Source of the DNA: Flaviaestuariibacter sp.
GTDB taxonomy: Bacteria; Bacteroidota; Bacteroidia; Chitinophagales; Chitinophagaceae
Reading direction: 5' to 3'
Length of the DNA: 64,000 bases
Assembly (NCBI GenBank): GCA_025963645.1
Contig: JAOQAI010000005.1
Span: 62,001 to 126,000, forward strand
Below are positions 1 to 64,000 of the stretch, in pieces. Within the stretch, counting starts at the first letter, position 1. Each line of letters starts with the position of its first letter. The notes under the pieces are model-generated. The model had not been told where the DNA came from, did not search any database, and worked only from the letters and a program-made list of their open reading frames with translations. The translations under genes and the position numbers were made by a program.

Positions 1-73
1 CTAAGAATTACAAACGCAATTAAAATTTATCGCCCGGTCTGTCGTTATAAAGCACAGGTCTAAACGATTCCGC

Positions 74-1360
74 ATGAAAAAACAATTCTTTATTCTCGCC
101 ACTTTCTTTATGAGCATGCTGGCCGTTGCGCAGCCAGCGAGCGAAAGGGCTCGCATGGAAGCAGAACGCAAGGCTTTACAACAGGAGTTGAAGGCCATGC
201 AGAAAGAATATTCGAAAGTGGCCGGACAGCGAAAAGTAACCTTGGGACAGCTGAATGCCCTGCAACGGAAGATCGCTATCCAGGACCGTTATATCGGCAA
301 TATCAACAACGAAATAAAAGTGCTTAGCGATGAAGTGTATTTAAGCACACTTGAAATAAACCGCCTGCAGCGCCAGTTTGATACCCTCAAACAGCAATAT
401 GCACGAAGCGTAGTATATGCATATAAGAATCGCAGTTCTTACGATTACCTGAATTTTATATTCTCTGCCAATAGCTTTAACGATGCACTGAAACGGGTAG
501 GGTACCTGCGCACTTACCGTGCTTACCGCCAGGAGCAGGTAGCGAATATTAAAGAAACCCAAAAAGCGATCGAAGAACGGAAGGCGCAATTATTAGGTAA
601 GAAGACGCAAAAGAATTCAGCGCTGAATAACCAGAAAGAGCAGTTGGCGGTACTGGCTGATCAGCGGAAGGAAAAAGATGAAGTCGTCTCTAAATTAAAA
701 TCGCAGGAGCGGAACCTGTCCAAGGAAATAGCTTCCAAGAAAAAGCGTGACAACCAGTTAAAAGGTCAGATCGCCGCTGTTATCCGCCGGGAAATTGAAG
801 CAGCCCGCAAAGCAGAAGCGGCAAGATTAGCAGCGGAAAGAAAAAGGGATGCAGAAGCGAATTCGGGCACAACCACCACCACTGCCACCCCCAAAAAAGG
901 CAATACATCAAAAACCTTCAAGCCGCTGAACAGCAGCGATAAGGATATTGCCCTCAATGCTTCCTTTGAAAAGAATAAAGGCGGGCTCCCTTGGCCGGTA
1001 GATAACGGCGTGGTCAGCATTCCGTATGGCACCAGTAAGATTGATCAGTTGGATTTCGATAACCCCGGCATTTCTATCAGCACACCTTCTGCCGGCACTA
1101 CGGTGAAAGCCATTTTTGATGGTGAAGTAAGCGCCGTGTCCAACACAGGTGATGGCGTAATGGTAATGATACGCCACGGTAAATACTTCTCTGTTTATAG
1201 CAATATGTCGTCGGCAAATGTGAGTAAGGGCGATGCGGTAAGAACCGGGCAGGCAATTGGCAGAACCGCTACTGCCGATGACGGTTCCGGTGGACAGTTA
1301 GACCTGATCATTATGCAGGAGTATAAGAATATCAACCCTACGCCTTGGTTGCGGAGATGA
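74..1360 (+). CDS. EnvC-like murein hydrolase activator (coiled coil plus degenerate LytM domain)
   Basis: 428 aa. An N-terminal signal peptide ending near AVAQ is followed by a long charged coiled coil (about residues 20-240, Lys/Glu/Gln-rich), a low-complexity Thr-rich linker (about 265-290) and a C-terminal M23/LytM fold (about 300-428). The metal-binding His and Asp residues of active M23 peptidases are not visible: where YxHL is expected the protein reads VYSNM, and no HxxxD stands before it. It is therefore probably a non-catalytic activator of septal amidases in the periplasm, as known for EnvC. It ends in front of a strong bidirectional terminator. Confidence 0.88.
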   Translation: MKKQFFILATFFMSMLAVAQPASERARMEAERKALQQELKAMQKEYSKVAGQRKVTLGQLNALQRKIAIQDRYIGNINNEIKVLSDEVYLSTLEINRLQRQFDTLKQQYARSVVYAYKNRSSYDYLNFIFSANSFNDALKRVGYLRTYRAYRQEQVANIKETQKAIEERKAQLLGKKTQKNSALNNQKEQLAVLADQRKEKDEVVSKLKSQERNLSKEIASKKKRDNQLKGQIAAVIRREIEAARKAEAARLAAERKRDAEANSGTTTTTATPKKGNTSKTFKPLNSSDKDIALNASFEKNKGGLPWPVDNGVVSIPYGTSKIDQLDFDNPGISISTPSAGTTVKAIFDGEVSAVSNTGDGVMVMIRHGKYFSVYSNMSSANVSKGDAVRTGQAIGRTATADDGSGGQLDLIIMQEYKNINPTPWLRR

Positions 1361-1380
1361 TGATGTCTTAGGAAGCTCTT

Positions 1381-1420
1381 TATAAAAAGCCCCGGAAAAA
1401 TGTTTCCGGGGCTTTTTATA
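1381..1420. terminator. Bidirectional rho-independent terminator
   Basis: An 18-bp perfect inverted repeat (1381-1398 with 1403-1420, loop AATG) with a GCCCCGG core and A-run/T-run flanks. It lies between the convergent envC-like gene and bshA and can end transcription from both sides. Confidence 0.93.
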
Positions 1421-1433
1421 AATGGAATTCTTA

Positions 1434-2573
1434 TTAATTAATTTCCATTACACCATTCATCACCTCGTCATACAACTTTTCATAAACAGGAATGATATGA
1501 TGAATATCGAATTGGTGCGCATGTTCGCCAGCGGCGGCCTTGAACTCCAATAGGCGCTCCTCATTTTCCAGTATCTCAATGGACCGGCGGCTCATCGTTT
1601 CCACATCGCCGATATTGCCCATAAAGCCGGTCTTTCCCTCGATCATGATCTCGCCCAAACCACCGGCATTGGTAGATACCACCGGTACGCCGGCTGCCAT
1701 CGCTTCCAGTGCCGCCAATCCAAAGCTTTCATATTCAGAGGTCAGTAAAAAGAGATCAGCGATAGCCAGAATATCTTCCATCTGCTCCTGCTTTCCCACA
1801 AAGCGCACATCATCACAAACGCCGAGTTGGCGGCTCAGTTCTTCTGCTATAGCACGTTCTGGTCCATCGCCTACAAACAGCAGCTTGCTTGGAATGACCT
1901 TGTGCACTTCATGAAAGATCTTCACCACATCCTGCACCCGTTTGATCTTTCTGAAATTGGAAGCGTGTAATAGAATTCGTTCGCCGTTCGGGGCGATTAC
2001 CTTACGAAAGGCATCGATCGGCTTGCGGTTAAAACGCTCTACATCCACGAAGTTGTGAATAACATGGATCGGCTTCTGGATATTAAAAGTGCGGAAGGTT
2101 TCATCTCGCAGGTTGTGCGACACCGCTGTGATCGCATCGCTTTGATTGATGGAGAATGCCACGACCGGGGCGTACGTCTTATCCTTTCCTACTAATGTAA
2201 TGTCAGTGCCATGCAGCGTGGTGATGACCGGGATATGGATACCATCCTGCTCTAATATTTTCTTTGCCATATAGGCTGCCGAAGCATGCGGAATGGCATA
2301 GTGTACGTGCAGCAATTCGAGATGGTTGTTCTTGATGACGTCAACCATCGAAGAGGCCAGCGCTGTTTCATACGGCGGGTAATCAAACAGGGGATAAGTG
2401 GGTACCTGAACCTCGTGGTAAAAGATATTCGGTATAAACCCGTTGAGCCGCACCGGCTGCTGGTAGGTGATAAAATGAATCTGGTGACCCTTGTTAGCTA
2501 ATGCCTTTCCTAGTTCTGTTGCCAGTACGCCACTGCCGCCAAAAGTGGGGTAGCAAACAATTCCAATTCGCAT
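1434..2573 (-). CDS. bshA: N-acetyl-alpha-D-glucosaminyl L-malate synthase BshA
   Basis: 379 aa GT4 (GT-B fold) glycosyltransferase. It transfers GlcNAc from UDP-GlcNAc to L-malate, the first step of bacillithiol synthesis in the cytoplasm. The N-terminus MRIGIVCYPTFGGSG is the BshA signature; the C-terminal half holds the nucleotide-sugar site, with the E-x7-E-like segment SEYESFGLAALEAMAAG. I chose ATG at 2573, which starts exactly at this family N-terminus; the open frame runs 28 codons further upstream without family features. The length fits BshA (about 375-385 aa). It is monocistronic, convergent with the envC-like gene. Confidence 0.93.
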   Translation of the reverse strand: MRIGIVCYPTFGGSGVLATELGKALANKGHQIHFITYQQPVRLNGFIPNIFYHEVQVPTYPLFDYPPYETALASSMVDVIKNNHLELLHVHYAIPHASAAYMAKKILEQDGIHIPVITTLHGTDITLVGKDKTYAPVVAFSINQSDAITAVSHNLRDETFRTFNIQKPIHVIHNFVDVERFNRKPIDAFRKVIAPNGERILLHASNFRKIKRVQDVVKIFHEVHKVIPSKLLFVGDGPERAIAEELSRQLGVCDDVRFVGKQEQMEDILAIADLFLLTSEYESFGLAALEAMAAGVPVVSTNAGGLGEIMIEGKTGFMGNIGDVETMSRRSIEILENEERLLEFKAAAGEHAHQFDIHHIIPVYEKLYDEVMNGVMEIN

Positions 2574-2645
2574 GATCCGGTTTGTCATATAAAAAGCTAA
2601 GGTAACTACAAAACAAAGCCCGCTTTGGTTGGGCTGCTTAAATAA

Positions 2646-2677
2646 TTTGTTCCCCAAAACGGTTTACAATAAATTTA
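2646..2677 (+). promoter_or_regulatory. Candidate Bacteroidota promoter for the M28 peptidase gene
   Basis: TTTG at 2646-2649, 20 bp spacer, TAAATTTA at 2670-2677 (7 of 8 to TAnnTTTG). The -7 element ends four bases before the ATG at 2682, so the transcript would be almost leaderless. Confidence 0.45.
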
Positions 2678-2681
2678 GGGC

Positions 2682-4070
2682 ATGAAGAAACTGTTAACCG
2701 CGGCAGCACTTTTCTCCTTAACGCTCACTGCCACAGCACAAAAAGAAGATTCTCTTTTCATCCGCCGCATGGCTGATGAGATCCTGGTCAATAGTAAAGC
2801 TTACGAGAACCTGCGGGTGCTTACGAAGCAAATTGGCGCAAGGCTGGCGGGCTCACCACAAATGGTAAAGGCCGAACAGTGGGGACTGAAGGCGATGCAG
2901 GCCGCCGGTCCGGATAAGGCATGGTTCCAGCAATGTATGGTGCCGCATTGGGTGCGTGGCGGTAGAGACTTGTTCCAGGCGGAACGGTTGGTATCCTCCG
3001 ACGGAAAGAATAAAAAGTGGAGCACCAGCTATTTAGATGTATTGGCACTCGGAAACTCGCAGGGCTCCAACGGCGCCATCCGGGCGCAGGTAATGATGGT
3101 CAGGGACTTTGCCGAGCTCGAAGCAAAGAAGGATTCGGTAAAAGGCAAGATCGTTTTCTATAACTACAAGTTCAATCCAACCTTTGTAAGAACCTTCCAG
3201 GCCTACTCCGATGCCGTTGCTTACCGCGGGCAGGGACCAAGCCGGGCAGCAAAATATGGCGCAAAAGGCACGATCGTTCGCAGCATGTCTCACAGCACCG
3301 ATAACAATCCCCACACTGGCGGTATGTCTTATGCCGATTCACTGCCGAAGATCCCGGCTGTTGCAGTAGGGTTAAAAGATGCGGATTGGCTGGACAGCAC
3401 CTTAGGCAGGACCACGGTTTTTGCCACCATGCAGACAGCCGGGCATTTCCTGCCAGACACGATCGGCAATAATGTGATTGGAGAATTAAGAGGAACCGAA
3501 TTTCCGAATCAATATATTACCATCGGTGGTCACCTGGATTCCTGGGATGCTGCTGAAGGTGCGCATGACGACGGCGCCGGCGTGGTGCAGACCATCGAAG
3601 TATTGCGTGTATTGAAAGCGATGGGTTATAAGCCCAGGCATTCAATCCGCTTTGTGCTGTTTGCCAACGAAGAGAACGGCACTCGTGGCGGCCGCAAGTA
3701 TGCTGAAGAAGCTAAGGCAAAAGGAGAGCAGCACATTTTCGCATTGGAGAGCGATGCCGGCGGCTTTACGCCAAGAGGCTTTGGCTTTACCGGTCCGGAA
3801 GCGCAGTACCAAAAGATATTAGCCTGGAAAGACCTGTTAGCGCCCTATGGCGCCTCCGAGATCGTTCGTGGCGGCGGCGGTTCTGATATTGCACCGCTTG
3901 GACGTGAATTAGGAACGCCCTTGTGCGGCTTTCTGCCGGACTCACAACGCTACTTTGATTACCACCATGCCCGCAACGATATTTTTGAGAACGTGAACAA
4001 GCGGGAGCTGGAATTGGGCGCTGTGAATATGGCTGCGTTGATCTATTTAATTGATAAATACGGCTTGTAA
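2682..4070 (+). CDS. Secreted M28-family aminopeptidase/carboxypeptidase Q-like
   Basis: 462 aa. Signal peptide to about residue 19 (TATAQ), then a PA-domain insertion (about 110-240) and a M28 catalytic domain (about 265-462). Visible zinc ligands and catalytic residues: GGHLDSWD (His, Asp), AHDDGAG, FANEENGTRGG (Glu pair), ESDAGG (Asp) and a late YFDYHHARND His. This arrangement matches the carboxypeptidase Q/plasma glutamate carboxypeptidase branch, which removes N-terminal residues from short peptides. Likely periplasmic or exported. It stands alone and is divergent from bshA. Confidence 0.9.
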   Translation: MKKLLTAAALFSLTLTATAQKEDSLFIRRMADEILVNSKAYENLRVLTKQIGARLAGSPQMVKAEQWGLKAMQAAGPDKAWFQQCMVPHWVRGGRDLFQAERLVSSDGKNKKWSTSYLDVLALGNSQGSNGAIRAQVMMVRDFAELEAKKDSVKGKIVFYNYKFNPTFVRTFQAYSDAVAYRGQGPSRAAKYGAKGTIVRSMSHSTDNNPHTGGMSYADSLPKIPAVAVGLKDADWLDSTLGRTTVFATMQTAGHFLPDTIGNNVIGELRGTEFPNQYITIGGHLDSWDAAEGAHDDGAGVVQTIEVLRVLKAMGYKPRHSIRFVLFANEENGTRGGRKYAEEAKAKGEQHIFALESDAGGFTPRGFGFTGPEAQYQKILAWKDLLAPYGASEIVRGGGGSDIAPLGRELGTPLCGFLPDSQRYFDYHHARNDIFENVNKRELELGAVNMAALIYLIDKYGL

Positions 4071-4151
4071 TACAAAAACAACGGCGTGAAAAGATGCTGA
4101 ATGAAGGTTCTTCAGCCGTATATTGAAAAGCACTTTTTGCGGATGTTTTTC

Positions 4152-4697
4152 TCATTGCAATTCACTGGCAAAGGTTCTAATTATGTTTTCCCTATACTCT
4201 TCATCTTTTTCATGTAATTCAATAATATTCTTAGTCAAGTCAATATTGCAGAATATTTCACAGTACAAATCCTCGGAGTTATCATGAAAGAACAACTTAA
4301 ACTTATAGTGTTCTCTTCTGCACAAATCGACTGGAAGCTCATTCAAAGAGAAAGTCATTGCACCTTCACCTTCAATGGTTTTTGAGAAAGTATTGCTAGT
4401 TGGGAACTGATAAAGCGTCGATAACGCCTTCAATAATGTGTCACTCTCCTGGCCATTCGAGAAGAACTTAATCCCATCTCGATAAAATGCATCTTGATTG
4501 ATTTCTCCGGAAGGCAAAAGTCCAGCCGCCATATTTTTCCTTACTTCTACACTGAGGCCTACTATCTGTTCATTATATAGCCCTTGCGCTATATAAATCA
4601 CCGATTCTTTATTATCTCTCTGATTAATGATTTTCAAAAAGATGTCATTCCAGCCTTCTTCTGAATTAAATCGAGAAGTAATGTCTTCTAGCTTCAT
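4152..4697 (-). CDS. Hypothetical protein, AT-rich orphan
   Basis: 181 aa from ATG 4697 (a TTG three codons upstream is also open). I do not recognise a family. It is acidic, without signal peptide or membrane segment; near the C-terminus it has a FKLFFHDNSEDLYCEIF segment and an acidic helix. Codon use is clearly more AT-rich than the neighbours. A lone, soluble, acidic, AT-rich ORF beside a repeat tract looks like accessory DNA; an orphan immunity-type protein is one possibility, unproven. Confidence 0.7.
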   Translation of the reverse strand: MKLEDITSRFNSEEGWNDIFLKIINQRDNKESVIYIAQGLYNEQIVGLSVEVRKNMAAGLLPSGEINQDAFYRDGIKFFSNGQESDTLLKALSTLYQFPTSNTFSKTIEGEGAMTFSLNELPVDLCRREHYKFKLFFHDNSEDLYCEIFCNIDLTKNIIELHEKDEEYRENIIRTFASELQ

Positions 4698-4815
4698 ATG
4701 TCTCAATTAAAATATCCGCTAACACATAAATATAAGCAACCAAGAGGCACTTTTCTTCCCTCGCCAGTCTCCGCCAGAACTCGCGGTTACTGATTGGACC
4801 TAATCCTACACCCAT

Positions 4816-5045
4816 TTCTCTCCAAACGATAGCAAGTTGAATCAAAACGAGGCAATGTTGATTTAAAGCGAGGGAAATTCTATCAAATCAAGGAAGCATT
4901 GTGTCACCTTGACAGAAAGTTGGATCAAAATGAAGCAATTTTCTCCCTAAAAGAGGAAACTTTCCTTCTTCAGGAAGCAATGTTTCCTCAAAAGAGAGAA
5001 ATATTCCTCCAAAAAGGGGGAATGTTCTATCTCCTGAAGAAAAAC
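4816..5045. repeat. Degenerate 21-bp tandem repeat, 11 units
   Basis: Eleven consecutive units of 21 bp (one of 20 bp at 4858-4877), each starting TTC/TTG and holding an A/G-rich core such as CAAAAGAGGGAA followed by an ATG/ATT-like end. Unit starts: 4816, 4837, 4858, 4878, 4899, 4920, 4941, 4962, 4983, 5004, 5025. Units share period and composition rather than exact sequence. Read in the + frame from 4878 they encode a heptad pattern beginning with Phe/Leu, but there is no ATG and the 20-bp unit shifts the frame. It fills most of the gap between the orphan ORF and the RsmI-like gene. Confidence 0.75.
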
Positions 5046-5066
5046 CGCATCGGGCGGATGCGGTTG
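5036..5066 (-). terminator. Terminator of the RsmI-like/EI24 operon
   Basis: AACCGCAT (5044-5051) pairs with ATGCGGTT (5059-5066); on the minus strand the stem is followed by a TTTTTC run. It lies 70 bp downstream of the stop of the RsmI-like gene and touches the last 21-bp repeat unit. Confidence 0.7.
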
Positions 5067-5136
5067 TTGGTCTGCTGCAATGAAAAGCCAAGAATCCATG
5101 GCTGAACAGGTGCCACAAGGAGATTGATATTTCCTT

Positions 5137-5835
5137 TTACGGGATCGCCTGCAACAAAAAGATCGCCGGCCGCTTATGCAACTCCGGCATCGCCTTTTTC
5201 CATTCGTTGGCCGTTTTGGTTTGTACGCTTTCCGTAGCGGCCGTCAGGTCCACCGCCACGCAGATGCGGGTTTGCGACTGGCAGGTTTTGGTGAGGGTTT
5301 CCAGCAACTGGTTATTGCGGTAAGGCGTTTCAATAAAGATCTGCGTACAGTTTTTTGTTTTGGATTCGGCTTCGAGAGCTTTAATGGCGGTTGCCCGCTC
5401 CGCAAGGGTTATCGGCAGGTATCCCACAAACTGGAACTGCTGCCCGTTCATACCGCTGGCCATCAGGGCAAGCAGAATGGAGTTGGGCCCAACCAGGGGC
5501 TTCACCGTGGCACCGATCTCCTGCGCCAGCGCCACCAGTTTCTGCCCGGGGTCGGCCACTCCGGGACAGCCGGCATCGGAGATGATAGCAATATTCTTTC
5601 CTTCGCCCAGCAGCCGTTTAAAGGGAGCGCCCACTTCCTCTATCTTCTTCATGATAAACCATTGCTGGTCATCGATCACCATCTCCCGCCAGAGCGATTT
5701 CAGGTAACGCCGGGCAGTGCGCTCATCCTCTACAAAAAATACAGAACAGGCTTTTACCGCATCTAAAAGATAAGCGGGCAAGGGAGCATTCACGCCTTCG
5801 CTCAGTACGGTCGGAATTAGGTACACGGTTCCCAT
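5137..5835 (-). CDS. RsmI-like tetrapyrrole methylase family SAM-dependent methyltransferase
   Basis: 232 aa. It has the RsmI/tetrapyrrole methylase layout: N-terminal GTVYLIPTVL, the ISDAGCPGVADPG loop (about residues 85-97), LVGPNSILLALMASG (about 113-127), FVGYLP, and IFIETPYRN near 165-173. RsmI 2'-O-methylates C1402 of 16S rRNA. This shorter paralogue type is common in Bacteroidota alongside a longer RsmI, so the exact substrate is not certain. Its ATG overlaps the TGA of the upstream EI24 gene (ATGA), suggesting translational coupling. Confidence 0.85.
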   Translation of the reverse strand: MGTVYLIPTVLSEGVNAPLPAYLLDAVKACSVFFVEDERTARRYLKSLWREMVIDDQQWFIMKKIEEVGAPFKRLLGEGKNIAIISDAGCPGVADPGQKLVALAQEIGATVKPLVGPNSILLALMASGMNGQQFQFVGYLPITLAERATAIKALEAESKTKNCTQIFIETPYRNNQLLETLTKTCQSQTRICVAVDLTAATESVQTKTANEWKKAMPELHKRPAIFLLQAIP

Positions 5836-6593
5836 CAGGCGGTCTTTATTTTATGCAAACTTAAGGTAGCGGCAATAACGGCATACGCTGGCGCTAGCAC
5901 CCAGCCAAGGACCGGCACAAAATGCATCAGGTAGAAAAGCAGCCCGTTGCCGATAGCCAGTCCTTTGTGGCGACCTACATAATTAATGCTTTCGCCGGCG
6001 GATAATTTGTTGCGTTCGAGGCTGTAATCCAGCATGGAAAAACCGTAGTAATAACACTCAACAAAGAGGGCTATCAAGGGCGTGATCCAACCCGCCACCG
6101 GCAAGAGCGACAGCAATAGCAAAGAGAACATATAGATCGTTTGCCACAGGCTATTGCGTAGTGCTAACTTAATGCCGCGCCACATATCGGCTGCCAGTTG
6201 TTTGAAAGAAAAGGGGAAGTCGGTTCCTTCTAAGATAGCGGCTGTTTTTTCGCTCAGGTAAGCGAAGATGGGCGAGCCGAGTATCAGGAAAAAATACTTG
6301 AAAAGCGAGAAGTAGAAGAGGAGGAGGATAAGTCGCAGGAACAAGCCCGCCATCAGGAACAGGAAACTTAAAAGGGCATTGCGTTCCTGCTGCAGCCAGG
6401 CCTCCAATCCTATCTTATGGCTTAACCAGCTAACGGCTTCATTGGAGGAGGTCCAGAAATAATAGATGCCTACGATAAAAAGCAGGGAATAGATAATGCC
6501 CGGGCCGATGATCCATTTCCAAAGCCGATGCTTTTGAATGAAGCCGTAGGCTTCGAAATAAGATTGTATCGCTATGATGATCTCTTTCAGCAA
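5835..6593 (-). CDS. EI24 domain-containing (CysZ-like) inner-membrane protein
   Basis: About 252 aa from the TTG at 6593 (LLKEIIIAIQSYFEAYGF). It has several hydrophobic segments of the EI24/CysZ fold and an SMLDYSLERNKLS loop. CysZ is a sulfate channel, but the function of Bacteroidota EI24 proteins is not established. A longer frame opens at TTG 6686, but that would overlap the divergent glycosylase start, and its extra residues (KEQGTRNEKPRT) are the translation of an intergenic GTTCCTTGTTCCTTG repeat, so I reject it. Ends ATGA-coupled to the RsmI-like gene. Confidence 0.82.
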   Translation of the reverse strand: MLKEIIIAIQSYFEAYGFIQKHRLWKWIIGPGIIYSLLFIVGIYYFWTSSNEAVSWLSHKIGLEAWLQQERNALLSFLFLMAGLFLRLILLLFYFSLFKYFFLILGSPIFAYLSEKTAAILEGTDFPFSFKQLAADMWRGIKLALRNSLWQTIYMFSLLLLSLLPVAGWITPLIALFVECYYYGFSMLDYSLERNKLSAGESINYVGRHKGLAIGNGLLFYLMHFVPVLGWVLAPAYAVIAATLSLHKIKTA

Positions 6594-6606
6594 AATTTCA
6601 GTTCTT

Positions 6607-6645
6607 GGTTTCTCGTTCCTTGTTCCTTGTTCCTTGTTTCCGCAG
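6607..6645. repeat. Intergenic GTTCCTT simple repeat
   Basis: Imperfect tandem copies of a 7-8 bp word (CGTTCCTT, TGTTCCTT, TGTTCCTT, TGTTTCC) in the divergent spacer between the EI24 gene and the DNA glycosylase gene. It is one of several word-like tracts in spacers of this window. Confidence 0.6.
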
Positions 6646-6678
6646 GTTTGTAAATATATTGCAGTTGTTTGAACCCTT

Positions 6679-7290
6679 ATGCCCAATATGAAAAAGCTTC
6701 CGCTCTCTTTTTACCTCCGTGATGATGTCGTAAGCATTGCCAAAGAACTAGTTGGAAAGATATTAGTGACCGATTGGAACGGTGGCAGAACCACAGGCCG
6801 CATTGTAGAAACCGAAGCGTATAATGGACAATTCGATAAAGCTTCCCACGCCTCCAAAGGGCGCACCAGCCGTACGGAAGTGATGTTTAGCGAAGGCGGC
6901 ATTGCGTACGTATATCTCTGTTATGGCATTCACCAGATGTTCAATATCGTTACCAATAAGGATGGTGTGCCACATGCGATCCTGATACGGGCAGTAGAGC
7001 CGCTGGAAGGAATTGAATTGATGTTGGAGCGGACCGGAAAGAAAGCCCTGGATGCTTCCCTGACCCGCGGACCCGGCAACGTAGGAAAAGCGTTCGGTTT
7101 TCATACCTCGCAATGCGGCTTGTCGTTGACAGGTGAGGAACTCCATATTTTGGACGATGGCTTTCGTCCTGACGAAGAAGCGTTAGGTGTTTCGCCGCGC
7201 ATTGGCGTGGATTATGCGGGACTGGATGCTTTGCTTCCGTACCGGTTCTTTTTAAAAGGTAACAAGTTTGTGAGCGGCAAAGTGAAATAG
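6679..7290 (+). CDS. DNA-3-methyladenine glycosylase (AAG/MPG family)
   Basis: 203 aa. It removes alkylated purines and hypoxanthine from DNA to start base excision repair. The AAG signature is intact: GRIVETEAYNG (about residues 37-47, with the catalytic Glu), ASHASKGRTSRTEVMF, YVYLCYGIHQMFNIV (intercalating Tyr segment) and LTRGPGNVGKAFG. Length is typical. ATG at 6679 was used; a second in-frame ATG at 6688 is equally possible. It is followed by a spacer holding the rpsP promoter. Confidence 0.92.
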   Translation: MPNMKKLPLSFYLRDDVVSIAKELVGKILVTDWNGGRTTGRIVETEAYNGQFDKASHASKGRTSRTEVMFSEGGIAYVYLCYGIHQMFNIVTNKDGVPHAILIRAVEPLEGIELMLERTGKKALDASLTRGPGNVGKAFGFHTSQCGLSLTGEELHILDDGFRPDEEALGVSPRIGVDYAGLDALLPYRFFLKGNKFVSGKVK

Positions 7291-7401
7291 TAGCTCACGG
7301 ATGACACTGATAAACACAAATCAATCCATCTATGGTTTCCGTGGTATCGGTGAGCCATTCCAATCTCTACCATAAACTTAACCAAAAAAATTAATATCCT
7401 T

Positions 7402-7433
7402 TTTGTTGGAATGCCCTTCAATGCTTACTTTTG
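7402..7433 (+). promoter_or_regulatory. Strong Bacteroidota-type promoter of rpsP
   Basis: TTTG at 7402-7405, a 20-bp spacer, then TACTTTTG at 7426-7433: a full match to the Bacteroidota sigma factor consensus TTTG-N19-21-TAnnTTTG. Transcription would start near 7438-7440, giving a leader of about 45 nt before the rpsP ATG at 7483. Confidence 0.8.
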
Positions 7434-7482
7434 TTCCCCTAGTAAATTTTATTTCTTCACCGCATTTAAATTTCTATTTACA

Positions 7483-7932
7483 ATGCCAGTTAAAATCCGT
7501 CTGCAAAGACACGGGTCTAAAAAAAGACCGTTCTATTTCATCGTTGTGGCAGATGCCCGCAGCCCTCGTGATGGTAAATTCATTCAAAAGTTAGGAACCT
7601 ACAACCCGCAGACCTCTCCTGCCATGGTCCAATTGGATCGGCAGAAGTCGCTCGAATGGTTGAACAATGGCGCCCAACCTACGGACACCGTTCGTAAGAT
7701 TTTATCGAACAAAGGCGTACTGTATCTGAAGCACTTATTGCGTGGTGTTTCGCTTGGGCTGTTTGATGATGCGACTGCTATGCAGAAGTTTCAGGAATGG
7801 CATACCGAGCACGAAGCCCAGTATCGCAGGAAGCAAGATGAAAACATGAGGGCGAGAAGAGCCATGCGGAACCCCGCTTACCAGCGCCGCGACACCCGTC
7901 GCCCTGCTGATAGCCCAAGTTCTGAAGGTTAA
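7483..7932 (+). CDS. rpsP: 30S ribosomal protein S16
   Basis: 149 aa. The start [18 protein letters not shown] is the classic S16 N-terminus; the frame opens further upstream but that part lies across the promoter. The body contains [24 protein letters not shown]. The S16 core ends near residue 85; about 60 extra C-terminal residues (Arg/Gln-rich, ending SPSSEG) form the basic tail usual in Bacteroidota. S16 helps fold the 5' domain of 16S rRNA. A terminator follows directly, so it is transcribed apart from rimM here. Confidence 0.96.
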
Positions 7933-7955
7933 GCATCCAAAACCTCACCGAATTG

Positions 7956-7982
7956 AATCCCGCCGTATGGCGGGATTTTTTT
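7956..7982 (+). terminator. rpsP terminator
   Basis: Perfect 9-bp stem AATCCCGCC / GGCGGGATT with GTAT loop and a run of seven T ending at 7982. Confidence 0.92.
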
Positions 7983-7983
7983 A

Positions 7984-8020
7984 GCCCCTGTCCTCCCGCC
8001 GAAGGCGGAAAACTTAGGTT
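7984..8020 (-). repeat. ACTTAGG dispersed palindromic repeat, copy 1
   Basis: Sequence of the form GCCCCTGTC...CCGCC-GAA-GGCGG...AACTTAGGTT. It is an intergenic copy between rpsP and rimM, inverted relative to the copy at 8212. The other copies lie at 8212, 14437, 14693 and 50031. Confidence 0.75.
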
Positions 8021-8082
8021 ACAGATGCGTTCGTCTTGCGAGCCCCTCCCAAAGCAATCTCGTGGAACTAAAGAGTCCACAT

Positions 8083-8121
8083 TTGAAACTTGAAAATTGA
8101 GCATTGATTATTGAACATTCT
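8083..8121. repeat. Spacer block shared with trmD upstream region
   Basis: CTTGAAAATTGAGCATTGAT followed by TATTGAACATTCT matches 14590-14625 with one base difference. Both copies precede a gene (rimM, trmD) that starts with the ACTTAGG repeat. Confidence 0.7.
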
Positions 8122-8158
8122 TCTATTTAGTAATACCATAAACTATTAGTCAAGCATC

Positions 8159-8166
8159 TAACTTTG
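8159..8166 (+). promoter_or_regulatory. Candidate -7 element of rimM
   Basis: TAACTTTG matches TAnnTTTG exactly and lies 17 bp before the rimM ATG. No TTTG stands at the ideal distance upstream. Confidence 0.45.
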
Positions 8167-8183
8167 CCACTCTAACTTAACAT

Positions 8184-8762
8184 ATGACTAAAAAAGATAA
8201 GGAACACAACGACCTAAGTTCTCCGCCTTCGGCGGGAAGACAGGAGGCTTTATATTACAAAATTGGCAAGCTTGTCTCTGCTTTCGGACTGAAAGGCGAA
8301 TTGATCTTAAAGCATAACCTGGGCAAGAAGACGGAACTAAAAGGCCTGCAAGCCATTTTTGTGGAAGAACGAAAAGAAAGCTTTATTCCGTGGTTCATCG
8401 AAAGCGTTCGGGCGAAAACCGATGATGAATTGTACCTGGTGCTGCAGGATGTCATTACCCGTGAAGCGGCAACCAAGCTGGTGCAGAAGGAAGTATGGCT
8501 GACCGAAGCCGATTTTAAAAAGTTTGCATCCACTACGGCGCCGATCAACTTATTGGGCTATTCCATTATCGATGCCGGCAAGGACCTCGGAAAAATATTA
8601 GAAGTGATCGAACAGCCGCACCAGATCCTTTGCCGGCTGGAAATACAGGGCAAGGAAGTGCTCATTCCGCTGCACGAAGAAACCATCCAAAAAATAGATC
8701 GAAAAGCCCAAAAAGTATTAGTAGAATTACCAGATGGACTGCTTGAAATTTATTTGGGGTAG
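8184..8762 (+). CDS. rimM: Ribosome maturation factor RimM
   Basis: 192 aa. RimM core starts at about residue 24 (ALYYKIGKLVSAFGLKGEL) and ends with the PRC-barrel segment LIPLHEETIQKIDRKAQKV. RimM binds S19 and assists 30S maturation. The first 23 residues (MTKKDKEHNDLSSPPSAGRQ) are encoded by a copy of the ACTTAGG palindromic repeat, so the gene has either gained an N-terminal tail or begins downstream; no ATG stands between 8184 and the core, which favours the tail. rimM is separated from rpsP by a terminator and from trmD by about 6 kb. Confidence 0.92.
   Translation: MTKKDKEHNDLSSPPSAGRQEALYYKIGKLVSAFGLKGELILKHNLGKKTELKGLQAIFVEERKESFIPWFIESVRAKTDDELYLVLQDVITREAATKLVQKEVWLTEADFKKFASTTAPINLLGYSIIDAGKDLGKILEVIEQPHQILCRLEIQGKEVLIPLHEETIQKIDRKAQKVLVELPDGLLEIYLG
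8212..8248 (+). repeat. ACTTAGG dispersed palindromic repeat, copy 2 (inside rimM)
   Basis: ACCTAAGTTCTCCGCC-TTC-GGCGGGAAGACAGGAGGC, with a CCGCC/GGCGG stem. It is in frame within the rimM 5' end and encodes DLSSPPSAGRQE. Confidence 0.8.
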
Positions 8763-8843
8763 GGATACCCGCTAATGAAAAGAAATATCCGCCGGATTGC
8801 GGAGCCAAAATTCTCCATTCTCCATTTTCAAATTCTCCATTAC

Positions 8844-9449
8844 CTAAGCTATCACCTGAATCAGCACCGGGAACTGGTCCGTCTTGATACCCACAATATT
8901 CAACGTATTTCGGGCTTGTATCATGTGTCGCTGCTCGTGTGCTATAAGAAAACGGAAGGTATCACCCAGTTTCAATTTCACCATCTTGGTTAATGTGATC
9001 GGAATTTTGATGTCGTTCAGGTCCACATATTGCGCCGTATCCAACAGTTTCAGCAACTTCTCCTGCTGTTCGTTAAATTCCTTCATCACCGTATCTATGT
9101 TCAGGCTATTGGAAAAAGTGTAGGCTTTCATCGCCTTCATCTTATTCTTCACTTCATACACATTGTTGGGCTTCATGCTGCGGGTAAAATAATCGCCTAA
9201 AAATCCCGAGTTGAACCACGCTGCTTTTTCCGTCTTCTTTTCGGAAAGACTGGCTTCAATCGCTGGCAGGTAATATCTGCCGTAGGCATTTAAATGCTCT
9301 AATATCTGCACAATGCTCCATTTGCCATCCTTTGGCGCATACACCATTTTATTCTTGTCCACGCTTTGAAAAAAGCGGGCAGCTTCCGCTATGCGTTCTA
9401 CATCCGTTTTCAGGTCATTCAGTAAATCTTCGCTTTTGAACTTTGCCAT
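8844..9449 (-). CDS. DinB family protein
   Basis: 201 aa. A DinB/YfiT-like four-helix bundle: WSIVQILEHLNAYGRYYLPAI carries the first metal His region and FRFLIAHEQRHMIQARN the C-terminal His pair. Such proteins are metal-dependent, often thiol-linked enzymes of unknown substrate (BstA/DinB superfamily); bacillithiol transferases belong to the same superfamily, and bshA lies in this window. The substrate cannot be told from sequence. It is tail-to-tail with rimM and followed upstream by a Crp/Fnr regulator in the same direction. Confidence 0.82.
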   Translation of the reverse strand: MAKFKSEDLLNDLKTDVERIAEAARFFQSVDKNKMVYAPKDGKWSIVQILEHLNAYGRYYLPAIEASLSEKKTEKAAWFNSGFLGDYFTRSMKPNNVYEVKNKMKAMKAYTFSNSLNIDTVMKEFNEQQEKLLKLLDTAQYVDLNDIKIPITLTKMVKLKLGDTFRFLIAHEQRHMIQARNTLNIVGIKTDQFPVLIQVIA

Positions 9450-9510
9450 AATCTAATTTTTATCAAAACTATCTGGTCCAATACTGCAAAATCTTTGCCT
9501 GCACCAAGAT

Positions 9511-10089
9511 TCAGAGCCGAACGGTGCCTAATAGCTTGCTGAAGGTTGCGGCATCAAGCCCAAGATAGGAAGCCAGATATTTGTGGGGAATAAGGTTCAG
9601 CACCTGTGGACTTCTCGTCAGCAGCTTCCGGAACTTCTCTTCGGCACCCAGGCATTGCAGCTCCACCTGCCGTTCCAGGCTTCCTTTCAGCGCAAAAGCG
9701 GTGGCTTTTAAGATCAGGGATTGTATCGCTGGAAAGCGGTCCATTAACTCCTGCACCTGAGTATAAGTGGTCCGTAGAAAACTGCTCTGCGTAAGTGACT
9801 CTAAATAAAAAAGCGAAGGCGTTTGGGTAAGAAACGAATCAGCAATTCCCGAAAAAGAATAAGGGTAGGTAAATACGATAGTGGCTTCTTTATCATCCCG
9901 CGTCAACCAATAACTGCGCTGAACGCCTTCCAATACAAAATAAAGATAGCGTTCGGTTTCGCCGGCTGCGGTTAAGAGTGTTTTTCGTTTGCAGGAATAG
10001 GGCTGCCAAACCTTTTCAAAAGCTTCCCAGGCTTCCGCTTTTAGGGGCGAGATGGCGCATATAAATTGGTGCAGGTGGCTTCTTTCCAA
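9511..10089 (-). CDS. Crp/Fnr family transcriptional regulator
   Basis: 192 aa with TTG start. An N-terminal cyclic-nucleotide-binding-like beta barrel (about 25-115, with LLTAAGETERYLYFVLEGVQ) is followed by a C-terminal helix-turn-helix (LIPHKYLASYLGLDAATFSK, about 165-185). The barrel lacks an obvious phosphate-binding cassette (GExFGE...RxAxx), so a cAMP ligand is unlikely. Small regulators of this type are common in Bacteroidota and often control a neighbour; the DinB family gene 60 bp downstream in the same direction, or the divergent dinB polymerase, are the candidates. Confidence 0.85.
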   Translation of the reverse strand: MERSHLHQFICAISPLKAEAWEAFEKVWQPYSCKRKTLLTAAGETERYLYFVLEGVQRSYWLTRDDKEATIVFTYPYSFSGIADSFLTQTPSLFYLESLTQSSFLRTTYTQVQELMDRFPAIQSLILKATAFALKGSLERQVELQCLGAEEKFRKLLTRSPQVLNLIPHKYLASYLGLDAATFSKLLGTVRL

Positions 10090-10140
10090 CCTTTTATTAT
10101 TTGTTGGCTAAAGTTAAGGCAGCATCAAAAAAGAGAGCCG

Positions 10141-10148
10141 TATTTTTG
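10141..10148 (+). promoter_or_regulatory. Candidate -7 element of dinB
   Basis: TATTTTTG, a full match to TAnnTTTG, ending seven bases before the ATG at 10155; the mRNA would have almost no leader. Confidence 0.4.
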
Positions 10149-10154
10149 AAAGTC

Positions 10155-11330
10155 ATGCAGCCATTGCGCTATATCGCCCATTTCGACCTGGATGCTTTTT
10201 TTGTATCGGTAGAACTGCTGAAACGCCCCGAACTAAAAGGCAAGCCCCTTATTGTGGGGGGTGATGGACAGCGCGGTATTGTAGCCGCTTGCAGCTACGA
10301 AGCCCGCAAGTTCGGCATCCAGAGCGCCATGCCTTCGGTGACGGCAAAGCGCTTGTGTCCCGAAGCCATTTTCATTCGCGGCAGCCACGGCGAGTACAGC
10401 AAATATTCCCGCATGGTTACACAGATCATTGCCGATTCAGTGCCGCAATATGAGAAGGCATCCATCGATGAATTTTATTGCGATCTTACGGGCATGGATA
10501 AATTCTTTGGCGTATCGCAATGGACCCGTAAGCTGCGTGACAAAGTGATCCGCGAAACCGGCTTGCCTATTTCGTATGGATTATCTGCCAACAAGCTGGT
10601 TAGCAAGATGGCGACCAACGAGGCCAAGCCGAACGGCTATCTCGAAATACCACATGGAAGGGAAACCGCTTTTCTTTGGCCATTGACCGTAGATAAAATC
10701 CCGATGGTAGGAAAGCAAACGCAGCAGCAATTATACGCCATCGGCATTCATACGATCGAGCAATTGGCCAATACATCGGTGCAATCTTTGGAAAGAACAT
10801 TTGGCAAGTGGGGTCGAAAGCTGTGGGAAAAAGCACATGGCATTTCCGAGTCGCCGGTGGAGGCTTACAGTGAGCAAAAATCATTGTCGCATGAAAATAC
10901 ATTTGATGCCGACAGTAACGATATAGCACATTTGCACACGGAGTTGGTAAAGATGACGGAAGAAACTGCCTACGACCTCCGGGGTGAAGAAAAACTGACC
11001 GGTTGCGTGGCCGTGAAGTTGCGTTATTCAGATTTCACCACCGTCTCCAAGCAGGAGGTGATTGATTACACAGCCCTGGACGATGTGCTTATTGAAAAGG
11101 TTTTATCGCTGTTTGGTAAGTTGCATAAGAAAGGGGAGAAGGTGCGTTTGTTAGGCGTTCGCTTCAGCCACTTAATTCCAATGACCATGCAGATGAATCT
11201 CTTTGATAAGTCGGAAGAAAAACTGGAGCTTTTTAAAGCGGTGGATAAGATAAAGAACCAGTTTGGAATAGATGCCGTTCGGAAAGCTAAAACCTTGCCT
11301 CCTAAGAAGAGTGGTTCAGCAGAAAAGTAA
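10155..11330 (+). CDS. dinB: DNA polymerase IV (Y family)
   Basis: 391 aa from ATG 10155. It starts MQPLRYIAHFDLDAFFVSVE, with the first catalytic Asp; the second carboxylate pair is ASIDEFYCDLTG (about 103-114). HhH thumb (LWPLTVDKIPMVGKQT) and little finger follow. It performs error-prone translesion synthesis. The frame opens 18 codons earlier but those residues overlap the spacer with the -7 element. The last codons run to within 5 bp of the FkbM gene, so the two are probably co-transcribed. Confidence 0.93.
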   Translation: MQPLRYIAHFDLDAFFVSVELLKRPELKGKPLIVGGDGQRGIVAACSYEARKFGIQSAMPSVTAKRLCPEAIFIRGSHGEYSKYSRMVTQIIADSVPQYEKASIDEFYCDLTGMDKFFGVSQWTRKLRDKVIRETGLPISYGLSANKLVSKMATNEAKPNGYLEIPHGRETAFLWPLTVDKIPMVGKQTQQQLYAIGIHTIEQLANTSVQSLERTFGKWGRKLWEKAHGISESPVEAYSEQKSLSHENTFDADSNDIAHLHTELVKMTEETAYDLRGEEKLTGCVAVKLRYSDFTTVSKQEVIDYTALDDVLIEKVLSLFGKLHKKGEKVRLLGVRFSHLIPMTMQMNLFDKSEEKLELFKAVDKIKNQFGIDAVRKAKTLPPKKSGSAEK

Positions 11331-11335
11331 GATTC

Positions 11336-12079
11336 ATGAGGAGTGTATTGACAAAAACTCTGCGCATTATTAAGCGAACCTTAAAACGGTTGCCCATTGA
11401 CTTTACGCAGAACCAGCGCTACGATGCGCAGACCGTCGCTATTATAAAAAAGGTTTGTAAAAAAGATAGCAATTGCATTGATGTCGGTACGCATAGCGGG
11501 GAGATATTGGATCATTTCTTAAAAGCCGCACCTGCGGGAATCCATTTTGGCTTTGAGCCGATCCCGCTTTTTTATAAAACATTGGAAAGGAAATATGCTT
11601 CGCGTCCTAATGTAAAACTGTATGAGTGCGCCTTATCTGATAGTGCCGGCACAGCCGAATTCAATTATGTATCCACTAACCCTGCCTACAGTGGACTGAA
11701 AAAACGTACGTATGACCGGAAAGGTGAGCTGGATGAAAAGATAGTAGTAAGAACCGCTTTGTTGGATGAAGTGGTATTGCCGCTCGACATGCCCATTCAT
11801 TTGATAAAGATAGATGTGGAAGGTGGCGAGCTGGCGGTGCTGCAAGGTGCCCGGAAATTGGTGGAAAAATATAAACCGGTCATCATCTTTGAAGCGGGCA
11901 TTGGTGGTAGCGATTTGTATGGAACGACACCGGAAAGTTTGTACACTTATTTTGCTTCTTTCAATTATCGCATTTCATTAATGGCAGATTATTTAAAGCA
12001 TTTGCCTGCATTATCAGCGGAAGGCTTTAAGACCCAATTTATAAACCGGCTCAATTATTACTTTGTAGCGCACATTTAA
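11336..12079 (+). CDS. FkbM family methyltransferase
   Basis: 247 aa class I SAM-dependent methyltransferase. The SAM site is DSNCIDVGTHSGEILDHFL (about 43-61) and the FkbM hallmark is IHLIKIDVEGGELAVLQGA (about 151-169). FkbM enzymes O-methylate sugars, lipids or secondary metabolites. No biosynthetic partners stand nearby, only dinB 5 bp upstream, so the substrate is open. Followed by a 150-bp spacer of AT-rich word repeats. Confidence 0.85.
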   Translation: MRSVLTKTLRIIKRTLKRLPIDFTQNQRYDAQTVAIIKKVCKKDSNCIDVGTHSGEILDHFLKAAPAGIHFGFEPIPLFYKTLERKYASRPNVKLYECALSDSAGTAEFNYVSTNPAYSGLKKRTYDRKGELDEKIVVRTALLDEVVLPLDMPIHLIKIDVEGGELAVLQGARKLVEKYKPVIIFEAGIGGSDLYGTTPESLYTYFASFNYRISLMADYLKHLPALSAEGFKTQFINRLNYYFVAHI

Positions 12080-12109
12080 AATAGAGTCCTTCGGCAGCTT
12101 AGGATGACA

Positions 12110-12184
12110 AGAATGTAAAATTGAAAATGTAAAATTGAGTCCCCTTCATTTTATACAATTCATAATTCATAACTCATAACTCTC
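12110..12184. repeat. AT-rich word repeats in spacer
   Basis: Short repeated words: TGTAAAATTGAAAATGTAAAATTGAG, then ATTCATAATTCATAACTCATAACTC. No ORF. It occupies the spacer before the dipeptidase gene. Confidence 0.55.
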
Positions 12185-12230
12185 TGCCTTACCTTTATTT
12201 CCCAATAAACGGATAAACAAATCAACCATT

Positions 12231-13598
12231 ATGCAAACCCCTTGGAAAGAATATCAGGATCAAAACCAGCAACGCTTTTTAGAAGAAATGCTGGAGCTGC
12301 TGCGCATCCCTTCGGTAAGCGCAAAGAGTGAACACAAAGACGATATGCGCAAGTGCGCCGAGCTGGTGAAGCAGCGCCTGCTGGACTCCGGTTGCAACAA
12401 GGCCGAAGTAATGGAAACAGCAGGCTACCCAGTGGTGTATGGCGAGAAATTGATTGACCCATCCAAGCCAACCGTATTGGTATATGGGCACTACGATGTG
12501 CAGCCTGCTGAACCGTTGGAACTGTGGCACAGCGGGCCTTTCGATCCCGTTATTAAAGATGGAAAAGTCTATGCCCGTGGTTCTGCAGATGATAAAGGCC
12601 AGTTTTATATGCATGTAAAAGCCTTGGAAATGATGGTAAAGACAAACAGCCTGGAAACGAATATCAAATTCCTTATTGAAGGGGAAGAAGAAGTAGGCTC
12701 ACCCAACCTCGGCAAGTTTGTAGGTGATAATAAAGAGTTGCTGAAAGCCGATGTGATCCTGATCTCCGACAGCTCGATGCTGAGCATGGAGAATCCGTCG
12801 CTGGATGTGGGCGTTCGCGGCTTGTCATATATCGAGATCGAAGTGACCGGTGCTAACCGCGACCTGCACAGCGGTACGTATGGCGGTGGCGTGGCGAATC
12901 CTATTACCATCCTTTCTAAGATGATTGCCTCCTTGCATGACGAGAATAATCACATCACCATTCCCGGCTTTTACGATGATGTGGTGGAAGCGACACCGGA
13001 GGAGCGGGAATTAATGGGAAGAGCGCCTTTTAATGAAAAGGAGTACAAAGATGAATTAGGGGTAAAGGAATTGTGGGGAGAGAATGGCTATACTACCAAC
13101 GAACGCACCGGCATTCGACCAACCATTGAAGTGAACGGCATCTGGGGCGGCTATACCGGCGAAGGCGCCAAGACCGTGTTGCCATCAAAAGCTACGGCAA
13201 AGATCTCGGCTCGATTGGTGCCTAATCAATCATCGCCAAATATCACTGAGAAACTGCTGAATCACCTGCGTTCAATTGCACCGCCTTCGGTTTCAGTGCA
13301 TGCTTTTGAGCACCATGGCGGCGAGCCTTATATGACGCCGATCAATAGCAAGGGTTACCAGGCAGCCAGCAAAGCGGTACAAACTACTTTTGGCAAGGTG
13401 CCGATCCCAGTGCGTGGCGGCGGTTCCATTCCCATCTGTTCTATCCTCGAAAGAGAATTAGGCACCAAGATCATTTTTATGGGCTTTGGGCTGGACAGCG
13501 ATAACCTGCATTCGCCCAATGAAAAATACGGTTTAGAGAATTACTACAAGGGCATCGAAACGATCCCTTATTTCCATAAGTTCTTTGCGCAGTCGTAA
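12231..13598 (+). CDS. M20 family dipeptidase
   Basis: 455 aa. Di-zinc M20 peptidase: VLVYGHYDVQPAE (His ligand and catalytic Asp, about 84-96), ARGSADDKGQ (bridging Asp), FLIEGEEEVGSPN (catalytic Glu and ligand Glu, about 145-157), and a late GLDSDNLHSPNEK His ligand. The lid domain lies between about 190 and 310. The family (CNDP/PepV-like) hydrolyses dipeptides in the cytoplasm. No signal peptide. Ends in front of a terminator shared with the convergent hypothetical gene. Confidence 0.92.
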   Translation: MQTPWKEYQDQNQQRFLEEMLELLRIPSVSAKSEHKDDMRKCAELVKQRLLDSGCNKAEVMETAGYPVVYGEKLIDPSKPTVLVYGHYDVQPAEPLELWHSGPFDPVIKDGKVYARGSADDKGQFYMHVKALEMMVKTNSLETNIKFLIEGEEEVGSPNLGKFVGDNKELLKADVILISDSSMLSMENPSLDVGVRGLSYIEIEVTGANRDLHSGTYGGGVANPITILSKMIASLHDENNHITIPGFYDDVVEATPEERELMGRAPFNEKEYKDELGVKELWGENGYTTNERTGIRPTIEVNGIWGGYTGEGAKTVLPSKATAKISARLVPNQSSPNITEKLLNHLRSIAPPSVSVHAFEHHGGEPYMTPINSKGYQAASKAVQTTFGKVPIPVRGGGSIPICSILERELGTKIIFMGFGLDSDNLHSPNEKYGLENYYKGIETIPYFHKFFAQS

Positions 13599-13618
13599 GT
13601 GATTAAAAGTCTACTAGG

Positions 13619-13653
13619 AGAGGGTTGGCGTTTAACGTTGGCCCTCTTTTTTT
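13619..13653 (+). terminator. Terminator after the dipeptidase gene
   Basis: AGAGGG (13619-13624) pairs with CCCTCT (13642-13647), continued inward by G-T pairs and CG, followed by T7. It overlaps the 3' end of the convergent hypothetical gene. Confidence 0.75.
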
Positions 13654-14009
13654 GGGGTTTCGGGGAAGATAGGCTGCACCGGCACTGCATTAGGAATAGA
13701 AGATTTAAAAACATCCATCTTGGTAGCGGCATTCGGCATGGCAGCGATCTCCGTTACATCGGGTACGATGCAAGGCATGCCATCCTGCGGCAAGGAATGT
13801 ACTCCGGACCGGCGCGGCACCAAACTTGGAGAGGCGCTGGCGAGGTTCGTTTGAAACTTTGGTTTGAAGAGTGGCACATTCGGCATGTCTCCATCTTTAT
13901 ACTTATTATTGAACTCTTCTACTCGTTTCTTCAGCATCTCTTGGTTCATAACCTGTGCGGAAGCGGTAAAAGAGATGGCGCAAATGGCGAGCAGCAGCAG
14001 GATTTTCAT
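13632..14009 (-). CDS. Small secreted protein of unknown function
   Basis: 125 aa from ATG 14009. Signal peptide MKILLLLAICAISFTASAQ, then a short charged helix (MLKKRVEEFNNKYKDGD) and a Pro-rich C-terminal half (VPLFKPKF, AVPVQPIFPETPKKEG). No family recognised. It is divergent from the S4-domain gene with a 40-bp spacer; its 3' end holds the dipeptidase terminator hairpin. Confidence 0.7.
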   Translation of the reverse strand: MKILLLLAICAISFTASAQVMNQEMLKKRVEEFNNKYKDGDMPNVPLFKPKFQTNLASASPSLVPRRSGVHSLPQDGMPCIVPDVTEIAAMPNAATKMDVFKSSIPNAVPVQPIFPETPKKEGQR

Positions 14010-14049
14010 GGCAGGTTCTTTCATCAAATTTATAATATTTTTGTTCTAT

Positions 14050-14466
14050 ATGGCCGAAAAGGAAAAGTTGCGCATTGATAAGTATTTGTGGTCCATCCGC
14101 CTGTTTAAAACCCGCACCGAAGCCGCTGCCGCCTGCGATGGTGGCCGGGTAAAGCTCCAGGGCACTTCAGTCAAGGCATCCAAAAATGTATCCGTTGGAG
14201 ACGAGTACGAAGTGAAGACTGAAGCTAAGAAATGGGTCATTAAAGTGACGGCGCTGCTACACAGTCGCGTTGCCTATCCCGAAGCGGTGAAGCACTACCT
14301 CGACCTCACGCCAGAAGAAGAAGTGGACAAGATGGGCTTTCAATCGGCTTCCTTCCATACGGGTAAACGGCAAAGCAAGATCGGTCGCCCCACTAAAAAG
14401 CAGCGGCGGGAATTGGGGGATTTTATGGAAGAGGACAGCCCCCTGTCCCCCAACGGGGGAACTTAG
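14050..14466 (+). CDS. S4 RNA-binding domain protein (Hsp15/HslR-like)
   Basis: 138 aa from ATG 14050. The S4 domain fills the N-terminus: LRIDKYLWSIRLFKTRTEA, AACDGGRVKLQG (about 5-60), as in Hsp15, which rescues stalled 50S subunits carrying nascent chains. The C-terminal part is basic (GRPTKKQRRELG). The last residues DSPLSPNGGT and the TAG stop are encoded by a copy of the ACTTAGG repeat, so the native C-terminus has been replaced or extended. The longer open frame upstream covers the divergent secreted protein gene and is rejected. Confidence 0.88.
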   Translation: MAEKEKLRIDKYLWSIRLFKTRTEAAAACDGGRVKLQGTSVKASKNVSVGDEYEVKTEAKKWVIKVTALLHSRVAYPEAVKHYLDLTPEEEVDKMGFQSASFHTGKRQSKIGRPTKKQRRELGDFMEEDSPLSPNGGT

Positions 14467-14468
14467 GT
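14437..14468 (-). repeat. ACTTAGG dispersed palindromic repeat, copy 3 (3' end of S4 gene)
   Basis: AGCCCCCTGTCCCCC-AA-CGGGGGAACTTAGGT. It encodes the terminal SPLSPNGGT and supplies the TAG stop of the S4 gene. Confidence 0.82.
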
Positions 14469-14589
14469 GGCTCATACTTTTCTTTTTCAGTCCTTCCTCT
14501 GTTCGGCCATCATCGTAGCAAAGTAAATTTATCCTGAATGCAGTTGAAGGAAAGCCATCTCATGCCTTATCAAACTCGCACCCCTGTGC

Positions 14590-14625
14590 CTTGAAAATTG
14601 GGCATTGATTATTGAACATTCTCTG
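14590..14625. repeat. Spacer block shared with rimM upstream region
   Basis: CTTGAAAATTGGGCATTGAT then TATTGAACATTCT, matching 8083-8121. Downstream, CTAACATATGACT also matches the rimM start region. Confidence 0.7.
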
Positions 14626-14664
14626 AAGAACTGCCGTACTTAACTTGCAATCCTAATCTAACAT

Positions 14665-15402
14665 ATGACTGCAAACAACAAAGACCACAACGACCTAAGT
14701 TCCCCCACCGGGGGACAGGGGGCATTGCACATTGACATTATCAGTGTTTTGCCAGACTTGCTTGCCAGTCCCCTTTCGCATTCCATCATGAAGCGGGCAC
14801 AGGACAAAGGCTTGCTCGCCATTAAAGTGCATCCCTTACGCGACTGGGCCGTTAATGAATATGGACAGGTAGATGATTACCAATACGGTGGTGGCGCCGG
14901 CATGGTGATGATGTGTGAACCGCTGGCAAAACTCATCGATAGCTTGCGGGAAGAAAGGACCTATGATGAGATCATCTACATGACGCCGGATGGTGAAACG
15001 CTGAACCAGCGTACGGCAAACAACCTGTCGTTAAAGCAAAACCTCATTCTCATTTGCGGGCATTACAAAGGCATTGACCAGCGCATCCGTGATCATTACG
15101 TCACTAAGGAGATCTCTATTGGCGACTACGTACTCAGCGGCGGCGAGCTGGCGGCAGCCGTTCTGGTAGATGCCATCGGGCGCCTGCTTCCCGGTGTGCT
15201 CAATGATGAAACCTCTGCACTCACGGATTCTTTCCAGGACGATCTCCTGGCGCCGCCTGTATATACCCGGCCTGCCGATTTCCGCGGCTGGAAAGTGCCC
15301 GACATTCTCCTCAGTGGCGATTTAAAAAAGATAGACGAATGGCGCTACGAACAAGCCCTTGAACGGACCACCACCCGTCGCCCCGATCTTTTAAAAGACT
15401 GA
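14665..15402 (+). CDS. trmD: tRNA (guanine-N1)-methyltransferase TrmD
   Basis: 245 aa. SPOUT-family enzyme methylating G37 of tRNA, preventing frameshifts. The core begins at about residue 21 ([17 protein letters not shown]) and includes [27 protein letters not shown] and [14 protein letters not shown] (trefoil-knot SAM site), ending in [18 protein letters not shown]. The first 20 residues ([20 protein letters not shown]) come from a copy of the ACTTAGG repeat and mirror the RimM tail. rplS, the usual downstream partner, is absent from the window. Confidence 0.93.
14693..14723 (+). repeat. ACTTAGG dispersed palindromic repeat, copy 4 (inside trmD)
   Basis: ACCTAAGTTCCCCC-AC-CGGGGGACAGGGGGC, in frame at the trmD 5' end, encoding [11 protein letters not shown]. 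Confidence 0.82.
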
Positions 15403-15507
15403 TCTTATTCCAAAGCAGGCAACTCCACCAGCTAATTTTAAAATCACCAAATCTTCAAATTCATTTCCGCGGTCCTGTTTTTGTAATTCTCTTTTAAAGA
15501 CCACGGC

Positions 15508-16728
15508 ATGAGCAAAATAAAATTCTCACTTAAGAATGTATGGCCCCTTTTGAAAGCCGCGTTCAAAGGTTTTTTAGCGGACAAAGTGCCGAAGCTCAGC
15601 GCTTCATTGGCGTACTATACCATCTTCGCATTAGGCCCCCTGCTGGTGGTCATTATCACTGTTTGCGCGATCGTAATGGGCAGCGATGCCATCAACAATA
15701 CGATCTACAATCAAATGAATGACTTTGTAGGACCCGAAGCGGCCAAGCAAATGCAGGAGATCGTAAAAAATGCCTCGCTCAGTGGCAAAAGCCCTGTAGC
15801 GGCTATTATTAGCGGCATTGTATTGTTGATCGGCGCCACTTCCATCTTCGGCGAGATACAGGATTCCATCAACGATATCTGGGGGTTGAAGCCAAAACCA
15901 AAGGCTGGTATCTGGGTATTGATCAAAAACCGCTTGCTTTCGTTTGGCATCCTGGGCTCGCTGGGCTTCCTGATGCTGGTTTCGCTGGGGGCTACGGCGT
16001 TGGTAGAAACGATTGGCGACCGCCTGAAAGACAAATTTCCCGATGTGACCGTGGTGGTGTTTTATATCATTAACCTCGTACTTACCCTGGCAATAACGAC
16101 ATTGCTATTCGCCGTCATTTTCAGAGTGCTTCCGGATGCAAAGATCAAGTGGAAGGATGTTTGGGTAGGATCAATTGTCACGTCCTTATTCTTCCTGCTT
16201 GGAAAATTCGGGATTTCGTTTTATATCAGCAAGGCAGATGTGGGTGGTACGTATGGCACAGCAGGCTCGTTGGTTATTATCCTGGTCTGGATCTATTATT
16301 CTTCCATGATCCTTTATTTTGGAGCCGAGTTCACGAAGGCCTATGTCATGGCGCACGGCGACCCGATACACCCGAATAAATACGCGGTAACGATTGAAAA
16401 AGTGGAAATAGATAAGGGCAAACAATCGGTGCAGCAGGTAGAAAAGAATGCGGGCAAGCAGGAAGCAAAAGGGTCACCGCACCAACCGGCTGCCGCACCG
16501 AAAAAGCACGTTGTACCGCCTTACAATGCCAAGACAGCATCTTCTGCCTCTTACACTGAATCAAGGTCAACCCCATCCCGCCCAAAACCGGCAGCATCGC
16601 CATTGGCCTATGCAAAAAGCGAAGCGCCGGCAAGGGGCACTCACCTAAGCGGCGTTCCGGCTATCGCCGTGGGATTAGTGGCTTTCGTGGTGGAGTTTGT
16701 CCGTTCCAATCGTAGCTCAGGCTATTGA
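15508..16728 (+). CDS. YihY/virulence factor BrkB family membrane protein
   Basis: 406 aa. Six predicted membrane segments of the YihY/BrkB family (about 25-285), with the signatures LSASLAYYTIFALGPLLVV, FGEIQDSINDIWGLKPKP and GTAGSLVIILVWIYYSSMILYFGAEFTKAY. The function is unknown despite the old RNase BN name. Unusual is a C-terminal tail of about 110 residues, rich in Lys, Ala, Pro and Ser, ending in a further hydrophobic stretch (VPAIAVGLVAFVVEFV). Trm D lies 105 bp upstream; the spacer carries a CACCAAATCTTCAAATTC word. Confidence 0.88.
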   Translation: MSKIKFSLKNVWPLLKAAFKGFLADKVPKLSASLAYYTIFALGPLLVVIITVCAIVMGSDAINNTIYNQMNDFVGPEAAKQMQEIVKNASLSGKSPVAAIISGIVLLIGATSIFGEIQDSINDIWGLKPKPKAGIWVLIKNRLLSFGILGSLGFLMLVSLGATALVETIGDRLKDKFPDVTVVVFYIINLVLTLAITTLLFAVIFRVLPDAKIKWKDVWVGSIVTSLFFLLGKFGISFYISKADVGGTYGTAGSLVIILVWIYYSSMILYFGAEFTKAYVMAHGDPIHPNKYAVTIEKVEIDKGKQSVQQVEKNAGKQEAKGSPHQPAAAPKKHVVPPYNAKTASSASYTESRSTPSRPKPAASPLAYAKSEAPARGTHLSGVPAIAVGLVAFVVEFVRSNRSSGY

Positions 16729-16916
16729 AGTAATAAACCTAGATAAGCCATAGTGCCTCCAATGGCTTCTTCGGGTATAAAGGCTATACCATTTTGGTTC
16801 CGGACGACTTTCAGATTGGGCTGCAGCCAGGCTTGCGCTTCTGTTGCTTGCGGTACTACTGTTGCCAATCTAAGGGTCCGGCAGAACTTTTGCAATACAT
16901 CCTTAAAATAGATACT

Positions 16917-17084
16917 ATGGCACGGTTTAACTATTTGTGGATTTGCTTTATTGCTTTGGCTATGACGCTCACCTCCTGCGAAGTCGTAGGCGGGATTTTT
17001 AAAGCCGGTTTCTGGACGGCTATTATCATTGTTGTTATTGTAGTGTCCTTGATCCTGTGGCTGTTGGGTAAACGTCGCCGTTAG
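16917..17084 (+). CDS. Tiny membrane lipoprotein, conserved in Bacteroidota
   Basis: 55 aa from ATG 16917. An N-terminal hydrophobic stretch ends in a lipobox, LTSC (Cys at about 20), followed by EVVGGIFKAG, a single membrane segment and a basic tail LLGKRRR. Proteins of this size and sequence are often mislabelled phosphatidate cytidylyltransferase; nothing here supports that activity. The longer frame upstream lacks features. It overlaps the stop of the convergent phosphoesterase gene by 4 bp. Confidence 0.75.
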   Translation: MARFNYLWICFIALAMTLTSCEVVGGIFKAGFWTAIIIVVIVVSLILWLLGKRRR

Positions 17085-18925
17085 TCAACCCCCTTCAGCA
17101 AACATATTTTTCCATCCATGGTGGATGCAATAAGCCTTTGGCTATCCAGCACGTTTACGGTATTCACCATGGAATTATCAATCTTGTATTTCCAAACGAG
17201 CTTTTGCCCCAGTGGGTCAATGGCATATACGATCCCATTCCTCGTGCCGAAATAAAGAGTGCCGCTTTTTTCAATAAGCATGGATGGCGCATGTTCATAG
17301 CCATAACCAGCAGGTATTTTCCAGACTTCTGTTTTCTCCCTGCCGGCTTTGAAAGCCACCAATGTATCCTGCATTGTTTTTCCATAGACCCAGCCGCCGT
17401 CTTCCGAGATACCAATACTTTCCCGAACGGTGGCTTCATTGGTTCGCCATAGTGTTTTACCGGAATAAAGATCGATAGCCGTGAAATAACGGTCGGGTGC
17501 TGCGATGTAAACCACGCCATTCCTAACCACTGGAATGCAGGCGGCTGGCGAATAATTGATCACGGACGAGCCATTGCTCCACTTCCATTTTAAGCTCCCG
17601 GTTGTTTTATCCAATGCGTATAAATAGCGGTCCCACGCACCGAAAATGACAAGACTATCAGTGAGTACAGGCTTGCTCGTGATCGGTCCTTCCACACCGC
17701 CAAACTGCCACTTTTCTTTTCCGGTAGCTAAATCAAGAGCCCTGAAATGATGATCGCTCCCCCCGATATAAACTGTTCCATTTTGTACCACGGGAGCACC
17801 AAGCACCGAAGCGCCTGTCGCTGTTTTCCATTTTAGTTTTCCTTTTCCGCTTAAGCAATAAATGGCTCCATCCGCGGAACCAAACACGATATTATCCCCC
17901 GCTGCGGCCGGTGAAGAGAAGACCGGCCCGCCGGTTTGATAACTCCATTTGCGTTTGCCCTTATCCAGGCTTAAGGCTTCTATTAATCCATCCTGGTTTC
18001 CATAAATCACCAGGTTATTTATTACTACAGGAGTGGAGATGACATTAGCGGCAGAACTGTACGTCCACGCCGGTTTTACGGCATTATTATATTGTTGGTT
18101 GACAGAAAAATCAGGACGTGGATACAGCTTTGCTTTATCATATACTTGTTTTTGTAAAGCGATCCCCTTCCATGCCTTTTCTCCCTTCGATACCGGCTTC
18201 CGTTCCGTGAAAAGAATGCTATCCATACGAACATCTACCAGGTTATAACCGCCTTCCGTTGCTTTTGCCCGCAGGTTCGATCGGCCCATGACTGCCGGAA
18301 TGTCTTCGGCTTTTACCGGGCGGTTGTTGTGCCCATGGCCACAAAGCGCCAAAATCGTATTCTTTTCTTTCAGCATATCCACTACCTCGTACCAGTTGTC
18401 CAATCCTTCATCCAGCGGGTAATGATTAAGAAAGACAACGGGCTCATCCGCGCTGATGGCGGCTAATTGCGCCTTCATCCAGTTCATATTGCTGCGGGGC
18501 ACATGCCCGTCGCTCATGCGCACATACGGACCTGAGGCGCAACCGATAAAGTTGATGCCATTATGCTTGAAGAGAAACTTATCGCTGCCAAAGATGGTTG
18601 TAAAGGATAGGCCGCCGCTTTCGCTCCAGCCGGTATCGTGGTTGCCGGGTATGATATAGTATTTAACACGCAGGCTATCAAGTATCTGTTTGGCAAGCGC
18701 TATCTCACGGTTGGTGCCCAGTTCTGTTATATCGCCGGTGATCACCACAAAGGCAATGTCGTTCATGGAATTGATGTCCGCCACTGTCCGGCGCAGGTCT
18801 TCTTCTGCACCGCCGTTTGGAGAACCAATATGCGTATCGCTGATAAAAGCAAAACGGAAAGGAGTGGTTTGCGCCTGAAGAAAGATAGTGGGTAAACAGA
18901 AAGCAAATAGGAGCAGTCGTTTCAT
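17081..18925 (-). CDS. Metallophosphoesterase fused to PQQ-like beta-propeller
   Basis: 614 aa from ATG 18925. Signal peptide (MKRLLLFAFCLPTIFLQAQ), then a calcineurin-like phosphoesterase domain (about 25-270) with AFISDTHIGSP, VVITGDITELG, IPGNHDTGW, VFLNHYP and CGHGHNNRP giving the full di-metal ligand set. Residues about 300-614 form a PQQ/WD40-like propeller with repeated GxxYxxDxxTGxxxWxxxxG blades (LDLATGKEKWQFGG, LDKTTGSLKWKWSNG, IDLYSGKTLWRTNE). Probably a periplasmic or surface hydrolase; its substrate is unknown. Confidence 0.88.
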   Translation of the reverse strand: MKRLLLFAFCLPTIFLQAQTTPFRFAFISDTHIGSPNGGAEEDLRRTVADINSMNDIAFVVITGDITELGTNREIALAKQILDSLRVKYYIIPGNHDTGWSESGGLSFTTIFGSDKFLFKHNGINFIGCASGPYVRMSDGHVPRSNMNWMKAQLAAISADEPVVFLNHYPLDEGLDNWYEVVDMLKEKNTILALCGHGHNNRPVKAEDIPAVMGRSNLRAKATEGGYNLVDVRMDSILFTERKPVSKGEKAWKGIALQKQVYDKAKLYPRPDFSVNQQYNNAVKPAWTYSSAANVISTPVVINNLVIYGNQDGLIEALSLDKGKRKWSYQTGGPVFSSPAAAGDNIVFGSADGAIYCLSGKGKLKWKTATGASVLGAPVVQNGTVYIGGSDHHFRALDLATGKEKWQFGGVEGPITSKPVLTDSLVIFGAWDRYLYALDKTTGSLKWKWSNGSSVINYSPAACIPVVRNGVVYIAAPDRYFTAIDLYSGKTLWRTNEATVRESIGISEDGGWVYGKTMQDTLVAFKAGREKTEVWKIPAGYGYEHAPSMLIEKSGTLYFGTRNGIVYAIDPLGQKLVWKYKIDNSMVNTVNVLDSQRLIASTMDGKICLLKGVD

Positions 18926-18973
18926 GCCAAGATACAACCTAGCACCAGGCCTGCAAAAAGGAAAGAGACTTGC

Positions 18974-19162
18974 TTAGTCCGCTTCCATCTCTTGCAGCAC
19001 CGATGCGCCATGGCCTATCACGGCCAGCTCTATATCGGCATCGGAAAGCTCGCCACGGATGGTCAGCTTCCTTTTATTTGTATTGCATTTATCTATATTG
19101 ATGACCTCTGAATATTCAGAAAGGTCTTCCAGGGATGTGAATTGTAGAATAACGCGTTTCAT
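18974..19162 (-). CDS. Small conserved hypothetical protein
   Basis: 62 aa, MKRVILQFTSLEDLSEYSEV to the end; predicted alternating strands and helix, soluble, acidic C-terminus (VLQEMEAD). It looks like a small standalone domain seen in Chitinophagaceae, function unknown. Codon use matches the neighbours. It is 49 bp upstream of the phosphoesterase gene in the same direction. Confidence 0.62.
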   Translation of the reverse strand: MKRVILQFTSLEDLSEYSEVINIDKCNTNKRKLTIRGELSDADIELAVIGHGASVLQEMEAD

Positions 19163-19327
19163 AAGTTTATATGTACCAATATTATTCCAAAAGAGGATAA
19201 ATTTAGGGGTTGGAGTGCCAAGTCTTCTTCCGCTAATTTAATTTGTTTCCCGACATTATTAGTGTGTTTGTCTTATACCTTTTTATGTTGCCTGCTTTAG
19301 TTAGCCGAAACATCTTAACTTGACTTC

Positions 19328-20185
19328 TTGTTGCACCCTTCCACCATACAACTGCTCCGGCTGCATTTTTCGCTCTTCCTCTTGCCGGTTTATCTCTTTG
19401 CCCTGAGCCAGTTGCCGCAGGTGGAATGGGGCACTGCTATCCTTGTTTTTTTCATCCTGCACGGGCTGGTGTATCCCGCCAGCAATGGCTACAATTCGTA
19501 TATGGACAGGGACAGCTCGCCCATTGGCGGACTGGAGAAGCCTCTGCAGCCCACCCGCCAACTATTCTATGTGTCGGTCGGGATGGATGCGGTGGCGATA
19601 CTCGCTTCTTTCTTTGTCAGCCTGCCCTTCGTAACAGGGATTATTGTTTATATACTCGCGTCGAGGGCTTACAGTTACCGCGGCATCCGGCTCAAGCGCT
19701 TCCCGGTAGCAGGTTTTCTTACCGTGTTTATCTTCCAGGGCGCATTGATTTTTTTCATTACCTATCATGGCTGCCACCCGCAGCAGTCGGTAGATGTTCC
19801 TCTGCTGCCCATGATCCTTTCCAGTCTCCTCATTGGGGCGCTGTACCCGCTTACGCAGGTCTATCAACACGAAGAGGATATAGCGGATGGGGTAACGACC
19901 ATCAGTTACCAGCTTGGCAAGCGGGGCACTTTCCTTTTCAGCATGCTGCAGTTTGTAGCAGCCACGGTGTTGTTCTTTTTTATGTTTCGCCGGCAAGAGG
20001 CGCTGAACCTTTGGTGGATCTATTTGGTTATGCTACTGCCGGCGGTCGGTTTTTTCCTGGCATGGATGGCAAAGGTGTGGAGGGAGGAAACGGCGGCAGA
20101 TTTCAAGCACAGTTTTCGCATGAACCTGCTTGCTACGCTTTGCACCACGGCTTATTTTATTACCCTTAACCTCATAAAGCATTGA
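19328..20185 (+). CDS. UbiA-family prenyltransferase-like membrane protein
   Basis: 285 aa, TTG start. Around eight membrane segments. The first Asp-rich motif is NGYNSYMDRDSSPIGG (N-x3-[Y]-x-D-x-D type, about 57-72) and the second YQHEEDIADGVTTISYQLGK (about 178-197), the UbiA prenyl-diphosphate/Mg sites. UbiA enzymes attach isoprenoid chains to aromatic or other acceptors at the membrane. Its stop overlaps the start of the type III PKS gene (TTGA), so it is the first gene of a coupled four-gene operon and likely prenylates or otherwise modifies the polyketide. Confidence 0.85.
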   Translation: MLHPSTIQLLRLHFSLFLLPVYLFALSQLPQVEWGTAILVFFILHGLVYPASNGYNSYMDRDSSPIGGLEKPLQPTRQLFYVSVGMDAVAILASFFVSLPFVTGIIVYILASRAYSYRGIRLKRFPVAGFLTVFIFQGALIFFITYHGCHPQQSVDVPLLPMILSSLLIGALYPLTQVYQHEEDIADGVTTISYQLGKRGTFLFSMLQFVAATVLFFFMFRRQEALNLWWIYLVMLLPAVGFFLAWMAKVWREETAADFKHSFRMNLLATLCTTAYFITLNLIKH

Positions 20186-21264
20186 GCAAGATTCTTTCGA
20201 TAGGGACCGCACTGCCCGCTTATTGCCATTCCCAAATGGACATTCTCACATTCATGCAACAAGTGTATGCCGCAAACGAAGTGGACAAGCGCAAGATGCG
20301 GTTTCTATATACACAAAGCGGCATTAAGCAACGTTATTCGGTGATAGCGGATTACAGCCGTCCCCTGTCGGAGTGGAAGTTCTACCCGCAAAGTGAAAAC
20401 CTCGAACCCTTTCCCTCCCTGGAACAGCGCATGACGGTTTACAATAAGCAGGCGCCCCTGTTATCGGTAGATGCCGTGCGGGACTGCCTGGATCATAAGC
20501 ATTCGCACAAGGACATCACGCACCTGATAACCGTTAGCTGCACCGGCATGAGCGCACCGGGGCTCGACCTGCAGGTGATGGAACTGCTGGACCTCGAGAA
20601 AGATATATCACGAACCTCCATCAACTTCATGGGTTGCTATGCAGCTATTCATGCACTCAAGCAAGCTGATGCCATCTGCCGGAGTGATGAAAAAGCACAA
20701 GTGCTGATTGTGTGTACGGAACTTTGCACGCTGCACTTTCAGCGCGAGGGCACGATGGATAATATCACTTCCGCCTTATTGTTTGGCGACGGCTCGGCAG
20801 CGGCATTGGTAGTAGGCAATGAGGTGGAAGGAGAAGGCTTGCACCTCGATCATTTTTACAGCGAAGTGATCCCGAAAGGCAAGCGCGACATGGCCTGGGA
20901 GCTTTCTTCCACCGGCTTTCTAATGACGCTCAGCGGCTATATCCCCGATCTTATTGAAGAAGACTTTGCGCCTATCATTTCCCGGGCAATGGCAAAAGAA
21001 GGGGGGGGGATAAATGAAGTAACCGATTGGTGCATACACCCCGGCGGCAAACGGATACTGGAAGCGATTCATAAAAGCCTCGGCTTTGCCAATGGGCAAT
21101 TGGCACATTCCTACGAAGTGCTCAACGAGGTCGGCAATCTTTCTTCCGCCACCATTTTATTTGTGCTGAAACAAAAGCTCGCGGAGAAAAAACCGATGCG
21201 GAAGATGGTGGGTGCCGCCTTTGGCCCGGGCTTGACCGTAGAAACCTTTACTGCACATTACTGA
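20182..21264 (+). CDS. Type III polyketide synthase (chalcone/stilbene synthase family)
   Basis: 360 aa, TTG start overlapping the upstream stop. The catalytic triad is complete: Cys152 in NFMGCYAAIHAL, His286 in WCIHPGGKRI and Asn319 in EVGNLSSATILF. It also has ITVSCTGMSAPGLD (about 112-125) and the C-terminal AAFGPGLTVE loop. Homodimeric enzymes of this type extend an acyl-CoA starter with malonyl-CoA to pyrones or resorcinols; bacterial members often use fatty acyl starters. A run of nine G at 21001-21009 lies just before the His codon. It overlaps the next gene by one base. Confidence 0.93.
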   Translation: MSKILSIGTALPAYCHSQMDILTFMQQVYAANEVDKRKMRFLYTQSGIKQRYSVIADYSRPLSEWKFYPQSENLEPFPSLEQRMTVYNKQAPLLSVDAVRDCLDHKHSHKDITHLITVSCTGMSAPGLDLQVMELLDLEKDISRTSINFMGCYAAIHALKQADAICRSDEKAQVLIVCTELCTLHFQREGTMDNITSALLFGDGSAAALVVGNEVEGEGLHLDHFYSEVIPKGKRDMAWELSSTGFLMTLSGYIPDLIEEDFAPIISRAMAKEGGGINEVTDWCIHPGGKRILEAIHKSLGFANGQLAHSYEVLNEVGNLSSATILFVLKQKLAEKKPMRKMVGAAFGPGLTVETFTAHY

Positions 21265-21965
21265 TGCCGGATTTTGCTAAAAGAAGTGATAGTAAAGAAC
21301 TGCTTGATGGTAATGCTATTCCATTTGAAGACATCCGGCAGAACATGGAGGAGTTGGATGCCATTAACCACCGCTTGGGCGGGCACCGCATTACGATCCT
21401 GGGTGTAAAAGCAATCCTTAAGAAATGGAATAACAGTAGTCCTGTACATGTCGTGGAGATCGGCTGTGGCGGCGGGGATAATTTACGGGTTGTAAAGAAT
21501 TGGGGGGTGCAAAAAGGCTTACAATTTCAGCTGACCGGCATTGACATAAATCCCGAATGCATCCGTTTTGCACAAGAGAAAAAAGGGAACGAGGGCATGC
21601 AATTCATTTGCGCAGATTATAGAGAAGCGGTTTTAACGCACCAGCCCGATATAGTCTTTTCCTCCTTGTTTTGTCATCATTTTACGGACGCAGAATTGGT
21701 AGCGCAATTAACCTGGATGCGGCAAAACAGTAGCCTTGGCTTTTTTATCAATGATCTTCACCGGCATCCACTGGCATACTACTCCATGCAATTTCTTACT
21801 AAAGCTTTTTCTAAAAGTTACCTCGTTAAGAATGATGCGCCCTTGTCTGTAATGCGCGGCTTTAAAAGAAAAGAATGGAAGACTCTTTTAAAAGAAGCAG
21901 GCTTACAAAACACCAATGTGCAATGGCAGTGGGCTTTCCGATGGCTTATCCTATCTTACTCCTGA
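21264..21965 (+). CDS. Class I SAM-dependent methyltransferase (polyketide operon)
   Basis: 233 aa. SAM-binding motif VHVVEIGCGGGDNLRVV (about 55-71), motif II acidic residue in LTGIDINPECI (about 89-99), and FSSLFCHHFTDAELV. By context it methylates a hydroxyl or ring carbon of the polyketide product. Its ATG overlaps the PKS TGA, and its stop is directly followed by the oxidoreductase ATG, so the four genes form one translation unit. Confidence 0.87.
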   Translation: MPDFAKRSDSKELLDGNAIPFEDIRQNMEELDAINHRLGGHRITILGVKAILKKWNNSSPVHVVEIGCGGGDNLRVVKNWGVQKGLQFQLTGIDINPECIRFAQEKKGNEGMQFICADYREAVLTHQPDIVFSSLFCHHFTDAELVAQLTWMRQNSSLGFFINDLHRHPLAYYSMQFLTKAFSKSYLVKNDAPLSVMRGFKRKEWKTLLKEAGLQNTNVQWQWAFRWLILSYS

Positions 21966-23120
21966 ATGGACATCTTACAACCAAAATATGATGTGGCTAT
22001 CGTGGGCGGTGGACTGGCTGGCTTAGCCTGTGCCATTCGGTTGCGTAAAGGTGGCAATTCGGTTGTGCTGTTTGAGAAAGAGGCTTTTCCGTTTCACCGG
22101 GTTTGCGGTGAGTATATCAGTATGGAAAGCTGGGATTTTTTGAAACAGCTTGGCGTACCGTTGGATAGCATGAACCTGCCGAAGATCGATACCTTGCAAT
22201 TAACCGCTCCTAAGGGGACCTCTTTTACAACCCCTTTGCCATTAGGTGGCTTTGGTATCAGCCGCTATACTTTGGATGCATTGCTGGCTGCCAAGGCAAA
22301 AGAATGGGGGGTGCATTTGCTGGAAGAAACAAAAGTAGAAGAGGTGGTTTTTAATGGAGATCATACAGTAAGCTTTACCACAAAAGGCGGCGGCAGGCAA
22401 GAAGTGAACGCAATGGTTTGTTGTGCTGCCTGGGGAAAGCGCAGCAACCTTGATGTAAAATGGAACCGGTCCTTCCTCAGCCGGCAGGATAAGCGATTGC
22501 AAAATTTTGTGGGAATAAAATATCACCTGAAAGCGGATTGGCCGGCAAGTACGATAGGACTGCACAATTTCAAGGATGGGTATTGCGGTATCTCTCGAAT
22601 AGAAGAAGGGAAATACTGCCTTTGTTATATGGTGAAGGCGGATGAACTGAAGTCGCGGCAAGGCGATATAAAGCGCCTGGAGAGGGAAGTGTTAAGCGGG
22701 AACCCGCATCTTAAAAAATTATTGGCTGAAAGTGGAGTATTGGAAGGCTTCCCGGTAACTATTTCGCAGATAAATTTTAGTCCAAAGACATTGGTTGAAA
22801 ACCATGTTTTAATGATCGGCGACGCTGCCGGGATGATCACGCCGCTTTGCGGCAACGGTATGAGTATCGCATTGCATACGGGTAAAATAGCGAGTGATAA
22901 GATTCATCACTTCTTAGCAGGAAAAACAGACCGCGACACCATGGAACGGGATTACGCCAGGGAATGGAAGGGACAGTTTGCAGCACGTTTGAGGCGGGGT
23001 AGATGGTTGCAATGGTTCTTTGGCAGCACAGGGTTAAGCAATGCTTTTGTGGGAGCTTTCAAACGGTTCCCCTTTTTAGCCAGCCCGGTTATCCGTAGTA
23101 CGCATGGGAACCTCTTTTAA
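21966..23120 (+). CDS. FAD-dependent oxidoreductase (geranylgeranyl reductase/monooxygenase-like)
   Basis: 384 aa. N-terminal dinucleotide-binding fold YDVAIVGGGLAGLACAIRL (about 8-26), substrate-side HRVCGEYIS, and the second FAD motif MIGDAAGMITPLCGNGMSIA (about 281-300). The family includes geranylgeranyl reductases and aromatic hydroxylases. In this operon it probably hydroxylates or reduces the product of the type III PKS; a flavin hydroxylase next to a PKS III and a methyltransferase is also the make-up of the srsABC phenolic lipid operon of Streptomyces griseus. Confidence 0.88.
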   Translation: MDILQPKYDVAIVGGGLAGLACAIRLRKGGNSVVLFEKEAFPFHRVCGEYISMESWDFLKQLGVPLDSMNLPKIDTLQLTAPKGTSFTTPLPLGGFGISRYTLDALLAAKAKEWGVHLLEETKVEEVVFNGDHTVSFTTKGGGRQEVNAMVCCAAWGKRSNLDVKWNRSFLSRQDKRLQNFVGIKYHLKADWPASTIGLHNFKDGYCGISRIEEGKYCLCYMVKADELKSRQGDIKRLEREVLSGNPHLKKLLAESGVLEGFPVTISQINFSPKTLVENHVLMIGDAAGMITPLCGNGMSIALHTGKIASDKIHHFLAGKTDRDTMERDYAREWKGQFAARLRRGRWLQWFFGSTGLSNAFVGAFKRFPFLASPVIRSTHGNLF

Positions 23121-23160
23121 GGCATGAGCTTTGTAATTTTATAGGCTTCAATTAAGATGT

Positions 23161-23529
23161 ATGACGCAAGGTAAAAAGACAGTGGTTTTAGGCGCTTCGG
23201 AAAACCCTTCCCGTTACAGCTATCTGGCCATCCGGAAGCTAACGGCGCACCAGCACCCGGTGGTAGCAGTTGGTAGAAAGAAAGGCAATGTGGCGGGTAT
23301 TGATATTAGTACGGACCAGGTGGCTGCCGAAGACGTTGATACTATTACGCTTTACCTGAATCCAACCAATCAGCAACCTTACTACGATTACATCTTAGGC
23401 CTCAAGCCACGGCGTATCATCTTTAACCCAGGCACCGAAAATGAAGAGTTGATTGAGAGAGCGGAAGCGGCCGGAATTGAACCGGTAATTGCCTGCACCT
23501 TGGTAATGCTGAGTACGGGTCAGTACTAA
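23161..23529 (+). CDS. CoA-binding domain protein
   Basis: 122 aa Rossmann-like CoA_binding_2 domain: KTVVLGASENPSRYSYLAI (about 4-22), VAVGRKKG, and IIFNPGTENEELIERAEAAG. Homologues bind CoA or nucleotide with unknown outcome. It follows the polyketide operon by 40 bp but carries no sign of a role in it. No stop hairpin is seen between them, so co-transcription is possible. Confidence 0.85.
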   Translation: MTQGKKTVVLGASENPSRYSYLAIRKLTAHQHPVVAVGRKKGNVAGIDISTDQVAAEDVDTITLYLNPTNQQPYYDYILGLKPRRIIFNPGTENEELIERAEAAGIEPVIACTLVMLSTGQY

Positions 23530-23845
23530 GTTGTTGCCGCAGTACTTCAGAAAATAAAAGTGTTCAGCCTTATGTAATGTTAACCGGATAACAACTTATC
23601 TCTTTTAGATTTTATTATTTGGCGTTATCCCATCTTCAACAGATGCCATTTTTTTATGCTACGGCAGAGCTGGCGCTATTTTCAGGAACTAAATAGACCT
23701 TTTCCCCTACAGTTTTAAGGGTTTCGGCGAAACTTTTAACAAACGGTTTTTTTTGGTGACAACTTTATGTACCGTCACCAATGAAAACCTAAGCTTTGAA
23801 AGGAGCTGCAGAAGTTTTGACCTACAACTTTTAAAACACCTTCCG
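23530..23845. other. Spacer, 316 bp, no gene seen
   Basis: AT-rich in the middle (TTTTAGATTTTATTATTTGG). No convincing terminator, RNA or promoter pair. Short ORFs here lack any coding character. It probably holds the promoter of the downstream secreted protein/metalloprotease pair. Confidence 0.5.
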
Positions 23846-24310
23846 ATGAAAAACCTACCAACCGGCATTCTTTGTATCGTATTCAGCTTTCTCTGCTTTT
23901 TTGCCTCCGCGCAAAAAGAGGATCTTATCAACGAACCGGATTACAACAAACCAAAGCTTTTCGCTGACCTGCCTCAGAAATTTGATGTAAATATTCCAGC
24001 ACTGGAAACCTTACTGGACTTACCGGAAGGGCAGCCGGTCAACATTCCGCTTACCCAAAACAAGCGCTACCAGGGAGTGGTGGTTTCTAAGTCGAACCCT
24101 GCAGACCCTTCTGTAAAAAGCATTGTGATCAACTCCACCAATAAGCAAGGCGCCACCTTTACTTTCACCCGTATCCGCAACGAAGATGGCAGCTTCGAGT
24201 ATATCGGCCGCATCATTAGCTATAAGAACAGCGATGCTTTTGAGCTGGTAAAAGAAGGGGCCAGCTATCGCCTGGTTAAGCGGCATTTGTATGACCTTTT
24301 TAATGAATAA
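23846..24310 (+). CDS. Small secreted protein paired with a metalloprotease
   Basis: 154 aa from ATG 23846. Signal peptide MKNLPTGILCIVFSFLCFFA ending at SAQ; mature part begins KEDLINEPDYN and holds LPQKFDVNIPALETLLDLPEGQPVNIPL, then a beta-rich domain. No domain recognised. It lies 52 bp upstream of a secreted HExxH metalloprotease, and that protease has a very short N-terminal prosegment. An inhibitor, chaperone or split propeptide is a reasonable guess from context only. Confidence 0.78.
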   Translation: MKNLPTGILCIVFSFLCFFASAQKEDLINEPDYNKPKLFADLPQKFDVNIPALETLLDLPEGQPVNIPLTQNKRYQGVVVSKSNPADPSVKSIVINSTNKQGATFTFTRIRNEDGSFEYIGRIISYKNSDAFELVKEGASYRLVKRHLYDLFNE

Positions 24311-24362
24311 CACGCCATCTGTTCTAAGCAATTCTCACTTAACCTGACCTAAAAAACCCAAC

Positions 24363-25991
24363 ATGAGAAACATCAAATCTCTACTTTTCTTGGCCCTCCT
24401 TTTCTTGGTATCGTTTGCGGCAACGGCACAGGTGCCTGTCTTTGACAGTTATCCTCCAACGGCTGCTTCGCCTGTTCGTCCTACCATATTTTTAGATTTT
24501 GACGGACAAACGGTTTCTGGTACGCAATGGAATAATACTGCCGGGACTATCAACGCGGGTCCGGCGAATCTCTCCACGGAAAAGATCACGGAGATCTTTA
24601 ACCGCATAGCCGAAGACTATCGCCCGTTCAATATTAATGTAACCACGGATTCAACCAAATACTTTGGCGCTCCTGCTAAAAAGCGCATTCGCGTTATTCT
24701 TACCAGCAGTCATACCTGGTATAGCCAGCCCGTAGGTGGTGTGGCCTATACAGGTTCTTTTACCTGGGGTGATAATACTCCTTGCTGGGTCTTCACCACT
24801 GCTTTAGGGGATAATGTTAAGAAGATATCCGAAGCCGGTGCACATGAAGCCGGTCATACGCTGGGGTTGCGCCATCAGGCAAGCTATGACGCCAGCTGCG
24901 TAAAAATCTCCGATTACAATGCGGGTACCGGCACCGGGGAAATTGGCTGGGCGCCGATCATGGGTGTTGGCTATTCTAAAAATTTCACTACCTGGCATTT
25001 GGGCCCTACTTCTGTGGGATGCACGACTTCTCAAAGTGACTTGGGCATGATCACAAGACCTAATGCGAACGGGGTAACGTATCGCACGGATGATTATACT
25101 GATGGTTTCTTGGGTGCCACCACTGCTGCTGTCACGAATAATGAATTTGAAGTGAGTGGAGTAATCGCACAATCTGAGGATAAGGATATGTTCCAATTTC
25201 AGGTAACTAATCCCGGGAGGTTCAGGCTAACCGCTGTCCCTTATAGCGTAGGAACGAATAACTCCGGTTCCGATTTGGATCTGCAGGTACAGTTATTTGA
25301 TGCTAATAAAGTGCAGGTAGGCAGTTATAATCCAGAGCCTCTTTTAAGTTCAGTAATTGATACAGCCCTCGCCGCTGGCACTTATTATTTATTAGTAGAT
25401 GGAAAAGGCAATCAGTTTGCTACGGAATACGGTAGCCTTGGCTCTTATGCTTTGGAAGGGACCATTGAAGATTTTCGGGTATTGCCTTTGCACAAACTTG
25501 AATTAAAAGGTGTGAATCAGGCAGGTTTGCATCAATTCAATTGGGAGATTGTTGCCGATGAAGCCATTACCAAACAAGTATTGGAAGCGTCTTCGAACGG
25601 CAGGAATTTTTCACCTGTAACTGAGATGAGCATTTCGGGAAGAGCGCATAGCTATTATCCGAACGCATCCGGTACACTACAATATCGCCTGAATGTGACA
25701 TTCGATAATGGCCGGCAATATTATTCAAATATAATTGTGCTGCGCCCTGCTGCCAGTGCTGCACAAAAGCCGCAATTGGTTACCAATATCATTCGTGCAA
25801 ATACCTTATTGGTAATGAGCCAGGGCAGCTTCCGTTATTCGGTTGCGGACTTTAGTGGCCGGGTGATTGAAGAAGGGAACATCACTGAAGGAACCAACAC
25901 CTTACCACTTTTTATGCTTTCCGGCGGTGCTTACACCATTCGTTTCAGCAATGGAAGTGAACAATTTGTGGAAAAATTTATTAAGCCATAA
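24363..25991 (+). CDS. Secreted zinc metalloprotease with T9SS sorting domain
   Basis: 542 aa. Signal peptide (to about 22, FAATAQ); catalytic zone with GAHEAGHTLGLRH (about 159-171), the metzincin HExxHxxGxxH zinc motif, and a plausible Met-turn in WAPIMGVGY (about 197-205). A beta-sandwich PPC-like domain spans about 255-370 and the C-terminus (about 465-542) is a type A T9SS sorting domain ending GAYTIRFSNGSEQFVEKFIKP-like. It should cross the outer membrane through the type IX system whose SprA and PorT parts are encoded in this window. Ends before a 12-bp terminator stem. Confidence 0.9.
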   Translation: MRNIKSLLFLALLFLVSFAATAQVPVFDSYPPTAASPVRPTIFLDFDGQTVSGTQWNNTAGTINAGPANLSTEKITEIFNRIAEDYRPFNINVTTDSTKYFGAPAKKRIRVILTSSHTWYSQPVGGVAYTGSFTWGDNTPCWVFTTALGDNVKKISEAGAHEAGHTLGLRHQASYDASCVKISDYNAGTGTGEIGWAPIMGVGYSKNFTTWHLGPTSVGCTTSQSDLGMITRPNANGVTYRTDDYTDGFLGATTAAVTNNEFEVSGVIAQSEDKDMFQFQVTNPGRFRLTAVPYSVGTNNSGSDLDLQVQLFDANKVQVGSYNPEPLLSSVIDTALAAGTYYLLVDGKGNQFATEYGSLGSYALEGTIEDFRVLPLHKLELKGVNQAGLHQFNWEIVADEAITKQVLEASSNGRNFSPVTEMSISGRAHSYYPNASGTLQYRLNVTFDNGRQYYSNIIVLRPAASAAQKPQLVTNIIRANTLLVMSQGSFRYSVADFSGRVIEEGNITEGTNTLPLFMLSGGAYTIRFSNGSEQFVEKFIKP

Positions 25992-26024
25992 ACGTTTTTT
26001 TAATCCGTACACCGCTAACAAACA

Positions 26025-26060
26025 ATAGGTTTTCCTTAATTTAGGAAAACCTATTTTTTT
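26025..26060 (+). terminator. Terminator fused to the ykuK start codon
   Basis: Stem 26025-26036 / 26043-26054 (ATAGGTTTTCCT with AGGAAAACCTAT, loop TAATTT), then T7 ending at 26060. The next base begins the ATG of the YkuK-like gene. Confidence 0.88.
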
Positions 26061-26534
26061 ATGCGCTGGAGAAAATTCAATGGAGAGACGATCGAGCTCC
26101 CGATTTATCAGGCGGTAGAAGCCGCCATTAAACGGGAGTCAGACAAAGGTATTAAGCTGAAAGTGTGCATTGGCACGGATTCGCAGGTGAAGGGGGCGGA
26201 AACGGAGTTTGCCACCGTAATCGTTTTTTTACGGGAAGGCAATGGCGGTTTCATGTTCATTCATAACGAACGCACCACGCACAAATATTCCATTAAAGAG
26301 CGGATGCTGGTTGAGGTTGCCAAAAGCATTGAGATCGCTTACGAGCTATGCAATCTTTTTACGGAATACAAAGTAGCGATGGAGGTGCATGCCGACATTA
26401 ACACGAACCCGAACTTCAAGAGCAATGACGCGTTAAAAGAAGCGATGGGTTACATACTGGGAATGGGCTTTGCTTTTAAAGCCAAGCCGGAAGCCTTTGC
26501 CAGCAGCAGTTGTGCAAATAAGATGGTGAATTAG
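26061..26534 (+). CDS. YkuK family RNase H-like protein (DUF458)
   Basis: 157 aa. Recognised by LKVCIGTDSQVKGAETEFATVIVF (about 34-57) and the KYSIKERMLVEVAKSIEIAYEL helix, typical of the YkuK/DUF458 family with an RNase H-like fold; acidic residues in TDSQ and EVHADINT suggest a metal site. Nuclease activity is assumed from the fold, not shown. The ATG touches the T-run of the preceding terminator, leaving no leader unless transcription reads through or starts inside the hairpin. Confidence 0.82.
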   Translation: MRWRKFNGETIELPIYQAVEAAIKRESDKGIKLKVCIGTDSQVKGAETEFATVIVFLREGNGGFMFIHNERTTHKYSIKERMLVEVAKSIEIAYELCNLFTEYKVAMEVHADINTNPNFKSNDALKEAMGYILGMGFAFKAKPEAFASSSCANKMVN

Positions 26535-26630
26535 TGGTGTTGGGTTTTTATAAAAAAAGAGGTACACCATAATGCTGACTATTACGCTACCTGCGTAAAT
26601 CATCACAGTCTTAATGATCTGCGTTCTACA

Positions 26631-26762
26631 CTATCGCGGCTTGTTCTTTTCATAATAGATCTTTTCCTTAGCCTTCGCACTTTCGCGGGATAAGTGAAAA
26701 AGAAGGACTGCTGTCAAGAACAGGAGGATAACGGCTCCTTTTTCGATTTGCTGCCGGGTCAT
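26631..26762 (-). CDS. Small single-pass membrane protein downstream of engB
   Basis: 43 aa read by hand: MTRQQIEKGAVILLFLTAVL then LFHLSRESAKAKEKIYYEKN and a basic end. One membrane helix (about 9-22) followed by a charged, Lys-rich tail. The ATG follows the engB TAA with no gap (TAAATG), which suggests reinitiation from engB. Unknown function. Confidence 0.6.
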   Translation of the reverse strand: MTRQQIEKGAVILLFLTAVLLFHLSRESAKAKEKIYYEKNKPR

Positions 26763-27371
26763 TTATTCAGCCTTATTTAATTCAGCGATATGCGCCAGCA
26801 ACTGGCGGATGCCGGTACGCTTTACTGCCGACGTTAGAAAATGCGGTGGCAATTCTTCCCACCCTTCACTTAACGCTTCTAAAAAGCGGCGTACATTGGC
26901 AGCGGTTTCGCGTTGGGTGGTTTTGTCGGATTTGGTAAAGACCAGCGAAAACGGCACCCGCCACTCGCCGAGGCTGTTTACAAAATCAAGATCAATCTGC
27001 TGCGGCTCGTGCCGGCTGTCAATCAGCACAAAAAGCGTTACCAGGTTTTCCCGCTTGCGGATGTATTCTTCGATCATCTTCGTCCAGGTCTTGCGGACAT
27101 TCTTTGCCCGCTTGGCATAGCCATAGCCCGGCAGGTCTACCAGGTACCATTGCTGCTGGTCGGCGGAAGTGATGATGAAGTGGTTGATCAACTGTGTTTT
27201 GCCCGGCGTGCCCGACACTTTCGCTAATTCCTTTTTATTTGTAATAGCATTGATAAGCGATGATTTGCCCACATTGCTTCGCCCGATAAAAGCATATTCC
27301 CGTTTGTCTGCTTTGGGACACATATCCACAGACGGGCTGCTGATCACATATTCCGACTTAATGATCTCCAT
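26763..27371 (-). CDS. engB: Ribosome biogenesis GTPase EngB (YihA/YsxC)
   Basis: 202 aa from ATG 27371. GTPase motifs in order: G1 GRSNVGKSSLI (about 29-39), G2 TPGKTQLIN, G3 LVDLPGYGYAK (about 74-84), G4 VFTKSDKT, G5 TSAVKRTG. It assists 50S subunit assembly. The frame opens 17 codons earlier, but those residues (LNSKLQTSNSKL) are the translation of a TTTGGAGTTTGGAG-type spacer repeat. A 43-aa membrane ORF follows without a gap. Confidence 0.93.
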   Translation of the reverse strand: MEIIKSEYVISSPSVDMCPKADKREYAFIGRSNVGKSSLINAITNKKELAKVSGTPGKTQLINHFIITSADQQQWYLVDLPGYGYAKRAKNVRKTWTKMIEEYIRKRENLVTLFVLIDSRHEPQQIDLDFVNSLGEWRVPFSLVFTKSDKTTQRETAANVRRFLEALSEGWEELPPHFLTSAVKRTGIRQLLAHIAELNKAE

Positions 27372-27386
27372 GGTCGCAAAATACAG

Positions 27387-27418
27387 TTTAGAGTTTGAAG
27401 TTTGGAGTTTGGAGTTGA
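27387..27418. repeat. TTTGGAGTT word repeat
   Basis: AGTTTAGAGTTTGAAGTTTG followed by GAGTTTGGAGTTGAG; the complementary words reappear at 27479-27502 (CTCCTAACCCCAAACTCCGAAC). It lies in the divergent engB-ubiE spacer. Confidence 0.65.
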
Positions 27419-27508
27419 GCAACTATTCACAAACTCTCCGTTCAGTTATGCGTTTGGATGATTAAAAAGCTAACAATAAACTCCTAACCCCAAACTCCGA
27501 ACCAGCAT

Positions 27509-27516
27509 TACCTTTG
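27509..27516 (+). promoter_or_regulatory. Candidate -7 element of ubiE
   Basis: TACCTTTG, full match to TAnnTTTG, ending eight bases before the ATG at 27525; no TTTG at the ideal upstream distance. Confidence 0.45.
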
Positions 27517-27524
27517 CCGCCTTC

Positions 27525-28274
27525 ATGTCCCAATTCGCACACGATAAGATAAAACCTTTCTCTGAAGAAGGCGCTAAAACCGAGCAGGTAAGCCAGATGT
27601 TCGACAAGATCGCCGGTCGCTACGATTTTATGAACCGTTTTCTCAGCGTAGGCATTGACATTATCTGGCGGAAAAAGGCGATTGCTTTATTTAAAAAAGA
27701 CAAGCCGCAGCTGATGCTGGACGTAGCTACAGGCACAGCCGATATGGCGTTGCGGGCAGCCAAAGTTTTGGCGCCGGAAAAAATAATCGGCATTGATATC
27801 TCTCCAAAAATGCTGGAAATCGGCCGGGAAAAAATAGCCGCTCAAAATCTTGGAACGAAGATTGAATTGCTTAGCGGCGATAGCGAAACAATAAATTTTG
27901 CCGACGGGACGTTTGATGCCGTAATGGTAGCCTTTGGGGTACGGAACTTTGAGCGGTTGGAAAAAGGGCTAAGTGAGATTTTGCGGGTGATGAAACCTGG
28001 GGCGCAATTGGTAGTGCTGGAATTCAGCAAACCGCGCCTCCCGGTGGTCCGACAGCTTTATAACCTGTACATGGGACGTATTGCTCCGCAACTGGCCAAG
28101 TGGTTAGCTCAAAACAAAAAAGCGTATCAATACTTAAATGAATCCGCTCAAGCCTTTCCCGACCGGCAACAGTTTGTTACTATTTTAGATAAAGTTGGCT
28201 ATCACCACACCTCGTACAAACCGTTAAGCTTAGGAATATGTTGTATTTACGTCGGACGAAAAGAGCAGGAGTAG
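27525..28274 (+). CDS. ubiE: Demethylmenaquinone methyltransferase UbiE/MenG
   Basis: 249 aa. It performs the last step of menaquinone synthesis, C-methylation with SAM. Family marks: MFDKIAGRYDFMNRFLSVG (about 24-42), LMLDVATGTADMALRAAK (SAM site, about 64-81), GIDISPKML, VAFGVRNFERLEKGL and LVVLEFSKP. Its last 37 bp overlap the start of the porT-like gene, so the two are co-transcribed; this pairing is common in Bacteroidota. Confidence 0.95.
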   Translation: MSQFAHDKIKPFSEEGAKTEQVSQMFDKIAGRYDFMNRFLSVGIDIIWRKKAIALFKKDKPQLMLDVATGTADMALRAAKVLAPEKIIGIDISPKMLEIGREKIAAQNLGTKIELLSGDSETINFADGTFDAVMVAFGVRNFERLEKGLSEILRVMKPGAQLVVLEFSKPRLPVVRQLYNLYMGRIAPQLAKWLAQNKKAYQYLNESAQAFPDRQQFVTILDKVGYHHTSYKPLSLGICCIYVGRKEQE

Positions 28275-28978
28275 TTGTTGGTTTCAGTATCTTGATTTTC
28301 TTACTCGCATCCATTACTGTTCAGGCGCAAAAAAGCCGTGAGCTTTACATGGAAGACCATGACCAGAAGCCTTATTATTTTGGCATCACGCTGGCTGGCA
28401 GCAGTTCCCGTTTTCAGACCGAGTTACACCAAAGCTTCCGTATGCAAGACAGCATCATGGTGGCAGAGCCGCTGAACTCCGGCGGTTTTGGTTTAGGCTT
28501 GTTGGCAACGGTTCGGTTAAGCAAACGTTTCGAAGCCCGCTTCAACCCGACACTTGCTTTCCTCGATAGAAGTATTTCTTACACATTGGCTTATAAAGAC
28601 ATTGACTTAGGTTATCAGGGTGTAAAAAAAGTAGAATCCGTTATTGTTTCCTTTCCGCTGCAAACCAAGTTCCGGTCCGACAGGATCGGTAATTTCAGGG
28701 TGTATATGTTGGGCGGTGTAAAGCTGGATTATGATCTTGCTTCCAACGCAAAAGCACGGCAAGCTGAGGACATGATCAAGATCGGGAAAATTGATTACGG
28801 TATCGAAGGGGGAATGGGGTTTAACTTCTATTTTAAAAGCTTCATCTTTTCCCCGGAGATCAAGATCAGCAACGGGCTGCGCAACCTGCATAGCCGCGAT
28901 AACAACCTGAAGTTCTCTTCGGTTTTGGATCGCATCCAGGGTCGTATGATCGTATTTTCCATCCATTTAGAGGGATAA
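28238..28978 (+). CDS. porT: PorT-like outer-membrane beta-barrel protein (type IX secretion)
   Basis: 246 aa. Signal peptide with long basic n-region (to about 31, ITVQAQ), then beta-barrel strands: YYFGITLAGSSSRFQTE, LGLLATVRLSKRFEARFNP, FRVYMLGGVKLDYDLASN and a final strand ending MIVFSIHLEG with a terminal aromatic/hydrophobic pattern. PorT/SprT is needed for type IX secretion and gliding. The position overlapping ubiE and the strand layout support PorT; other barrels of the outer membrane beta-barrel superfamily cannot be excluded. Confidence 0.82.
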   Translation: MLYLRRTKRAGVVVGFSILIFLLASITVQAQKSRELYMEDHDQKPYYFGITLAGSSSRFQTELHQSFRMQDSIMVAEPLNSGGFGLGLLATVRLSKRFEARFNPTLAFLDRSISYTLAYKDIDLGYQGVKKVESVIVSFPLQTKFRSDRIGNFRVYMLGGVKLDYDLASNAKARQAEDMIKIGKIDYGIEGGMGFNFYFKSFIFSPEIKISNGLRNLHSRDNNLKFSSVLDRIQGRMIVFSIHLEG

Positions 28979-29115
28979 GCCAGTCTTTGCAGCAATCATA
29001 GCTAAAGCCATTCTTTTATTTTTCGAGGCCATTAGGAAGCAATCTGCCTAACACCAGTGTGTCTATCAACTCTTCTCCCTATATTTAAAACTTTAGAATA
29101 GTTAGAACCTATCGT

Positions 29116-30957
29116 GTGAGAAAACTGTGGCGCCAATCAATCTTGCTGGCAGCGGTCCTGATGGCCGCACTAATGGCTTATGCCCAGCAGGATACCGCGC
29201 AACCTCAAAAACTCGACAGCTTTATTCTGCGCCAGCGCGGATTATTCGGCGACCTGGTAAAGAACCTCTTGAGTAATAATCCTATTGAAGCGCAACGAAC
29301 GGTGCAGCGGAATGATATCGCTTTTCAACGTTACCGTGGCCGTACAATCCGCAATATATTGGTCCAGTCATTGGATTTCGGAGTGCCTATTGCCGACACG
29401 GGGAAGCGATTTGCCAATACTATAACCCGCCTCCTTGATCAAGCCCATAAAAGCACACGGGAAAGGGTGGTTCGTAAAAATCTTTTTTTTAAGGAAGGGT
29501 CGGTCTTATCGCCGTTTATGTTGGGTGCCACCGAAAGACACCTTCGCGATCTTTCGTATCTGCAGGAAGCCCGGATCGTTGTGATTCCCGTAAGAGAAGA
29601 TCCAAATGCGGTAGATGTGATCGTGTTTTTAAAGGATGCTTTTTCATTGGGTGGTGGCATAAATGTGCATCAAATTAACCGGGTGGAAGTAAAGCTGCAG
29701 GAAGACAATTTTATGGGACGCGGGGATCGCATTCAGGCTTCAGGGTTTTATGATAGCAGGCGTAAAAAAAATCTGGGTTATGGCGGGGAATACCGGTGGC
29801 GGAATATCGAAGGCAGCTTTATAGATGCGCACATTGGCTTTCAAACTTATGGAAGGTCGTTTTCAAGCTATAAGTTTGAGGAACGCACCAACTACCTGAA
29901 AGTAATTAAGCCGCTGGTTAATCCCTACATGAAGTGGACCTATGCGCTTGAGTTAAGCAGCCGCTCCAGCGTTAATATGTACCATACAGATTCGATGTAT
30001 AAATCGGATTATGCCTATGGTTATACGCTTGGTGATGCGTGGGTAGGATGGAATATTACAGCAGACAAACCCTCGATTAATAACGTTGAAGACCGCCTGA
30101 ACCTGCTGGTAAGCAGCCGTTTTATACAACGCCATTTTGATAAGCGCCCTTCTATTGCCGGGGGTAGATATTTTTATAGATATACTGATTTTGAAGCGGT
30201 GCTGGGCGCTCTTTCGCTTTACCGCCAAACCTTTTACAAAACCAGTTTTATTTATGGCTTTGGCAGAAATGAAGACGTGCCGGAGGGAGTAGATGCTTCT
30301 ATTATTGGAGGATTGACCAACACCGCCGGGCGTCGGCGGCCTTACCTGGGTATAGACCTTCAGCGGTTTTATTTTACCCGCCAGGATCATTACCTGAGCT
30401 ATACCCTGCGGGCAGGCAGCTATTTTTTCAGGAGCGGCATGGAAGACATCAGTGTCCTGGGTAATATTGATTATTTCAGCCGCCTGCATCTGCTGAATGA
30501 CAGGTGGAAACAACGCAGCTTTATCAGTGCCAGTTTCGGGAAGCAGATCAATTACAGGCTTACAGAGCCTTTGTTTGTAGAGAGCCACTATGGTTTAACC
30601 GGCTACAAAAATGATAACCTTGCCGGCGATACCCGCATTACGCTAAAGGCAGAGTCGGTCTTCTTCAGTCCCTGGATGCTGGCCTATTTTCGGTTAGCTC
30701 CTTTTGGCTTTGCCACAGGCTCCCTGTTTCGTGCCAGCGGTGAGCCTGTACATAAACATAAACTCTATTCTTCTGTTGGCGGGGGTCTGCGTATTCAAAA
30801 CGAAAGCCTCGTTTTTGGTACAATTGAAATCAAAGGCGCTTACTTTCCCAACCCTGATTTTGAGGGCCGGGGCTGGCGGGTTGAAATCGGTACCAATATC
30901 CGCTTCCGGTATAATAAGGAGTTTATAAAAAGGCCGGAATTGGTGGGAGTGAATTAG
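29116..30957 (+). CDS. POTRA-containing outer-membrane barrel protein (Omp85-like)
   Basis: 613 aa, GTG start. Signal peptide to about 24 (AYAQ). Residues about 75-180 form a POTRA-like unit (RTIRNILVQSLDFGV, FFKEGSVLSPFMLGATERHL, VDVIVFLKDAFSLGGG); the rest is barrel strands alternating aromatic and polar residues (FYDSRRKKNLGYGGEYRW, LSYTLRAGSYFF, WRVEIGTNIRFRYNKEF). This is the layout of Omp85/BamA-like proteins, though there is only one clear POTRA. Its cargo or role is unknown. A frameshifted secreted protein gene follows 7-31 bp downstream. Confidence 0.8.
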   Translation: MRKLWRQSILLAAVLMAALMAYAQQDTAQPQKLDSFILRQRGLFGDLVKNLLSNNPIEAQRTVQRNDIAFQRYRGRTIRNILVQSLDFGVPIADTGKRFANTITRLLDQAHKSTRERVVRKNLFFKEGSVLSPFMLGATERHLRDLSYLQEARIVVIPVREDPNAVDVIVFLKDAFSLGGGINVHQINRVEVKLQEDNFMGRGDRIQASGFYDSRRKKNLGYGGEYRWRNIEGSFIDAHIGFQTYGRSFSSYKFEERTNYLKVIKPLVNPYMKWTYALELSSRSSVNMYHTDSMYKSDYAYGYTLGDAWVGWNITADKPSINNVEDRLNLLVSSRFIQRHFDKRPSIAGGRYFYRYTDFEAVLGALSLYRQTFYKTSFIYGFGRNEDVPEGVDASIIGGLTNTAGRRRPYLGIDLQRFYFTRQDHYLSYTLRAGSYFFRSGMEDISVLGNIDYFSRLHLLNDRWKQRSFISASFGKQINYRLTEPLFVESHYGLTGYKNDNLAGDTRITLKAESVFFSPWMLAYFRLAPFGFATGSLFRASGEPVHKHKLYSSVGGGLRIQNESLVFGTIEIKGAYFPNPDFEGRGWRVEIGTNIRFRYNKEFIKRPELVGVN

Positions 30958-30988
30958 GGAGATTGTGAGTACAGATAATAAAAAAAGC

Positions 30989-32342
30989 ATGCAAGCATAT
31001 TTCAATTACATAATAGTTTGTCTGCTTATTCCTTTTAAGGGTATCGCTCAATATCCAAACCTTTCAAGCTATAAAGTATCCCCCGTATCACCGCTAACCT
31101 TCTCTTACAAAAACTGTTTCCTCAACAAAGCCTGTTACGAGCAACAAAAAGCAATAAAGACAGAAGTGCCACCCTGGACGATCGGGGATAGCACTTCGCA
31201 ATTTTATTTCCTGGTGGATGGACGTAAAACAGCACTTTGGTCATCCTCCGCTTTGCCGGCTAAAAACGGTATTTTGAATTTTAAAAAAGAGGGCAATGGA
31301 CCTTTATTTGTCACACGTCCCTACGTTCAGCAGGACAGTTTTCAGCCCGGTATTGCCACACAAGATTGGAAGCGGAATTATCACGCGGTATATAGCGCAC
31401 ATCTGCTGGAGAGGGCAGCCGAACGTCTTTTTATTGGCTTTTGCCACGGCGAAAACAAAAATGAAATAACAACGCGGGCTTGCGCTGATGCAACTGATGA
31501 CGAGAGATGGCAAAACACGCTGCAACCGAATGTAACGGTTGAATTGCAGCGACTCCAATACCTGGTCGGGCGGCAAGCCTTACCGTGATGGCTGGGACAG
31601 TTATAATGGAATATTAAGTGCTTTATGGATGCCGGTTAGTCCGTTACAAAAAGGTTCGGTCGCCAGTAACGACATGGGGCCTATTGCCTGGCCATCCATG
31701 GCTTATATGACAACAGACAGCATTAAAACCACTGCTGGATTGAGACACCCTTCCTCTATAGTTAAAGGCGATTCGGTGTATATTTTTTATATTGAATCAG
31801 GCGTCTATAAAGGCTTGACACCGGCGGAAGAGGGAAGGCAGGGCGGTACCAAGTTATTACGTGTTCATAAGGATAGCCTTCTCAACCCGCACAACTACCA
31901 GGCTTTTTATAGGGAAGAGAAAGAAACCTGGAATGCTTCGCTCCCGGCGGGTTTTACCAAAGAGAACATGCTCCAATACGCCACTGTAAAAGGACCAAAA
32001 ACAACGGACATACTTGGAGGTAATAGTAAATCCAGTGATGTAGTGCGGTTCTCAGTTGCCAAGCTTCGAAATAGAAACGGTTTTATTGGTGTGGAGGAAT
32101 ACCATAATTGGGGCAGTCCTGTATATTATCTCGCGTTGCGTTTCTCTTCCAACCTTATGAATTGGTCCGACCGGCAGATCATTTACTCCGCTCCTTCATG
32201 GGAAACAGCTTTGTATCACTATCCTGTCTTTTTGGATAAAGAAGGCAAAAGCAATACAGAAGTGGATGAGGCTGATTTTTTTATTCTTGGCACACCATCC
32301 CGATGGAACAACGCCGTAAACCGACTGCGCATTTACCAATAG
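30989..32342 (+). pseudogene. Secreted protein gene broken by a frameshift
   Basis: Two open frames (to 31588 and from 31539) join into one protein of about 450 aa if one base near 31541 is removed: the first frame reads NVTV and the second continues NCSDSNTWSGGKPYRDGWDS. The extra G at 31541 is the likely lesion. A signal peptide is present (MQAYFNYIIVCLLIPFKGIA). The second half (GLRHPSSIVKGDSVYIFYI, DVVRFSVAKL, EEYHNWGSPVYYLALRFS) looks like blades of a glycosidase-type five-bladed propeller, but I cannot assign a family. The lesion may be real or a sequencing error. GTG 30965 is an alternative start. Confidence 0.72.
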
Positions 32343-32421
32343 TTGGCCGCTAAGTTTCGCTCATAAGGTGAAACGACCACTTCTCATTATCAAATCTTCA
32401 AATCCCCAAACAGCAAATTAG

Positions 32422-33414
32422 CTAGTACGCCCATTTCACTAAAGTAGCGCCCCAGGTAAAGCCGCCACCAAAGGCCGCCAGCACGATATTGTCGCCCTTA
32501 TTTAATTGGTGGCGCCATTCCCAAAGACAAAGCGGGATCGTAGCCGCGGTAGTATTTCCATAGCGATGGATATTGATCATTACTTTTTCTTCGGGCAGTC
32601 CCATCCGGGCAGCCGTGGCGTCAATAATGCGGCGGTTCGCCTGGTGCGGCACCAGCCAGGCAATATCATCTGCGGTAAGGTGGTTGCGTTCCAGCAGTTC
32701 GGCGCCAACATCAGCCATGCCCTTTACCGCGAATTTGAAAACCGATTGACCTTCCTGGTAAACAAAATGCTCTTTGTTGGCTACAGTTTCAGCTGTCGCG
32801 GGACGCACCGATCCACCCGCTTTCATGTGCAGGTACTGGCGGCCGCTGCCATCGCTTTTTAAAATAGAATCCTGTATGCCATAGCCATCCGCATTTGGTT
32901 CCAGCAAAACACCGGCAGCGCCATCTCCAAAGATGATGCAGGTTTGGCGGTCGCTATAATCAATGATCGAGCTCATTTTATCGGCGCCGATTACCACCAC
33001 TTTCTTGTACCGGCGGCTTTCGATCAGCGCAGCACCCGTAGTTAATCCATATAAAAATCCCGAGCAGGCAGCCTGAAGATCAAAGCCCCAGCAGTTCTTA
33101 GCCCCGGCTTTATCGGCAATCACGTTAGCTGTAGCTGGGAAAACCATATCCGGTGTTACCGTGCAGCAAATAATGCAGTCAATTTCTTCCGGAGAGATGC
33201 CACGTTTTTCGCAGATCTGCTTCACTACAGGAACCGCGAGATCAGACGTTCCCAGACCTTCGCCCTTTAATATGCGGCGTTCTTCAATACCGGTGCGGGT
33301 ACGGATCCATTCATCATTCGTATCCACCAGCTTCTCCAGGTCCGCATTGGTGAGTTTCGTTTCGGGTACGTATCCACCAATGGCCGTTATCGCTGCGGTA
33401 ATTTTTGTAGGCAT
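32422..33414 (-). CDS. fabH: Beta-ketoacyl-ACP synthase III
   Basis: 330 aa from ATG 33414. It condenses acetyl-CoA or branched starters with malonyl-ACP to begin fatty acid synthesis. Visible: [19 protein letters not shown], the catalytic Cys in [16 protein letters not shown] (about 106-121), His in [11 protein letters not shown] (about 255) and Asn in [14 protein letters not shown] (about 285). In Bacteroidota a plsX/rpmF partner is often upstream; here it is divergent from ruvA instead. It has a clear -7 element upstream. Confidence 0.95.
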
Positions 33415-33434
33415 ACTCTTTCTTGTAAGGGCGG

Positions 33435-33442
33435 CAAAGATA
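33435..33442 (-). promoter_or_regulatory. Candidate -7 element of fabH
   Basis: On the minus strand TATCTTTG, a full match to TAnnTTTG, 20 bp before the fabH ATG. The -33 box is not obvious. Confidence 0.5.
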
Positions 33443-33461
33443 GGAAGTGGGAACAAGTTGA

Positions 33462-33602
33462 TTGGTTCATAAGTTGATTGGTTAACAGGTGAATGCTTTC
33501 ACGCCTTGTTATGTCACTTTGTAGCAGGCTATGGTATCAGGGGCGGCGCTACCGTTTACAGAGCCACTTATCAACTATTCAACTTATCAACTATTCAACC
33601 AC
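33462..33602. repeat. Word repeats in the fabH-ruvA spacer
   Basis: AAGTTGATTGGTTCATAAGT then TGATTGGTTAACAG, and further on CAACTATTCAACTTATCAAC then TATTCAACCACTC. These are short imperfect direct repeats with no coding function seen. Confidence 0.55.
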
Positions 33603-33625
33603 TCACTTCCCTTATTTTCGTGTCT

Positions 33626-34207
33626 ATGATAGCTTTCGTAAAGGGGGCCTTTGTGAAGAAAACACCTGCCGTTGTTTATGTCGATTGTTCCGGCGTAGGC
33701 TACGAGGTCCACATCAGCCTTAACACTTATTCCCAGATCGAAGACCAGGAAAGCGGCACCTTGCTAACGCATCTGATCGTTCGCGAAGACGCCCACATTC
33801 TCTATGGTTTTTTTGAGGAAGGTGAAAGAGGATTATTCCTGCAATTGCTCAGTGTTTCCGGTGTGGGTGCGTCCACAGCGCGGGTGATGCTGTCATACAT
33901 GAAAGCCGAAGAGATCAGCCGTGCCATCATACAGGGAAATGCCCGCTTGCTGGAAACCGTAAAAGGCATTGGGCGTAAAACGGCAGAACGGATTGTCCTG
34001 GAGCTTCGGGATAAACTGGCCAAGAACCCGGTCGAGTCAACTATTTCTTCCTGGAAAGACAATAGTTTGTCGGCCGATGCGTTAAATGCGCTGATTGCTT
34101 TAGGGATAGCCCGGCAAGCGGCGGATGCGGCGGTTCAGAAAGTCATTGCTGAACATCCGGATCTGGGTGTGGAGGCCGTGATCAAGAAAGCCCTTCAGTC
34201 CTTGTGA
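33626..34207 (+). CDS. ruvA: Holliday junction branch migration protein RuvA
   Basis: 193 aa from ATG 33626. OB-fold start MIAFVKGAFVKKTPAVVYVD, domain II helix-hairpin-helix pairs (LLSVSGVGASTARVMLSYM and LETVKGIGRKTAERIVLELRD, about 70-135), and a C-terminal RuvB-contact domain (LNALIALGIARQAADAAVQK). It binds Holliday junctions as tetramers. sprA follows at 60 bp; the ruvA-sprA order is frequent in Bacteroidota. The upstream part of the open frame translates spacer repeats and was dropped. Confidence 0.95.
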   Translation: MIAFVKGAFVKKTPAVVYVDCSGVGYEVHISLNTYSQIEDQESGTLLTHLIVREDAHILYGFFEEGERGLFLQLLSVSGVGASTARVMLSYMKAEEISRAIIQGNARLLETVKGIGRKTAERIVLELRDKLAKNPVESTISSWKDNSLSADALNALIALGIARQAADAAVQKVIAEHPDLGVEAVIKKALQSL

Positions 34208-34267
34208 GAAACCGATTATTGATTCATTAATAGTTGAGCAAAACCTTTGAACCCTCCGATAACCCCG

Positions 34268-37200
34268 ATGCGCTACCGATTAGTGGCTGTTGCCCTTGTG
34301 TTTTTTTCCGCGTTAGGAATGACGAACGCTGTAGCGCAAACACGCTCTTCCGATTCGTTGCGCTACCCGATCTCCGATCGTCGCGGCGACCTTTATACCA
34401 ATCCTAACCGCAACTCCTTCGATCTTCGGGATACCGCGTATATCAAGCGGAATATCCAATACGATCCGGCTACCAAAGAATATTACATTATCGAGAGGGT
34501 GGGCAACAGGTATTACCGTACGCCTATGACTTTCTCGATGCAGGAATTTTTAGCCTTGCAGGGAAAGCAGGACGAGAACGAATACTTCCGCAAGCGGGCA
34601 AATACCTTGGTCAACCTGAATCGCCGCAGCAACCGTCCAAATTTTGGGTTCAATAAAGACTGGATGAACCGCGTCACCGGTAATGGTAAGGTGGAGATCC
34701 GCCCTTCGGGTTATGTAGATATTGCAGCGGGTTACCAGGGACAGAATATTAAAAACCCTACACTCCCGGAGCGTGCCCGCCGCCAGGGCGGTTTTGATTT
34801 TAATATGAACGCCCAGTTGCAGGTAGATGCACAAATTGGCGATAAGATCAAGCTCCCGATCAACTATAATACACTTGCCAATTTCGATTTCGAAAACCAG
34901 CTTAAGCTTGATTACCAGGGCAAGGAAGACGAGATTTTAAAGCAGTTCCAGGCAGGTAATGTCAACTTCAACTCAAAAGGAACGCTGATCCCCGGCGCCC
35001 AATCGCTGTTTGGTATCAAAACCCAATTGCAGTTCGGTAAACTTTATGTTTCTACCGTTTTGGCCAACCAGCGCTCCCAGCGTCAATCCCTGGGCTTGCA
35101 AGGCGGTACGGCTTCGCAGCCATTCAGCATCCGGGCAGATGAATATGAAGAGAACCGTCACTTCCTGATGGCGCAGTATTTCCGCCGCAACTATAATAAT
35201 GCGCTGAAAGACCTGCCAATCGTGCGTTCCAACGTGCAGATACTCCGGGTGGAAGTTTGGGTGACCAACCGCACCGGGACCACTACCGATACAAGAGATG
35301 TAGTGGCCCTAACCAACTTAGGTGAAGCCGATCCTTTTGGGAATACGAATACACTGCCTGACAACTACAACACGCAGAACAACCTGTATTTTACGTTGAA
35401 GAACGATCCGCAGGCCCGTAACTCTACCCAGGTGCAAAGCGTTCTAACGGGTATGGGTTTGCAGCCGGTTCAGGATTTTGAAAAGACCTTTGCCCGGAAG
35501 CTCCAGCCTTCCGATTTTATTTTTAATGAGCGGGTAGGCTTTGTTTCGCTTAACCAGCCCCTTCAGCCTGACGAAGTATTAGGCATTGCCTATCAATACA
35601 CTTACAATGGGAAGGTTTACCAGGTGGGTGAGTTTTCACAGGATGTGCCGCCCGATAGCAGCGGTAATTCACAGAAAGTATTATTCCTGAAATTATTAAA
35701 GGCAACCTCTCAGCGCACCAATCTGCCGCTGTGGGACCTGATGATGAAAAATATTTACAGCGTAGGTTTCGGCCAGTTGGAGCGCCAGGACTTTCAACTG
35801 GATATTGTATTTGAAGAGCCGAGCCTTGGTGAGAAACGTTACCTGCCGTTGGCAGATACGGTGGCCGGCGTAAACCCGGTGCAGCCGCAATACCGGGGTC
35901 AGCCAATTTTGACGCTTGTCAATCTTGATCGATTAAATAACCAGAATGACCCGCAACCCAATGGGGTATTCGATTACCTCGAAGGGCAGACGGTAATCTC
36001 GTCGCAAAGCCGTGTCATCTTCCCCGTGCTGGAGCCGTTTGGCCGCGACCTGGAATATGTATTTACCAACGATGCCGCCCGGCGGAAGTATGTCTATTAC
36101 CCGCTTTACGATACCATCAAGGCCATTGCCCAAACCTTTGCCAGCCTGAACCGGTATAAATTGGTGGGCCGTTCCAAATCAGCTAACAATACCGATTACC
36201 AATTGGGCTTCAATATTCCACGGGGTTCCGTAACCGTAACGGCGGGAGGTCAGGTATTGCAGGAGAATATTGATTACGAGATCAACTATGATCTGGGAAC
36301 ACTAAAAGTGATCAATAACGCTATCATCGCTTCCGGCATTCCGGTACAGATCGGTTTTGAGAACAATGCCACTTTCGGGTTACAGCAGCGTAATTACATG
36401 GCGTTAAGGCTGGATTACCTGGCGAGCAAAAAGCTAACGGTCGGTGGTACGGTTGTCCGTTTAGGTGAACGGCCCTTCTTTGCCAAGCAGAGCTATGGCG
36501 AAGATCCGATCCGCAATACCATGTATGGTGTTGACTTCGATTACCGCAACAATGTCCCCCGCCTTTCCCGCATTCTGGATAAGCTGCCGTTCTATTCCAC
36601 TAAAGCCATGTCTTCTATCACGGCTTACGGGGAAGCGGCCATACTTGATCCCGGTCATGCGCCGCAGATCGGTAAGGCTGGCGAAGGAGTTATTTATATA
36701 GATGATTTTGAAGGCGTTCGCAGCAGCGTGGACCTGCGTTTCCCGCTCACCAGCTGGACGTTGGCATCCACCCCGCAAAAATCTCCGGACCGGAACGGTA
36801 ACATCTTATTCCCTGAAGCTACCAACAGCAACGATCTTTCTTATAACCACAATCGCGGAAAATTAGCCTGGTATAATATTGAAGCCAACCTGCAGCAGCG
36901 CCGTAACCCGAACAATCCATTGCGGAACAATGTAGGGGAATTGATCAAACCGGAAACCCGCCAGGTATTCCAGAACGAGATTTACCCGCAAAAGACATTG
37001 AACATTGGAGAAAATATCCTTACCACTTTCGATATGGCCTTTTATCCAAAAGAAAAAGGGCCGTATAACTTTTTGGCACAACCAGGAAGAGTAAATGCTG
37101 CTAACGGGTTGACGCAACCGACAAAAGCCTGGGGCGGCATCATGCGCAATGTGGACCAGACCGATTTTGAAACCGGCAACTTTGAGTTCATTGAATTCTG

Positions 37201-40200
37201 GGCACAGGATCCTTTTATCAACAAGCCTTTCTCGGCAGGCGGTGAGCTTTACTTCAACCTGGGTAATATTTCAGAGGATGTGTTACGCGACGGTCGCCGG
37301 CAGTTTGAGAACGGATTGCCCACCCAAAGCCAGCCGAATATCCTGACGGATGAAACAGCCTGGGGTAAAGTACCACGCAACCCGCAACAGGTTACCAATG
37401 CTTTCAGCAATGAAACAGCTGACCGTCCTTTCCAGGATGTGGGTTTCGACGGCTTAACAGACACCGCAGAGCAACGTAAGTTTCAACCGTATCTTTCGCA
37501 GATCCAGGGGATCGTATCACCTTCTGTTTTCCAGAACATCCAGAAGGATCCATCGGCTGATAACTTCAGGGGGTACCGCGATGCCGCTTTCGGCGAAAAC
37601 ACGGGCATTTTAGAGCGCTATAAAAATATAAACAACCCGCATGGCAATTCGCCTGTGGCTAATAATACCGATCAATTCACCAGTGCTTTTACGCTCTATC
37701 CCGACCAGGAAGAATTGAACCGCGATAACACGCTGAACGAGGTAGAAGAGTATTTTCAATACCGCGTGGAGATGAAACCGAATATGCCGGTAGGTTCCAA
37801 TTATATTACCGATCGCCGGCGGGTGAATGTTCGCCTGGCAGATGGCAGCAGCCGCCAGGAAACCTGGTACCTTTTCCGCATACCCATCCGGGAGTATCAA
37901 GCCAAAGTGGGCAATATCCCGGATTTCAAATCCATTCGTTTCATCCGCATGTTCATGACCGGTTTTGAAGATACGGTGGTGATGCGCTTTGCGAAACTGG
38001 AACTGGTGCGTAACCAATGGCGCAAGTTCAATTACGAAACGGATACCACCGGGCAGTTCCTGCAATTGCCGGCGAACGACCCAACCCGTTTGGAAGTCTT
38101 AGCCGTGAACGTAGAAGAGAATGACCAGCGCCAGCCGATCCCTTACCGCATTCCGCCGGGCATTGAGCGGCAGCAGCAGATCAGCAATAACAACCAGCAA
38201 CTGCTGCAAAACGAACAATCTATCAGCGTGAAGGTTTGTGGCCTCGAGAAAGAAAAAGCAAGAGGCGTTTTCAAAACGATGAACCTCGACCTGCGTCAGT
38301 ACGGAAAGCTTTCCATGTTCATCCATGCAGAAGACGGTTTACAGCCGGGTACGAATATTCCGGATAATGCGCTGAACGCTGTTATCCGCATTGGTAATGA
38401 TTTCGTTTCCAATTATTACGAGATCAAGATCCCATTGAAGATCACCAAGTGGTTCACGACAGATTCGTTGGGAATATGGCCGCAGCAAAATAACCTGGAG
38501 TTGGATCTGAACGATCTCACCTCCGTAAAAATGAGCCGTAACCGCGATGGATTCTCGCCTTCACGCTATTACAGCAAAACGCTGGCCAATGGCAAGACCT
38601 ATTCTATCATTGGTAACCCGAACCTGGGTGAAGTGCGCGGTATACTGATGGCGGTGCAAAACGCACAGTTGGAAACGGCCTGCGCCGAAGTATGGTTCAA
38701 TGAATTACGGTTGTCCAAACTCGATGAAGGCGGTGGCTATGCGGCGCTGGGAAGAGTGGATCTACGCTTAGCGGATCTGGGCAGTATAAGTATGGCCGGT
38801 AGCATGCGTTCACGCGGATTTGGTACGCTGGAGCAGCGGGTAAATGAAAGGAGCCGTGAAGATTTTTACCAGTTCGATCTGAGCACTACGCTTGATCTTG
38901 GTAAGTTGGTTCCCAAGAAGGCAGCGTTGCAAATCCCTGTATACGCCGGCATTTCTAAAACCAACAGCACACCGGAATACGATCCGTATGACCTGGACAT
39001 AAAACTAAAAGACAAGCTTAGAGAAACCTCAAAAGGTAAGCGGGATTCAATACGCAATGACGCGGTAGAGCAAACGACTTTAAAAACGCTTGCTTTTACC
39101 AACGTAAAAAAATTAAAGACCAATGGCAAGCCGGTGCAGCCCTGGGATGTCTCTAATATTGACCTGAATTATTCTTATACGCACCAAGAGCATACAAGTC
39201 CAATAATAGAAAGCGATGACATAAAACGGACCCGCGCCGCGGTGGGTTATACCTATGCACCGCAGCCCCGTTATGTAGAGCCGCTAAAAGGGTTGATCAA
39301 GTCGCGTTCGCCTTGGCTGGCTTTTGTGCGAGATTTCAATTTCAATTACAAACCAACTGTTTCTCTGAAGGCAGACATATTCCGCCAGTTTGGTGCGCTC
39401 CGCTCCAAGAATGTAAGCGGTGATGATTTTAAGCTGCCGGAAACCTATGACAAGCGTTTCACTTTCGATCGTTATTATACATTACGTTGGGACCTCACCC
39501 GTTCATTGCTGCTGGATTTCAATGCCATCAACTATGCCAACATAGATGAACCTTTTGGACGCCTGGATTCAAAAGGAGAGAAGGACTCGGTGCGTAAAAA
39601 CTTGATGAAAGGTGGACGTACCACGCATTATACGCATAGCGGAACCCTTACTTACACATTACCTACTTCTAAATTTCCAATATTGGATTGGACTACCATC
39701 CGTGCCAGCTACACGGCTAAGTATGATTGGTTCTCTGCATCGCTCCTGGCCAAAAGTTTAGGAAACACATTAACGAGTGGTCAAACACGCAATGTAAACG
39801 GGGAGTTTAACTTTGACCAGTTATATAATAAATCACGGTTCCTGAGGGCTGTTAATTCACCGGCTGCAGCTGTGAAGCCACCACAAAAGACTACACCTGC
39901 ACCACGTAGCGATACCGCCAGCAAGAAGAAAGTAAAAGATCCGAATCGTCCATTAGTAATTGGTGGCGTGCCGCGCTTTTTTGCACAGTTAGGCACGTCA
40001 TTGAAGCGGGTTGGCATCCAGTACACCGAAGATATGGGAACCCTCTTACCGGGCTATATGGATAGTACACAGGTGCTGGGTATGAACCTGCGCAGCCGGG
40101 CACCGGGTTGGAAATACATCATGGGTTATCAACCCGATACCAGTGATATCAATGCCCTTGGACAGCGGGGATTGCTGTCAAGGGATTCGCTATTCAACCA

Positions 40201-41392
40201 GCTGATCCAGCAGCGTTACAATCAAAATATCAGCCTGACCGCGCAGCTAAGTCCTATCCGTGACCTGTTGATAGATGTAACGCTGAATAAAACTTTTGAC
40301 AAGCAATATTCGGAGTTATATAAAGACACTTCCGGGTTTGCCGGCCTGCGCCGCTTCAATCCGTATGCATTGGGTAGCTTTAATGTGAGCTATATTTCCT
40401 ACCAAACGCTTTTCTCTAAGTTCGATCCGAACGAGGTTTCCGAGACCTTTAAAACGTTTGAGGCAAACCGCTTGATCCTTTCACAGCGGCTTGGCAAATT
40501 GAATACCTATAATCCGAATGCCCCGGTTGGTGCGGATGGTTATGTGCAAGGGTACGGACGTTATGCACAGGATGTGGTGATACCAGCCTTCATCGCGGCT
40601 TATACAGGCAAAGACCCGACATCGGTTAAGCTGCTGAAGAACAACAACCCGCAACTGAAATCAAATCCATTCTCCGGCATTATGCCGAAGCCAAACTGGA
40701 GCATCACTTACAATGGTTTGTCCCGCATTAAAGCATTTGAAAAGATCTTTACGAATGTGACCTTGCGCCATGGCTATACCAGCAGCCTGAGCATGAACAG
40801 CTTTAATACAGCCTTGCTCTTCTCCGACCCGTTGCGGGTAGGTTATCCAAGCTTCCGCGATAGCCTGACCGGCAATTATATTCCTTATTTCCTCGTCCCG
40901 AACATTACCATCAGCGAACAGTTTGCACCGCTGTTGGAAGTGGATATCACGTTCACCAACCAGCTTTCTACAAGGGTGGAATTCAGGAAAAGCCGGCAAT
41001 TGAGCCTTAGCCTGATTGACTATCAACTGGCGGAAAACCGGTCTACGGAATACACCATTGGCATGAACTGGCGCCGTAAGGGCATGCCTTTCTTCAAGAA
41101 CCTGAAGATCGGTAAGAATGCAAAGCCGCTGGATAATGATATGACCTTCCGGTTCGATTTCAGTATGCGGGACGATGCGACTTCCAACACACGGCTTGAC
41201 CAGAATACGGCCTACCCGGCTGCCGGTCAAAAGGTGATCCGCATTTCACCAACCATTGACTATGTAGTGAACCAGCGCATCAACCTGAAATTCTACTTTG
41301 AGCAGAACCGTGTGATTCCAAAGCTGGCAACCACAGCGCCAATAACGACAACAAGAGGTGGTGTGCAGGTGAGGATTTCATTGGCGCAGTAG
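34268..41392 (+). CDS. sprA: Type IX secretion translocon protein SprA
   Basis: 2374 aa from ATG 34268 (TTG 34247 also open). Signal peptide to about 23 (MTNAVAQ). Very large outer-membrane protein of the SprA/Sov family, the 36-strand barrel through which T9SS cargo leaves the cell. Marks include INYNTLANFDFENQLKLDYQG, an IYIDDFEGVRSSVDLR segment (about 810), SIVKMSRN-like and LETACAEVWFNELRLSKLDEGG (about 1480), and many C-terminal barrel strands ending GGVQVRISLAQ. Length is typical (2300-2500). It serves the metalloprotease and PKD proteins with T9SS domains in this window. Confidence 0.96.
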   Translation: MRYRLVAVALVFFSALGMTNAVAQTRSSDSLRYPISDRRGDLYTNPNRNSFDLRDTAYIKRNIQYDPATKEYYIIERVGNRYYRTPMTFSMQEFLALQGKQDENEYFRKRANTLVNLNRRSNRPNFGFNKDWMNRVTGNGKVEIRPSGYVDIAAGYQGQNIKNPTLPERARRQGGFDFNMNAQLQVDAQIGDKIKLPINYNTLANFDFENQLKLDYQGKEDEILKQFQAGNVNFNSKGTLIPGAQSLFGIKTQLQFGKLYVSTVLANQRSQRQSLGLQGGTASQPFSIRADEYEENRHFLMAQYFRRNYNNALKDLPIVRSNVQILRVEVWVTNRTGTTTDTRDVVALTNLGEADPFGNTNTLPDNYNTQNNLYFTLKNDPQARNSTQVQSVLTGMGLQPVQDFEKTFARKLQPSDFIFNERVGFVSLNQPLQPDEVLGIAYQYTYNGKVYQVGEFSQDVPPDSSGNSQKVLFLKLLKATSQRTNLPLWDLMMKNIYSVGFGQLERQDFQLDIVFEEPSLGEKRYLPLADTVAGVNPVQPQYRGQPILTLVNLDRLNNQNDPQPNGVFDYLEGQTVISSQSRVIFPVLEPFGRDLEYVFTNDAARRKYVYYPLYDTIKAIAQTFASLNRYKLVGRSKSANNTDYQLGFNIPRGSVTVTAGGQVLQENIDYEINYDLGTLKVINNAIIASGIPVQIGFENNATFGLQQRNYMALRLDYLASKKLTVGGTVVRLGERPFFAKQSYGEDPIRNTMYGVDFDYRNNVPRLSRILDKLPFYSTKAMSSITAYGEAAILDPGHAPQIGKAGEGVIYIDDFEGVRSSVDLRFPLTSWTLASTPQKSPDRNGNILFPEATNSNDLSYNHNRGKLAWYNIEANLQQRRNPNNPLRNNVGELIKPETRQVFQNEIYPQKTLNIGENILTTFDMAFYPKEKGPYNFLAQPGRVNAANGLTQPTKAWGGIMRNVDQTDFETGNFEFIEFWAQDPFINKPFSAGGELYFNLGNISEDVLRDGRRQFENGLPTQSQPNILTDETAWGKVPRNPQQVTNAFSNETADRPFQDVGFDGLTDTAEQRKFQPYLSQIQGIVSPSVFQNIQKDPSADNFRGYRDAAFGENTGILERYKNINNPHGNSPVANNTDQFTSAFTLYPDQEELNRDNTLNEVEEYFQYRVEMKPNMPVGSNYITDRRRVNVRLADGSSRQETWYLFRIPIREYQAKVGNIPDFKSIRFIRMFMTGFEDTVVMRFAKLELVRNQWRKFNYETDTTGQFLQLPANDPTRLEVLAVNVEENDQRQPIPYRIPPGIERQQQISNNNQQLLQNEQSISVKVCGLEKEKARGVFKTMNLDLRQYGKLSMFIHAEDGLQPGTNIPDNALNAVIRIGNDFVSNYYEIKIPLKITKWFTTDSLGIWPQQNNLELDLNDLTSVKMSRNRDGFSPSRYYSKTLANGKTYSIIGNPNLGEVRGILMAVQNAQLETACAEVWFNELRLSKLDEGGGYAALGRVDLRLADLGSISMAGSMRSRGFGTLEQRVNERSREDFYQFDLSTTLDLGKLVPKKAALQIPVYAGISKTNSTPEYDPYDLDIKLKDKLRETSKGKRDSIRNDAVEQTTLKTLAFTNVKKLKTNGKPVQPWDVSNIDLNYSYTHQEHTSPIIESDDIKRTRAAVGYTYAPQPRYVEPLKGLIKSRSPWLAFVRDFNFNYKPTVSLKADIFRQFGALRSKNVSGDDFKLPETYDKRFTFDRYYTLRWDLTRSLLLDFNAINYANIDEPFGRLDSKGEKDSVRKNLMKGGRTTHYTHSGTLTYTLPTSKFPILDWTTIRASYTAKYDWFSASLLAKSLGNTLTSGQTRNVNGEFNFDQLYNKSRFLRAVNSPAAAVKPPQKTTPAPRSDTASKKKVKDPNRPLVIGGVPRFFAQLGTSLKRVGIQYTEDMGTLLPGYMDSTQVLGMNLRSRAPGWKYIMGYQPDTSDINALGQRGLLSRDSLFNQLIQQRYNQNISLTAQLSPIRDLLIDVTLNKTFDKQYSELYKDTSGFAGLRRFNPYALGSFNVSYISYQTLFSKFDPNEVSETFKTFEANRLILSQRLGKLNTYNPNAPVGADGYVQGYGRYAQDVVIPAFIAAYTGKDPTSVKLLKNNNPQLKSNPFSGIMPKPNWSITYNGLSRIKAFEKIFTNVTLRHGYTSSLSMNSFNTALLFSDPLRVGYPSFRDSLTGNYIPYFLVPNITISEQFAPLLEVDITFTNQLSTRVEFRKSRQLSLSLIDYQLAENRSTEYTIGMNWRRKGMPFFKNLKIGKNAKPLDNDMTFRFDFSMRDDATSNTRLDQNTAYPAAGQKVIRISPTIDYVVNQRINLKFYFEQNRVIPKLATTAPITTTRGGVQVRISLAQ

Positions 41393-41403
41393 GAAGACAA
41401 AAA

Positions 41404-41706
41404 ATGGAAACTAAAAGAAAAAATTTAAGACTTGGAGCAAAGATCTCATTAATTGTCCTATTGATTTCGGTGGTTAGCCAGCTTACAGTATTTTATCAAA
41501 CAGCATATGTGTTGGATAGTCCTTTGATACCTCAAACGTCTATATTAACAATAGTTCGTCCGCATATCTTTATTGCTTTTTGCTCGGTCTTGGTTGTCAT
41601 TGCCGCACTACTATTATTCTTTTATGAGAAATGGATTTGGGTAATTAGTATCAGTGTCCTTTTACTCATTTGGCAACAGGTGTATTTATCTTACTTCACG
41701 TACTAA
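41404..41706 (+). CDS. Small three-helix membrane protein, unknown
   Basis: 100 aa: basic start METKRKNLRLGAKISL, then three hydrophobic segments (about 14-34, 50-70, 78-98) and almost no soluble part. No family recognised. Codons are AT-richer than sprA, 11 bp upstream in the same direction. The ATG and hydrophobic pattern support a real gene, but conservation is not known. Confidence 0.6.
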   Translation: METKRKNLRLGAKISLIVLLISVVSQLTVFYQTAYVLDSPLIPQTSILTIVRPHIFIAFCSVLVVIAALLLFFYEKWIWVISISVLLLIWQQVYLSYFTY

Positions 41707-41753
41707 TAGATCCAGGAGTTTATAGCCAGTGTCCATATCATCAAAGAGCTGCA

Positions 41754-41787
41754 AAAATCGAATTATAGGTTTTAGTAGCCTATAATT
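41754..41787 (-). terminator. Terminator at the end of the small secreted protein gene
   Basis: AATTATAGG (41761-41769) pairs with CCTATAATT (41779-41787). On the minus strand it is followed by CGATTTTTGC. It overlaps the stop codon of the gene ending at 41786. Confidence 0.65.
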
Positions 41788-42271
41788 ATTGCCCCTTTAC
41801 CGGCGCATTTGTCTTTTTAAACAACATGATATAACCCGGCAGGTCTTTCTTTTTCTTCTTATTCACCTGCAAGGGACGTATCATGTGGTATTCGCTGATC
41901 TTTGGGATATAAGAGTAGGAAATGATATTGCCATCCACATCGCCCCACATTTTCTTTTGGTAAGCCACTTGTTTTTCGCTCCAGTCGAACATACGCACTT
42001 CGTATAATTTAGAAGTAGGCTCACCGATAAAAACGATCTGGTACCAGGTGCCTGCAGTAAGTGGAACGATAACCGGTATCTCGTACTCGCTTTCCATATT
42101 CATGGAAGATTCCTTAACCGGTATAAAACCTTCTTTGGCATACGCTTGCTTCAGGCTGTCCACCTGGCGAAGAATGTACGGGTCGTTATTTTCCTTGTTG
42201 CGAACGACTGGCTGCGCCACAGCCACAATCCCCAAAAGCAGGAAAAGAAAGGAGACACTAAGATTTTTCAT
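41786..42271 (-). CDS. Small secreted protein of unknown function
   Basis: 161 aa from ATG 42271. Signal peptide MKNLSVSFLFLLLGIVAVAQ. Mature protein: helix DPYILRQVDSLKQAYAKEGF, then a beta-rich part with YEIPVIVPLTAGTWYQIVFIGE and YEVRMFDWSEKQVAYQKKMWGD. Proteins of this size and pattern occur across Bacteroidota with no known function. It is alone, with a terminator hairpin overlapping its stop. Confidence 0.78.
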   Translation of the reverse strand: MKNLSVSFLFLLLGIVAVAQPVVRNKENNDPYILRQVDSLKQAYAKEGFIPVKESSMNMESEYEIPVIVPLTAGTWYQIVFIGEPTSKLYEVRMFDWSEKQVAYQKKMWGDVDGNIISYSYIPKISEYHMIRPLQVNKKKKKDLPGYIMLFKKTNAPVKGQ

Positions 42272-42499
42272 GTTGATATTTGATAGGAATTGGAGTAAAC
42301 GTTGGGTCATAAAAATAGCTCAAATAGTAAGGATAAACCGCTTTCCACACCTCCTTTCTGCCAGTCCGCTTTTTTAGACTTTTAAGCCTGTAAAACGGGC
42401 GTTGAAAGAACCCTCAAACACACATCCGCAGTTGGCTAAAACGGTGCCAGCTACTTGAATAAACTAGCTATGAGTGTTATAGTTTTGGGAAAGCGGTAT

Positions 42500-43258
42500 T
42501 CAATCCTTAAAGAAATAATGGGCATCTGCCTGGCGGGTGCAGGTAAGCACAAGGTCATTAACGCATACATGTGGCGGAAGGGTAGTGGTGTAATAAACCA
42601 CGTCTGCCACATCTTTCGCATGCAGCGGCTCAAAGCCATCATAAGCTTTTTGAGCGGCTTCTTCATTGCCTTTAAAGCGAACAAGGGAAAACTCGGTATC
42701 CGCCGCGCCGGGCTGAATGGCAGTGACTTTTATACCGTGCGGCAACAGGTCAATCCGCATGCCTTTTGTTAAAGCATCTACAGCGTGTTTGCTGGCGCAA
42801 TACACATTGCCTCTTTCGTAAACCTGTTTGCCTGCCACCGAGCCAATATTAATAATGTGCCCTTTGCCACGGCGGATCATGAGCGGCACAATGGCTTTCG
42901 ATACATACAGCAACCCTTTAACATTGGTGTCCAGCATCGTTTCCCAATCCTGCAAATTGGCTTCCTGGAAAAGATCGCGGCCCAGTGCCAGCCCCGCGTT
43001 ATTTACCAGCACGTCCACTTCCTTCCAGGATGCCGGTAAGCTGTCTATCCCCGCTACAACGGCACGGTTATCCTGCACATCGAAGGGCAGCAAAATAGCT
43101 TCAGCGCCGTATTGTTCTTTTAAGGTGATAGCTAAATTGGATAAGCGCTCCTGGCGACGACCATTTAAAATAAGCGAGTAGCCATTGGTCGCAAACGCAT
43201 GGGCGCAAGCTTCACCAAAACCCGATGTGGCGCCTGTAATGAAAACGATCTTTTTCAT
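42500..43258 (-). CDS. Short-chain dehydrogenase (YdfG-like SDR)
   Basis: 252 aa classical SDR. NAD(P) site ITGATSGFGEACAHAFATNG (about 6-25), Arg in LNGRRQERL favouring NADP, NNAGLALG (about 86-93), catalytic Ser in NIGSVAGKQVYERGNVYCASK with Tyr and Lys (about 137-157), and PGAADTEFS. Closest in outline to YdfG serine/3-hydroxy acid dehydrogenases. The -7-like TATCTTCG stands just upstream of the ATG. Monocistronic. Confidence 0.9.
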   Translation of the reverse strand: MKKIVFITGATSGFGEACAHAFATNGYSLILNGRRQERLSNLAITLKEQYGAEAILLPFDVQDNRAVVAGIDSLPASWKEVDVLVNNAGLALGRDLFQEANLQDWETMLDTNVKGLLYVSKAIVPLMIRRGKGHIINIGSVAGKQVYERGNVYCASKHAVDALTKGMRIDLLPHGIKVTAIQPGAADTEFSLVRFKGNEEAAQKAYDGFEPLHAKDVADVVYYTTTLPPHVCVNDLVLTCTRQADAHYFFKD

Positions 43259-43270
43259 AGCGCCGAAGAT

Positions 43271-43538
43271 AAGAAGGGTTTGGAGTTTGGGGTTTGAGGT
43301 TTAGGGTTTGAGGTTTGGGGTTATAAGGTCGAAGAGCCCTTTGCTTCGGTTTTGTCCGCTGAGAGACGAATATGGCAGGCATTGAATAAAAACCATTTAC
43401 TTACTGCTGATGGCACCGTTCTTTTATGAAGGCTATCAAAACTTCCAACTCCTCGAACTTAGTAATGGTTGCCACAAGAAAATTTCTTGCACCTAAATAA
43501 CCTCAAACTTCCAACTCCAAACCCCAAACTTCCAACCT
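43271..43538. repeat. Spacer with TTTGGGGTTTGAGG word repeats
   Basis: Two tracts flank the spacer: 43273-43323 (TTTGGAGTTTGGGGTTTGAG, then GTTTAGGGTTTGAGGTTTGG) and 43496-43538 (complementary CCAACTCCAAACCCCAAACT). The middle holds no gene that I can support. The inverted placement could fold into a long imperfect hairpin. Confidence 0.65.
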
Positions 43539-46205
43539 TCATCGTATCAGCGTTATCGTTCCCTTGCCAAAATAAGGCTTATCCAGGTAGTCCACTGCTT
43601 TCACCATCCACACAAATACATTGGTGCCTTGGTCTTTATAGCCAAGCTTTCCGTCCCAGCCCTTTCCATTGGTAGTGGTTTGAAAGACCAACTGCCCCCA
43701 GCGGTTATAAATGCGGAAGTATTCGATCTTTTTAATGCCCACGGCGATCGGACGGGCGGCATCGTTCCGGCCATCGCCATCCGGCGTAAAGGCGGTTGGA
43801 ACAAAGATGCTCGGGATGGTCTTGTAGACCTTCACGTTTACAAATGCCGAATCCGTACACCCTTCTATCGAAGAGACCAAAACCTTATACCGTATGGTTT
43901 CGAAGCTGCCGTTATAAGTACCTATCGGGTTAAAGATCGCAGCATTGTTCAGGCCTGTTGCCGGCACCCAGTTATACGCTACGCCCCCGCTGGCAGTGAA
44001 TTGCAAGGGCTGCCCGGTCACTACGGACGTATCTCTGCCCGCATACGCATTGATCTTTGGCACTACGGCTACAACTATCGAATCGCGATGTGGTTTGGGG
44101 CAAAAACCACTGGCATCAAAAACCGTAAGCACATAGGTGATTGTATCCTTGGGGCGGGCTGTAGGCGTAAGGGTATTGGCGTTGATCAGCGTGGCCGTTG
44201 GCGACCAGCTGAACGAGGTGCCATCAATGGACCCTTGCAAAAGTGCCGGTGTATTAAAACAGATCACGGTATCGGCTCCAATGGCTGCCTTTGGATAAGG
44301 GGAAGTGCGGACGATGACGGTATCGGTGCGGCTGCAATGCCCGATATGGGCACGGATAACATATTCGGTAAAGGCCGATGTGGGTCTTGCGAAAGGCGCT
44401 AAGAGATTAGGGTTTGAGAAATCGGCGGCAGGCGTCCATTCAAAGCGCAGCCCGTTGGTGGCAGCGCCCAGTTGCACGGAGTCGGTGAGGCAAATGCCTT
44501 TGTCGCCGACGGCATTGATCGTAACAAAATCCACTACTCTTACTTGTATGGAATCACTGTTGATACAGCCCTGGTCGTTTAGCCGGGCGGTGTAAACAGT
44601 AGTGACCGTCGGAAATACGAGAGGCGTTGCCGTGTTGGGGTTCAGCATAGCCGTATTGGGCGTCCAGCTAAAGTTTCCGGTCCCAACCGCACGCAGCTGC
44701 AAAGTATCGCCATTGCAGATGAGAGTATCTCGGAAAGGTAGGGAGAGCGGCGGTTTGTCCATGATCTCAATGGACTTACTAACGGTATCCAGGCAGCCCT
44801 TATCCGTTCCTACAATTAGCGACACGTTCTTGGTGCCGTTTATAGGATAGGAGTAAACCGGGTTTTTGATGCGGGAGGTATCAGCTAAAGTGGCGAGGTC
44901 GCCAAAGTTCCACCTCCACGAGTTCACAGACCCATATCGGGTTTTTGTTGTGTCATTGAATTGGGTAGGCTTTGTTGCGCAAATGCCTGCAGAAGTGAAA
45001 CCCAGAAAGAAGCCAGGGTAAACTAAAACTTTAGTAGTGGCCGTATCTGTACAAACTGTTCCGCGTTTTACTATAAACGTCACTAGGTAAGTGCCAGTAT
45101 CGCTATACTGGTGTGTAGGCGTGGGAAGAGTGCTGGTGTTGCCGTCTCCAAAATTCCACTCGTATGTATGAGCGGTCGGATCAAGCTGAAAGTTGTTTGA
45201 AAAAGTAAAAATAGAATCATGGCATTCGGAATAAGAAGGCGGCAGTTCAGCTGATGTAAAATCGCAATCGCTCACATTAACAATAAAATCTTTCCGATGA
45301 TAGCCAATTAGTTGGCCGGCCCGGTATTCCTTAATGTCAACACAAACAACATATTTTCCCACTGCCGGTGCTATCCCGCTTATAATGCCGGTTGAAGGAT
45401 TAATGGTAGCATTATTACCTAAAGGAGTAATAGCTGTGAAACCATTTATATAAGTGACGGGATTATATTGTGGCGGGACGGCAGCCAAAGGCGGTTGAGG
45501 ATTAATATCAGCAGAACTAATTGCCAGACCGCCATTGTAAGCATCGCTGAATGCATATACTAATGAATCACCTGATAATCCATCACTATCAATAGCACTA
45601 AAGTCTAAAGTAAAAGGTCTTTCTTGGCAAATGATCGATAAACTTAAATTGAACTTTGGGCTGCTATTATTTTTATCATTTCCTAAAGTGGACGTGCCGG
45701 GAATAATACAATTATATGTTGAGCCCGTTCCACTTGGTCCTGATGGACTAACGATATTGTTTAATGTTGTTCTGCAACAAGTTTGGTAGGTAGCGGTATA
45801 GCCGGATGTGTTGTCGGGGAGATCTACCACAAATGGGTAATCCGCAAAAGAATAGTTCAAAGTAGGGGCACCGATAATACAAGGAGGGGCACCTGCAATG
45901 GGAATAGGTCCAATAGAGGAACGATTCACAGTGAATGGCTGATTGGTGCCTGGAAATTGGGCTTTCGTGTCATTATTGAAAATACCAATCAAAACACTGT
46001 TAGGCATTTGAGCACAGTTGGTACCGAGAGGAGGTGGGGCTTCACAAGCAACGTCTTTATAAAGACGTAAGGTGATCCGGTATTTTTTTGAGCCATCTGC
46101 ATTGGTGCTTAGGTATTCATAAATCATTTCGCCGCCAATGATATGCGCAGCAAAAGCGGTTGAAGCAGACAAGACAATAAATAAAGCAATTAGGATCTTC
46201 TTCAT
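43539..46205 (-). CDS. Large surface protein with PKD domains and type B T9SS sorting domain
   Basis: 888 aa. Signal peptide (MKKILIALFIVLSASTAFAA), Bacteroidota surface-protein N-terminal domain (HIIGGEMIYEYLS, YRITLRLYKDV), two PKD-like domains (YEWNFGDGNTSTLPTPTHQY about 345, WRWNFGDLATLAD about 430), Ig/PKD-type repeats with SWTPNTAM-like motifs, and a C-terminal gliding-motility-associated (CHU_C, type B) domain: FVPTAFTPDGDGRNDAARP and RIYNRWGQLVFQT (about 795-888). Likely an adhesin or surface component exported by T9SS. Its ATG overlaps the hydrolase TGA by one base. Confidence 0.92.
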   Translation of the reverse strand: MKKILIALFIVLSASTAFAAHIIGGEMIYEYLSTNADGSKKYRITLRLYKDVACEAPPPLGTNCAQMPNSVLIGIFNNDTKAQFPGTNQPFTVNRSSIGPIPIAGAPPCIIGAPTLNYSFADYPFVVDLPDNTSGYTATYQTCCRTTLNNIVSPSGPSGTGSTYNCIIPGTSTLGNDKNNSSPKFNLSLSIICQERPFTLDFSAIDSDGLSGDSLVYAFSDAYNGGLAISSADINPQPPLAAVPPQYNPVTYINGFTAITPLGNNATINPSTGIISGIAPAVGKYVVCVDIKEYRAGQLIGYHRKDFIVNVSDCDFTSAELPPSYSECHDSIFTFSNNFQLDPTAHTYEWNFGDGNTSTLPTPTHQYSDTGTYLVTFIVKRGTVCTDTATTKVLVYPGFFLGFTSAGICATKPTQFNDTTKTRYGSVNSWRWNFGDLATLADTSRIKNPVYSYPINGTKNVSLIVGTDKGCLDTVSKSIEIMDKPPLSLPFRDTLICNGDTLQLRAVGTGNFSWTPNTAMLNPNTATPLVFPTVTTVYTARLNDQGCINSDSIQVRVVDFVTINAVGDKGICLTDSVQLGAATNGLRFEWTPAADFSNPNLLAPFARPTSAFTEYVIRAHIGHCSRTDTVIVRTSPYPKAAIGADTVICFNTPALLQGSIDGTSFSWSPTATLINANTLTPTARPKDTITYVLTVFDASGFCPKPHRDSIVVAVVPKINAYAGRDTSVVTGQPLQFTASGGVAYNWVPATGLNNAAIFNPIGTYNGSFETIRYKVLVSSIEGCTDSAFVNVKVYKTIPSIFVPTAFTPDGDGRNDAARPIAVGIKKIEYFRIYNRWGQLVFQTTTNGKGWDGKLGYKDQGTNVFVWMVKAVDYLDKPYFGKGTITLIR

Positions 46206-47014
46206 CAGGGCATTAGCGGCTTAGTGATACAATTTACGAAAGAATTCATACAATGGTTGGCTTCTATAGTTTCCTCTATCATTCCGGTGTGTCCAGCGGC
46301 TTCCAGGATATGCACATGTGATTGAGCGGGCAGGTAGCATTGCTGCAGTCCATCGGCCAGTGGCACAGCAGCATCCTCTCTCCCCATCACGAACAATACA
46401 GGCACCGTGGCTTCCCGTAAAACGGCTGTCCGGTCCGGGCGCCCCATCATAGATCGGTAATAGGCTATAAGAGCTGCACCACTGAAGGTTTTGCTTTGAG
46501 AAACGTGTTCTTCTATCCACTCCGGGTGGGCCTCTTTAGAAGCGGCACTATATAAATTAGGGATCGTTGCTTTTAGAAATGCTTCGGCGCCATGTTCTTC
46601 GATAAAAAGGATCCCTTTCCGGCGGGTGGACCTCTTTTCTTCGCTATCGGCAAAGGCGGACGAATGGAAAAGCCCAAAACCGGAAAGCAGCTGTGGGTAG
46701 CGTTCCGCAAATGCCAGTGTAATATAGCCGCCCATGCTGTGCCCGATCATTATGCATTGGTTAACGCTTTCCGCCTCCAGTATCGTATGCACCACTTCTG
46801 CTAATCCTTCCAGGCTCATTTCTTCCACCATAGCCGAAGCGCCGCTGCCAGGCAGGTCGGGAATCAGAAGCCGGTAACCCGCAAAGGCATTGTATTGATG
46901 CTTCCAGATGGTGCCGTCTTCGCCAAAGCCATGCAGCAGCACTACCGTTTCGCCGGCGCCTTGCACCCGGTAGCTGATCGCCGCGTTTTTATACAACAGG
47001 TTCCGGGTTTCCAT
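46205..47014 (-). CDS. Alpha/beta hydrolase
   Basis: 269 aa. Oxyanion segment VVLLHGFGEDGTIW (about 23-36), nucleophile elbow MIGHSMGGYITLAF (Ser about 95), acid in VMGREDAAVPL (about 211) and His in LEAAGHTGMIEE (about 240). No signal peptide, so cytoplasmic. Substrate unknown (esterase or C-C hydrolase types share these motifs). Overlaps the DUF4105 gene upstream by 26 bp and the surface protein gene downstream by one base: a three-gene operon. Confidence 0.88.
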   Translation of the reverse strand: METRNLLYKNAAISYRVQGAGETVVLLHGFGEDGTIWKHQYNAFAGYRLLIPDLPGSGASAMVEEMSLEGLAEVVHTILEAESVNQCIMIGHSMGGYITLAFAERYPQLLSGFGLFHSSAFADSEEKRSTRRKGILFIEEHGAEAFLKATIPNLYSAASKEAHPEWIEEHVSQSKTFSGAALIAYYRSMMGRPDRTAVLREATVPVLFVMGREDAAVPLADGLQQCYLPAQSHVHILEAAGHTGMIEETIEANHCMNSFVNCITKPLMP

Positions 47015-48176
47015 GGTGGGGTTTTAAAATGATGAGCCAGCTACGCAGCAGCAGCAGCAGCACAACAGGCAGGAAGCCGGTATTTAATTCCTGCGGCAGA
47101 AAAACCCAGCCAATTAGCAGCAGGCTTTGTATAATGATAGTGGCAAGCAAATAATTATTCACCCAACCTTTGTTCGATCGCAAAAAAGGCGAAACGACCA
47201 GGTGCGTAGGTAGCGCCCAGGCGAGGTTCCAGTTGTTGGCGCAAAGGGCATGGTCTGTACCAAACCACATGACCAGCAACACGATTCCTACAATGCCCGT
47301 TACCGCAAAGAACAGCACATCGAATACGGCAATAGTCCGCTGAAATCCTTTCGGCCGCAGCATGGAAAGGATGATGACAGCAACCAGTAAGAGGCTGAAA
47401 GCAATGAAAGGCGTAAACCCGTTTCGCTTTGGAAGAAGGGAAGGCTTCTCCAAAATAACAGCGGCTTTTTTTACTAACGGTTGTCCATTGGCGGTAGCCC
47501 CTTCCAACCCAAGCAACAGGTTCTGCGGCAGGAACATCGCTTGCTCGTTGGGGACCTTTCTATCCAGCTTTGCACCTAGCAGCAGGTCAATACCCAGCTT
47601 GCTCCAGGAAAGATGGCCGGCATCCAGCTTTTCGTGTATTAGGTTACGAAAGGTGGGGATCTTCTTTGGCAAGATTGGGGTTAGCGCAATAGGTTGCGCT
47701 GCATTGCGCTTTATCATGTCCTTAGCGCGGGTAGTGCAATTGTCGTAAAGAAAATCGTAGCGATAAGTGCGGTTCTGCGGCAGTGCATTGGTTTGCAAAG
47801 CAGCATTCAGTTGTGCTTTTTGGTCGCAATTCAGCAGCAGTTCCTGCTCCCAAACGCTGCGGCTCTCCGCATCATAGTTATACAGGAAACTATTGAAGTC
47901 TTCAACCGATAGGGCATAGGGTAACTTGCCTCGAACGAATTGCACATAAAAATCCGGTCCGAATTCAAAGGTGCCATAGTTGTAAACCGCATCCGTGCCG
48001 GCAGCCGCATCTGTAACCCGCAATGCTGTATGCCCAAAGATGGAATACAATTCCGCCCCCGGCGCGCAGGTGAGCAGGCTAAAGCGCAGCCCGCAGGAAT
48101 CGCCCTGCGCTTCCCCGCGAACAAAAAAGCTTAGAAGAAATAGTAAAAGAAAAAGCAGTTTTTTCAAGCCGGACAT
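46989..48176 (-). CDS. DUF4105/Lnb N-terminal domain membrane protein
   Basis: 395 aa. Signal peptide (about 1-23), then the Lnb N-terminal (DUF4105) domain: LLTCAPGAELYSIFGHTALRV, YNYGTFEFGPDFYVQFVRGK, and RYDFLYDNCTTRAKDMI with a conserved Cys/Asp (about 35-180); the pattern resembles papain-like Cys/His sites. The C-terminal half has four to five membrane segments (about 250-385). In lacto-N-biosidase Lnb the related domain is N-terminal; the role here is unknown. First gene of the operon with the hydrolase and the PKD protein. Confidence 0.85.
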   Translation of the reverse strand: MSGLKKLLFLLLFLLSFFVRGEAQGDSCGLRFSLLTCAPGAELYSIFGHTALRVTDAAAGTDAVYNYGTFEFGPDFYVQFVRGKLPYALSVEDFNSFLYNYDAESRSVWEQELLLNCDQKAQLNAALQTNALPQNRTYRYDFLYDNCTTRAKDMIKRNAAQPIALTPILPKKIPTFRNLIHEKLDAGHLSWSKLGIDLLLGAKLDRKVPNEQAMFLPQNLLLGLEGATANGQPLVKKAAVILEKPSLLPKRNGFTPFIAFSLLLVAVIILSMLRPKGFQRTIAVFDVLFFAVTGIVGIVLLVMWFGTDHALCANNWNLAWALPTHLVVSPFLRSNKGWVNNYLLATIIIQSLLLIGWVFLPQELNTGFLPVVLLLLLRSWLIILKPHHGNPEPVV

Positions 48177-48293
48177 TTGTGGATGGCAAGATAATTAAAA
48201 GGGCAGGGAAAAGGGCAAGGGGAATGTTAAAGGAAGTTCGGTCTTTTGATGCTAAACCTTTGAACTAATCAACCCAATCACTTTTCAACCAAC

Positions 48294-49766
48294 CTACTTC
48301 CGGCTGTAATTCGGTGCTTCCCTCGTGATCTCCACGTCATGCGCATGGCTTTCCCGCATACCCGCGTTAGTGATCTTTACAAATGTTGCTGACTTCAGTT
48401 CTTCAATATTCTTTGCGCCGCAATAACCCATGCCGGCCCGCAGCCCGCCTACATATTGATAAACGATCTCTTTCAACGAACCTTTATACGCCACCCGTCC
48501 TTCAATCCCTTCCGGCACATATTTTTTTACATCGGCTTCAGGGTCCTGGAAATAACGATCGCTGCTGCCAACGGACATCGCTCCCAATGAACCCATCCCG
48601 CGGTATTCTTTGAACTTGCGTCCTTCATAGATAATAGTATCGCCAGGGCTTTCTTCCGTACCGGCAAAAATGCTTCCCATCATCACGCAGTCAGCGCCGG
48701 CGGCGAGGGCTTTCACCATATCACCCGTATAGCGAATGCCGCCATCTGCAATAATAGGAATGCCTCTTTTATGCAATGCAGCATGTGCCTGCATGATCGC
48801 CGTTAGTTGCGGTACACCCGCACCTGCCACGATCCGTGTGGTGCAAATGGAGCCAGGACCGATACCTACTTTCACCGCATCCGCACCGGCATCTGCCAGG
48901 GCTTCCGCACCGGCGGTTGTAGCTACGTTACCGGCTATTACATTTATGTTTTTGAAGTTGCCTTTAATGCTTTTCAGCGCATCAATGATTCCCTTGGAAT
49001 GCCCGTGGGCACTATCCAGGCAAATAACATCAGCACCAACGGCCTGCAGCGCGGCAACCCGGTCCATCAGGTCTGCGGATACACCTACCGCAGCGCCTAC
49101 CAGCAAACGTCCCAGGGAATCTTTGGCTGCGTTAGGGAAAGAGGTGACCTGTAAAATATCCCGGTAGGTAATAAGCCCGATCAGCTTTCCATCGCCATCT
49201 ACCACAGGCAATTTCTCCACTTTTGTTTGGCGCAGGATGGCTTCCGCCTTTTTAAGGTCTGTGCCTTCCGGTGCGGTGATCAACCCTTCTTTCGTCATCA
49301 CCTCGCTCACCTTCCGGTGCAGGTCTTCCTCGAACCGCAGATCGCGGTTGGTAAGTATGCCAGCCAGTTTGCCGCCTGCATCTACAATAGGAATACCGCC
49401 GATCCGGTTCTCCCGCATCAGGCGCTGCGCATCCCCGATCGTAGCATCAATAGTGAGGGTGACAGGGTCTTGTATCATGGCGCTTTCGCTGCGCTTCACC
49501 CGGCGCACTTGTTCTGCCTGCTTCTCCACGCTCATGTTTTTGTGAAGCACACCGATGCCACCTTCCCGTGCCAGGGCAATAGCCAGTGAAGCCTCTGTCA
49601 CCGTGTCCATTGCTGCGGACAGCATCGGGATATTCAGGGTAATGTCTTTGGTTAAACGCGTTTTGATGGTAACGTCCCGCGGAAGAATTTCGGAAAAAGC
49701 GGGAACAAGAAGTACATCATCAAAGGTCAGTCCGTCAATGAACTGTTTGGTGGGGTTTGTTGCCAT
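48294..49766 (-). CDS. guaB: Inosine-5'-monophosphate dehydrogenase
   Basis: 490 aa from ATG 49766. It oxidises IMP to XMP with NAD, the committed step of GMP synthesis. Core start [18 protein letters not shown]; tandem CBS domains (about 95-205, with [20 protein letters not shown] and [17 protein letters not shown]); catalytic Cys loop [17 protein letters not shown] (about 298-314); flap with [11 protein letters not shown]. Length is standard. The promoter is described separately. Confidence 0.96.
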
Positions 49767-49769
49767 GTG

Positions 49770-49801
49770 CAAATATAGCCCCTGTGCCTCTAAAGGGCAG
49801 A
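49770..49801 (-). promoter_or_regulatory. Candidate guaB promoter
   Basis: Minus strand: TCTG (49801-49798, one mismatch to TTTG), 20-bp spacer, TATATTTG (49777-49770, full match). The ATG begins three bases after the -7 element, which implies a leaderless or misassigned start. Confidence 0.5.
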
Positions 49802-49861
49802 TTTAGCCCCTGATGTTCTTTTTACTTTGGAGCCTTTTTTAAAAAATAAACATTTTATTAA

Positions 49862-49896
49862 ACCTCACCGGTTTCCAACACTGGTGAGGTCTTTTT
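49862..49896 (+). terminator. Palindromic hairpin with T-run
   Basis: ACCTCACCGGT (49862-49872) and ACTGGTGAGGT (49880-49890), followed by CTTTTTG. The T-run is on the + strand although both flanking genes are on the minus strand, so it may be a dispersed palindrome rather than a functional terminator. Confidence 0.55.
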
Positions 49897-50030
49897 GTTT
49901 GCAGGCGGCAGTACTACTATAAAGCTTTTGTTGTGTCACTCCCTTGTACGTACGGTAAGTCTATTAAGCAATGTGCAAACTGCCAACTATCATCTGCCAA
50001 CTTTCTAAGAGAAATGGCTATCAAAATGCA

Positions 50031-50061
50031 ACCTAAGTTCCCCCACCGGCGGACAGCGGGC
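50031..50061 (+). repeat. ACTTAGG dispersed palindromic repeat, copy 5 (3' end of asparaginase-domain gene)
   Basis: ACCTAAGTTCCCCCACCGGCGGACAGCGGGC. Read on the minus strand it encodes the final SPLSAGGGT and TAG of the asparaginase-domain protein, the same reading frame as in the S4 gene. Confidence 0.8.
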
Positions 50062-50545
50062 TAAGTTCTTCAAACTCTCCCGTTAATTTATTCTTGCGCA
50101 CATTGCCGGCTTCAAAGCAGCGCCCGTTCATGGCCACATAAACGCCGGGTGATAGGGTTTGCACAAACGCAAAAGCGCTTCCCAAATTAAATAACCCATC
50201 TGAGGAACCGAATTTATAAGGCACCATGGCGCCCGTAATGACAATAGTTTTGCCGGCTACCATTTTAGCTAACACCTGCGCCGTTTCCGCCATCGTATCG
50301 GTGCCATGCGTAATGATGATTTGCGTTTCATCAGCTTCGAGGCAATGCCGTGCGATCAGTTCCCGATCAATCTCCGTCATTTCCAGGCTGTCTATCATCA
50401 TAAGCGTCCGGATGTCAACAGGCACGAGGTTTCGCCCAAGTTCCAGCATCTCTGGCAGATGCGTGTCTTTGAAAAAAAGCTGCCCATTCAGTTCATTATA
50501 CTCTTTGTCAAATGTGCCGCCCGTAATGAAGATGCGAATGCCCAT
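50033..50545 (-). CDS. Short asparaginase-domain protein
   Basis: 170 aa. It carries only the N-terminal asparaginase domain: IFITGGTFDKEYNEL (first catalytic Thr, about 6-20) and IIITHGTDTMAETAQVL (second Thr and Asp, about 77-93), ITGAMVPYKFGSSDGLFNLG. The C-terminal domain of full L-asparaginases (about 330 aa) is missing, as in a group of short Bacteroidota homologues, so activity is uncertain. The last nine residues and stop come from the ACTTAGG repeat. Confidence 0.85.
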   Translation of the reverse strand: MGIRIFITGGTFDKEYNELNGQLFFKDTHLPEMLELGRNLVPVDIRTLMMIDSLEMTEIDRELIARHCLEADETQIIITHGTDTMAETAQVLAKMVAGKTIVITGAMVPYKFGSSDGLFNLGSAFAFVQTLSPGVYVAMNGRCFEAGNVRKNKLTGEFEELSPLSAGGGT

Positions 50546-50680
50546 AGTATCAATCGTTGCTGTAAAATTAGGGGAAACCCATAGTGCCCGAAATCATTAG
50601 CCCGAAGCTTGCCGGCTTTCATCGAACAAACGACAAAACGAGTCACAAATCTTTTAGTTTTAAGGCTTAATCAAAACAGC

Positions 50681-51046
50681 ATGCGCTATTTTCTCAGGAG
50701 TGTCTTTTTTGCACTTCGCGGCATCTATTATTTTTTCAAGTCGGAACGTAATGGACAGATACAGGGCGCCATCGGTTTGCTGGCTGTTATTGCCGGCTGT
50801 TTCTTTCATCTACAAAAGATCGAATGGCTGTTTCTCTTTCTTTGCATCGGCGCTGTCATCAGCCTGGAAATGCTGAATTCGGCCATTGAACGAGTTTGTA
50901 ATATGCACTCGACGGATTTTCACCCGGCTATTAAGATCATTAAGGATTTATCCGCCGCGGCGGTGCTTTGGATGGCGATCATTGCAGTGGTTATTGGAGC
51001 CATTATTTTTCTTCCCTACATTGCCCGGTTGCTGGGATCATCTTAA
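50681..51046 (+). CDS. dgkA: Diacylglycerol kinase family protein
   Basis: 121 aa from ATG 50681. Three membrane helices with the DgkA signatures: FKSERNGQIQGAIG near 22-35 and the catalytic-site helix ISLEMLNSAIERVCNMHS with a later HPAIKIIKDLSAAAVL (about 65-100). These integral enzymes phosphorylate diacylglycerol or undecaprenol. The Gram-positive-like form (undecaprenol kinase) and DgkA cannot be told apart by eye. The longer frame upstream starts before any family residues. Convergent with rtcB. Confidence 0.87.
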   Translation: MRYFLRSVFFALRGIYYFFKSERNGQIQGAIGLLAVIAGCFFHLQKIEWLFLFLCIGAVISLEMLNSAIERVCNMHSTDFHPAIKIIKDLSAAAVLWMAIIAVVIGAIIFLPYIARLLGSS

Positions 51047-51067
51047 TTTTTCAAGCTGTTGATAGAA

Positions 51068-52519
51068 TCATTCTCCCTCAACTACATCACTGCTTTTCTT
51101 TCGCCACTTTTTTGGCGCGGTACCATCCATCTTTACAATTTTTGGATGAAAAATGCCAACCGTTTCTACCAACGCTTTCTGCGAGTTCATCACTTCGTGA
51201 ATGTCTTTGTAGGCAAAGGGCGCTTCATCTAATCCGCCACCCAGCAGCGTCACGCCTTGCTTAGCGAGAATTTCATTCAACTGGTTTTGCGTTACTGAAT
51301 TGAGAGCGGCTGTCCGGCTCATCGCCCTCCCGGCTCCATGTGAAGCGGAATTGATAGACGCTATTTCACCTTTACCTTTCACAATAAAACCAGGTGAAGC
51401 CATAGAGCCGGGAATGATTCCCAATACATCTTTACCAGCCGGCGTAGCGCCTTTCCGGTGCACGATCACATTCTTGCCATTCCACTTTTCCTTCCAGGCA
51501 AAATTGTGATGGTTCTCCACCATCTTCAGCGGCTGTCGTCCCAATTGCTTCGCCAGCTTTGCATGGATCACATGATGACACGCAGACGCATAGTCGCCGG
51601 CAAGATTCATGGATAGCCAGTATTCAATACCTTCCTGTTCGTCTAACGATAGCCAGGCAAGGTTGGCCGCTTCGCCCGGTAACCGTCTCTTTTCTTTAGC
51701 GATCTTGGTATAATGATTCGCTATGTTCGCTCCCAAGCCTCTTGATCCGGAATGGGAAAGCAACCCTAAATATTGTCCCGGTGCCACACCTAAAACAGCA
51801 TCCTTTTCAGCCACTTCCACCGTGCCCCATTCTACAAAATGGTTGCCGGAACCTGAGGAGCCTAACTGCTTCCACGCTCTGCCCTGCAGGCTTTTCAGCA
51901 AGCCGTTTTGCTCCCATTCTTCCCGGTACATTACCGCATCATCAGCGGGGCTTTGAAACGTAGCGCCGCTTCCAAATAAAGTCGCTTCATTCAGTTCCCT
52001 TGTGAAGTAGTGTTCCTTTTGGATCAGTTCTTTTGGGCTTATATCAAAAATAGAAAGACACATCCGGCAGCCAATGTCCACCCCCACGCCATACGGGATA
52101 ACTGCGTTTTCGGTTGCTAACACGCCTCCGATCGGTAAGCCATATCCTTGGTGCGCATCGGGCATCAGGGCACCTGCTACAGCAATTGGAATTTTAGCGG
52201 CAACATACATCTGGTGCATAGCGCCTTGCTCAATGCCTTCACTTCCGAACACATCGAAATGGATACCCGAAGTATTAAGCGGGATCTCATCTCCACCTGC
52301 TTTAGGCTTTGGTATCAGCGCTTCCGCGATCTTTCCTAAAATGCGATCGCCTGCATACTCATTCGGGCTTTGCAAAATGCTGGCTAATATCTCTATCGCA
52401 TCATCAAACAGCAAATGCCTGTGATGCTTTTCCATAATATTCATGGCAAGTGAAATGACCGGTCCTTCGGGATAGCCGATCTTTCGTAAGTCTTTGCCTG
52501 TTATTTTTATTTTTGCCAT
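51068..52519 (-). CDS. rtcB: RNA-splicing ligase RtcB family protein
   Basis: 483 aa from ATG 52519. RtcB joins 3'-phosphate or 2',3'-cyclic phosphate ends to 5'-OH RNA using GTP and Mn. Motifs: HQGYGLPIGGVLATE, GVDIGCRMCLSIFD (metal Cys, about 115), GSGNHFVEWG, LLSHSGSRGLGA, HRKGATPAGKD, and SASHGAGRAMSR with the guanylated His (about 400). All key residues look intact. The frame extends 28 codons upstream without family residues. No RtcA or RtcR stands nearby. Confidence 0.94.
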   Translation of the reverse strand: MAKIKITGKDLRKIGYPEGPVISLAMNIMEKHHRHLLFDDAIEILASILQSPNEYAGDRILGKIAEALIPKPKAGGDEIPLNTSGIHFDVFGSEGIEQGAMHQMYVAAKIPIAVAGALMPDAHQGYGLPIGGVLATENAVIPYGVGVDIGCRMCLSIFDISPKELIQKEHYFTRELNEATLFGSGATFQSPADDAVMYREEWEQNGLLKSLQGRAWKQLGSSGSGNHFVEWGTVEVAEKDAVLGVAPGQYLGLLSHSGSRGLGANIANHYTKIAKEKRRLPGEAANLAWLSLDEQEGIEYWLSMNLAGDYASACHHVIHAKLAKQLGRQPLKMVENHHNFAWKEKWNGKNVIVHRKGATPAGKDVLGIIPGSMASPGFIVKGKGEIASINSASHGAGRAMSRTAALNSVTQNQLNEILAKQGVTLLGGGLDEAPFAYKDIHEVMNSQKALVETVGIFHPKIVKMDGTAPKKWRKKSSDVVEGE

Positions 52520-52701
52520 AATTGTTGTTTTGTGATGAGTAGTACCACTTCTATTGCGCCTTTGTGAACTTGTACTGCGCAAGGGCGGAGCCATGCAAGC
52601 CATTCATCATTTTGTATTTTTCTGAAGCCTCTTCGCTTCATAGTCATATCAAATCCATAATTCCTGTGCCACTATTACCTATTTAGTAGTATCTTTTTCC
52701 C

Positions 52702-53477
52702 ATGCCTGAAATACCTGATATCGAAGTCTTCTCCCGGAATTTAAAGGACCTGTTAGCCGGCAAGCAAGTTGCTGAAGTAAAAGTTGTCAATGGCAAAAAG
52801 CTAAAGGACAGCCCTGCTGAACTTTCGGCAGCCCTAAAAGGGCAAAAGCTTCTCGACGTGTACCGCTCCGGAAAAGAGCTGCGCATGCAATTCTCCAAAG
52901 ACGTTCTGCTAGGCATTCATCTCATGCTTACCGGCGATATCCACTTTTTTGAGAAGGGAAATGAACGCAAATCAACGATCATTGAATTGCATTTTAAAGA
53001 CGGCACCGGCATTGCGCTTACGGACCGGATGAAAAATGCTGCTGTCAAATTAAGCCCGGTTGACAAAGGCGGTATAGATGCGCTTGACAAAGCCCTCAAC
53101 TTCAAAACCCTGAAAGAGATATTGGATAGGAAAGCCGCTATCAAAAATGTCCTCTTAGACCAGGATATTATTCGCGGCATCGGCAATTCCTATTCTGATG
53201 AGATCTTGTGGGAAACCCGGATCTCTCCTTTTTCAAAAGCCAATGCCATTCCCGATGAAAAATCAAAGAACTGGTTACCGTTATTAAAAAGGTTTTGAAA
53301 GGGGCTACTGAAAAGATATACAAGAATCACCCCGGCAAAATTCACGGCGAAGTGAAAGAGTATTTGCAAATTCATACAAAATATAAAATCGAAAGCCCCA
53401 CCGGAAGCCCGATACTTACTGCCGAACGTGGCATGCTTAAAACATATTACACGGAGGAGCAGGTTGTTTATGAATAG
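52702..53477 (+). pseudogene. Fpg/Nei-family DNA glycosylase gene with frameshift
   Basis: Frame 1 (52702-53298) encodes MPEIPDIEVFSRNLKDLL (catalytic Pro2, Glu3), MLTGDIHFF, LTDRMKNAAVKL and the H2TH region (LLDQDIIRGIGNSYSDEILW). It shifts at the A5 run 53258-53262; with one more A the protein continues KIKELVTVIKKVLKG into the second frame ATEKIYKNHPGKIHGEVKEYL, ending at 53477 (about 259 aa). No zinc finger cysteines are seen at the C-terminus, as in short Bacteroidota members. One missing base in a homopolymer may be a sequencing error or true decay. Confidence 0.8.
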
Positions 53478-53789
53478 CTTCACTTCTTTTTCATTTTCGT
53501 TATGCATAATAAAAAAACCCCGCAGGTCTTGCAGGGCTTTCGCTATGATGATTTTGGTTTGAGAATTAAATCAGTAAAAGTATGCCCAAAGTGTATAATC
53601 CATATCTGGACTAAACCCTTTTATTGTTTCAATATGTAATTGATTGCGTAGCATGTTTATGTTGTTTGCGTTGCAAAGGTTGAAATTATTTTTCGGTAGT
53701 AGCAAAATATTGATGCAATTTATTTTTGCAGCGTTGAGGCAAATCGCTTGAAACATCAATACGATCAATGCTTTCAGAGCATTAAGTTT
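53478..53789. other. Spacer, 312 bp, with a weak hairpin
   Basis: Contains an imperfect hairpin CCCCGCA/TGCAGGG at 53518-53536 downstream of the glycosylase gene, next to A7 and CTTT (a possible terminator in either direction). The rest is AT-rich and holds no ORF with coding character. Confidence 0.45.
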
Positions 53790-54863
53790 TTAGAATAGTT
53801 TTCCTTGAGATCCTGGCCTTCTGAAATTACTTCCATCCAATTCCCACCGTTCCGCATTCATGCCAAACAGCTTTCCGTATTTTTTATACTGCATCGCTAC
53901 CAGCTGCGCAATGTTGCCTTCGCCACGCATGCGTACACCCCAGCGGCTGTCATTCACTTTGCCATCGTGCCCGGCTTCGATCATGTGCCATACTTTATCC
54001 GCTTTATCAGGGAAGTTTTTATAAAGCCAATCGTGAAATAAAAATTTAATCGCCCCATTAAGCCGGATAAACGTGTATGCGGTAAACGTAGCTCCGGCAT
54101 CTTTAGCTGCTTTCATGATGTCGTGCATTTCATGTTCGTTCAAGCCAGGGATCATGGGTCCCATCATAATGCCCATTCGAACACCTGCTTTACTCAATTC
54201 TTCAATGACCCGCAAGCGTTGTTTACCTGTTGTGGTACGAGGTTCCATCACCTGTCGCAGGCTGTCATCAAAAGAAGTAATAGAGACCATAGCCGATACG
54301 ATTTTCTTCTTTGCCATTTCCTGGAGGATGTCTTTGTCTTTCAATATCCAGGCGTTCTTTGTAAGAATACCAACCGGTTGATGAAACTCATTACACACTT
54401 CGAGCAGCTTTCTCGTTAATCGAAATTTTTGCTCGGCCGGTTGATAGCAATCGGTGTTGCCACTGAGCATGATCGGTACTGGTTCCCACTTCGGATGCAT
54501 CAGGAATTTGCGTAATAGCTCGGGTGCATTTTTCTTGATCAATATCTTACTTTCAAAATCGAGCCCGGCGCTGTAACCCCAGTATTCAAAGGAGTTGCGT
54601 GCATAACAGTAGATGCAACCGTGCTCGCAGCCCTGATAGGGGTTCATGCTATACATCATACCCACATCCGGGCTTTCTACTTTGTTCACGATCGTTTTCG
54701 GAAAGACCTCGATGTATTGCGTTTTTACATCGGCTTCTATCCATTCGTCAATGCCTTCTATATGTTCCCGGGTTGATTCATGATCAATAAATCTATTCTT
54801 TGTATTGTATTGTGCGCCGCGACCCCATTTATAAGTGTCAATTGGTTCCTGGTCTTCTTCCAT
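53790..54863 (-). CDS. PA0069 family radical SAM protein
   Basis: 357 aa. The [4Fe-4S] motif is MNPYQGCEHGCIYCYARNS (C-x3-C-x2-C, about 73-91), followed by KNAPELLRKFL, PIMLSGNTDCYQPAEQKF, SITSFDDSLRQVMEPRT and IMMGPMIPGLNEHE typical of the SplB-like PA0069 family. SplB itself repairs spore photoproduct; the PA0069 branch has no proven function and occurs in non-spore-formers. Possible DNA-repair link only by relation and neighbours. Confidence 0.9.
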   Translation of the reverse strand: MEEDQEPIDTYKWGRGAQYNTKNRFIDHESTREHIEGIDEWIEADVKTQYIEVFPKTIVNKVESPDVGMMYSMNPYQGCEHGCIYCYARNSFEYWGYSAGLDFESKILIKKNAPELLRKFLMHPKWEPVPIMLSGNTDCYQPAEQKFRLTRKLLEVCNEFHQPVGILTKNAWILKDKDILQEMAKKKIVSAMVSITSFDDSLRQVMEPRTTTGKQRLRVIEELSKAGVRMGIMMGPMIPGLNEHEMHDIMKAAKDAGATFTAYTFIRLNGAIKFLFHDWLYKNFPDKADKVWHMIEAGHDGKVNDSRWGVRMRGEGNIAQLVAMQYKKYGKLFGMNAERWELDGSNFRRPGSQGKLF

Positions 54864-54966
54864 AAGGTTGATTGTATTGAGTACTGAATAGAATTTTATG
54901 TAGAAGTATGTCCTTTATCTTAAAGAGTATACCGCCACTCGTGTTGAATCGGGTTTGCAAGTGCTG

Positions 54967-55569
54967 TTACATAAATAGATCACCCTGCTTTGTATTTACC
55001 GGCAGGTTTTCAAACGGGAAACGTTTTACCGGACGATAGCCAATTTCACCGGCGGGTCGTTTTAGTAGCAGCATACTATCGGCTATAAAACGTCCTGTAA
55101 AGCTTCTATGGCTGTATTCCAACCAACCTTGCTCGTATTGCCAGGGCTTTAATTTACGGGCAATCGTCAGGTGCGGGTTGTCCATAAAATGAGGCGGGTT
55201 GTCCGGATGTGCCTTCATCAGGCGTTGAGCCGGCTTTAGTTCTTTCACCAGGTTTTGGATGGGCAGCTTTGTAGGAACATTCATGTAGATAGTATGCGAA
55301 GGAAAAGAGCCAAAATCTTTTAGCTCTACTTTGAAAGGGACAGCGCCCATGGCAATCGTATGTAGCCGGTGTAAGATCTTTTCTTCCATCATGCCCCAGG
55401 TGACAAACTTCACAAGGGTAATATGCGCCTTATTGTTGGCTGTCGCTGCCTTGTATTTTTCTCCGAATTCAGCTTTTACTTTTTTAATGCGGTCATGCAG
55501 GTCATCGTGCGGATCGAGCACTAGTAAATACTCATAAAAACGATAACCGGGAATGGTTGGAGTTGACAT
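54967..55569 (-). CDS. 2H phosphoesterase (LigT/2'-5' RNA ligase-like), copy A
   Basis: 200 aa. The two HxT motifs of the 2H superfamily are present: KAHITLVKF (about 46-54) and NPHLTIARKL (about 130-139). Members hydrolyse or form 2',3'-cyclic phosphate and 2'-5' bonds in RNA. It has a paralogue 11 bp upstream in the same direction (copy B), about one third alike by eye, so a tandem duplication. RtcB, which uses 2',3'-cyclic phosphate ends, lies 2.4 kb away. Confidence 0.86.
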   Translation of the reverse strand: MSTPTIPGYRFYEYLLVLDPHDDLHDRIKKVKAEFGEKYKAATANNKAHITLVKFVTWGMMEEKILHRLHTIAMGAVPFKVELKDFGSFPSHTIYMNVPTKLPIQNLVKELKPAQRLMKAHPDNPPHFMDNPHLTIARKLKPWQYEQGWLEYSHRSFTGRFIADSMLLLKRPAGEIGYRPVKRFPFENLPVNTKQGDLFM

Positions 55570-55580
55570 ACGGGTTGGTT

Positions 55581-56186
55581 TTAGTTGAAGAGTGTTGGAT
55601 GTTCAGGTGCTAAGTAGAAATTATCCAGGATAGTGCATTTTCCATATTCGCCTGACCGCCGAAGAAGGGTAAGATGCGTTACTGAAAAGGATGCGTGAAA
55701 AGCCCGATGCGTATAAATTTGAATGGCTTTCTGATAAATATTTTCATCTAACCGACGTGCAATTGTCAGGTGTGGAGAACTAACAACTTTTAGCGGTGGG
55801 CAATCACTCGATTGAATGAAAGGGGCGATAGCTGTTAATCCTTTCGCTAGTTGATGAAAAGGTTTGGCATCTTTTACATGCAGATAAATAACGCTTGGCG
55901 GAAGGCCTTTAAAGCGATTTAATGTAACCGTGAACCGTTGTTGACGGCTGCAAATATTTTCAATCCACCGGGTTAAAGTGGCTTCCATGGCTTCTTTTGC
56001 CAGGAAGTTAGCTACAGTGATATGAGACTTGGTTTTAATGGCCACTTCTGCTCCATAATGCCTAAAGAATTCTTTCTTTTCCTGCTCTAAAATTTGGTTA
56101 ACAGGCTTGTCTGGGTTTGCCACTAAAAGGTATTCCCATAAGGCTTGTCTCGAGGTGTTTAATGCTGGGAACTTGTTTACATGCAT
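55581..56186 (-). CDS. 2H phosphoesterase (LigT/2'-5' RNA ligase-like), copy B
   Basis: 201 aa. HxT motifs KSHITVANF (about 57-65) and SPHLTIARRL (about 134-143). It shares with copy A the YLLV-x-P-x3 start region (EYLLVANPDKPV vs EYLLVLDPHDDL) and the final FxxxxxLFxN end. Both copies keep their catalytic histidines, so neither is a decayed duplicate. Divergent from the umuD-like gene with an 82-bp AT-rich spacer. Confidence 0.86.
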   Translation of the reverse strand: MHVNKFPALNTSRQALWEYLLVANPDKPVNQILEQEKKEFFRHYGAEVAIKTKSHITVANFLAKEAMEATLTRWIENICSRQQRFTVTLNRFKGLPPSVIYLHVKDAKPFHQLAKGLTAIAPFIQSSDCPPLKVVSSPHLTIARRLDENIYQKAIQIYTHRAFHASFSVTHLTLLRRSGEYGKCTILDNFYLAPEHPTLFN

Positions 56187-56268
56187 AGCGATGATATTTT
56201 TAGTTTACAATTTGCTAAAATAATTAGTATAAATTTACCAAACAATTTAGTAAATAAAAATCTTTGTT

Positions 56269-56691
56269 ATGGACAATAACCCTTATTTTATACCATCGTA
56301 TAATGGAACAAAAACTTTTTCCCAGGAAGAGATACCTACCGCCAATGCCACAGGCTTTGGTGCGGCTGCCGACGATTATGCCGAACGCGGCATTGACCTG
56401 AATGAACAACTGATCCGGAACAAGGCGGCTACATTCTTTATGCGGGTGAATAGTGACGCGATGGAAGGGGTGGGCATTTATAAAGGTGATGTAGTTATTG
56501 TGGACCGGTCATTAGAGCCTAAGCATAGAAGTATTGTCATTGCAACGGTTGGTGAGGAGCTGTTGATCCGGCGGTTAGAGATAAATGGTGATCAGAAGCA
56601 ATTAGTAGCCACTAAGAAGTTAGCGCCTTTAAATCTGGTAAGTAAACAGGAGATTTGGGGTGTGGTAACTTATATAATTCATAAAGTGTAA
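56269..56691 (+). CDS. umuD: UmuD-like S24 family protein lacking the catalytic dyad
   Basis: 140 aa. Aligned by eye to UmuD, the fold and cleavage region fit (ANATGFGAAADDYAERGIDLN; the scissile position would be Thr28-Gly29), but the nucleophile motif GDSM is NSDAM (Ala64 for Ser) and the Lys motif VKRL is IRRL (Arg101 for Lys). The end IWGVVTYIIHKV is typical. It probably cannot cut itself, so it would act, if at all, as a full-length UmuC partner. Followed by a RhuM-like ORF and umuC. Confidence 0.85.
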   Translation: MDNNPYFIPSYNGTKTFSQEEIPTANATGFGAAADDYAERGIDLNEQLIRNKAATFFMRVNSDAMEGVGIYKGDVVIVDRSLEPKHRSIVIATVGEELLIRRLEINGDQKQLVATKKLAPLNLVSKQEIWGVVTYIIHKV

Positions 56692-56701
56692 ATTGGGTTA
56701 T

Positions 56702-57139
56702 ATGGAAAGTAAAGGGGAAGTTGTTATTTACAGTTCTGACAGCGGTAGCACTTATATAGAGGTTACATTAGAAAATGATACATTATGGCTTAGTTTGAAT
56801 CAAATAGCTCAGCTTTTCGGGAGAGATAAATCTGTGGTTTCTAGACATTTGAGAAATATTTATGGGGACGGGGAACTTAATGAGGAAGCAACTGTTGCAA
56901 AAAATGCAACAGTTCAAAAGGAAGGCTCGAGAGAGGTTAAAAGAGAAATCGAGCTTTATAATTTGGATGCTATCATATCCATTGGTTACCGTGTAAATTC
57001 TAAACGAGGTACACAATTTCGCATTTGGGCAACCCAAACCTTAAGAGATCACTTAGTAAGGGGTTATACACTCAATGAGAAGCGGTTGAAGGAGCAACAG
57101 GAGAAGTTTAAAGAACTTTACCATACAGTATGCTTATAG
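56702..57139 (+). pseudogene. Truncated RhuM-like protein between umuD and umuC
   Basis: 145 aa from ATG 56702. The N-terminal RhuM/KilA-like region is well kept: IYSSDSGSTYIEVTLENDTL, LSLNQIAQLFGRDKSVVSRH (HTH-like), IELYNLDAIISIGYRVNSKR and TQTLRDHLVRGYTLNEKRL. Family members run to about 330 aa, so the C-terminal half is missing; the frame ends abruptly after KELYHTVCL. The coding sequence is more AT-rich than umuC. RhuM proteins are linked to virulence or toxin-like loci in other bacteria; here it looks like a remnant inserted into the umuDC operon. Confidence 0.7.
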
Positions 57140-57204
57140 CCCAAAGCGATCCGGCTAATAAAGAACTAATGATTAAGCTGGTTATAAACATGGTCAATGA
57201 ATAA
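57130..57204 (+). CDS. 24-aa ORF, possible gene remnant before umuC
   Basis: ATG 57130 to TAA 57204, MLIAQSDPANKELMIKLVIN then MVNE, in a different frame from the RhuM-like ORF and overlapping its end. The residue pattern (helical, QSDPANKEL) looks coding, so it may be the tail of a longer protein whose middle was deleted. It ends two bases before the umuC ATG and could give translational coupling. Confidence 0.3.
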   Translation: MLIAQSDPANKELMIKLVINMVNE

Positions 57205-57206
57205 TC

Positions 57207-58490
57207 ATGAAAGCCATTGTCGATTGTAATAGCTTCTACTGCTCCTGCGAACGAGTATTCCGGCCGGATATAAAAGAAAAGCCGGTTGTCGTACTAAGCA
57301 ACAATGATGGTTGCATCATTTCGCGTAGCGATGAAGCAAAGAAGTTTGGCGTAGGCATGGCTGGACCCTATTTTCAAGCAAAATCCTTAATAGAGAAGCA
57401 TAACATAGAAGTTTTCTCTTCCAATTACAATTTATACGGAGACATGAGTCGCCGGGTGATGAGTACATTAAAAGAATATTTAGGCGAAGAAAATGTAGAA
57501 GTTTATTCTGTTGATGAAGCATTTGTTGATTTGAGCGGCTTCGATCCGAAAGACCTACGAAAGATTGCTAAAGAAATGAAAGAACGAGTGGAGCAATGGA
57601 CGGGTGTAGCGGTTTCGGTTGGTGTAGCACCTACAAAGACCTTGGCAAAACTGGCAAATTATATTGCTAAAAAACATAAGTCCAGAACAGAAGGTGTGGC
57701 AGTTCTAGAAGCAGAGGAAAAGCTTGCTCGTGCATTGAAAGGCATAGGCGTGAAAGAATTATGGGGTGTTGGTGGACGATCTGCTAAAAAGCTGGAGGCA
57801 TGGAATATCAAAACAGCATGGGACCTGCGTAATATGCCGGAGGAATGGGCCCGCAAACATTTAGGAGGAGTGGTAGGTGTGCGCTTGATAAAAGAGCTGA
57901 ACGGGGAAGAAGCCATTGTAATGGGAGATAGTAACACACCGGAAAGCAAACGCATGATCGCCACCACCCGTATGTTCGGCTCAACGGTAAAAGAGCTTTC
58001 TGCTATCAAGGAAGCCGTCGCTACGTATGCTGCCCGAACCGGCGAAAAATTGAGACGTCAACATAGCGCCGCTACTACGATTCAAGTGTTTGTCGTAAGC
58101 AATGAAAAAGTGGAGAGCACCTATTTCAAACACGGTCGTACCTATGCTGCGCATCAGGTTTTGGCATCGCCCACTTCTTTTACCAATGAATTGATTGCTG
58201 CCGCGATGCCGCTCGCCGAATCGCTTTACCAGGAGGGCATGGGCTATAAGAAAGCCGGTGTTATTCTCAGTGGGATCGTACCGGATACTTCTATCCAGGC
58301 AAATTTGTTTGAGCCGCAAAAGGGCATCGGCCGCTTCCTGATGGAGCAGATCGATAACATCAATTTTAGCATGCGCGGTGATGTGGTAAAATTTGCCGCC
58401 TCCGGCACTACCCGCAATTGGAAGATGCGGCAAGAGTTTCATTCACCCCGCTATACGACGCGATGGAATGAACTCTGCGAGGTTAAATAG
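57207..58490 (+). CDS. umuC: DNA polymerase V catalytic subunit UmuC
   Basis: 427 aa. Y-family polymerase: MKAIVDCNSFYCSCERVF (first Asp), VEVYSVDEAFVDLSGF (Asp-Glu pair, about 94-109), HhH LKGIGVKELWGVGGRSAKKL, and the UmuC-type C-terminal region with NLFEPQKGIGRFLMEQ (beta-clamp-binding-like LF) and WKMRQEFHSPRYTTRWNEL. Translesion synthesis, error-prone. The stop overlaps the convergent dehydrogenase-like gene by 8 bp. All catalytic residues intact, in contrast to its UmuD partner. Confidence 0.94.
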   Translation: MKAIVDCNSFYCSCERVFRPDIKEKPVVVLSNNDGCIISRSDEAKKFGVGMAGPYFQAKSLIEKHNIEVFSSNYNLYGDMSRRVMSTLKEYLGEENVEVYSVDEAFVDLSGFDPKDLRKIAKEMKERVEQWTGVAVSVGVAPTKTLAKLANYIAKKHKSRTEGVAVLEAEEKLARALKGIGVKELWGVGGRSAKKLEAWNIKTAWDLRNMPEEWARKHLGGVVGVRLIKELNGEEAIVMGDSNTPESKRMIATTRMFGSTVKELSAIKEAVATYAARTGEKLRRQHSAATTIQVFVVSNEKVESTYFKHGRTYAAHQVLASPTSFTNELIAAAMPLAESLYQEGMGYKKAGVILSGIVPDTSIQANLFEPQKGIGRFLMEQIDNINFSMRGDVVKFAASGTTRNWKMRQEFHSPRYTTRWNELCEVK

Positions 58491-59094
58491 CCGCTTCCTG
58501 CACCAGCAACGGACAAGGTTGATAGCGAGGTTCTTTGGTGCCTAAAGTGGTAAGCAATCGCGCAATATTTTTTAACCCAATTTGCTGGCTCCATGCAAAC
58601 GGACCAAACGGATACGCCGTGCCCAGCTTCATGGCGGTATCAATTTCTTCTTTTGTGCTGACGCCTTCTGATAGTGCAAAATATGCTTCGTTGATCATCA
58701 TGCTGATCACCCGTGGCGTGACAAAACCAGGCTCGTCGGGGAGCCATTCTACTTTCTTGGCGAATTGGGCAAATACCTCTTCCGCAGTAGCCCTCACCGA
58801 TTCCGCTCCAGCGGCTTCCATAATAGCCCCTTTTAAAAAAGTGGTCCATCCATTAATGCGGATAAAAGAAGGATCAATGCTGTTAACCGTATCTGCTACG
58901 CTATTGATAACTACCAGCGGAAATCGTTTTAAAGCCGCTAGCCGTTCCGGCGTATTTTGAAAGGTCAGGTCAATAATGGCATCGCCGTTAGTGATATCTG
59001 CAATCTCACTTGTCCAGCGCACAGCACTTTCTTCCAAGTCTCCACTCATCAATTCCGCCTTCTGCACTTCGTTGCAGATCACCGCTATTTGCAT
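58483..59094 (-). CDS. 3-hydroxyacyl-CoA dehydrogenase-like protein with degenerate NAD domain
   Basis: 203 aa from ATG 59094. The C-terminal domain is that of 3-hydroxyacyl-CoA dehydrogenases: DEPGFVTPRVISMMINEAYF and GVSTKEEIDTAMKLGTAYPFGPFAWSQQIGL (about 115-180). The N-terminal part (MQIAVICNEVQKAELMSGDL) is short and has no GxGxxG, though AIIDLTFQN and NSVADTVNSI keep Rossmann-like strands. Full enzymes are about 280-310 aa. It may have lost NAD binding or serve another role. Divergent from ridA. Confidence 0.8.
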   Translation of the reverse strand: MQIAVICNEVQKAELMSGDLEESAVRWTSEIADITNGDAIIDLTFQNTPERLAALKRFPLVVINSVADTVNSIDPSFIRINGWTTFLKGAIMEAAGAESVRATAEEVFAQFAKKVEWLPDEPGFVTPRVISMMINEAYFALSEGVSTKEEIDTAMKLGTAYPFGPFAWSQQIGLKNIARLLTTLGTKEPRYQPCPLLVQEAAI

Positions 59095-59160
59095 GCTCAA
59101 TTTTTTACAAAGAAAAGGGTTAATCGGAAAACCGATATTTGTAGCTAACAATAAAAGAAC

Positions 59161-59541
59161 ATGTCAAAACAAATCATCAATACCAACAATGCCCCGGCGC
59201 CGATCGGACCTTATAACCAAGCCATTCAGCACGGCGACACCCTGTATATTTCCGGGCAGATCTGTTTGGACCCGGCATCGGGTAACCTCCTAAACAAAGA
59301 CCTGCAAGAAGAAACGCACCAGGTGATGAAAAACCTGGAAGCGATTCTTGCAGCGGCAGGCATGGATTTCAGCAATACCGTAAAGACCACTATTTTCCTG
59401 ACCGACATGAACCGATTTGGCGAGGTAAATGAAATCTATGGCAGTTATTTTAAGGGCGATTACCCGGCAAGAGAAACCGTGCAGGTAAGCGCTTTGCCAA
59501 AGTTTGTGAACGTGGAGATCAGTATGATCGCTATCCGGTAG
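59161..59541 (+). CDS. ridA: RidA family reactive imine deaminase
   Basis: 126 aa, typical Rid length. GPYNQAIQHGDTLYISGQI (about 18-36), the MKNLEAILAAAGMDFSNTVKTTIFLTDM stretch, and the catalytic Arg in DYPARETVQVSALPK (about 102-116). It hydrolyses enamine/imine intermediates from PLP enzymes such as threonine dehydratase. Its TAG is followed at once by the ATG of the phosphoesterase gene, so the two are co-transcribed. Confidence 0.93.
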   Translation: MSKQIINTNNAPAPIGPYNQAIQHGDTLYISGQICLDPASGNLLNKDLQEETHQVMKNLEAILAAAGMDFSNTVKTTIFLTDMNRFGEVNEIYGSYFKGDYPARETVQVSALPKFVNVEISMIAIR

Positions 59542-60645
59542 ATGCAACAGTTTCTGCGTCGCATATTATTGAAGCCCGTACTGCGCCTGAGTGAACGCTA
59601 TTCGTCGAAGCCTGACAGGCAACGGGTTTTTGCCGCCCTATCCGACCTGCTGTCCCGCATACTCAACGGCGAACATAAAAAAGGGTTGGTAGTGCCTTTC
59701 GATATTGAAACAGGGAAGTTTATTATTTTCTCCGACCAGCATAAAGGCACCCGGAATGGCGCGGACGATTTTGTAACGAACGAACCTGCTTACCTGGCTG
59801 CGTTGGGTCATTATTACAATGCAGGTTTCCACCTAATCGCTTTAGGCGATTGCGAGGAACTGTGGGAGAATACCTGGCTGGGTGTGAAGGGGGCGCAGCA
59901 ACCTTCGTTTGATAAAGAAAAGCAGTTCATTCCCAAGAATGCCTTTATCAAAATATTTGGCAATCATGATCTTATGTGGGATAACGATCCGCTGGCTGCT
60001 GTATACCTGAAATCGGTATATGGTGAGACAGTCCCTATTTATGAGGGTGTCGTGTTGCAAACTATGGTTGGGGGTAAGCGTATCCAAGTATTCTGCACAC
60101 ACGGTCACCAGGGCGATGAGGTAAGCGATGGTAACTGGTTCTCTAAATTCTTTGTATCAAAAATATGGGCGCCACTACAGGCTTATCTCAAGATCAACCC
60201 CAATACACCAGCGTACGATGCGAACCTGAAAACAGCACACAACGCTATGATGTATAGCTGGAGCGCCCAACAGCAGGATCTATTGCTTATTACAGGCCAT
60301 ACGCACCAGCCCCTGTTTGAGTCCCTAACCCATGTGGAGCGGCTTTATCGCCAGTTGCTTTTTGCCCGGCAGCAAGGGGATGAAAGCATGGCGCAAACGC
60401 TGCAAGAAGAAATCCTGAAGCGCAAGTTTACTTATGATAAGATTTCGGATGATTACCTTGTATTAAGGCCAACCTACTTTAATGCCGGTTGCTGCTGTTT
60501 TGATGGGGGTGAGATCACCGGCATCGAGATCAGCGAAGGTGTATTACGACTGATTGAATGGCGGCAGCAAGGCACGCAAATTACCCGCATCGTTTTAGAG
60601 GAAGCGGAATTGTCGGAATTAGCAGAAGCCATCTCCAAAAAATAA
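59542..60645 (+). CDS. Calcineurin-like metallophosphoesterase
   Basis: 367 aa, no signal peptide. Full di-metal motif set: IIFSDQHKGTRNGADDF (about 56-72; DxH form DQH), LIALGDCEELWEN (about 98-110), KIFGNHDLMWD (about 136-146), CTHGHQGDE and LITGHTHQP (about 255). The N-terminal 40 residues are basic. Substrate unknown; the outline is near LpxH-like and related hydrolases but no lipid A partner stands nearby. Starts right after ridA. Confidence 0.87.
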   Translation: MQQFLRRILLKPVLRLSERYSSKPDRQRVFAALSDLLSRILNGEHKKGLVVPFDIETGKFIIFSDQHKGTRNGADDFVTNEPAYLAALGHYYNAGFHLIALGDCEELWENTWLGVKGAQQPSFDKEKQFIPKNAFIKIFGNHDLMWDNDPLAAVYLKSVYGETVPIYEGVVLQTMVGGKRIQVFCTHGHQGDEVSDGNWFSKFFVSKIWAPLQAYLKINPNTPAYDANLKTAHNAMMYSWSAQQQDLLLITGHTHQPLFESLTHVERLYRQLLFARQQGDESMAQTLQEEILKRKFTYDKISDDYLVLRPTYFNAGCCCFDGGEITGIEISEGVLRLIEWRQQGTQITRIVLEEAELSELAEAISKK

Positions 60646-60660
60646 CCCTCCGAAGAGGGC
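60636..60660 (-). terminator. UUCG-type terminator of the M1 peptidase gene
   Basis: Minus strand CCCTC-TTCG-GAGGG followed by TTATTTTTT. It lies between two convergent genes, and its T-run overlaps the last codons of the phosphoesterase gene. Confidence 0.75.
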
Positions 60661-60665
60661 TTTCA

Positions 60666-62630
60666 TTAAAAGGCTTTATCTGTTACCGTGTTATTCGTCC
60701 GGTTCATATCCGGCAGCTTTTTATCTGGATCTAAAACCACTTCTTTGATCTTACTGGTTGTAGGAACCGTAAAGGTCCAGGTGGCGCCGCGCTGCCATAC
60801 TTCTACAGGTAATGTCATACGGTGTTCTTTGCCATTCGTTTCGCGAATCAGTAACGGCACAGGCATCACCATCTTATCCAGGTTTTGAATAGTAATGGCA
60901 GCACCTTTGGCAGCATTGTCTTCATTGTATTTTACACCGGTTACTGCTTGGTCAAGTTTCCAGTCGTTGAAAACCCAGGCTCTCCAAAACCAGCTCAGGT
61001 CTTCGCCACTTACATTTTCTATAGTGTGAAAGAAGTCCCACGGCGTTGGATGCTTAAAAGCCCAGCGGCGGATGTATTCTTTAATAGCAGTGTCAAATCG
61101 TGCTTGGCCCAATACTACATCCCGAAGGCTCGTTAGCATAATGGCGGGTTTCAAATATGCGGCAACGCCCAGTTTTTCCTGTTGAATCACATCCGGTGTA
61201 TTCCATAGGGGATCCATGGTGGAAGTGAACGTTATCTTGGTTAACTCCTCAGGCTTGAAAAAAGAAAAAGAGGCAAACTCGCCTTTATTAAACGCTTTCG
61301 TAGAGCTGTCATTAATAAAGGTATTAAAGCCTTCATCCATCCATGCATATTTGCGTTCATTGGAGCCAACGATCATCGGGAACCATGTATGGCCAAACTC
61401 ATGATCCGTAACGCCCCACAGGTCGGCGCCACTATCCGCGTAGCTGCAAAAGACAATCCCTGGATATTCCATGCCACCAACGGGACCGGCTACGTTCACC
61501 GCCATCGGGTACGGATATTCAAACCATCGGGTCGAATAGTGCTCAATTGACGCCTTTACCATTTCGGTGCTGCGCTGCCAGCCATTGGGCTTGATGCTTT
61601 CGAATGGGTAAACACTCATAGCCAGCGCCTTCTTACCGCTCGGTAGGTTGATGCGGGCGGCGTCCCAGATAAACGACCGTGAGGCAGACCAGGCAGCGTC
61701 TCTTGCATTCTGAATGCGGAAGCGCCACGTGAGATTGGCGCCTGAAGGTCGAGAGGTTTTATCCGTTACTTCTTTCGCACTGCGAAGAACAACCGTTTTA
61801 TCACTGGCGCGGGCAGCAGCTATGCGTGTTTGTTGCAATGGTGTCAGCACTTCGCTTTCATTCAGTAACTCGCCGGAACCGGCAATTATCAAATTGGAAG
61901 GTGCTGTAATGCTGTATTCGATGTCGCCATATTCCAAATAAAACTCACCGGCACCGATATATGGCAAGGTGTTCCATCCCTGGATATCGTCATACACTGC
62001 CATGCGGGGGAACCATTGCGCTACTTCGTAAAGCCATCCATTGCTTGTTTTCATGCGTCCCATGCGGTCGGTGCCGCGCTCCGGTACCGTAAACTCATAC
62101 GCAACGGTAATCGTTGCTTTGCTGCCAGCTGCTTTCATCGCCTGCGGCAGCCATACCTGCATGCGGGTATCTGTAATGATTGTTTTGGGTGTGCTCTTCG
62201 CACCATCTATTTCAACCGAAATGGATTTAATAATATTGCCCTGTGTAAAGCCAGGATTTGCCCAACGGCCACCGGTTTGCGTAGTAGTAGCTGATCCCCG
62301 TGAGCCTTGTTGGTAAATGTTTTGATCGAGTTGCAGCCACACAAAATCCAGGTCGTCGGGGCTATTGTTGGTATAGATGATCGCGGATGTGCCTGTTACT
62401 TTATGGGCCGCTGTATCCAGCGTACAGGCCAGTTTATAGTCCGCACGGTTCTGCCAGTATTTAGGTCCGGGTTTACCGCTGGCACTTCGGTAGTCGTTGC
62501 CGCTTTGCGGGTAAAACTGCGGGTTGAAGGCTTCGCGATGATTGTAAGTAGAGGTGGGAGAAGTCGTTTGTGCGGCGACACTCATACTTAATAGGACGGG
62601 AGATAACAGTGCGATGATAAGTCTCTTCAT
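60666..62630 (-). CDS. Secreted M1 family metallopeptidase
   Basis: 654 aa. Signal peptide (MKRLIIALLSPVLLSMSVAA). N-terminal beta saddle (about 60-280), catalytic domain with the exopeptidase motif variant GGMEYPGIV (about 392) and zinc motif TDHEFGHTWFPM (about 413-424) followed by WMDEGFNTFIN, i.e. HExxH-x18-E. It removes N-terminal residues from peptides, periplasmic or surface. No T9SS C-terminal domain seen. Tail-to-tail with the phosphoesterase gene and separated by a terminator. Confidence 0.92.
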   Translation of the reverse strand: MKRLIIALLSPVLLSMSVAAQTTSPTSTYNHREAFNPQFYPQSGNDYRSASGKPGPKYWQNRADYKLACTLDTAAHKVTGTSAIIYTNNSPDDLDFVWLQLDQNIYQQGSRGSATTTQTGGRWANPGFTQGNIIKSISVEIDGAKSTPKTIITDTRMQVWLPQAMKAAGSKATITVAYEFTVPERGTDRMGRMKTSNGWLYEVAQWFPRMAVYDDIQGWNTLPYIGAGEFYLEYGDIEYSITAPSNLIIAGSGELLNESEVLTPLQQTRIAAARASDKTVVLRSAKEVTDKTSRPSGANLTWRFRIQNARDAAWSASRSFIWDAARINLPSGKKALAMSVYPFESIKPNGWQRSTEMVKASIEHYSTRWFEYPYPMAVNVAGPVGGMEYPGIVFCSYADSGADLWGVTDHEFGHTWFPMIVGSNERKYAWMDEGFNTFINDSSTKAFNKGEFASFSFFKPEELTKITFTSTMDPLWNTPDVIQQEKLGVAAYLKPAIMLTSLRDVVLGQARFDTAIKEYIRRWAFKHPTPWDFFHTIENVSGEDLSWFWRAWVFNDWKLDQAVTGVKYNEDNAAKGAAITIQNLDKMVMPVPLLIRETNGKEHRMTLPVEVWQRGATWTFTVPTTSKIKEVVLDPDKKLPDMNRTNNTVTDKAF

Positions 62631-62801
62631 TGTGGTTAAATCTGATTCCGAAATTATGTTTTTTGTGCGGGCTGAAGGAATTCTGTTGGCGTCTTGCAGT
62701 CAGTTGCGTAGGACATGCCGCCGGCATATCCTAAACTGTTGGGTCTAATGAGAGAACCGTTTTAAGCTGAACTTGCCAGGAGGCGTGTTCCTATAAAATC
62801 A

Positions 62802-63515
62802 TCAGGCGAATATTGTTTCGGCTTTTTCCAAACTCTCCGGTTTGCCTACATCCAGCAGTTTGCTTTCGCTGTGATCGAAGCTGGAGATCTTATTATCATG
62901 CGCCAATGAGAGATATAAATCAATAAGCGAGAACTTTCCACTTAGTTGATTCAAGTCAAAAACCTTGGGTTCGAAAATAGCGATGCCACTATAAGCTTTC
63001 TGGAACATGTCCTTCGCTTGGAGTACGATCTTTTCTTCGCAGGTAGCGGTATTGCGCCAGCCGCACATCCGGTTGTATTTATTAAAAAGCAGGTAACGTG
63101 AGGTTTGGCGCTCTGTCGTTGCTACCGTTATCTCCGATCCATCCTGCTGGTGCGAAGCGAGAAATGCTTTGAGGTTAAGGTCTGTAAGAATATCAACATT
63201 GATGGTGAGGAAGGCTTCGTCCTTTAAGAAAGCTGCGGCTTTCATCAATCCACCACCTGTGTCCAGCAATTCGTCCCGCTCATTGCTGATGGTAATATTA
63301 CTGCCCCACCCCGACGTTTTATCAATGGCCTCCGTTACCTGGTCGGCAAAATGATGCACGTTCACCACCACATCTGTTATCTCGTATTGCTGTAGATATT
63401 CAATATTGCGTTGCAATAAGCTTTTACCATTCACAACTGCCAGCGCTTTGGGATGCTTGTCTGTCCAGGGTTTGAAACGTGTACCCAATCCTGCCGCTAA
63501 AATCATTGCCTTCAT
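62802..63515 (-). CDS. Sugar nucleotidyltransferase (MurU-like)
   Basis: 237 aa. N-terminus MKAMILAAGLGTRFKPWTDK-x-PKAL is the nucleotidyltransferase signature (G-x-G-T/E-R and PKxL), then VVNVHHFADQVTEAI, DELLDTGGGLMKAA and LTINVDILTDLNL with a metal Asp. MurU makes UDP-MurNAc from MurNAc-1-phosphate in the salvage route; this sequence has the same short architecture. The adjacent gene (2 bp away) is a RapZ-domain protein that in Bacteroidota is often fused to an AmgK-like sugar kinase, supporting the MurU role. Confidence 0.85.
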   Translation of the reverse strand: MKAMILAAGLGTRFKPWTDKHPKALAVVNGKSLLQRNIEYLQQYEITDVVVNVHHFADQVTEAIDKTSGWGSNITISNERDELLDTGGGLMKAAAFLKDEAFLTINVDILTDLNLKAFLASHQQDGSEITVATTERQTSRYLLFNKYNRMCGWRNTATCEEKIVLQAKDMFQKAYSGIAIFEPKVFDLNQLSGKFSLIDLYLSLAHDNKISSFDHSESKLLDVGKPESLEKAETIFA

Positions 63516-63516
63516 G

Positions 63517-64000
63517 CTACGTCAATTTATTGTTCCAGTTCTTAGCTTCCTGCACCACATGGCAGAGGTCGATCTTAACCTTATACTTGTTACGCAAATG
63601 CCTTGCCAGTGCGTCGGCAGCATACACACTGCGGTGCTGTCCGCCTGTGCAGCCAAAGCCCACGAACAGGTTGGAAAAGCCGCGCTGGATATAGGTTTCC
63701 ACTGATACATCCACCATATCAAAAACAGAGTTCAGAAACTCTTGCATGCGGGTTTGGCGCTCTAAATATTCCATTACCGGCTTATCTCTGCCGTGAATTT
63801 CTTTGTACTCATCGTGCCTTCCGGGGTTGTCAATGCCCCGCATATCGAACAGAAAGCCGCCACCATTACCACTATCATCCTGCGGAATACCTTTCTTGTA
63901 AGAAAAGCTGCAGATGCGCACCACAAGTGGAGTGGTTTCATCTGCTTGAATGGGGGTGAACCTTTGGATGATATCATCGCCCACACAAATAGCCAGCACC
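63517..64000 (-). CDS. RapZ C-terminal domain protein (partial, runs off the window)
   Basis: At least 160 aa; the N-terminus lies beyond 64000. RapZ C-terminal marks: ICSFSYKKGIPQD, FLFDMRGIDNPGRHDEYKE and the phosphate-binding FVGFGCTGGQHRSVYAADALA (about 115-135 of the visible part). In RapZ this domain senses GlcN6P and binds small RNAs. In Bacteroidota it is often joined to an N-terminal aminoglycoside-phosphotransferase-like (AmgK-like) kinase; that part is not visible here. Coupled to the MurU-like gene. Confidence 0.82.
   Translation of the reverse strand, partial: VLAICVGDDIIQRFTPIQADETTPLVVRICSFSYKKGIPQDDSGNGGGFLFDMRGIDNPGRHDEYKEIHGRDKPVMEYLERQTRMQEFLNSVFDMVDVSVETYIQRGFSNLFVGFGCTGGQHRSVYAADALARHLRNKYKVKIDLCHVVQEAKNWNNKLT

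What the first reader, a model, noticed from the sequence alone, without database searches (positions are those of the whole stretch)
19328..23120. Four-gene coupled operon: UbiA, type III PKS, methyltransferase, FAD oxidoreductase
Starts and stops overlap or abut (TTGA at 20182, ATG/TGA at 21264, 21965/21966), so the genes make one translation unit. The PKS keeps Cys152-His286-Asn319. Content parallels srsABC of Streptomyces griseus (PKS III, methyltransferase, flavin hydroxylase for phenolic lipids) plus a membrane prenyltransferase, which predicts a prenylated or membrane-bound alkylresorcinol/pyrone or quinone. I know no characterised product for this exact set.
Basis: partly seen in the sequence, partly recalled or inferred. 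Interest (0 to 1): 0.65.

Follow-up and report, generated by a model that had tools for sequence, protein, structure and literature searches.

The report
Prenylated phenolic-lipid operon in Bacteroidota
Four overlapping genes in a Bacteroidota bacterium most likely build a fatty phenol or quinone with an isoprenoid group attached; the set is inherited together in many relatives, and I found no report of its product there.

Summary
The four genes are real, at the stated coordinates and overlaps; the PKS triad C152-H286-N319 is invariant in 27 aligned PKSs, window included. The set is conserved: of the best 80 UbiA relatives in named genome records, 80 have the PKS next to UbiA and 74 the full UbiA-PKS-MT-FAD order. 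In 395 genomes of the phylum, the 26 with this UbiA are exactly the 26 with the best PKS scores, six of them with the genes apart, so UbiA belongs to the pathway. PKS-MT-FAD is a cross-phylum module homologous to a planctomycete operon of a type whose PKSs made alkylresorcinols (PMC10896814). Best reading: alkylresorcinol, methylation, ring hydroxylation, prenylation. Differences: a PHBH/geranylgeranyl-reductase-fold flavoenzyme, and a UbiA subfamily with altered metal motifs (NSxxDxD, QHxxD; 31 of 31). Product, starter, prenyl donor and role are unknown. New variant of a known kind; moderate interest.

The parts
19328..20185 (+). UbiA-superfamily membrane prenyltransferase, subfamily with motifs NSYMDRD (56-62) and YQHEED (179-184)
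   Evidence: PF01040 64.1 bits, cutoff 34.2; AlphaFold model pLDDT 96.3, VIA Z 23.1, rmsd 3.4, 269 aligned to AfUbiA-DMAPP 4tq4; alignment A1
20182..21264 (+). type III polyketide synthase, triad C152-H286-N319, TTG start overlapping UbiA by 4 nt
   Evidence: TTG at the homologous codon in 70 of 80 named loci
21264..21965 (+). class I SAM methyltransferase (best NCBIfam match NF004851 at 125.7 bits, below its cutoff of 243)
21966..23120 (+). FAD oxidoreductase, PHBH/geranylgeranyl-reductase fold, CGE and GDAAG motifs; most likely ring hydroxylase (inferred)

Best explanation
The operon encodes a short meroterpenoid-type lipid pathway. The PKS extends a fatty acyl thioester with malonyl-CoA, most likely three units, to a 5-alkylresorcinol; the MT methylates a hydroxyl or ring carbon; the FAD enzyme hydroxylates the ring to a (methoxy)hydroquinone that can oxidise to a quinone; and the membrane UbiA protein adds an isoprenyl group. 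The result would be a prenylated phenolic lipid or redox lipid of the cell membrane. Shown here: gene content, overlaps, catalytic residues, predicted folds, cross-phylum homology of the PKS-MT-FAD core, and close co-inheritance of UbiA with the PKS. Inferred: every chemical step, their order, and the membrane role.
For: Domains and triad. Of the best 80 UbiA-retrieved named loci, 74 have the whole order and 80 have the PKS next door. 26 of 26 co-occurrence in 395 genomes with no discordant genome, 6 of the 26 unlinked; in 195 family genomes 83 both, 2 PKS only, 2 UbiA only, 108 neither. All UbiA-bearing PKSs of the sample sit in one clade of 39 of 81 rows, SH-aLRT 96, quick tree, midpoint root. 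PKS and MT are homologous to those of a Paludisphaera (Planctomycetota) MT-FAD-PKS operon (PKS 34%, MT 24%); PKSs of three planctomycetes with such operons or a variant made pentadecyl- and/or heptadecylresorcinols on expression (PMC10896814 passages). Of the 80 fetched loci, 18 have PKS, MT and this type of FAD gene in genomes without a strong match to this UbiA, so the flavoenzyme occurs without the prenyl step; in 13 loci its slot holds a PHBH/UbiH-type monooxygenase instead, which fits ring hydroxylation. Agq makes just this product class (PMC3569393 passage).
Against: No product is known. The UbiA subfamily lacks the usual third Asp of motif 1 and has Gln for the first Asp of motif 2, so its chemistry could be unusual. 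The best NCBIfam match of the flavoenzyme is the geranylgeranyl-reductase superfamily (110.8 bits, below cutoff 158.8), and the closest folds are flavin halogenases (Z 35.5-37.5) ahead of GGR (33.4) and PHBH (about 32). MT and FAD are not always linked: L061, L090 and L209 have UbiA-PKS without either nearby; L075 and L093 lack the FAD gene; L087 and L088, with unlinked UbiA, lack MT or both. In PMC10896814 the coexpressed planctomycete genes gave a probable C-methylation and no role for the FAD enzyme was found. A Micromonospora PKS gene with a UbiA gene close by is reported for alkylresorcinols (PMC7587189, title and Table 1 only; I did not check for prenylation there).
Confidence: 0.6

Rival explanations
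1. The PKS makes an alkylpyrone or acyl-phloroglucinol rather than an alkylresorcinol; MT, FAD and UbiA decorate that instead.
For: Type III PKSs cannot be assigned to a cyclisation mode from the triad alone (recalled); best PDB sequence match is Steely1 and others include pks18 and styrylpyrone synthase; alkylpyrones are known type III PKS products of myxobacteria (PMC12224551 passage).
Against: The MT plus flavoenzyme neighbourhood is the one in which planctomycetal PKSs made resorcinols (PMC10896814 passages).
Confidence: 0.2
2. The FAD protein reduces double bonds of the prenyl chain (geranylgeranyl-reductase type), as a dihydrogeranyl group would need, and does not hydroxylate the ring.
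For: TIGR02032 is the best NCBIfam hit of the window protein and matches 23 of 23 aligned members; agq products carry a dihydrogeranyl group (PMC3569393 passage).
Against: 18 loci have the same FAD family with PKS and MT in genomes without a strong match to this UbiA; its place is taken by PHBH/UbiH-type hydroxylases in another clade; the window's TIGR02032 score is under the cutoff; the flavin monooxygenase QhpG also matches 23 of 23.
Confidence: 0.15
3. UbiA is a bystander: it makes menaquinone or another isoprenoid and merely shares the operon.
For: Six genomes carry UbiA and PKS far apart; in the f24 family a distant cousin of UbiA is unlinked and its link to the PKS is uninformative.
Against: Co-occurrence without exception in 395 genomes, unlinked cases included; 83/2/2/108 in 195; two relatives of the same genus have 4 and 5 other UbiA-family genes, so another can serve as MenA. 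Relatedness inflates P values, but the unlinked cases fall in four family groups.
Confidence: 0.05

Closest known systems
agq cluster, Actinoplanes missouriensis (alkyl-O-dihydrogeranyl-methoxyhydroquinones)
   Same: Type III PKS making alkylresorcinols that are then prenylated (membrane-bound O-prenyltransferase) and hydroxylated; methoxy group in the product (PMC3569393, PMC4044012, PMC10896814 passages).
   Different: The similar Micromonospora run has an acyl-CoA-dehydrogenase gene (PMC7587189 Table 1), not a PHBH/GGR-fold flavoenzyme.
hidABC (hierridins) and planctomycetal MT-FAD-PKS operons
   Same: Same three-enzyme core; PKS and MT homologous to the Paludisphaera operon, whose FAD protein is matched by the A3 profile at 111.9 bits.
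   Different: Gene order MT-oxidoreductase-PKS; in the cyanobacterial survey one cluster, of Raphidiopsis mediterranea, had a prenyltransferase (PMC8086630 passage). HidABC sequences not compared here.
srsABC, Streptomyces griseus
   Different: No UbiA (recalled); sequences not compared here.
Archaeal UbiA homologs ApUbiA/AfUbiA
   Same: Fold: Z 21.5-23.1.
   Different: 16 to 18% identity; Asp motifs altered.

Membership tests
Type III PKS (chalcone/stilbene synthase superfamily) | N and C domain models over gathering score | tested here: met
   107.7 and 75.7 bits vs 27
Type III PKS (chalcone/stilbene synthase superfamily) | Cys-His-Asn catalytic triad | tested here: met
   C152, H286, N319 invariant in 27 of 27 rows
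Alkylresorcinol synthase | long-chain acyl starter and C2-C7 aldol cyclisation | not testable with these tools
   needs enzyme assay
UbiA prenyltransferase superfamily | family model and helical fold | tested here: met
   64.1 vs 34.2 bits; Z 23.1, rmsd 3.4, 269 aligned to 4tq4
UbiA prenyltransferase superfamily | canonical NDxxDxxxD and DxxxD motifs (NxxxDxxxD form in PMC4044012 passage; the rest recalled) | tested here: not met
   NSxxDxD in 31 of 31 A1 rows and YQH in 31 of 31; Q180 aligned with the first Asp of ApUbiA motif 2. N56, D60, D62 and D184 are kept
agq-type prenylated phenolic lipid cluster | type III PKS, methyltransferase, flavin hydroxylase and UbiA together (methyltransferase and flavin genes of agq recalled) | tested here: met
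   gene classes only; hydroxylase role of the FAD gene is inferred
agq-type prenylated phenolic lipid cluster | orthology with AgqA-D | not tested
agq-type prenylated phenolic lipid cluster | product | not testable with these tools
   needs expression and LC-MS
PKS-MT-FAD phenolic-lipid module (hid/planctomycete type) | homologous PKS and MT, flavoenzyme adjacent | tested here: met
   Paludisphaera, Roseomonas, Sphingobium, Psychrobacter, Deinococcus; in Psychrobacter FAD and MT are on the other strand; the Deinococcus flavoenzyme is of the PHBH-type family A4
Geranylgeranyl reductase family TIGR02032 | curated cutoff 158.8 bits | tested here: not met
   110.8 bits
FADH2-dependent halogenase | WxWxIP motif (recalled) | tested here: not met
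   0 of 23 in A3, though halogenases are the closest folds
MenA | curated cutoff 346 bits (NF004750) | tested here: not met
   27.2 bits

The most novel reading that the evidence does not exclude
Many Chitinophagaceae and other Bacteroidota carry a second membrane redox lipid beside menaquinone: a polyketide-derived, prenylated methoxy-quinone made by a UbiA enzyme with a non-canonical metal site (Gln replacing a catalytic Asp), serving as electron carrier or membrane protectant.
Probability: 0.2. Interest if true: 0.75.

Novelty: new variant of a known kind. Interest (0 to 1): 0.42.

Why it matters
The UbiA-PKS pair was found in 83 of 195 family genomes and 26 of 395 phylum genomes (the samples overlap), so an unnoticed class of prenylated phenolic lipids could be common in Bacteroidota. 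The closest characterised relative has no known function (PMC10896814 passage), while polyketide quinones in mycobacteria carry electrons and loss of srsA raises beta-lactam sensitivity in S. griseus (same passage). Four genes in tandem make the pathway easy to express and test. The altered but invariant UbiA motif offers a natural test of which metal ligands the family needs.

Tried and rejected
Considered and set aside: (1) chance cluster, ruled out by conservation; (2) UbiA as MenA or bystander; (3) halogenase, since WxWxIP (recalled) is absent in 23 of 23, although the closest folds are halogenases; (4) FAD as prenyl reductase, disfavoured, not excluded.

Led nowhere: UbiA against plasmids, no match at E 0.01. 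UbiA against PDB sequences as a single sequence, no match at E 1 (the A1 profile did find 4od4). Around the six unlinked UbiA genes I saw no further pathway gene; hmmsearch gave only two weak MT-like hits (19-22 bits) and seven neighbours of five of the six loci were... checked by Pfam for L223 to L227 only (six proteins; L228 not scanned). Weak UbiA cousins in family f24 versus PKS: 67 both, 18 PKS only, 3 UbiA only, 4 neither of 92, my count of the lists; the PKS is nearly universal there, so this is uninformative. Promoter- and terminator-like sites were fewer than in shuffles (sigma-70 consensus, which may not suit Bacteroidota). The structure of the PKS and docking were not attempted.

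Literature: searches (0 papers; 5; 0; 1; 14, 12 listed; 33, 15 listed; 2) showed me no description of this operon in Bacteroidota; I judged from titles and abstract starts and opened only PMC10896814, PMC12224551, PMC12565237, PMC4044012 and PMC7587189 among them. The library is open-licence PubMed Central, so absence is weak. Papers were seen as passages only; none was read whole.

Limits of counts: the 80 fetched regions were chosen by me for spread, not drawn at random. The PKS thresholds (294 and 245 bits) were set after seeing the lists; the next PKS score is 283.8, so the phylum cut rests on the UbiA gap (332 versus 160 bits). Fisher values (hypergeometric, 69) assume independent genomes, which they are not. 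UbiA presence for loci of the tree rests at E 1e-20.
Full report
Observation. Searches confirm four same-strand ORFs: UbiA 19328-20185, PKS 20182-21264, MT 21264-21965 and FAD 21966-23120. UbiA and PKS overlap by four bases (TTGA), PKS and MT share one base (TGATG), and FAD starts on the base after the MT stop. Pfam gathering scores are passed by all four. C152, H286 and N319 are invariant in 27 aligned PKSs, window included.

Who carries it. The window lies in a 2.57 Mb, 63% complete assembly. The best named relative of its UbiA is from Flavisolibacter longurius, 68% identical, so the host is inferred to be a Chitinophagaceae bacterium. A PKS match at E 0.001 is found in 102 of 195 genomes of the family and 190 of 395 of the phylum, weak hits included.

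Conservation of order. Carriers include Niastella, Pinibacter, Segetibacter, Flavihumibacter, Cnuella, Emticicia and Solitalea. Starting from the PKS, 80 regions that I chose for spread show UbiA next to the PKS in 30: tandem in 18, divergent in 12. MT is near in 63 and a FAD gene in 60 of the 80.

Co-inheritance. In the same 395 genomes the UbiA profile A1 gives 26 hits above 330 bits; the next are at 160 bits or less. These 26 genomes are exactly the 26 with the highest PKS scores (294 bits or more). In 20 of 26 the genes are adjacent; in six they are far apart or on different contigs. In 195 family genomes: both 83, PKS only 2 (G447, G454), UbiA only 2 (G420 with PKS fragments, G546), neither 108. 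Relatedness inflates any P value, but unlinked co-retention in four family groups (f2, f8, f9, f10) is hard to explain unless the proteins work together. In the PKS tree (quick method), the 37 rows with UbiA in the genome fall in one clade of 39 rows (SH-aLRT 96) that holds two rows without (L073, L079).

The core is wider than UbiA. PKS-MT-FAD occurs without a strong match to this UbiA in 31 of the 80 fetched loci: 18 with the window type of FAD protein and 13 with a PHBH/UbiH-type monooxygenase in the same slot. The 18 include seven loci with order FAD-MT-PKS. Outside the phylum the core is on plasmids of Roseomonas, Sphingobium, Psychrobacter (FAD and MT on the other strand), Deinococcus and Paludisphaera, with detectable homology of PKS (34-40%) and MT (24-34%); Deinococcus uses the PHBH-type partner. 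These five were picked from 189 plasmid records with a PKS match; two more that I opened (Streptomyces, Paenibacillus) had no gene annotation. Paludisphaera has the MT-FAD-PKS order of planctomycetal and cyanobacterial hidABC operons described in PMC10896814 (passages). There, PKSs from Gimesia, Rhodopirellula and Stieleria made pentadecyl- and/or heptadecylresorcinols in C. glutamicum; coexpressed MT and FAD genes from Gimesia gave a single methylation, probably on carbon, and the FAD role stayed open.

UbiA. The model (pLDDT 96.3) matches AfUbiA with DMAPP at Z 23.1, rmsd 3.4, 269 aligned, and ApUbiA at Z 22.3, rmsd 3.0, 257 aligned. Against ApUbiA, N56, D60 and D62 of motif 1 and D184 of motif 2 are kept; the third Asp of motif 1 is missing and Q180 stands at the first Asp of motif 2. 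NSxxDxD and YQH are present in 31 of 31 rows. Three UbiA paralogues of the genus (L240-L242) have NDYFDxNID and an Asp at the Gln position; others of the twelve paralogues align too poorly to judge. G033 and G487 hold four and five further UbiA-family genes. This is thus a separate subfamily, kept under strong constraint, and likely active. Five cousins from family f24 share NSxWDKD and the Gln but not the His, so the Gln is not unique to this subfamily.

FAD enzyme. Model pLDDT 89.3. Closest folds: FasV (Z 37.5, rmsd 3.2, 363 aligned) and Bmp2 (36.7, 3.0, 360), then 3oz2 GGR-like (33.4, 3.0, 352) and PHBH (about 32). TIGR02032 and QhpG each match 23 of 23 aligned members, TIGR02032 below its cutoff for the window protein. 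The halogenase motif WxWxIP (recalled) is absent in 23 of 23. Because the same FAD type travels with PKS and MT where this UbiA is missing, and is replaced elsewhere by aromatic hydroxylases, ring hydroxylation is the best guess; prenyl reduction remains possible.

Mechanism. Inferred: fatty acyl thioester plus malonyl-CoA to alkylresorcinol; methylation; flavin hydroxylation to a methoxyhydroquinone; prenylation in the membrane. Agq of Actinoplanes missouriensis gives 6-alkyl-4-O-dihydrogeranyl-2-methoxyhydroquinones (PMC3569393 passage), and PMC4044012 mentions its O-prenylating membrane enzyme. A Micromonospora cluster lists UbiA, MT, acyl-CoA dehydrogenase and PKS in a row (PMC7587189 Table 1), which suggests that actinomycetes use a different flavoprotein; Agq orthology itself was not tested. 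One cyanobacterial hid-like cluster also has a prenyltransferase (PMC8086630 passage). Prenylation of type III PKS lipids may therefore have arisen more than once.

Verdict. Real, conserved, and a new variant of a known kind: polyketide phenolic-lipid cluster plus UbiA. The co-inheritance and the odd UbiA site raise the interest; the chemistry is predictable from known parallels, and the product and role need the bench.

Noticed in passing
window 20182; L138-L217: The PKS gene keeps a TTG start at the homologous codon in 70 of 80 named loci (7 ATG, 3 GTG), also in loci where it does not overlap UbiA (L146, L166), whereas the nearest start is ATG for the MT in 65 of 76, UbiA in 50 of 80 and FAD in 46 of 74. 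It overlaps UbiA by 4 or 8 nt in 57 of 80. Possibly tuned or coupled translation.
   Followed up: partly
L229-L233: Family f24, outside the window's class, has an unlinked UbiA cousin with NSxWDKD and a Gln at the motif-2 Asp; a thioredoxin_9 gene is adjacent in L230, L231 and L233 (the neighbours in L229 and L232 were not scanned).
   Followed up: partly
L220 4563-7071: In Sphingobium plasmid pKN1 an acyl carrier protein and a ketoacyl synthase gene precede PKS-MT-FAD, suggesting a dedicated acyl-ACP starter.
   Followed up: no
L077, L080, L130-L133, L136: The FAD-MT-PKS loci share neighbouring ORFs that look by eye like a ketoacyl synthase (7 of 7) and an acyl carrier protein (5 of 7); not scanned.
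   Followed up: no
L127, L128, L129, L134, L135, L137: Six PKS loci without MT or FAD of the window type share an ORF that looks by eye like a membrane ICMT-type methyltransferase, as in BpsAB-like operons (recalled); not scanned.
   Followed up: no
window 23161-23529: A CoA_binding_2 protein gene lies directly downstream; a homologue is within the stretch in 10 of the 80 fetched loci.
   Followed up: no
window 17081-18937: Minus-strand gene joining a calcineurin-like phosphoesterase to a PQQ/BamB-type beta-propeller.
   Followed up: no
L163: A contig labelled Williamsia sp. MAG (an actinomycete name, recalled) carries the operon; probably a mislabelled bin.
   Followed up: no
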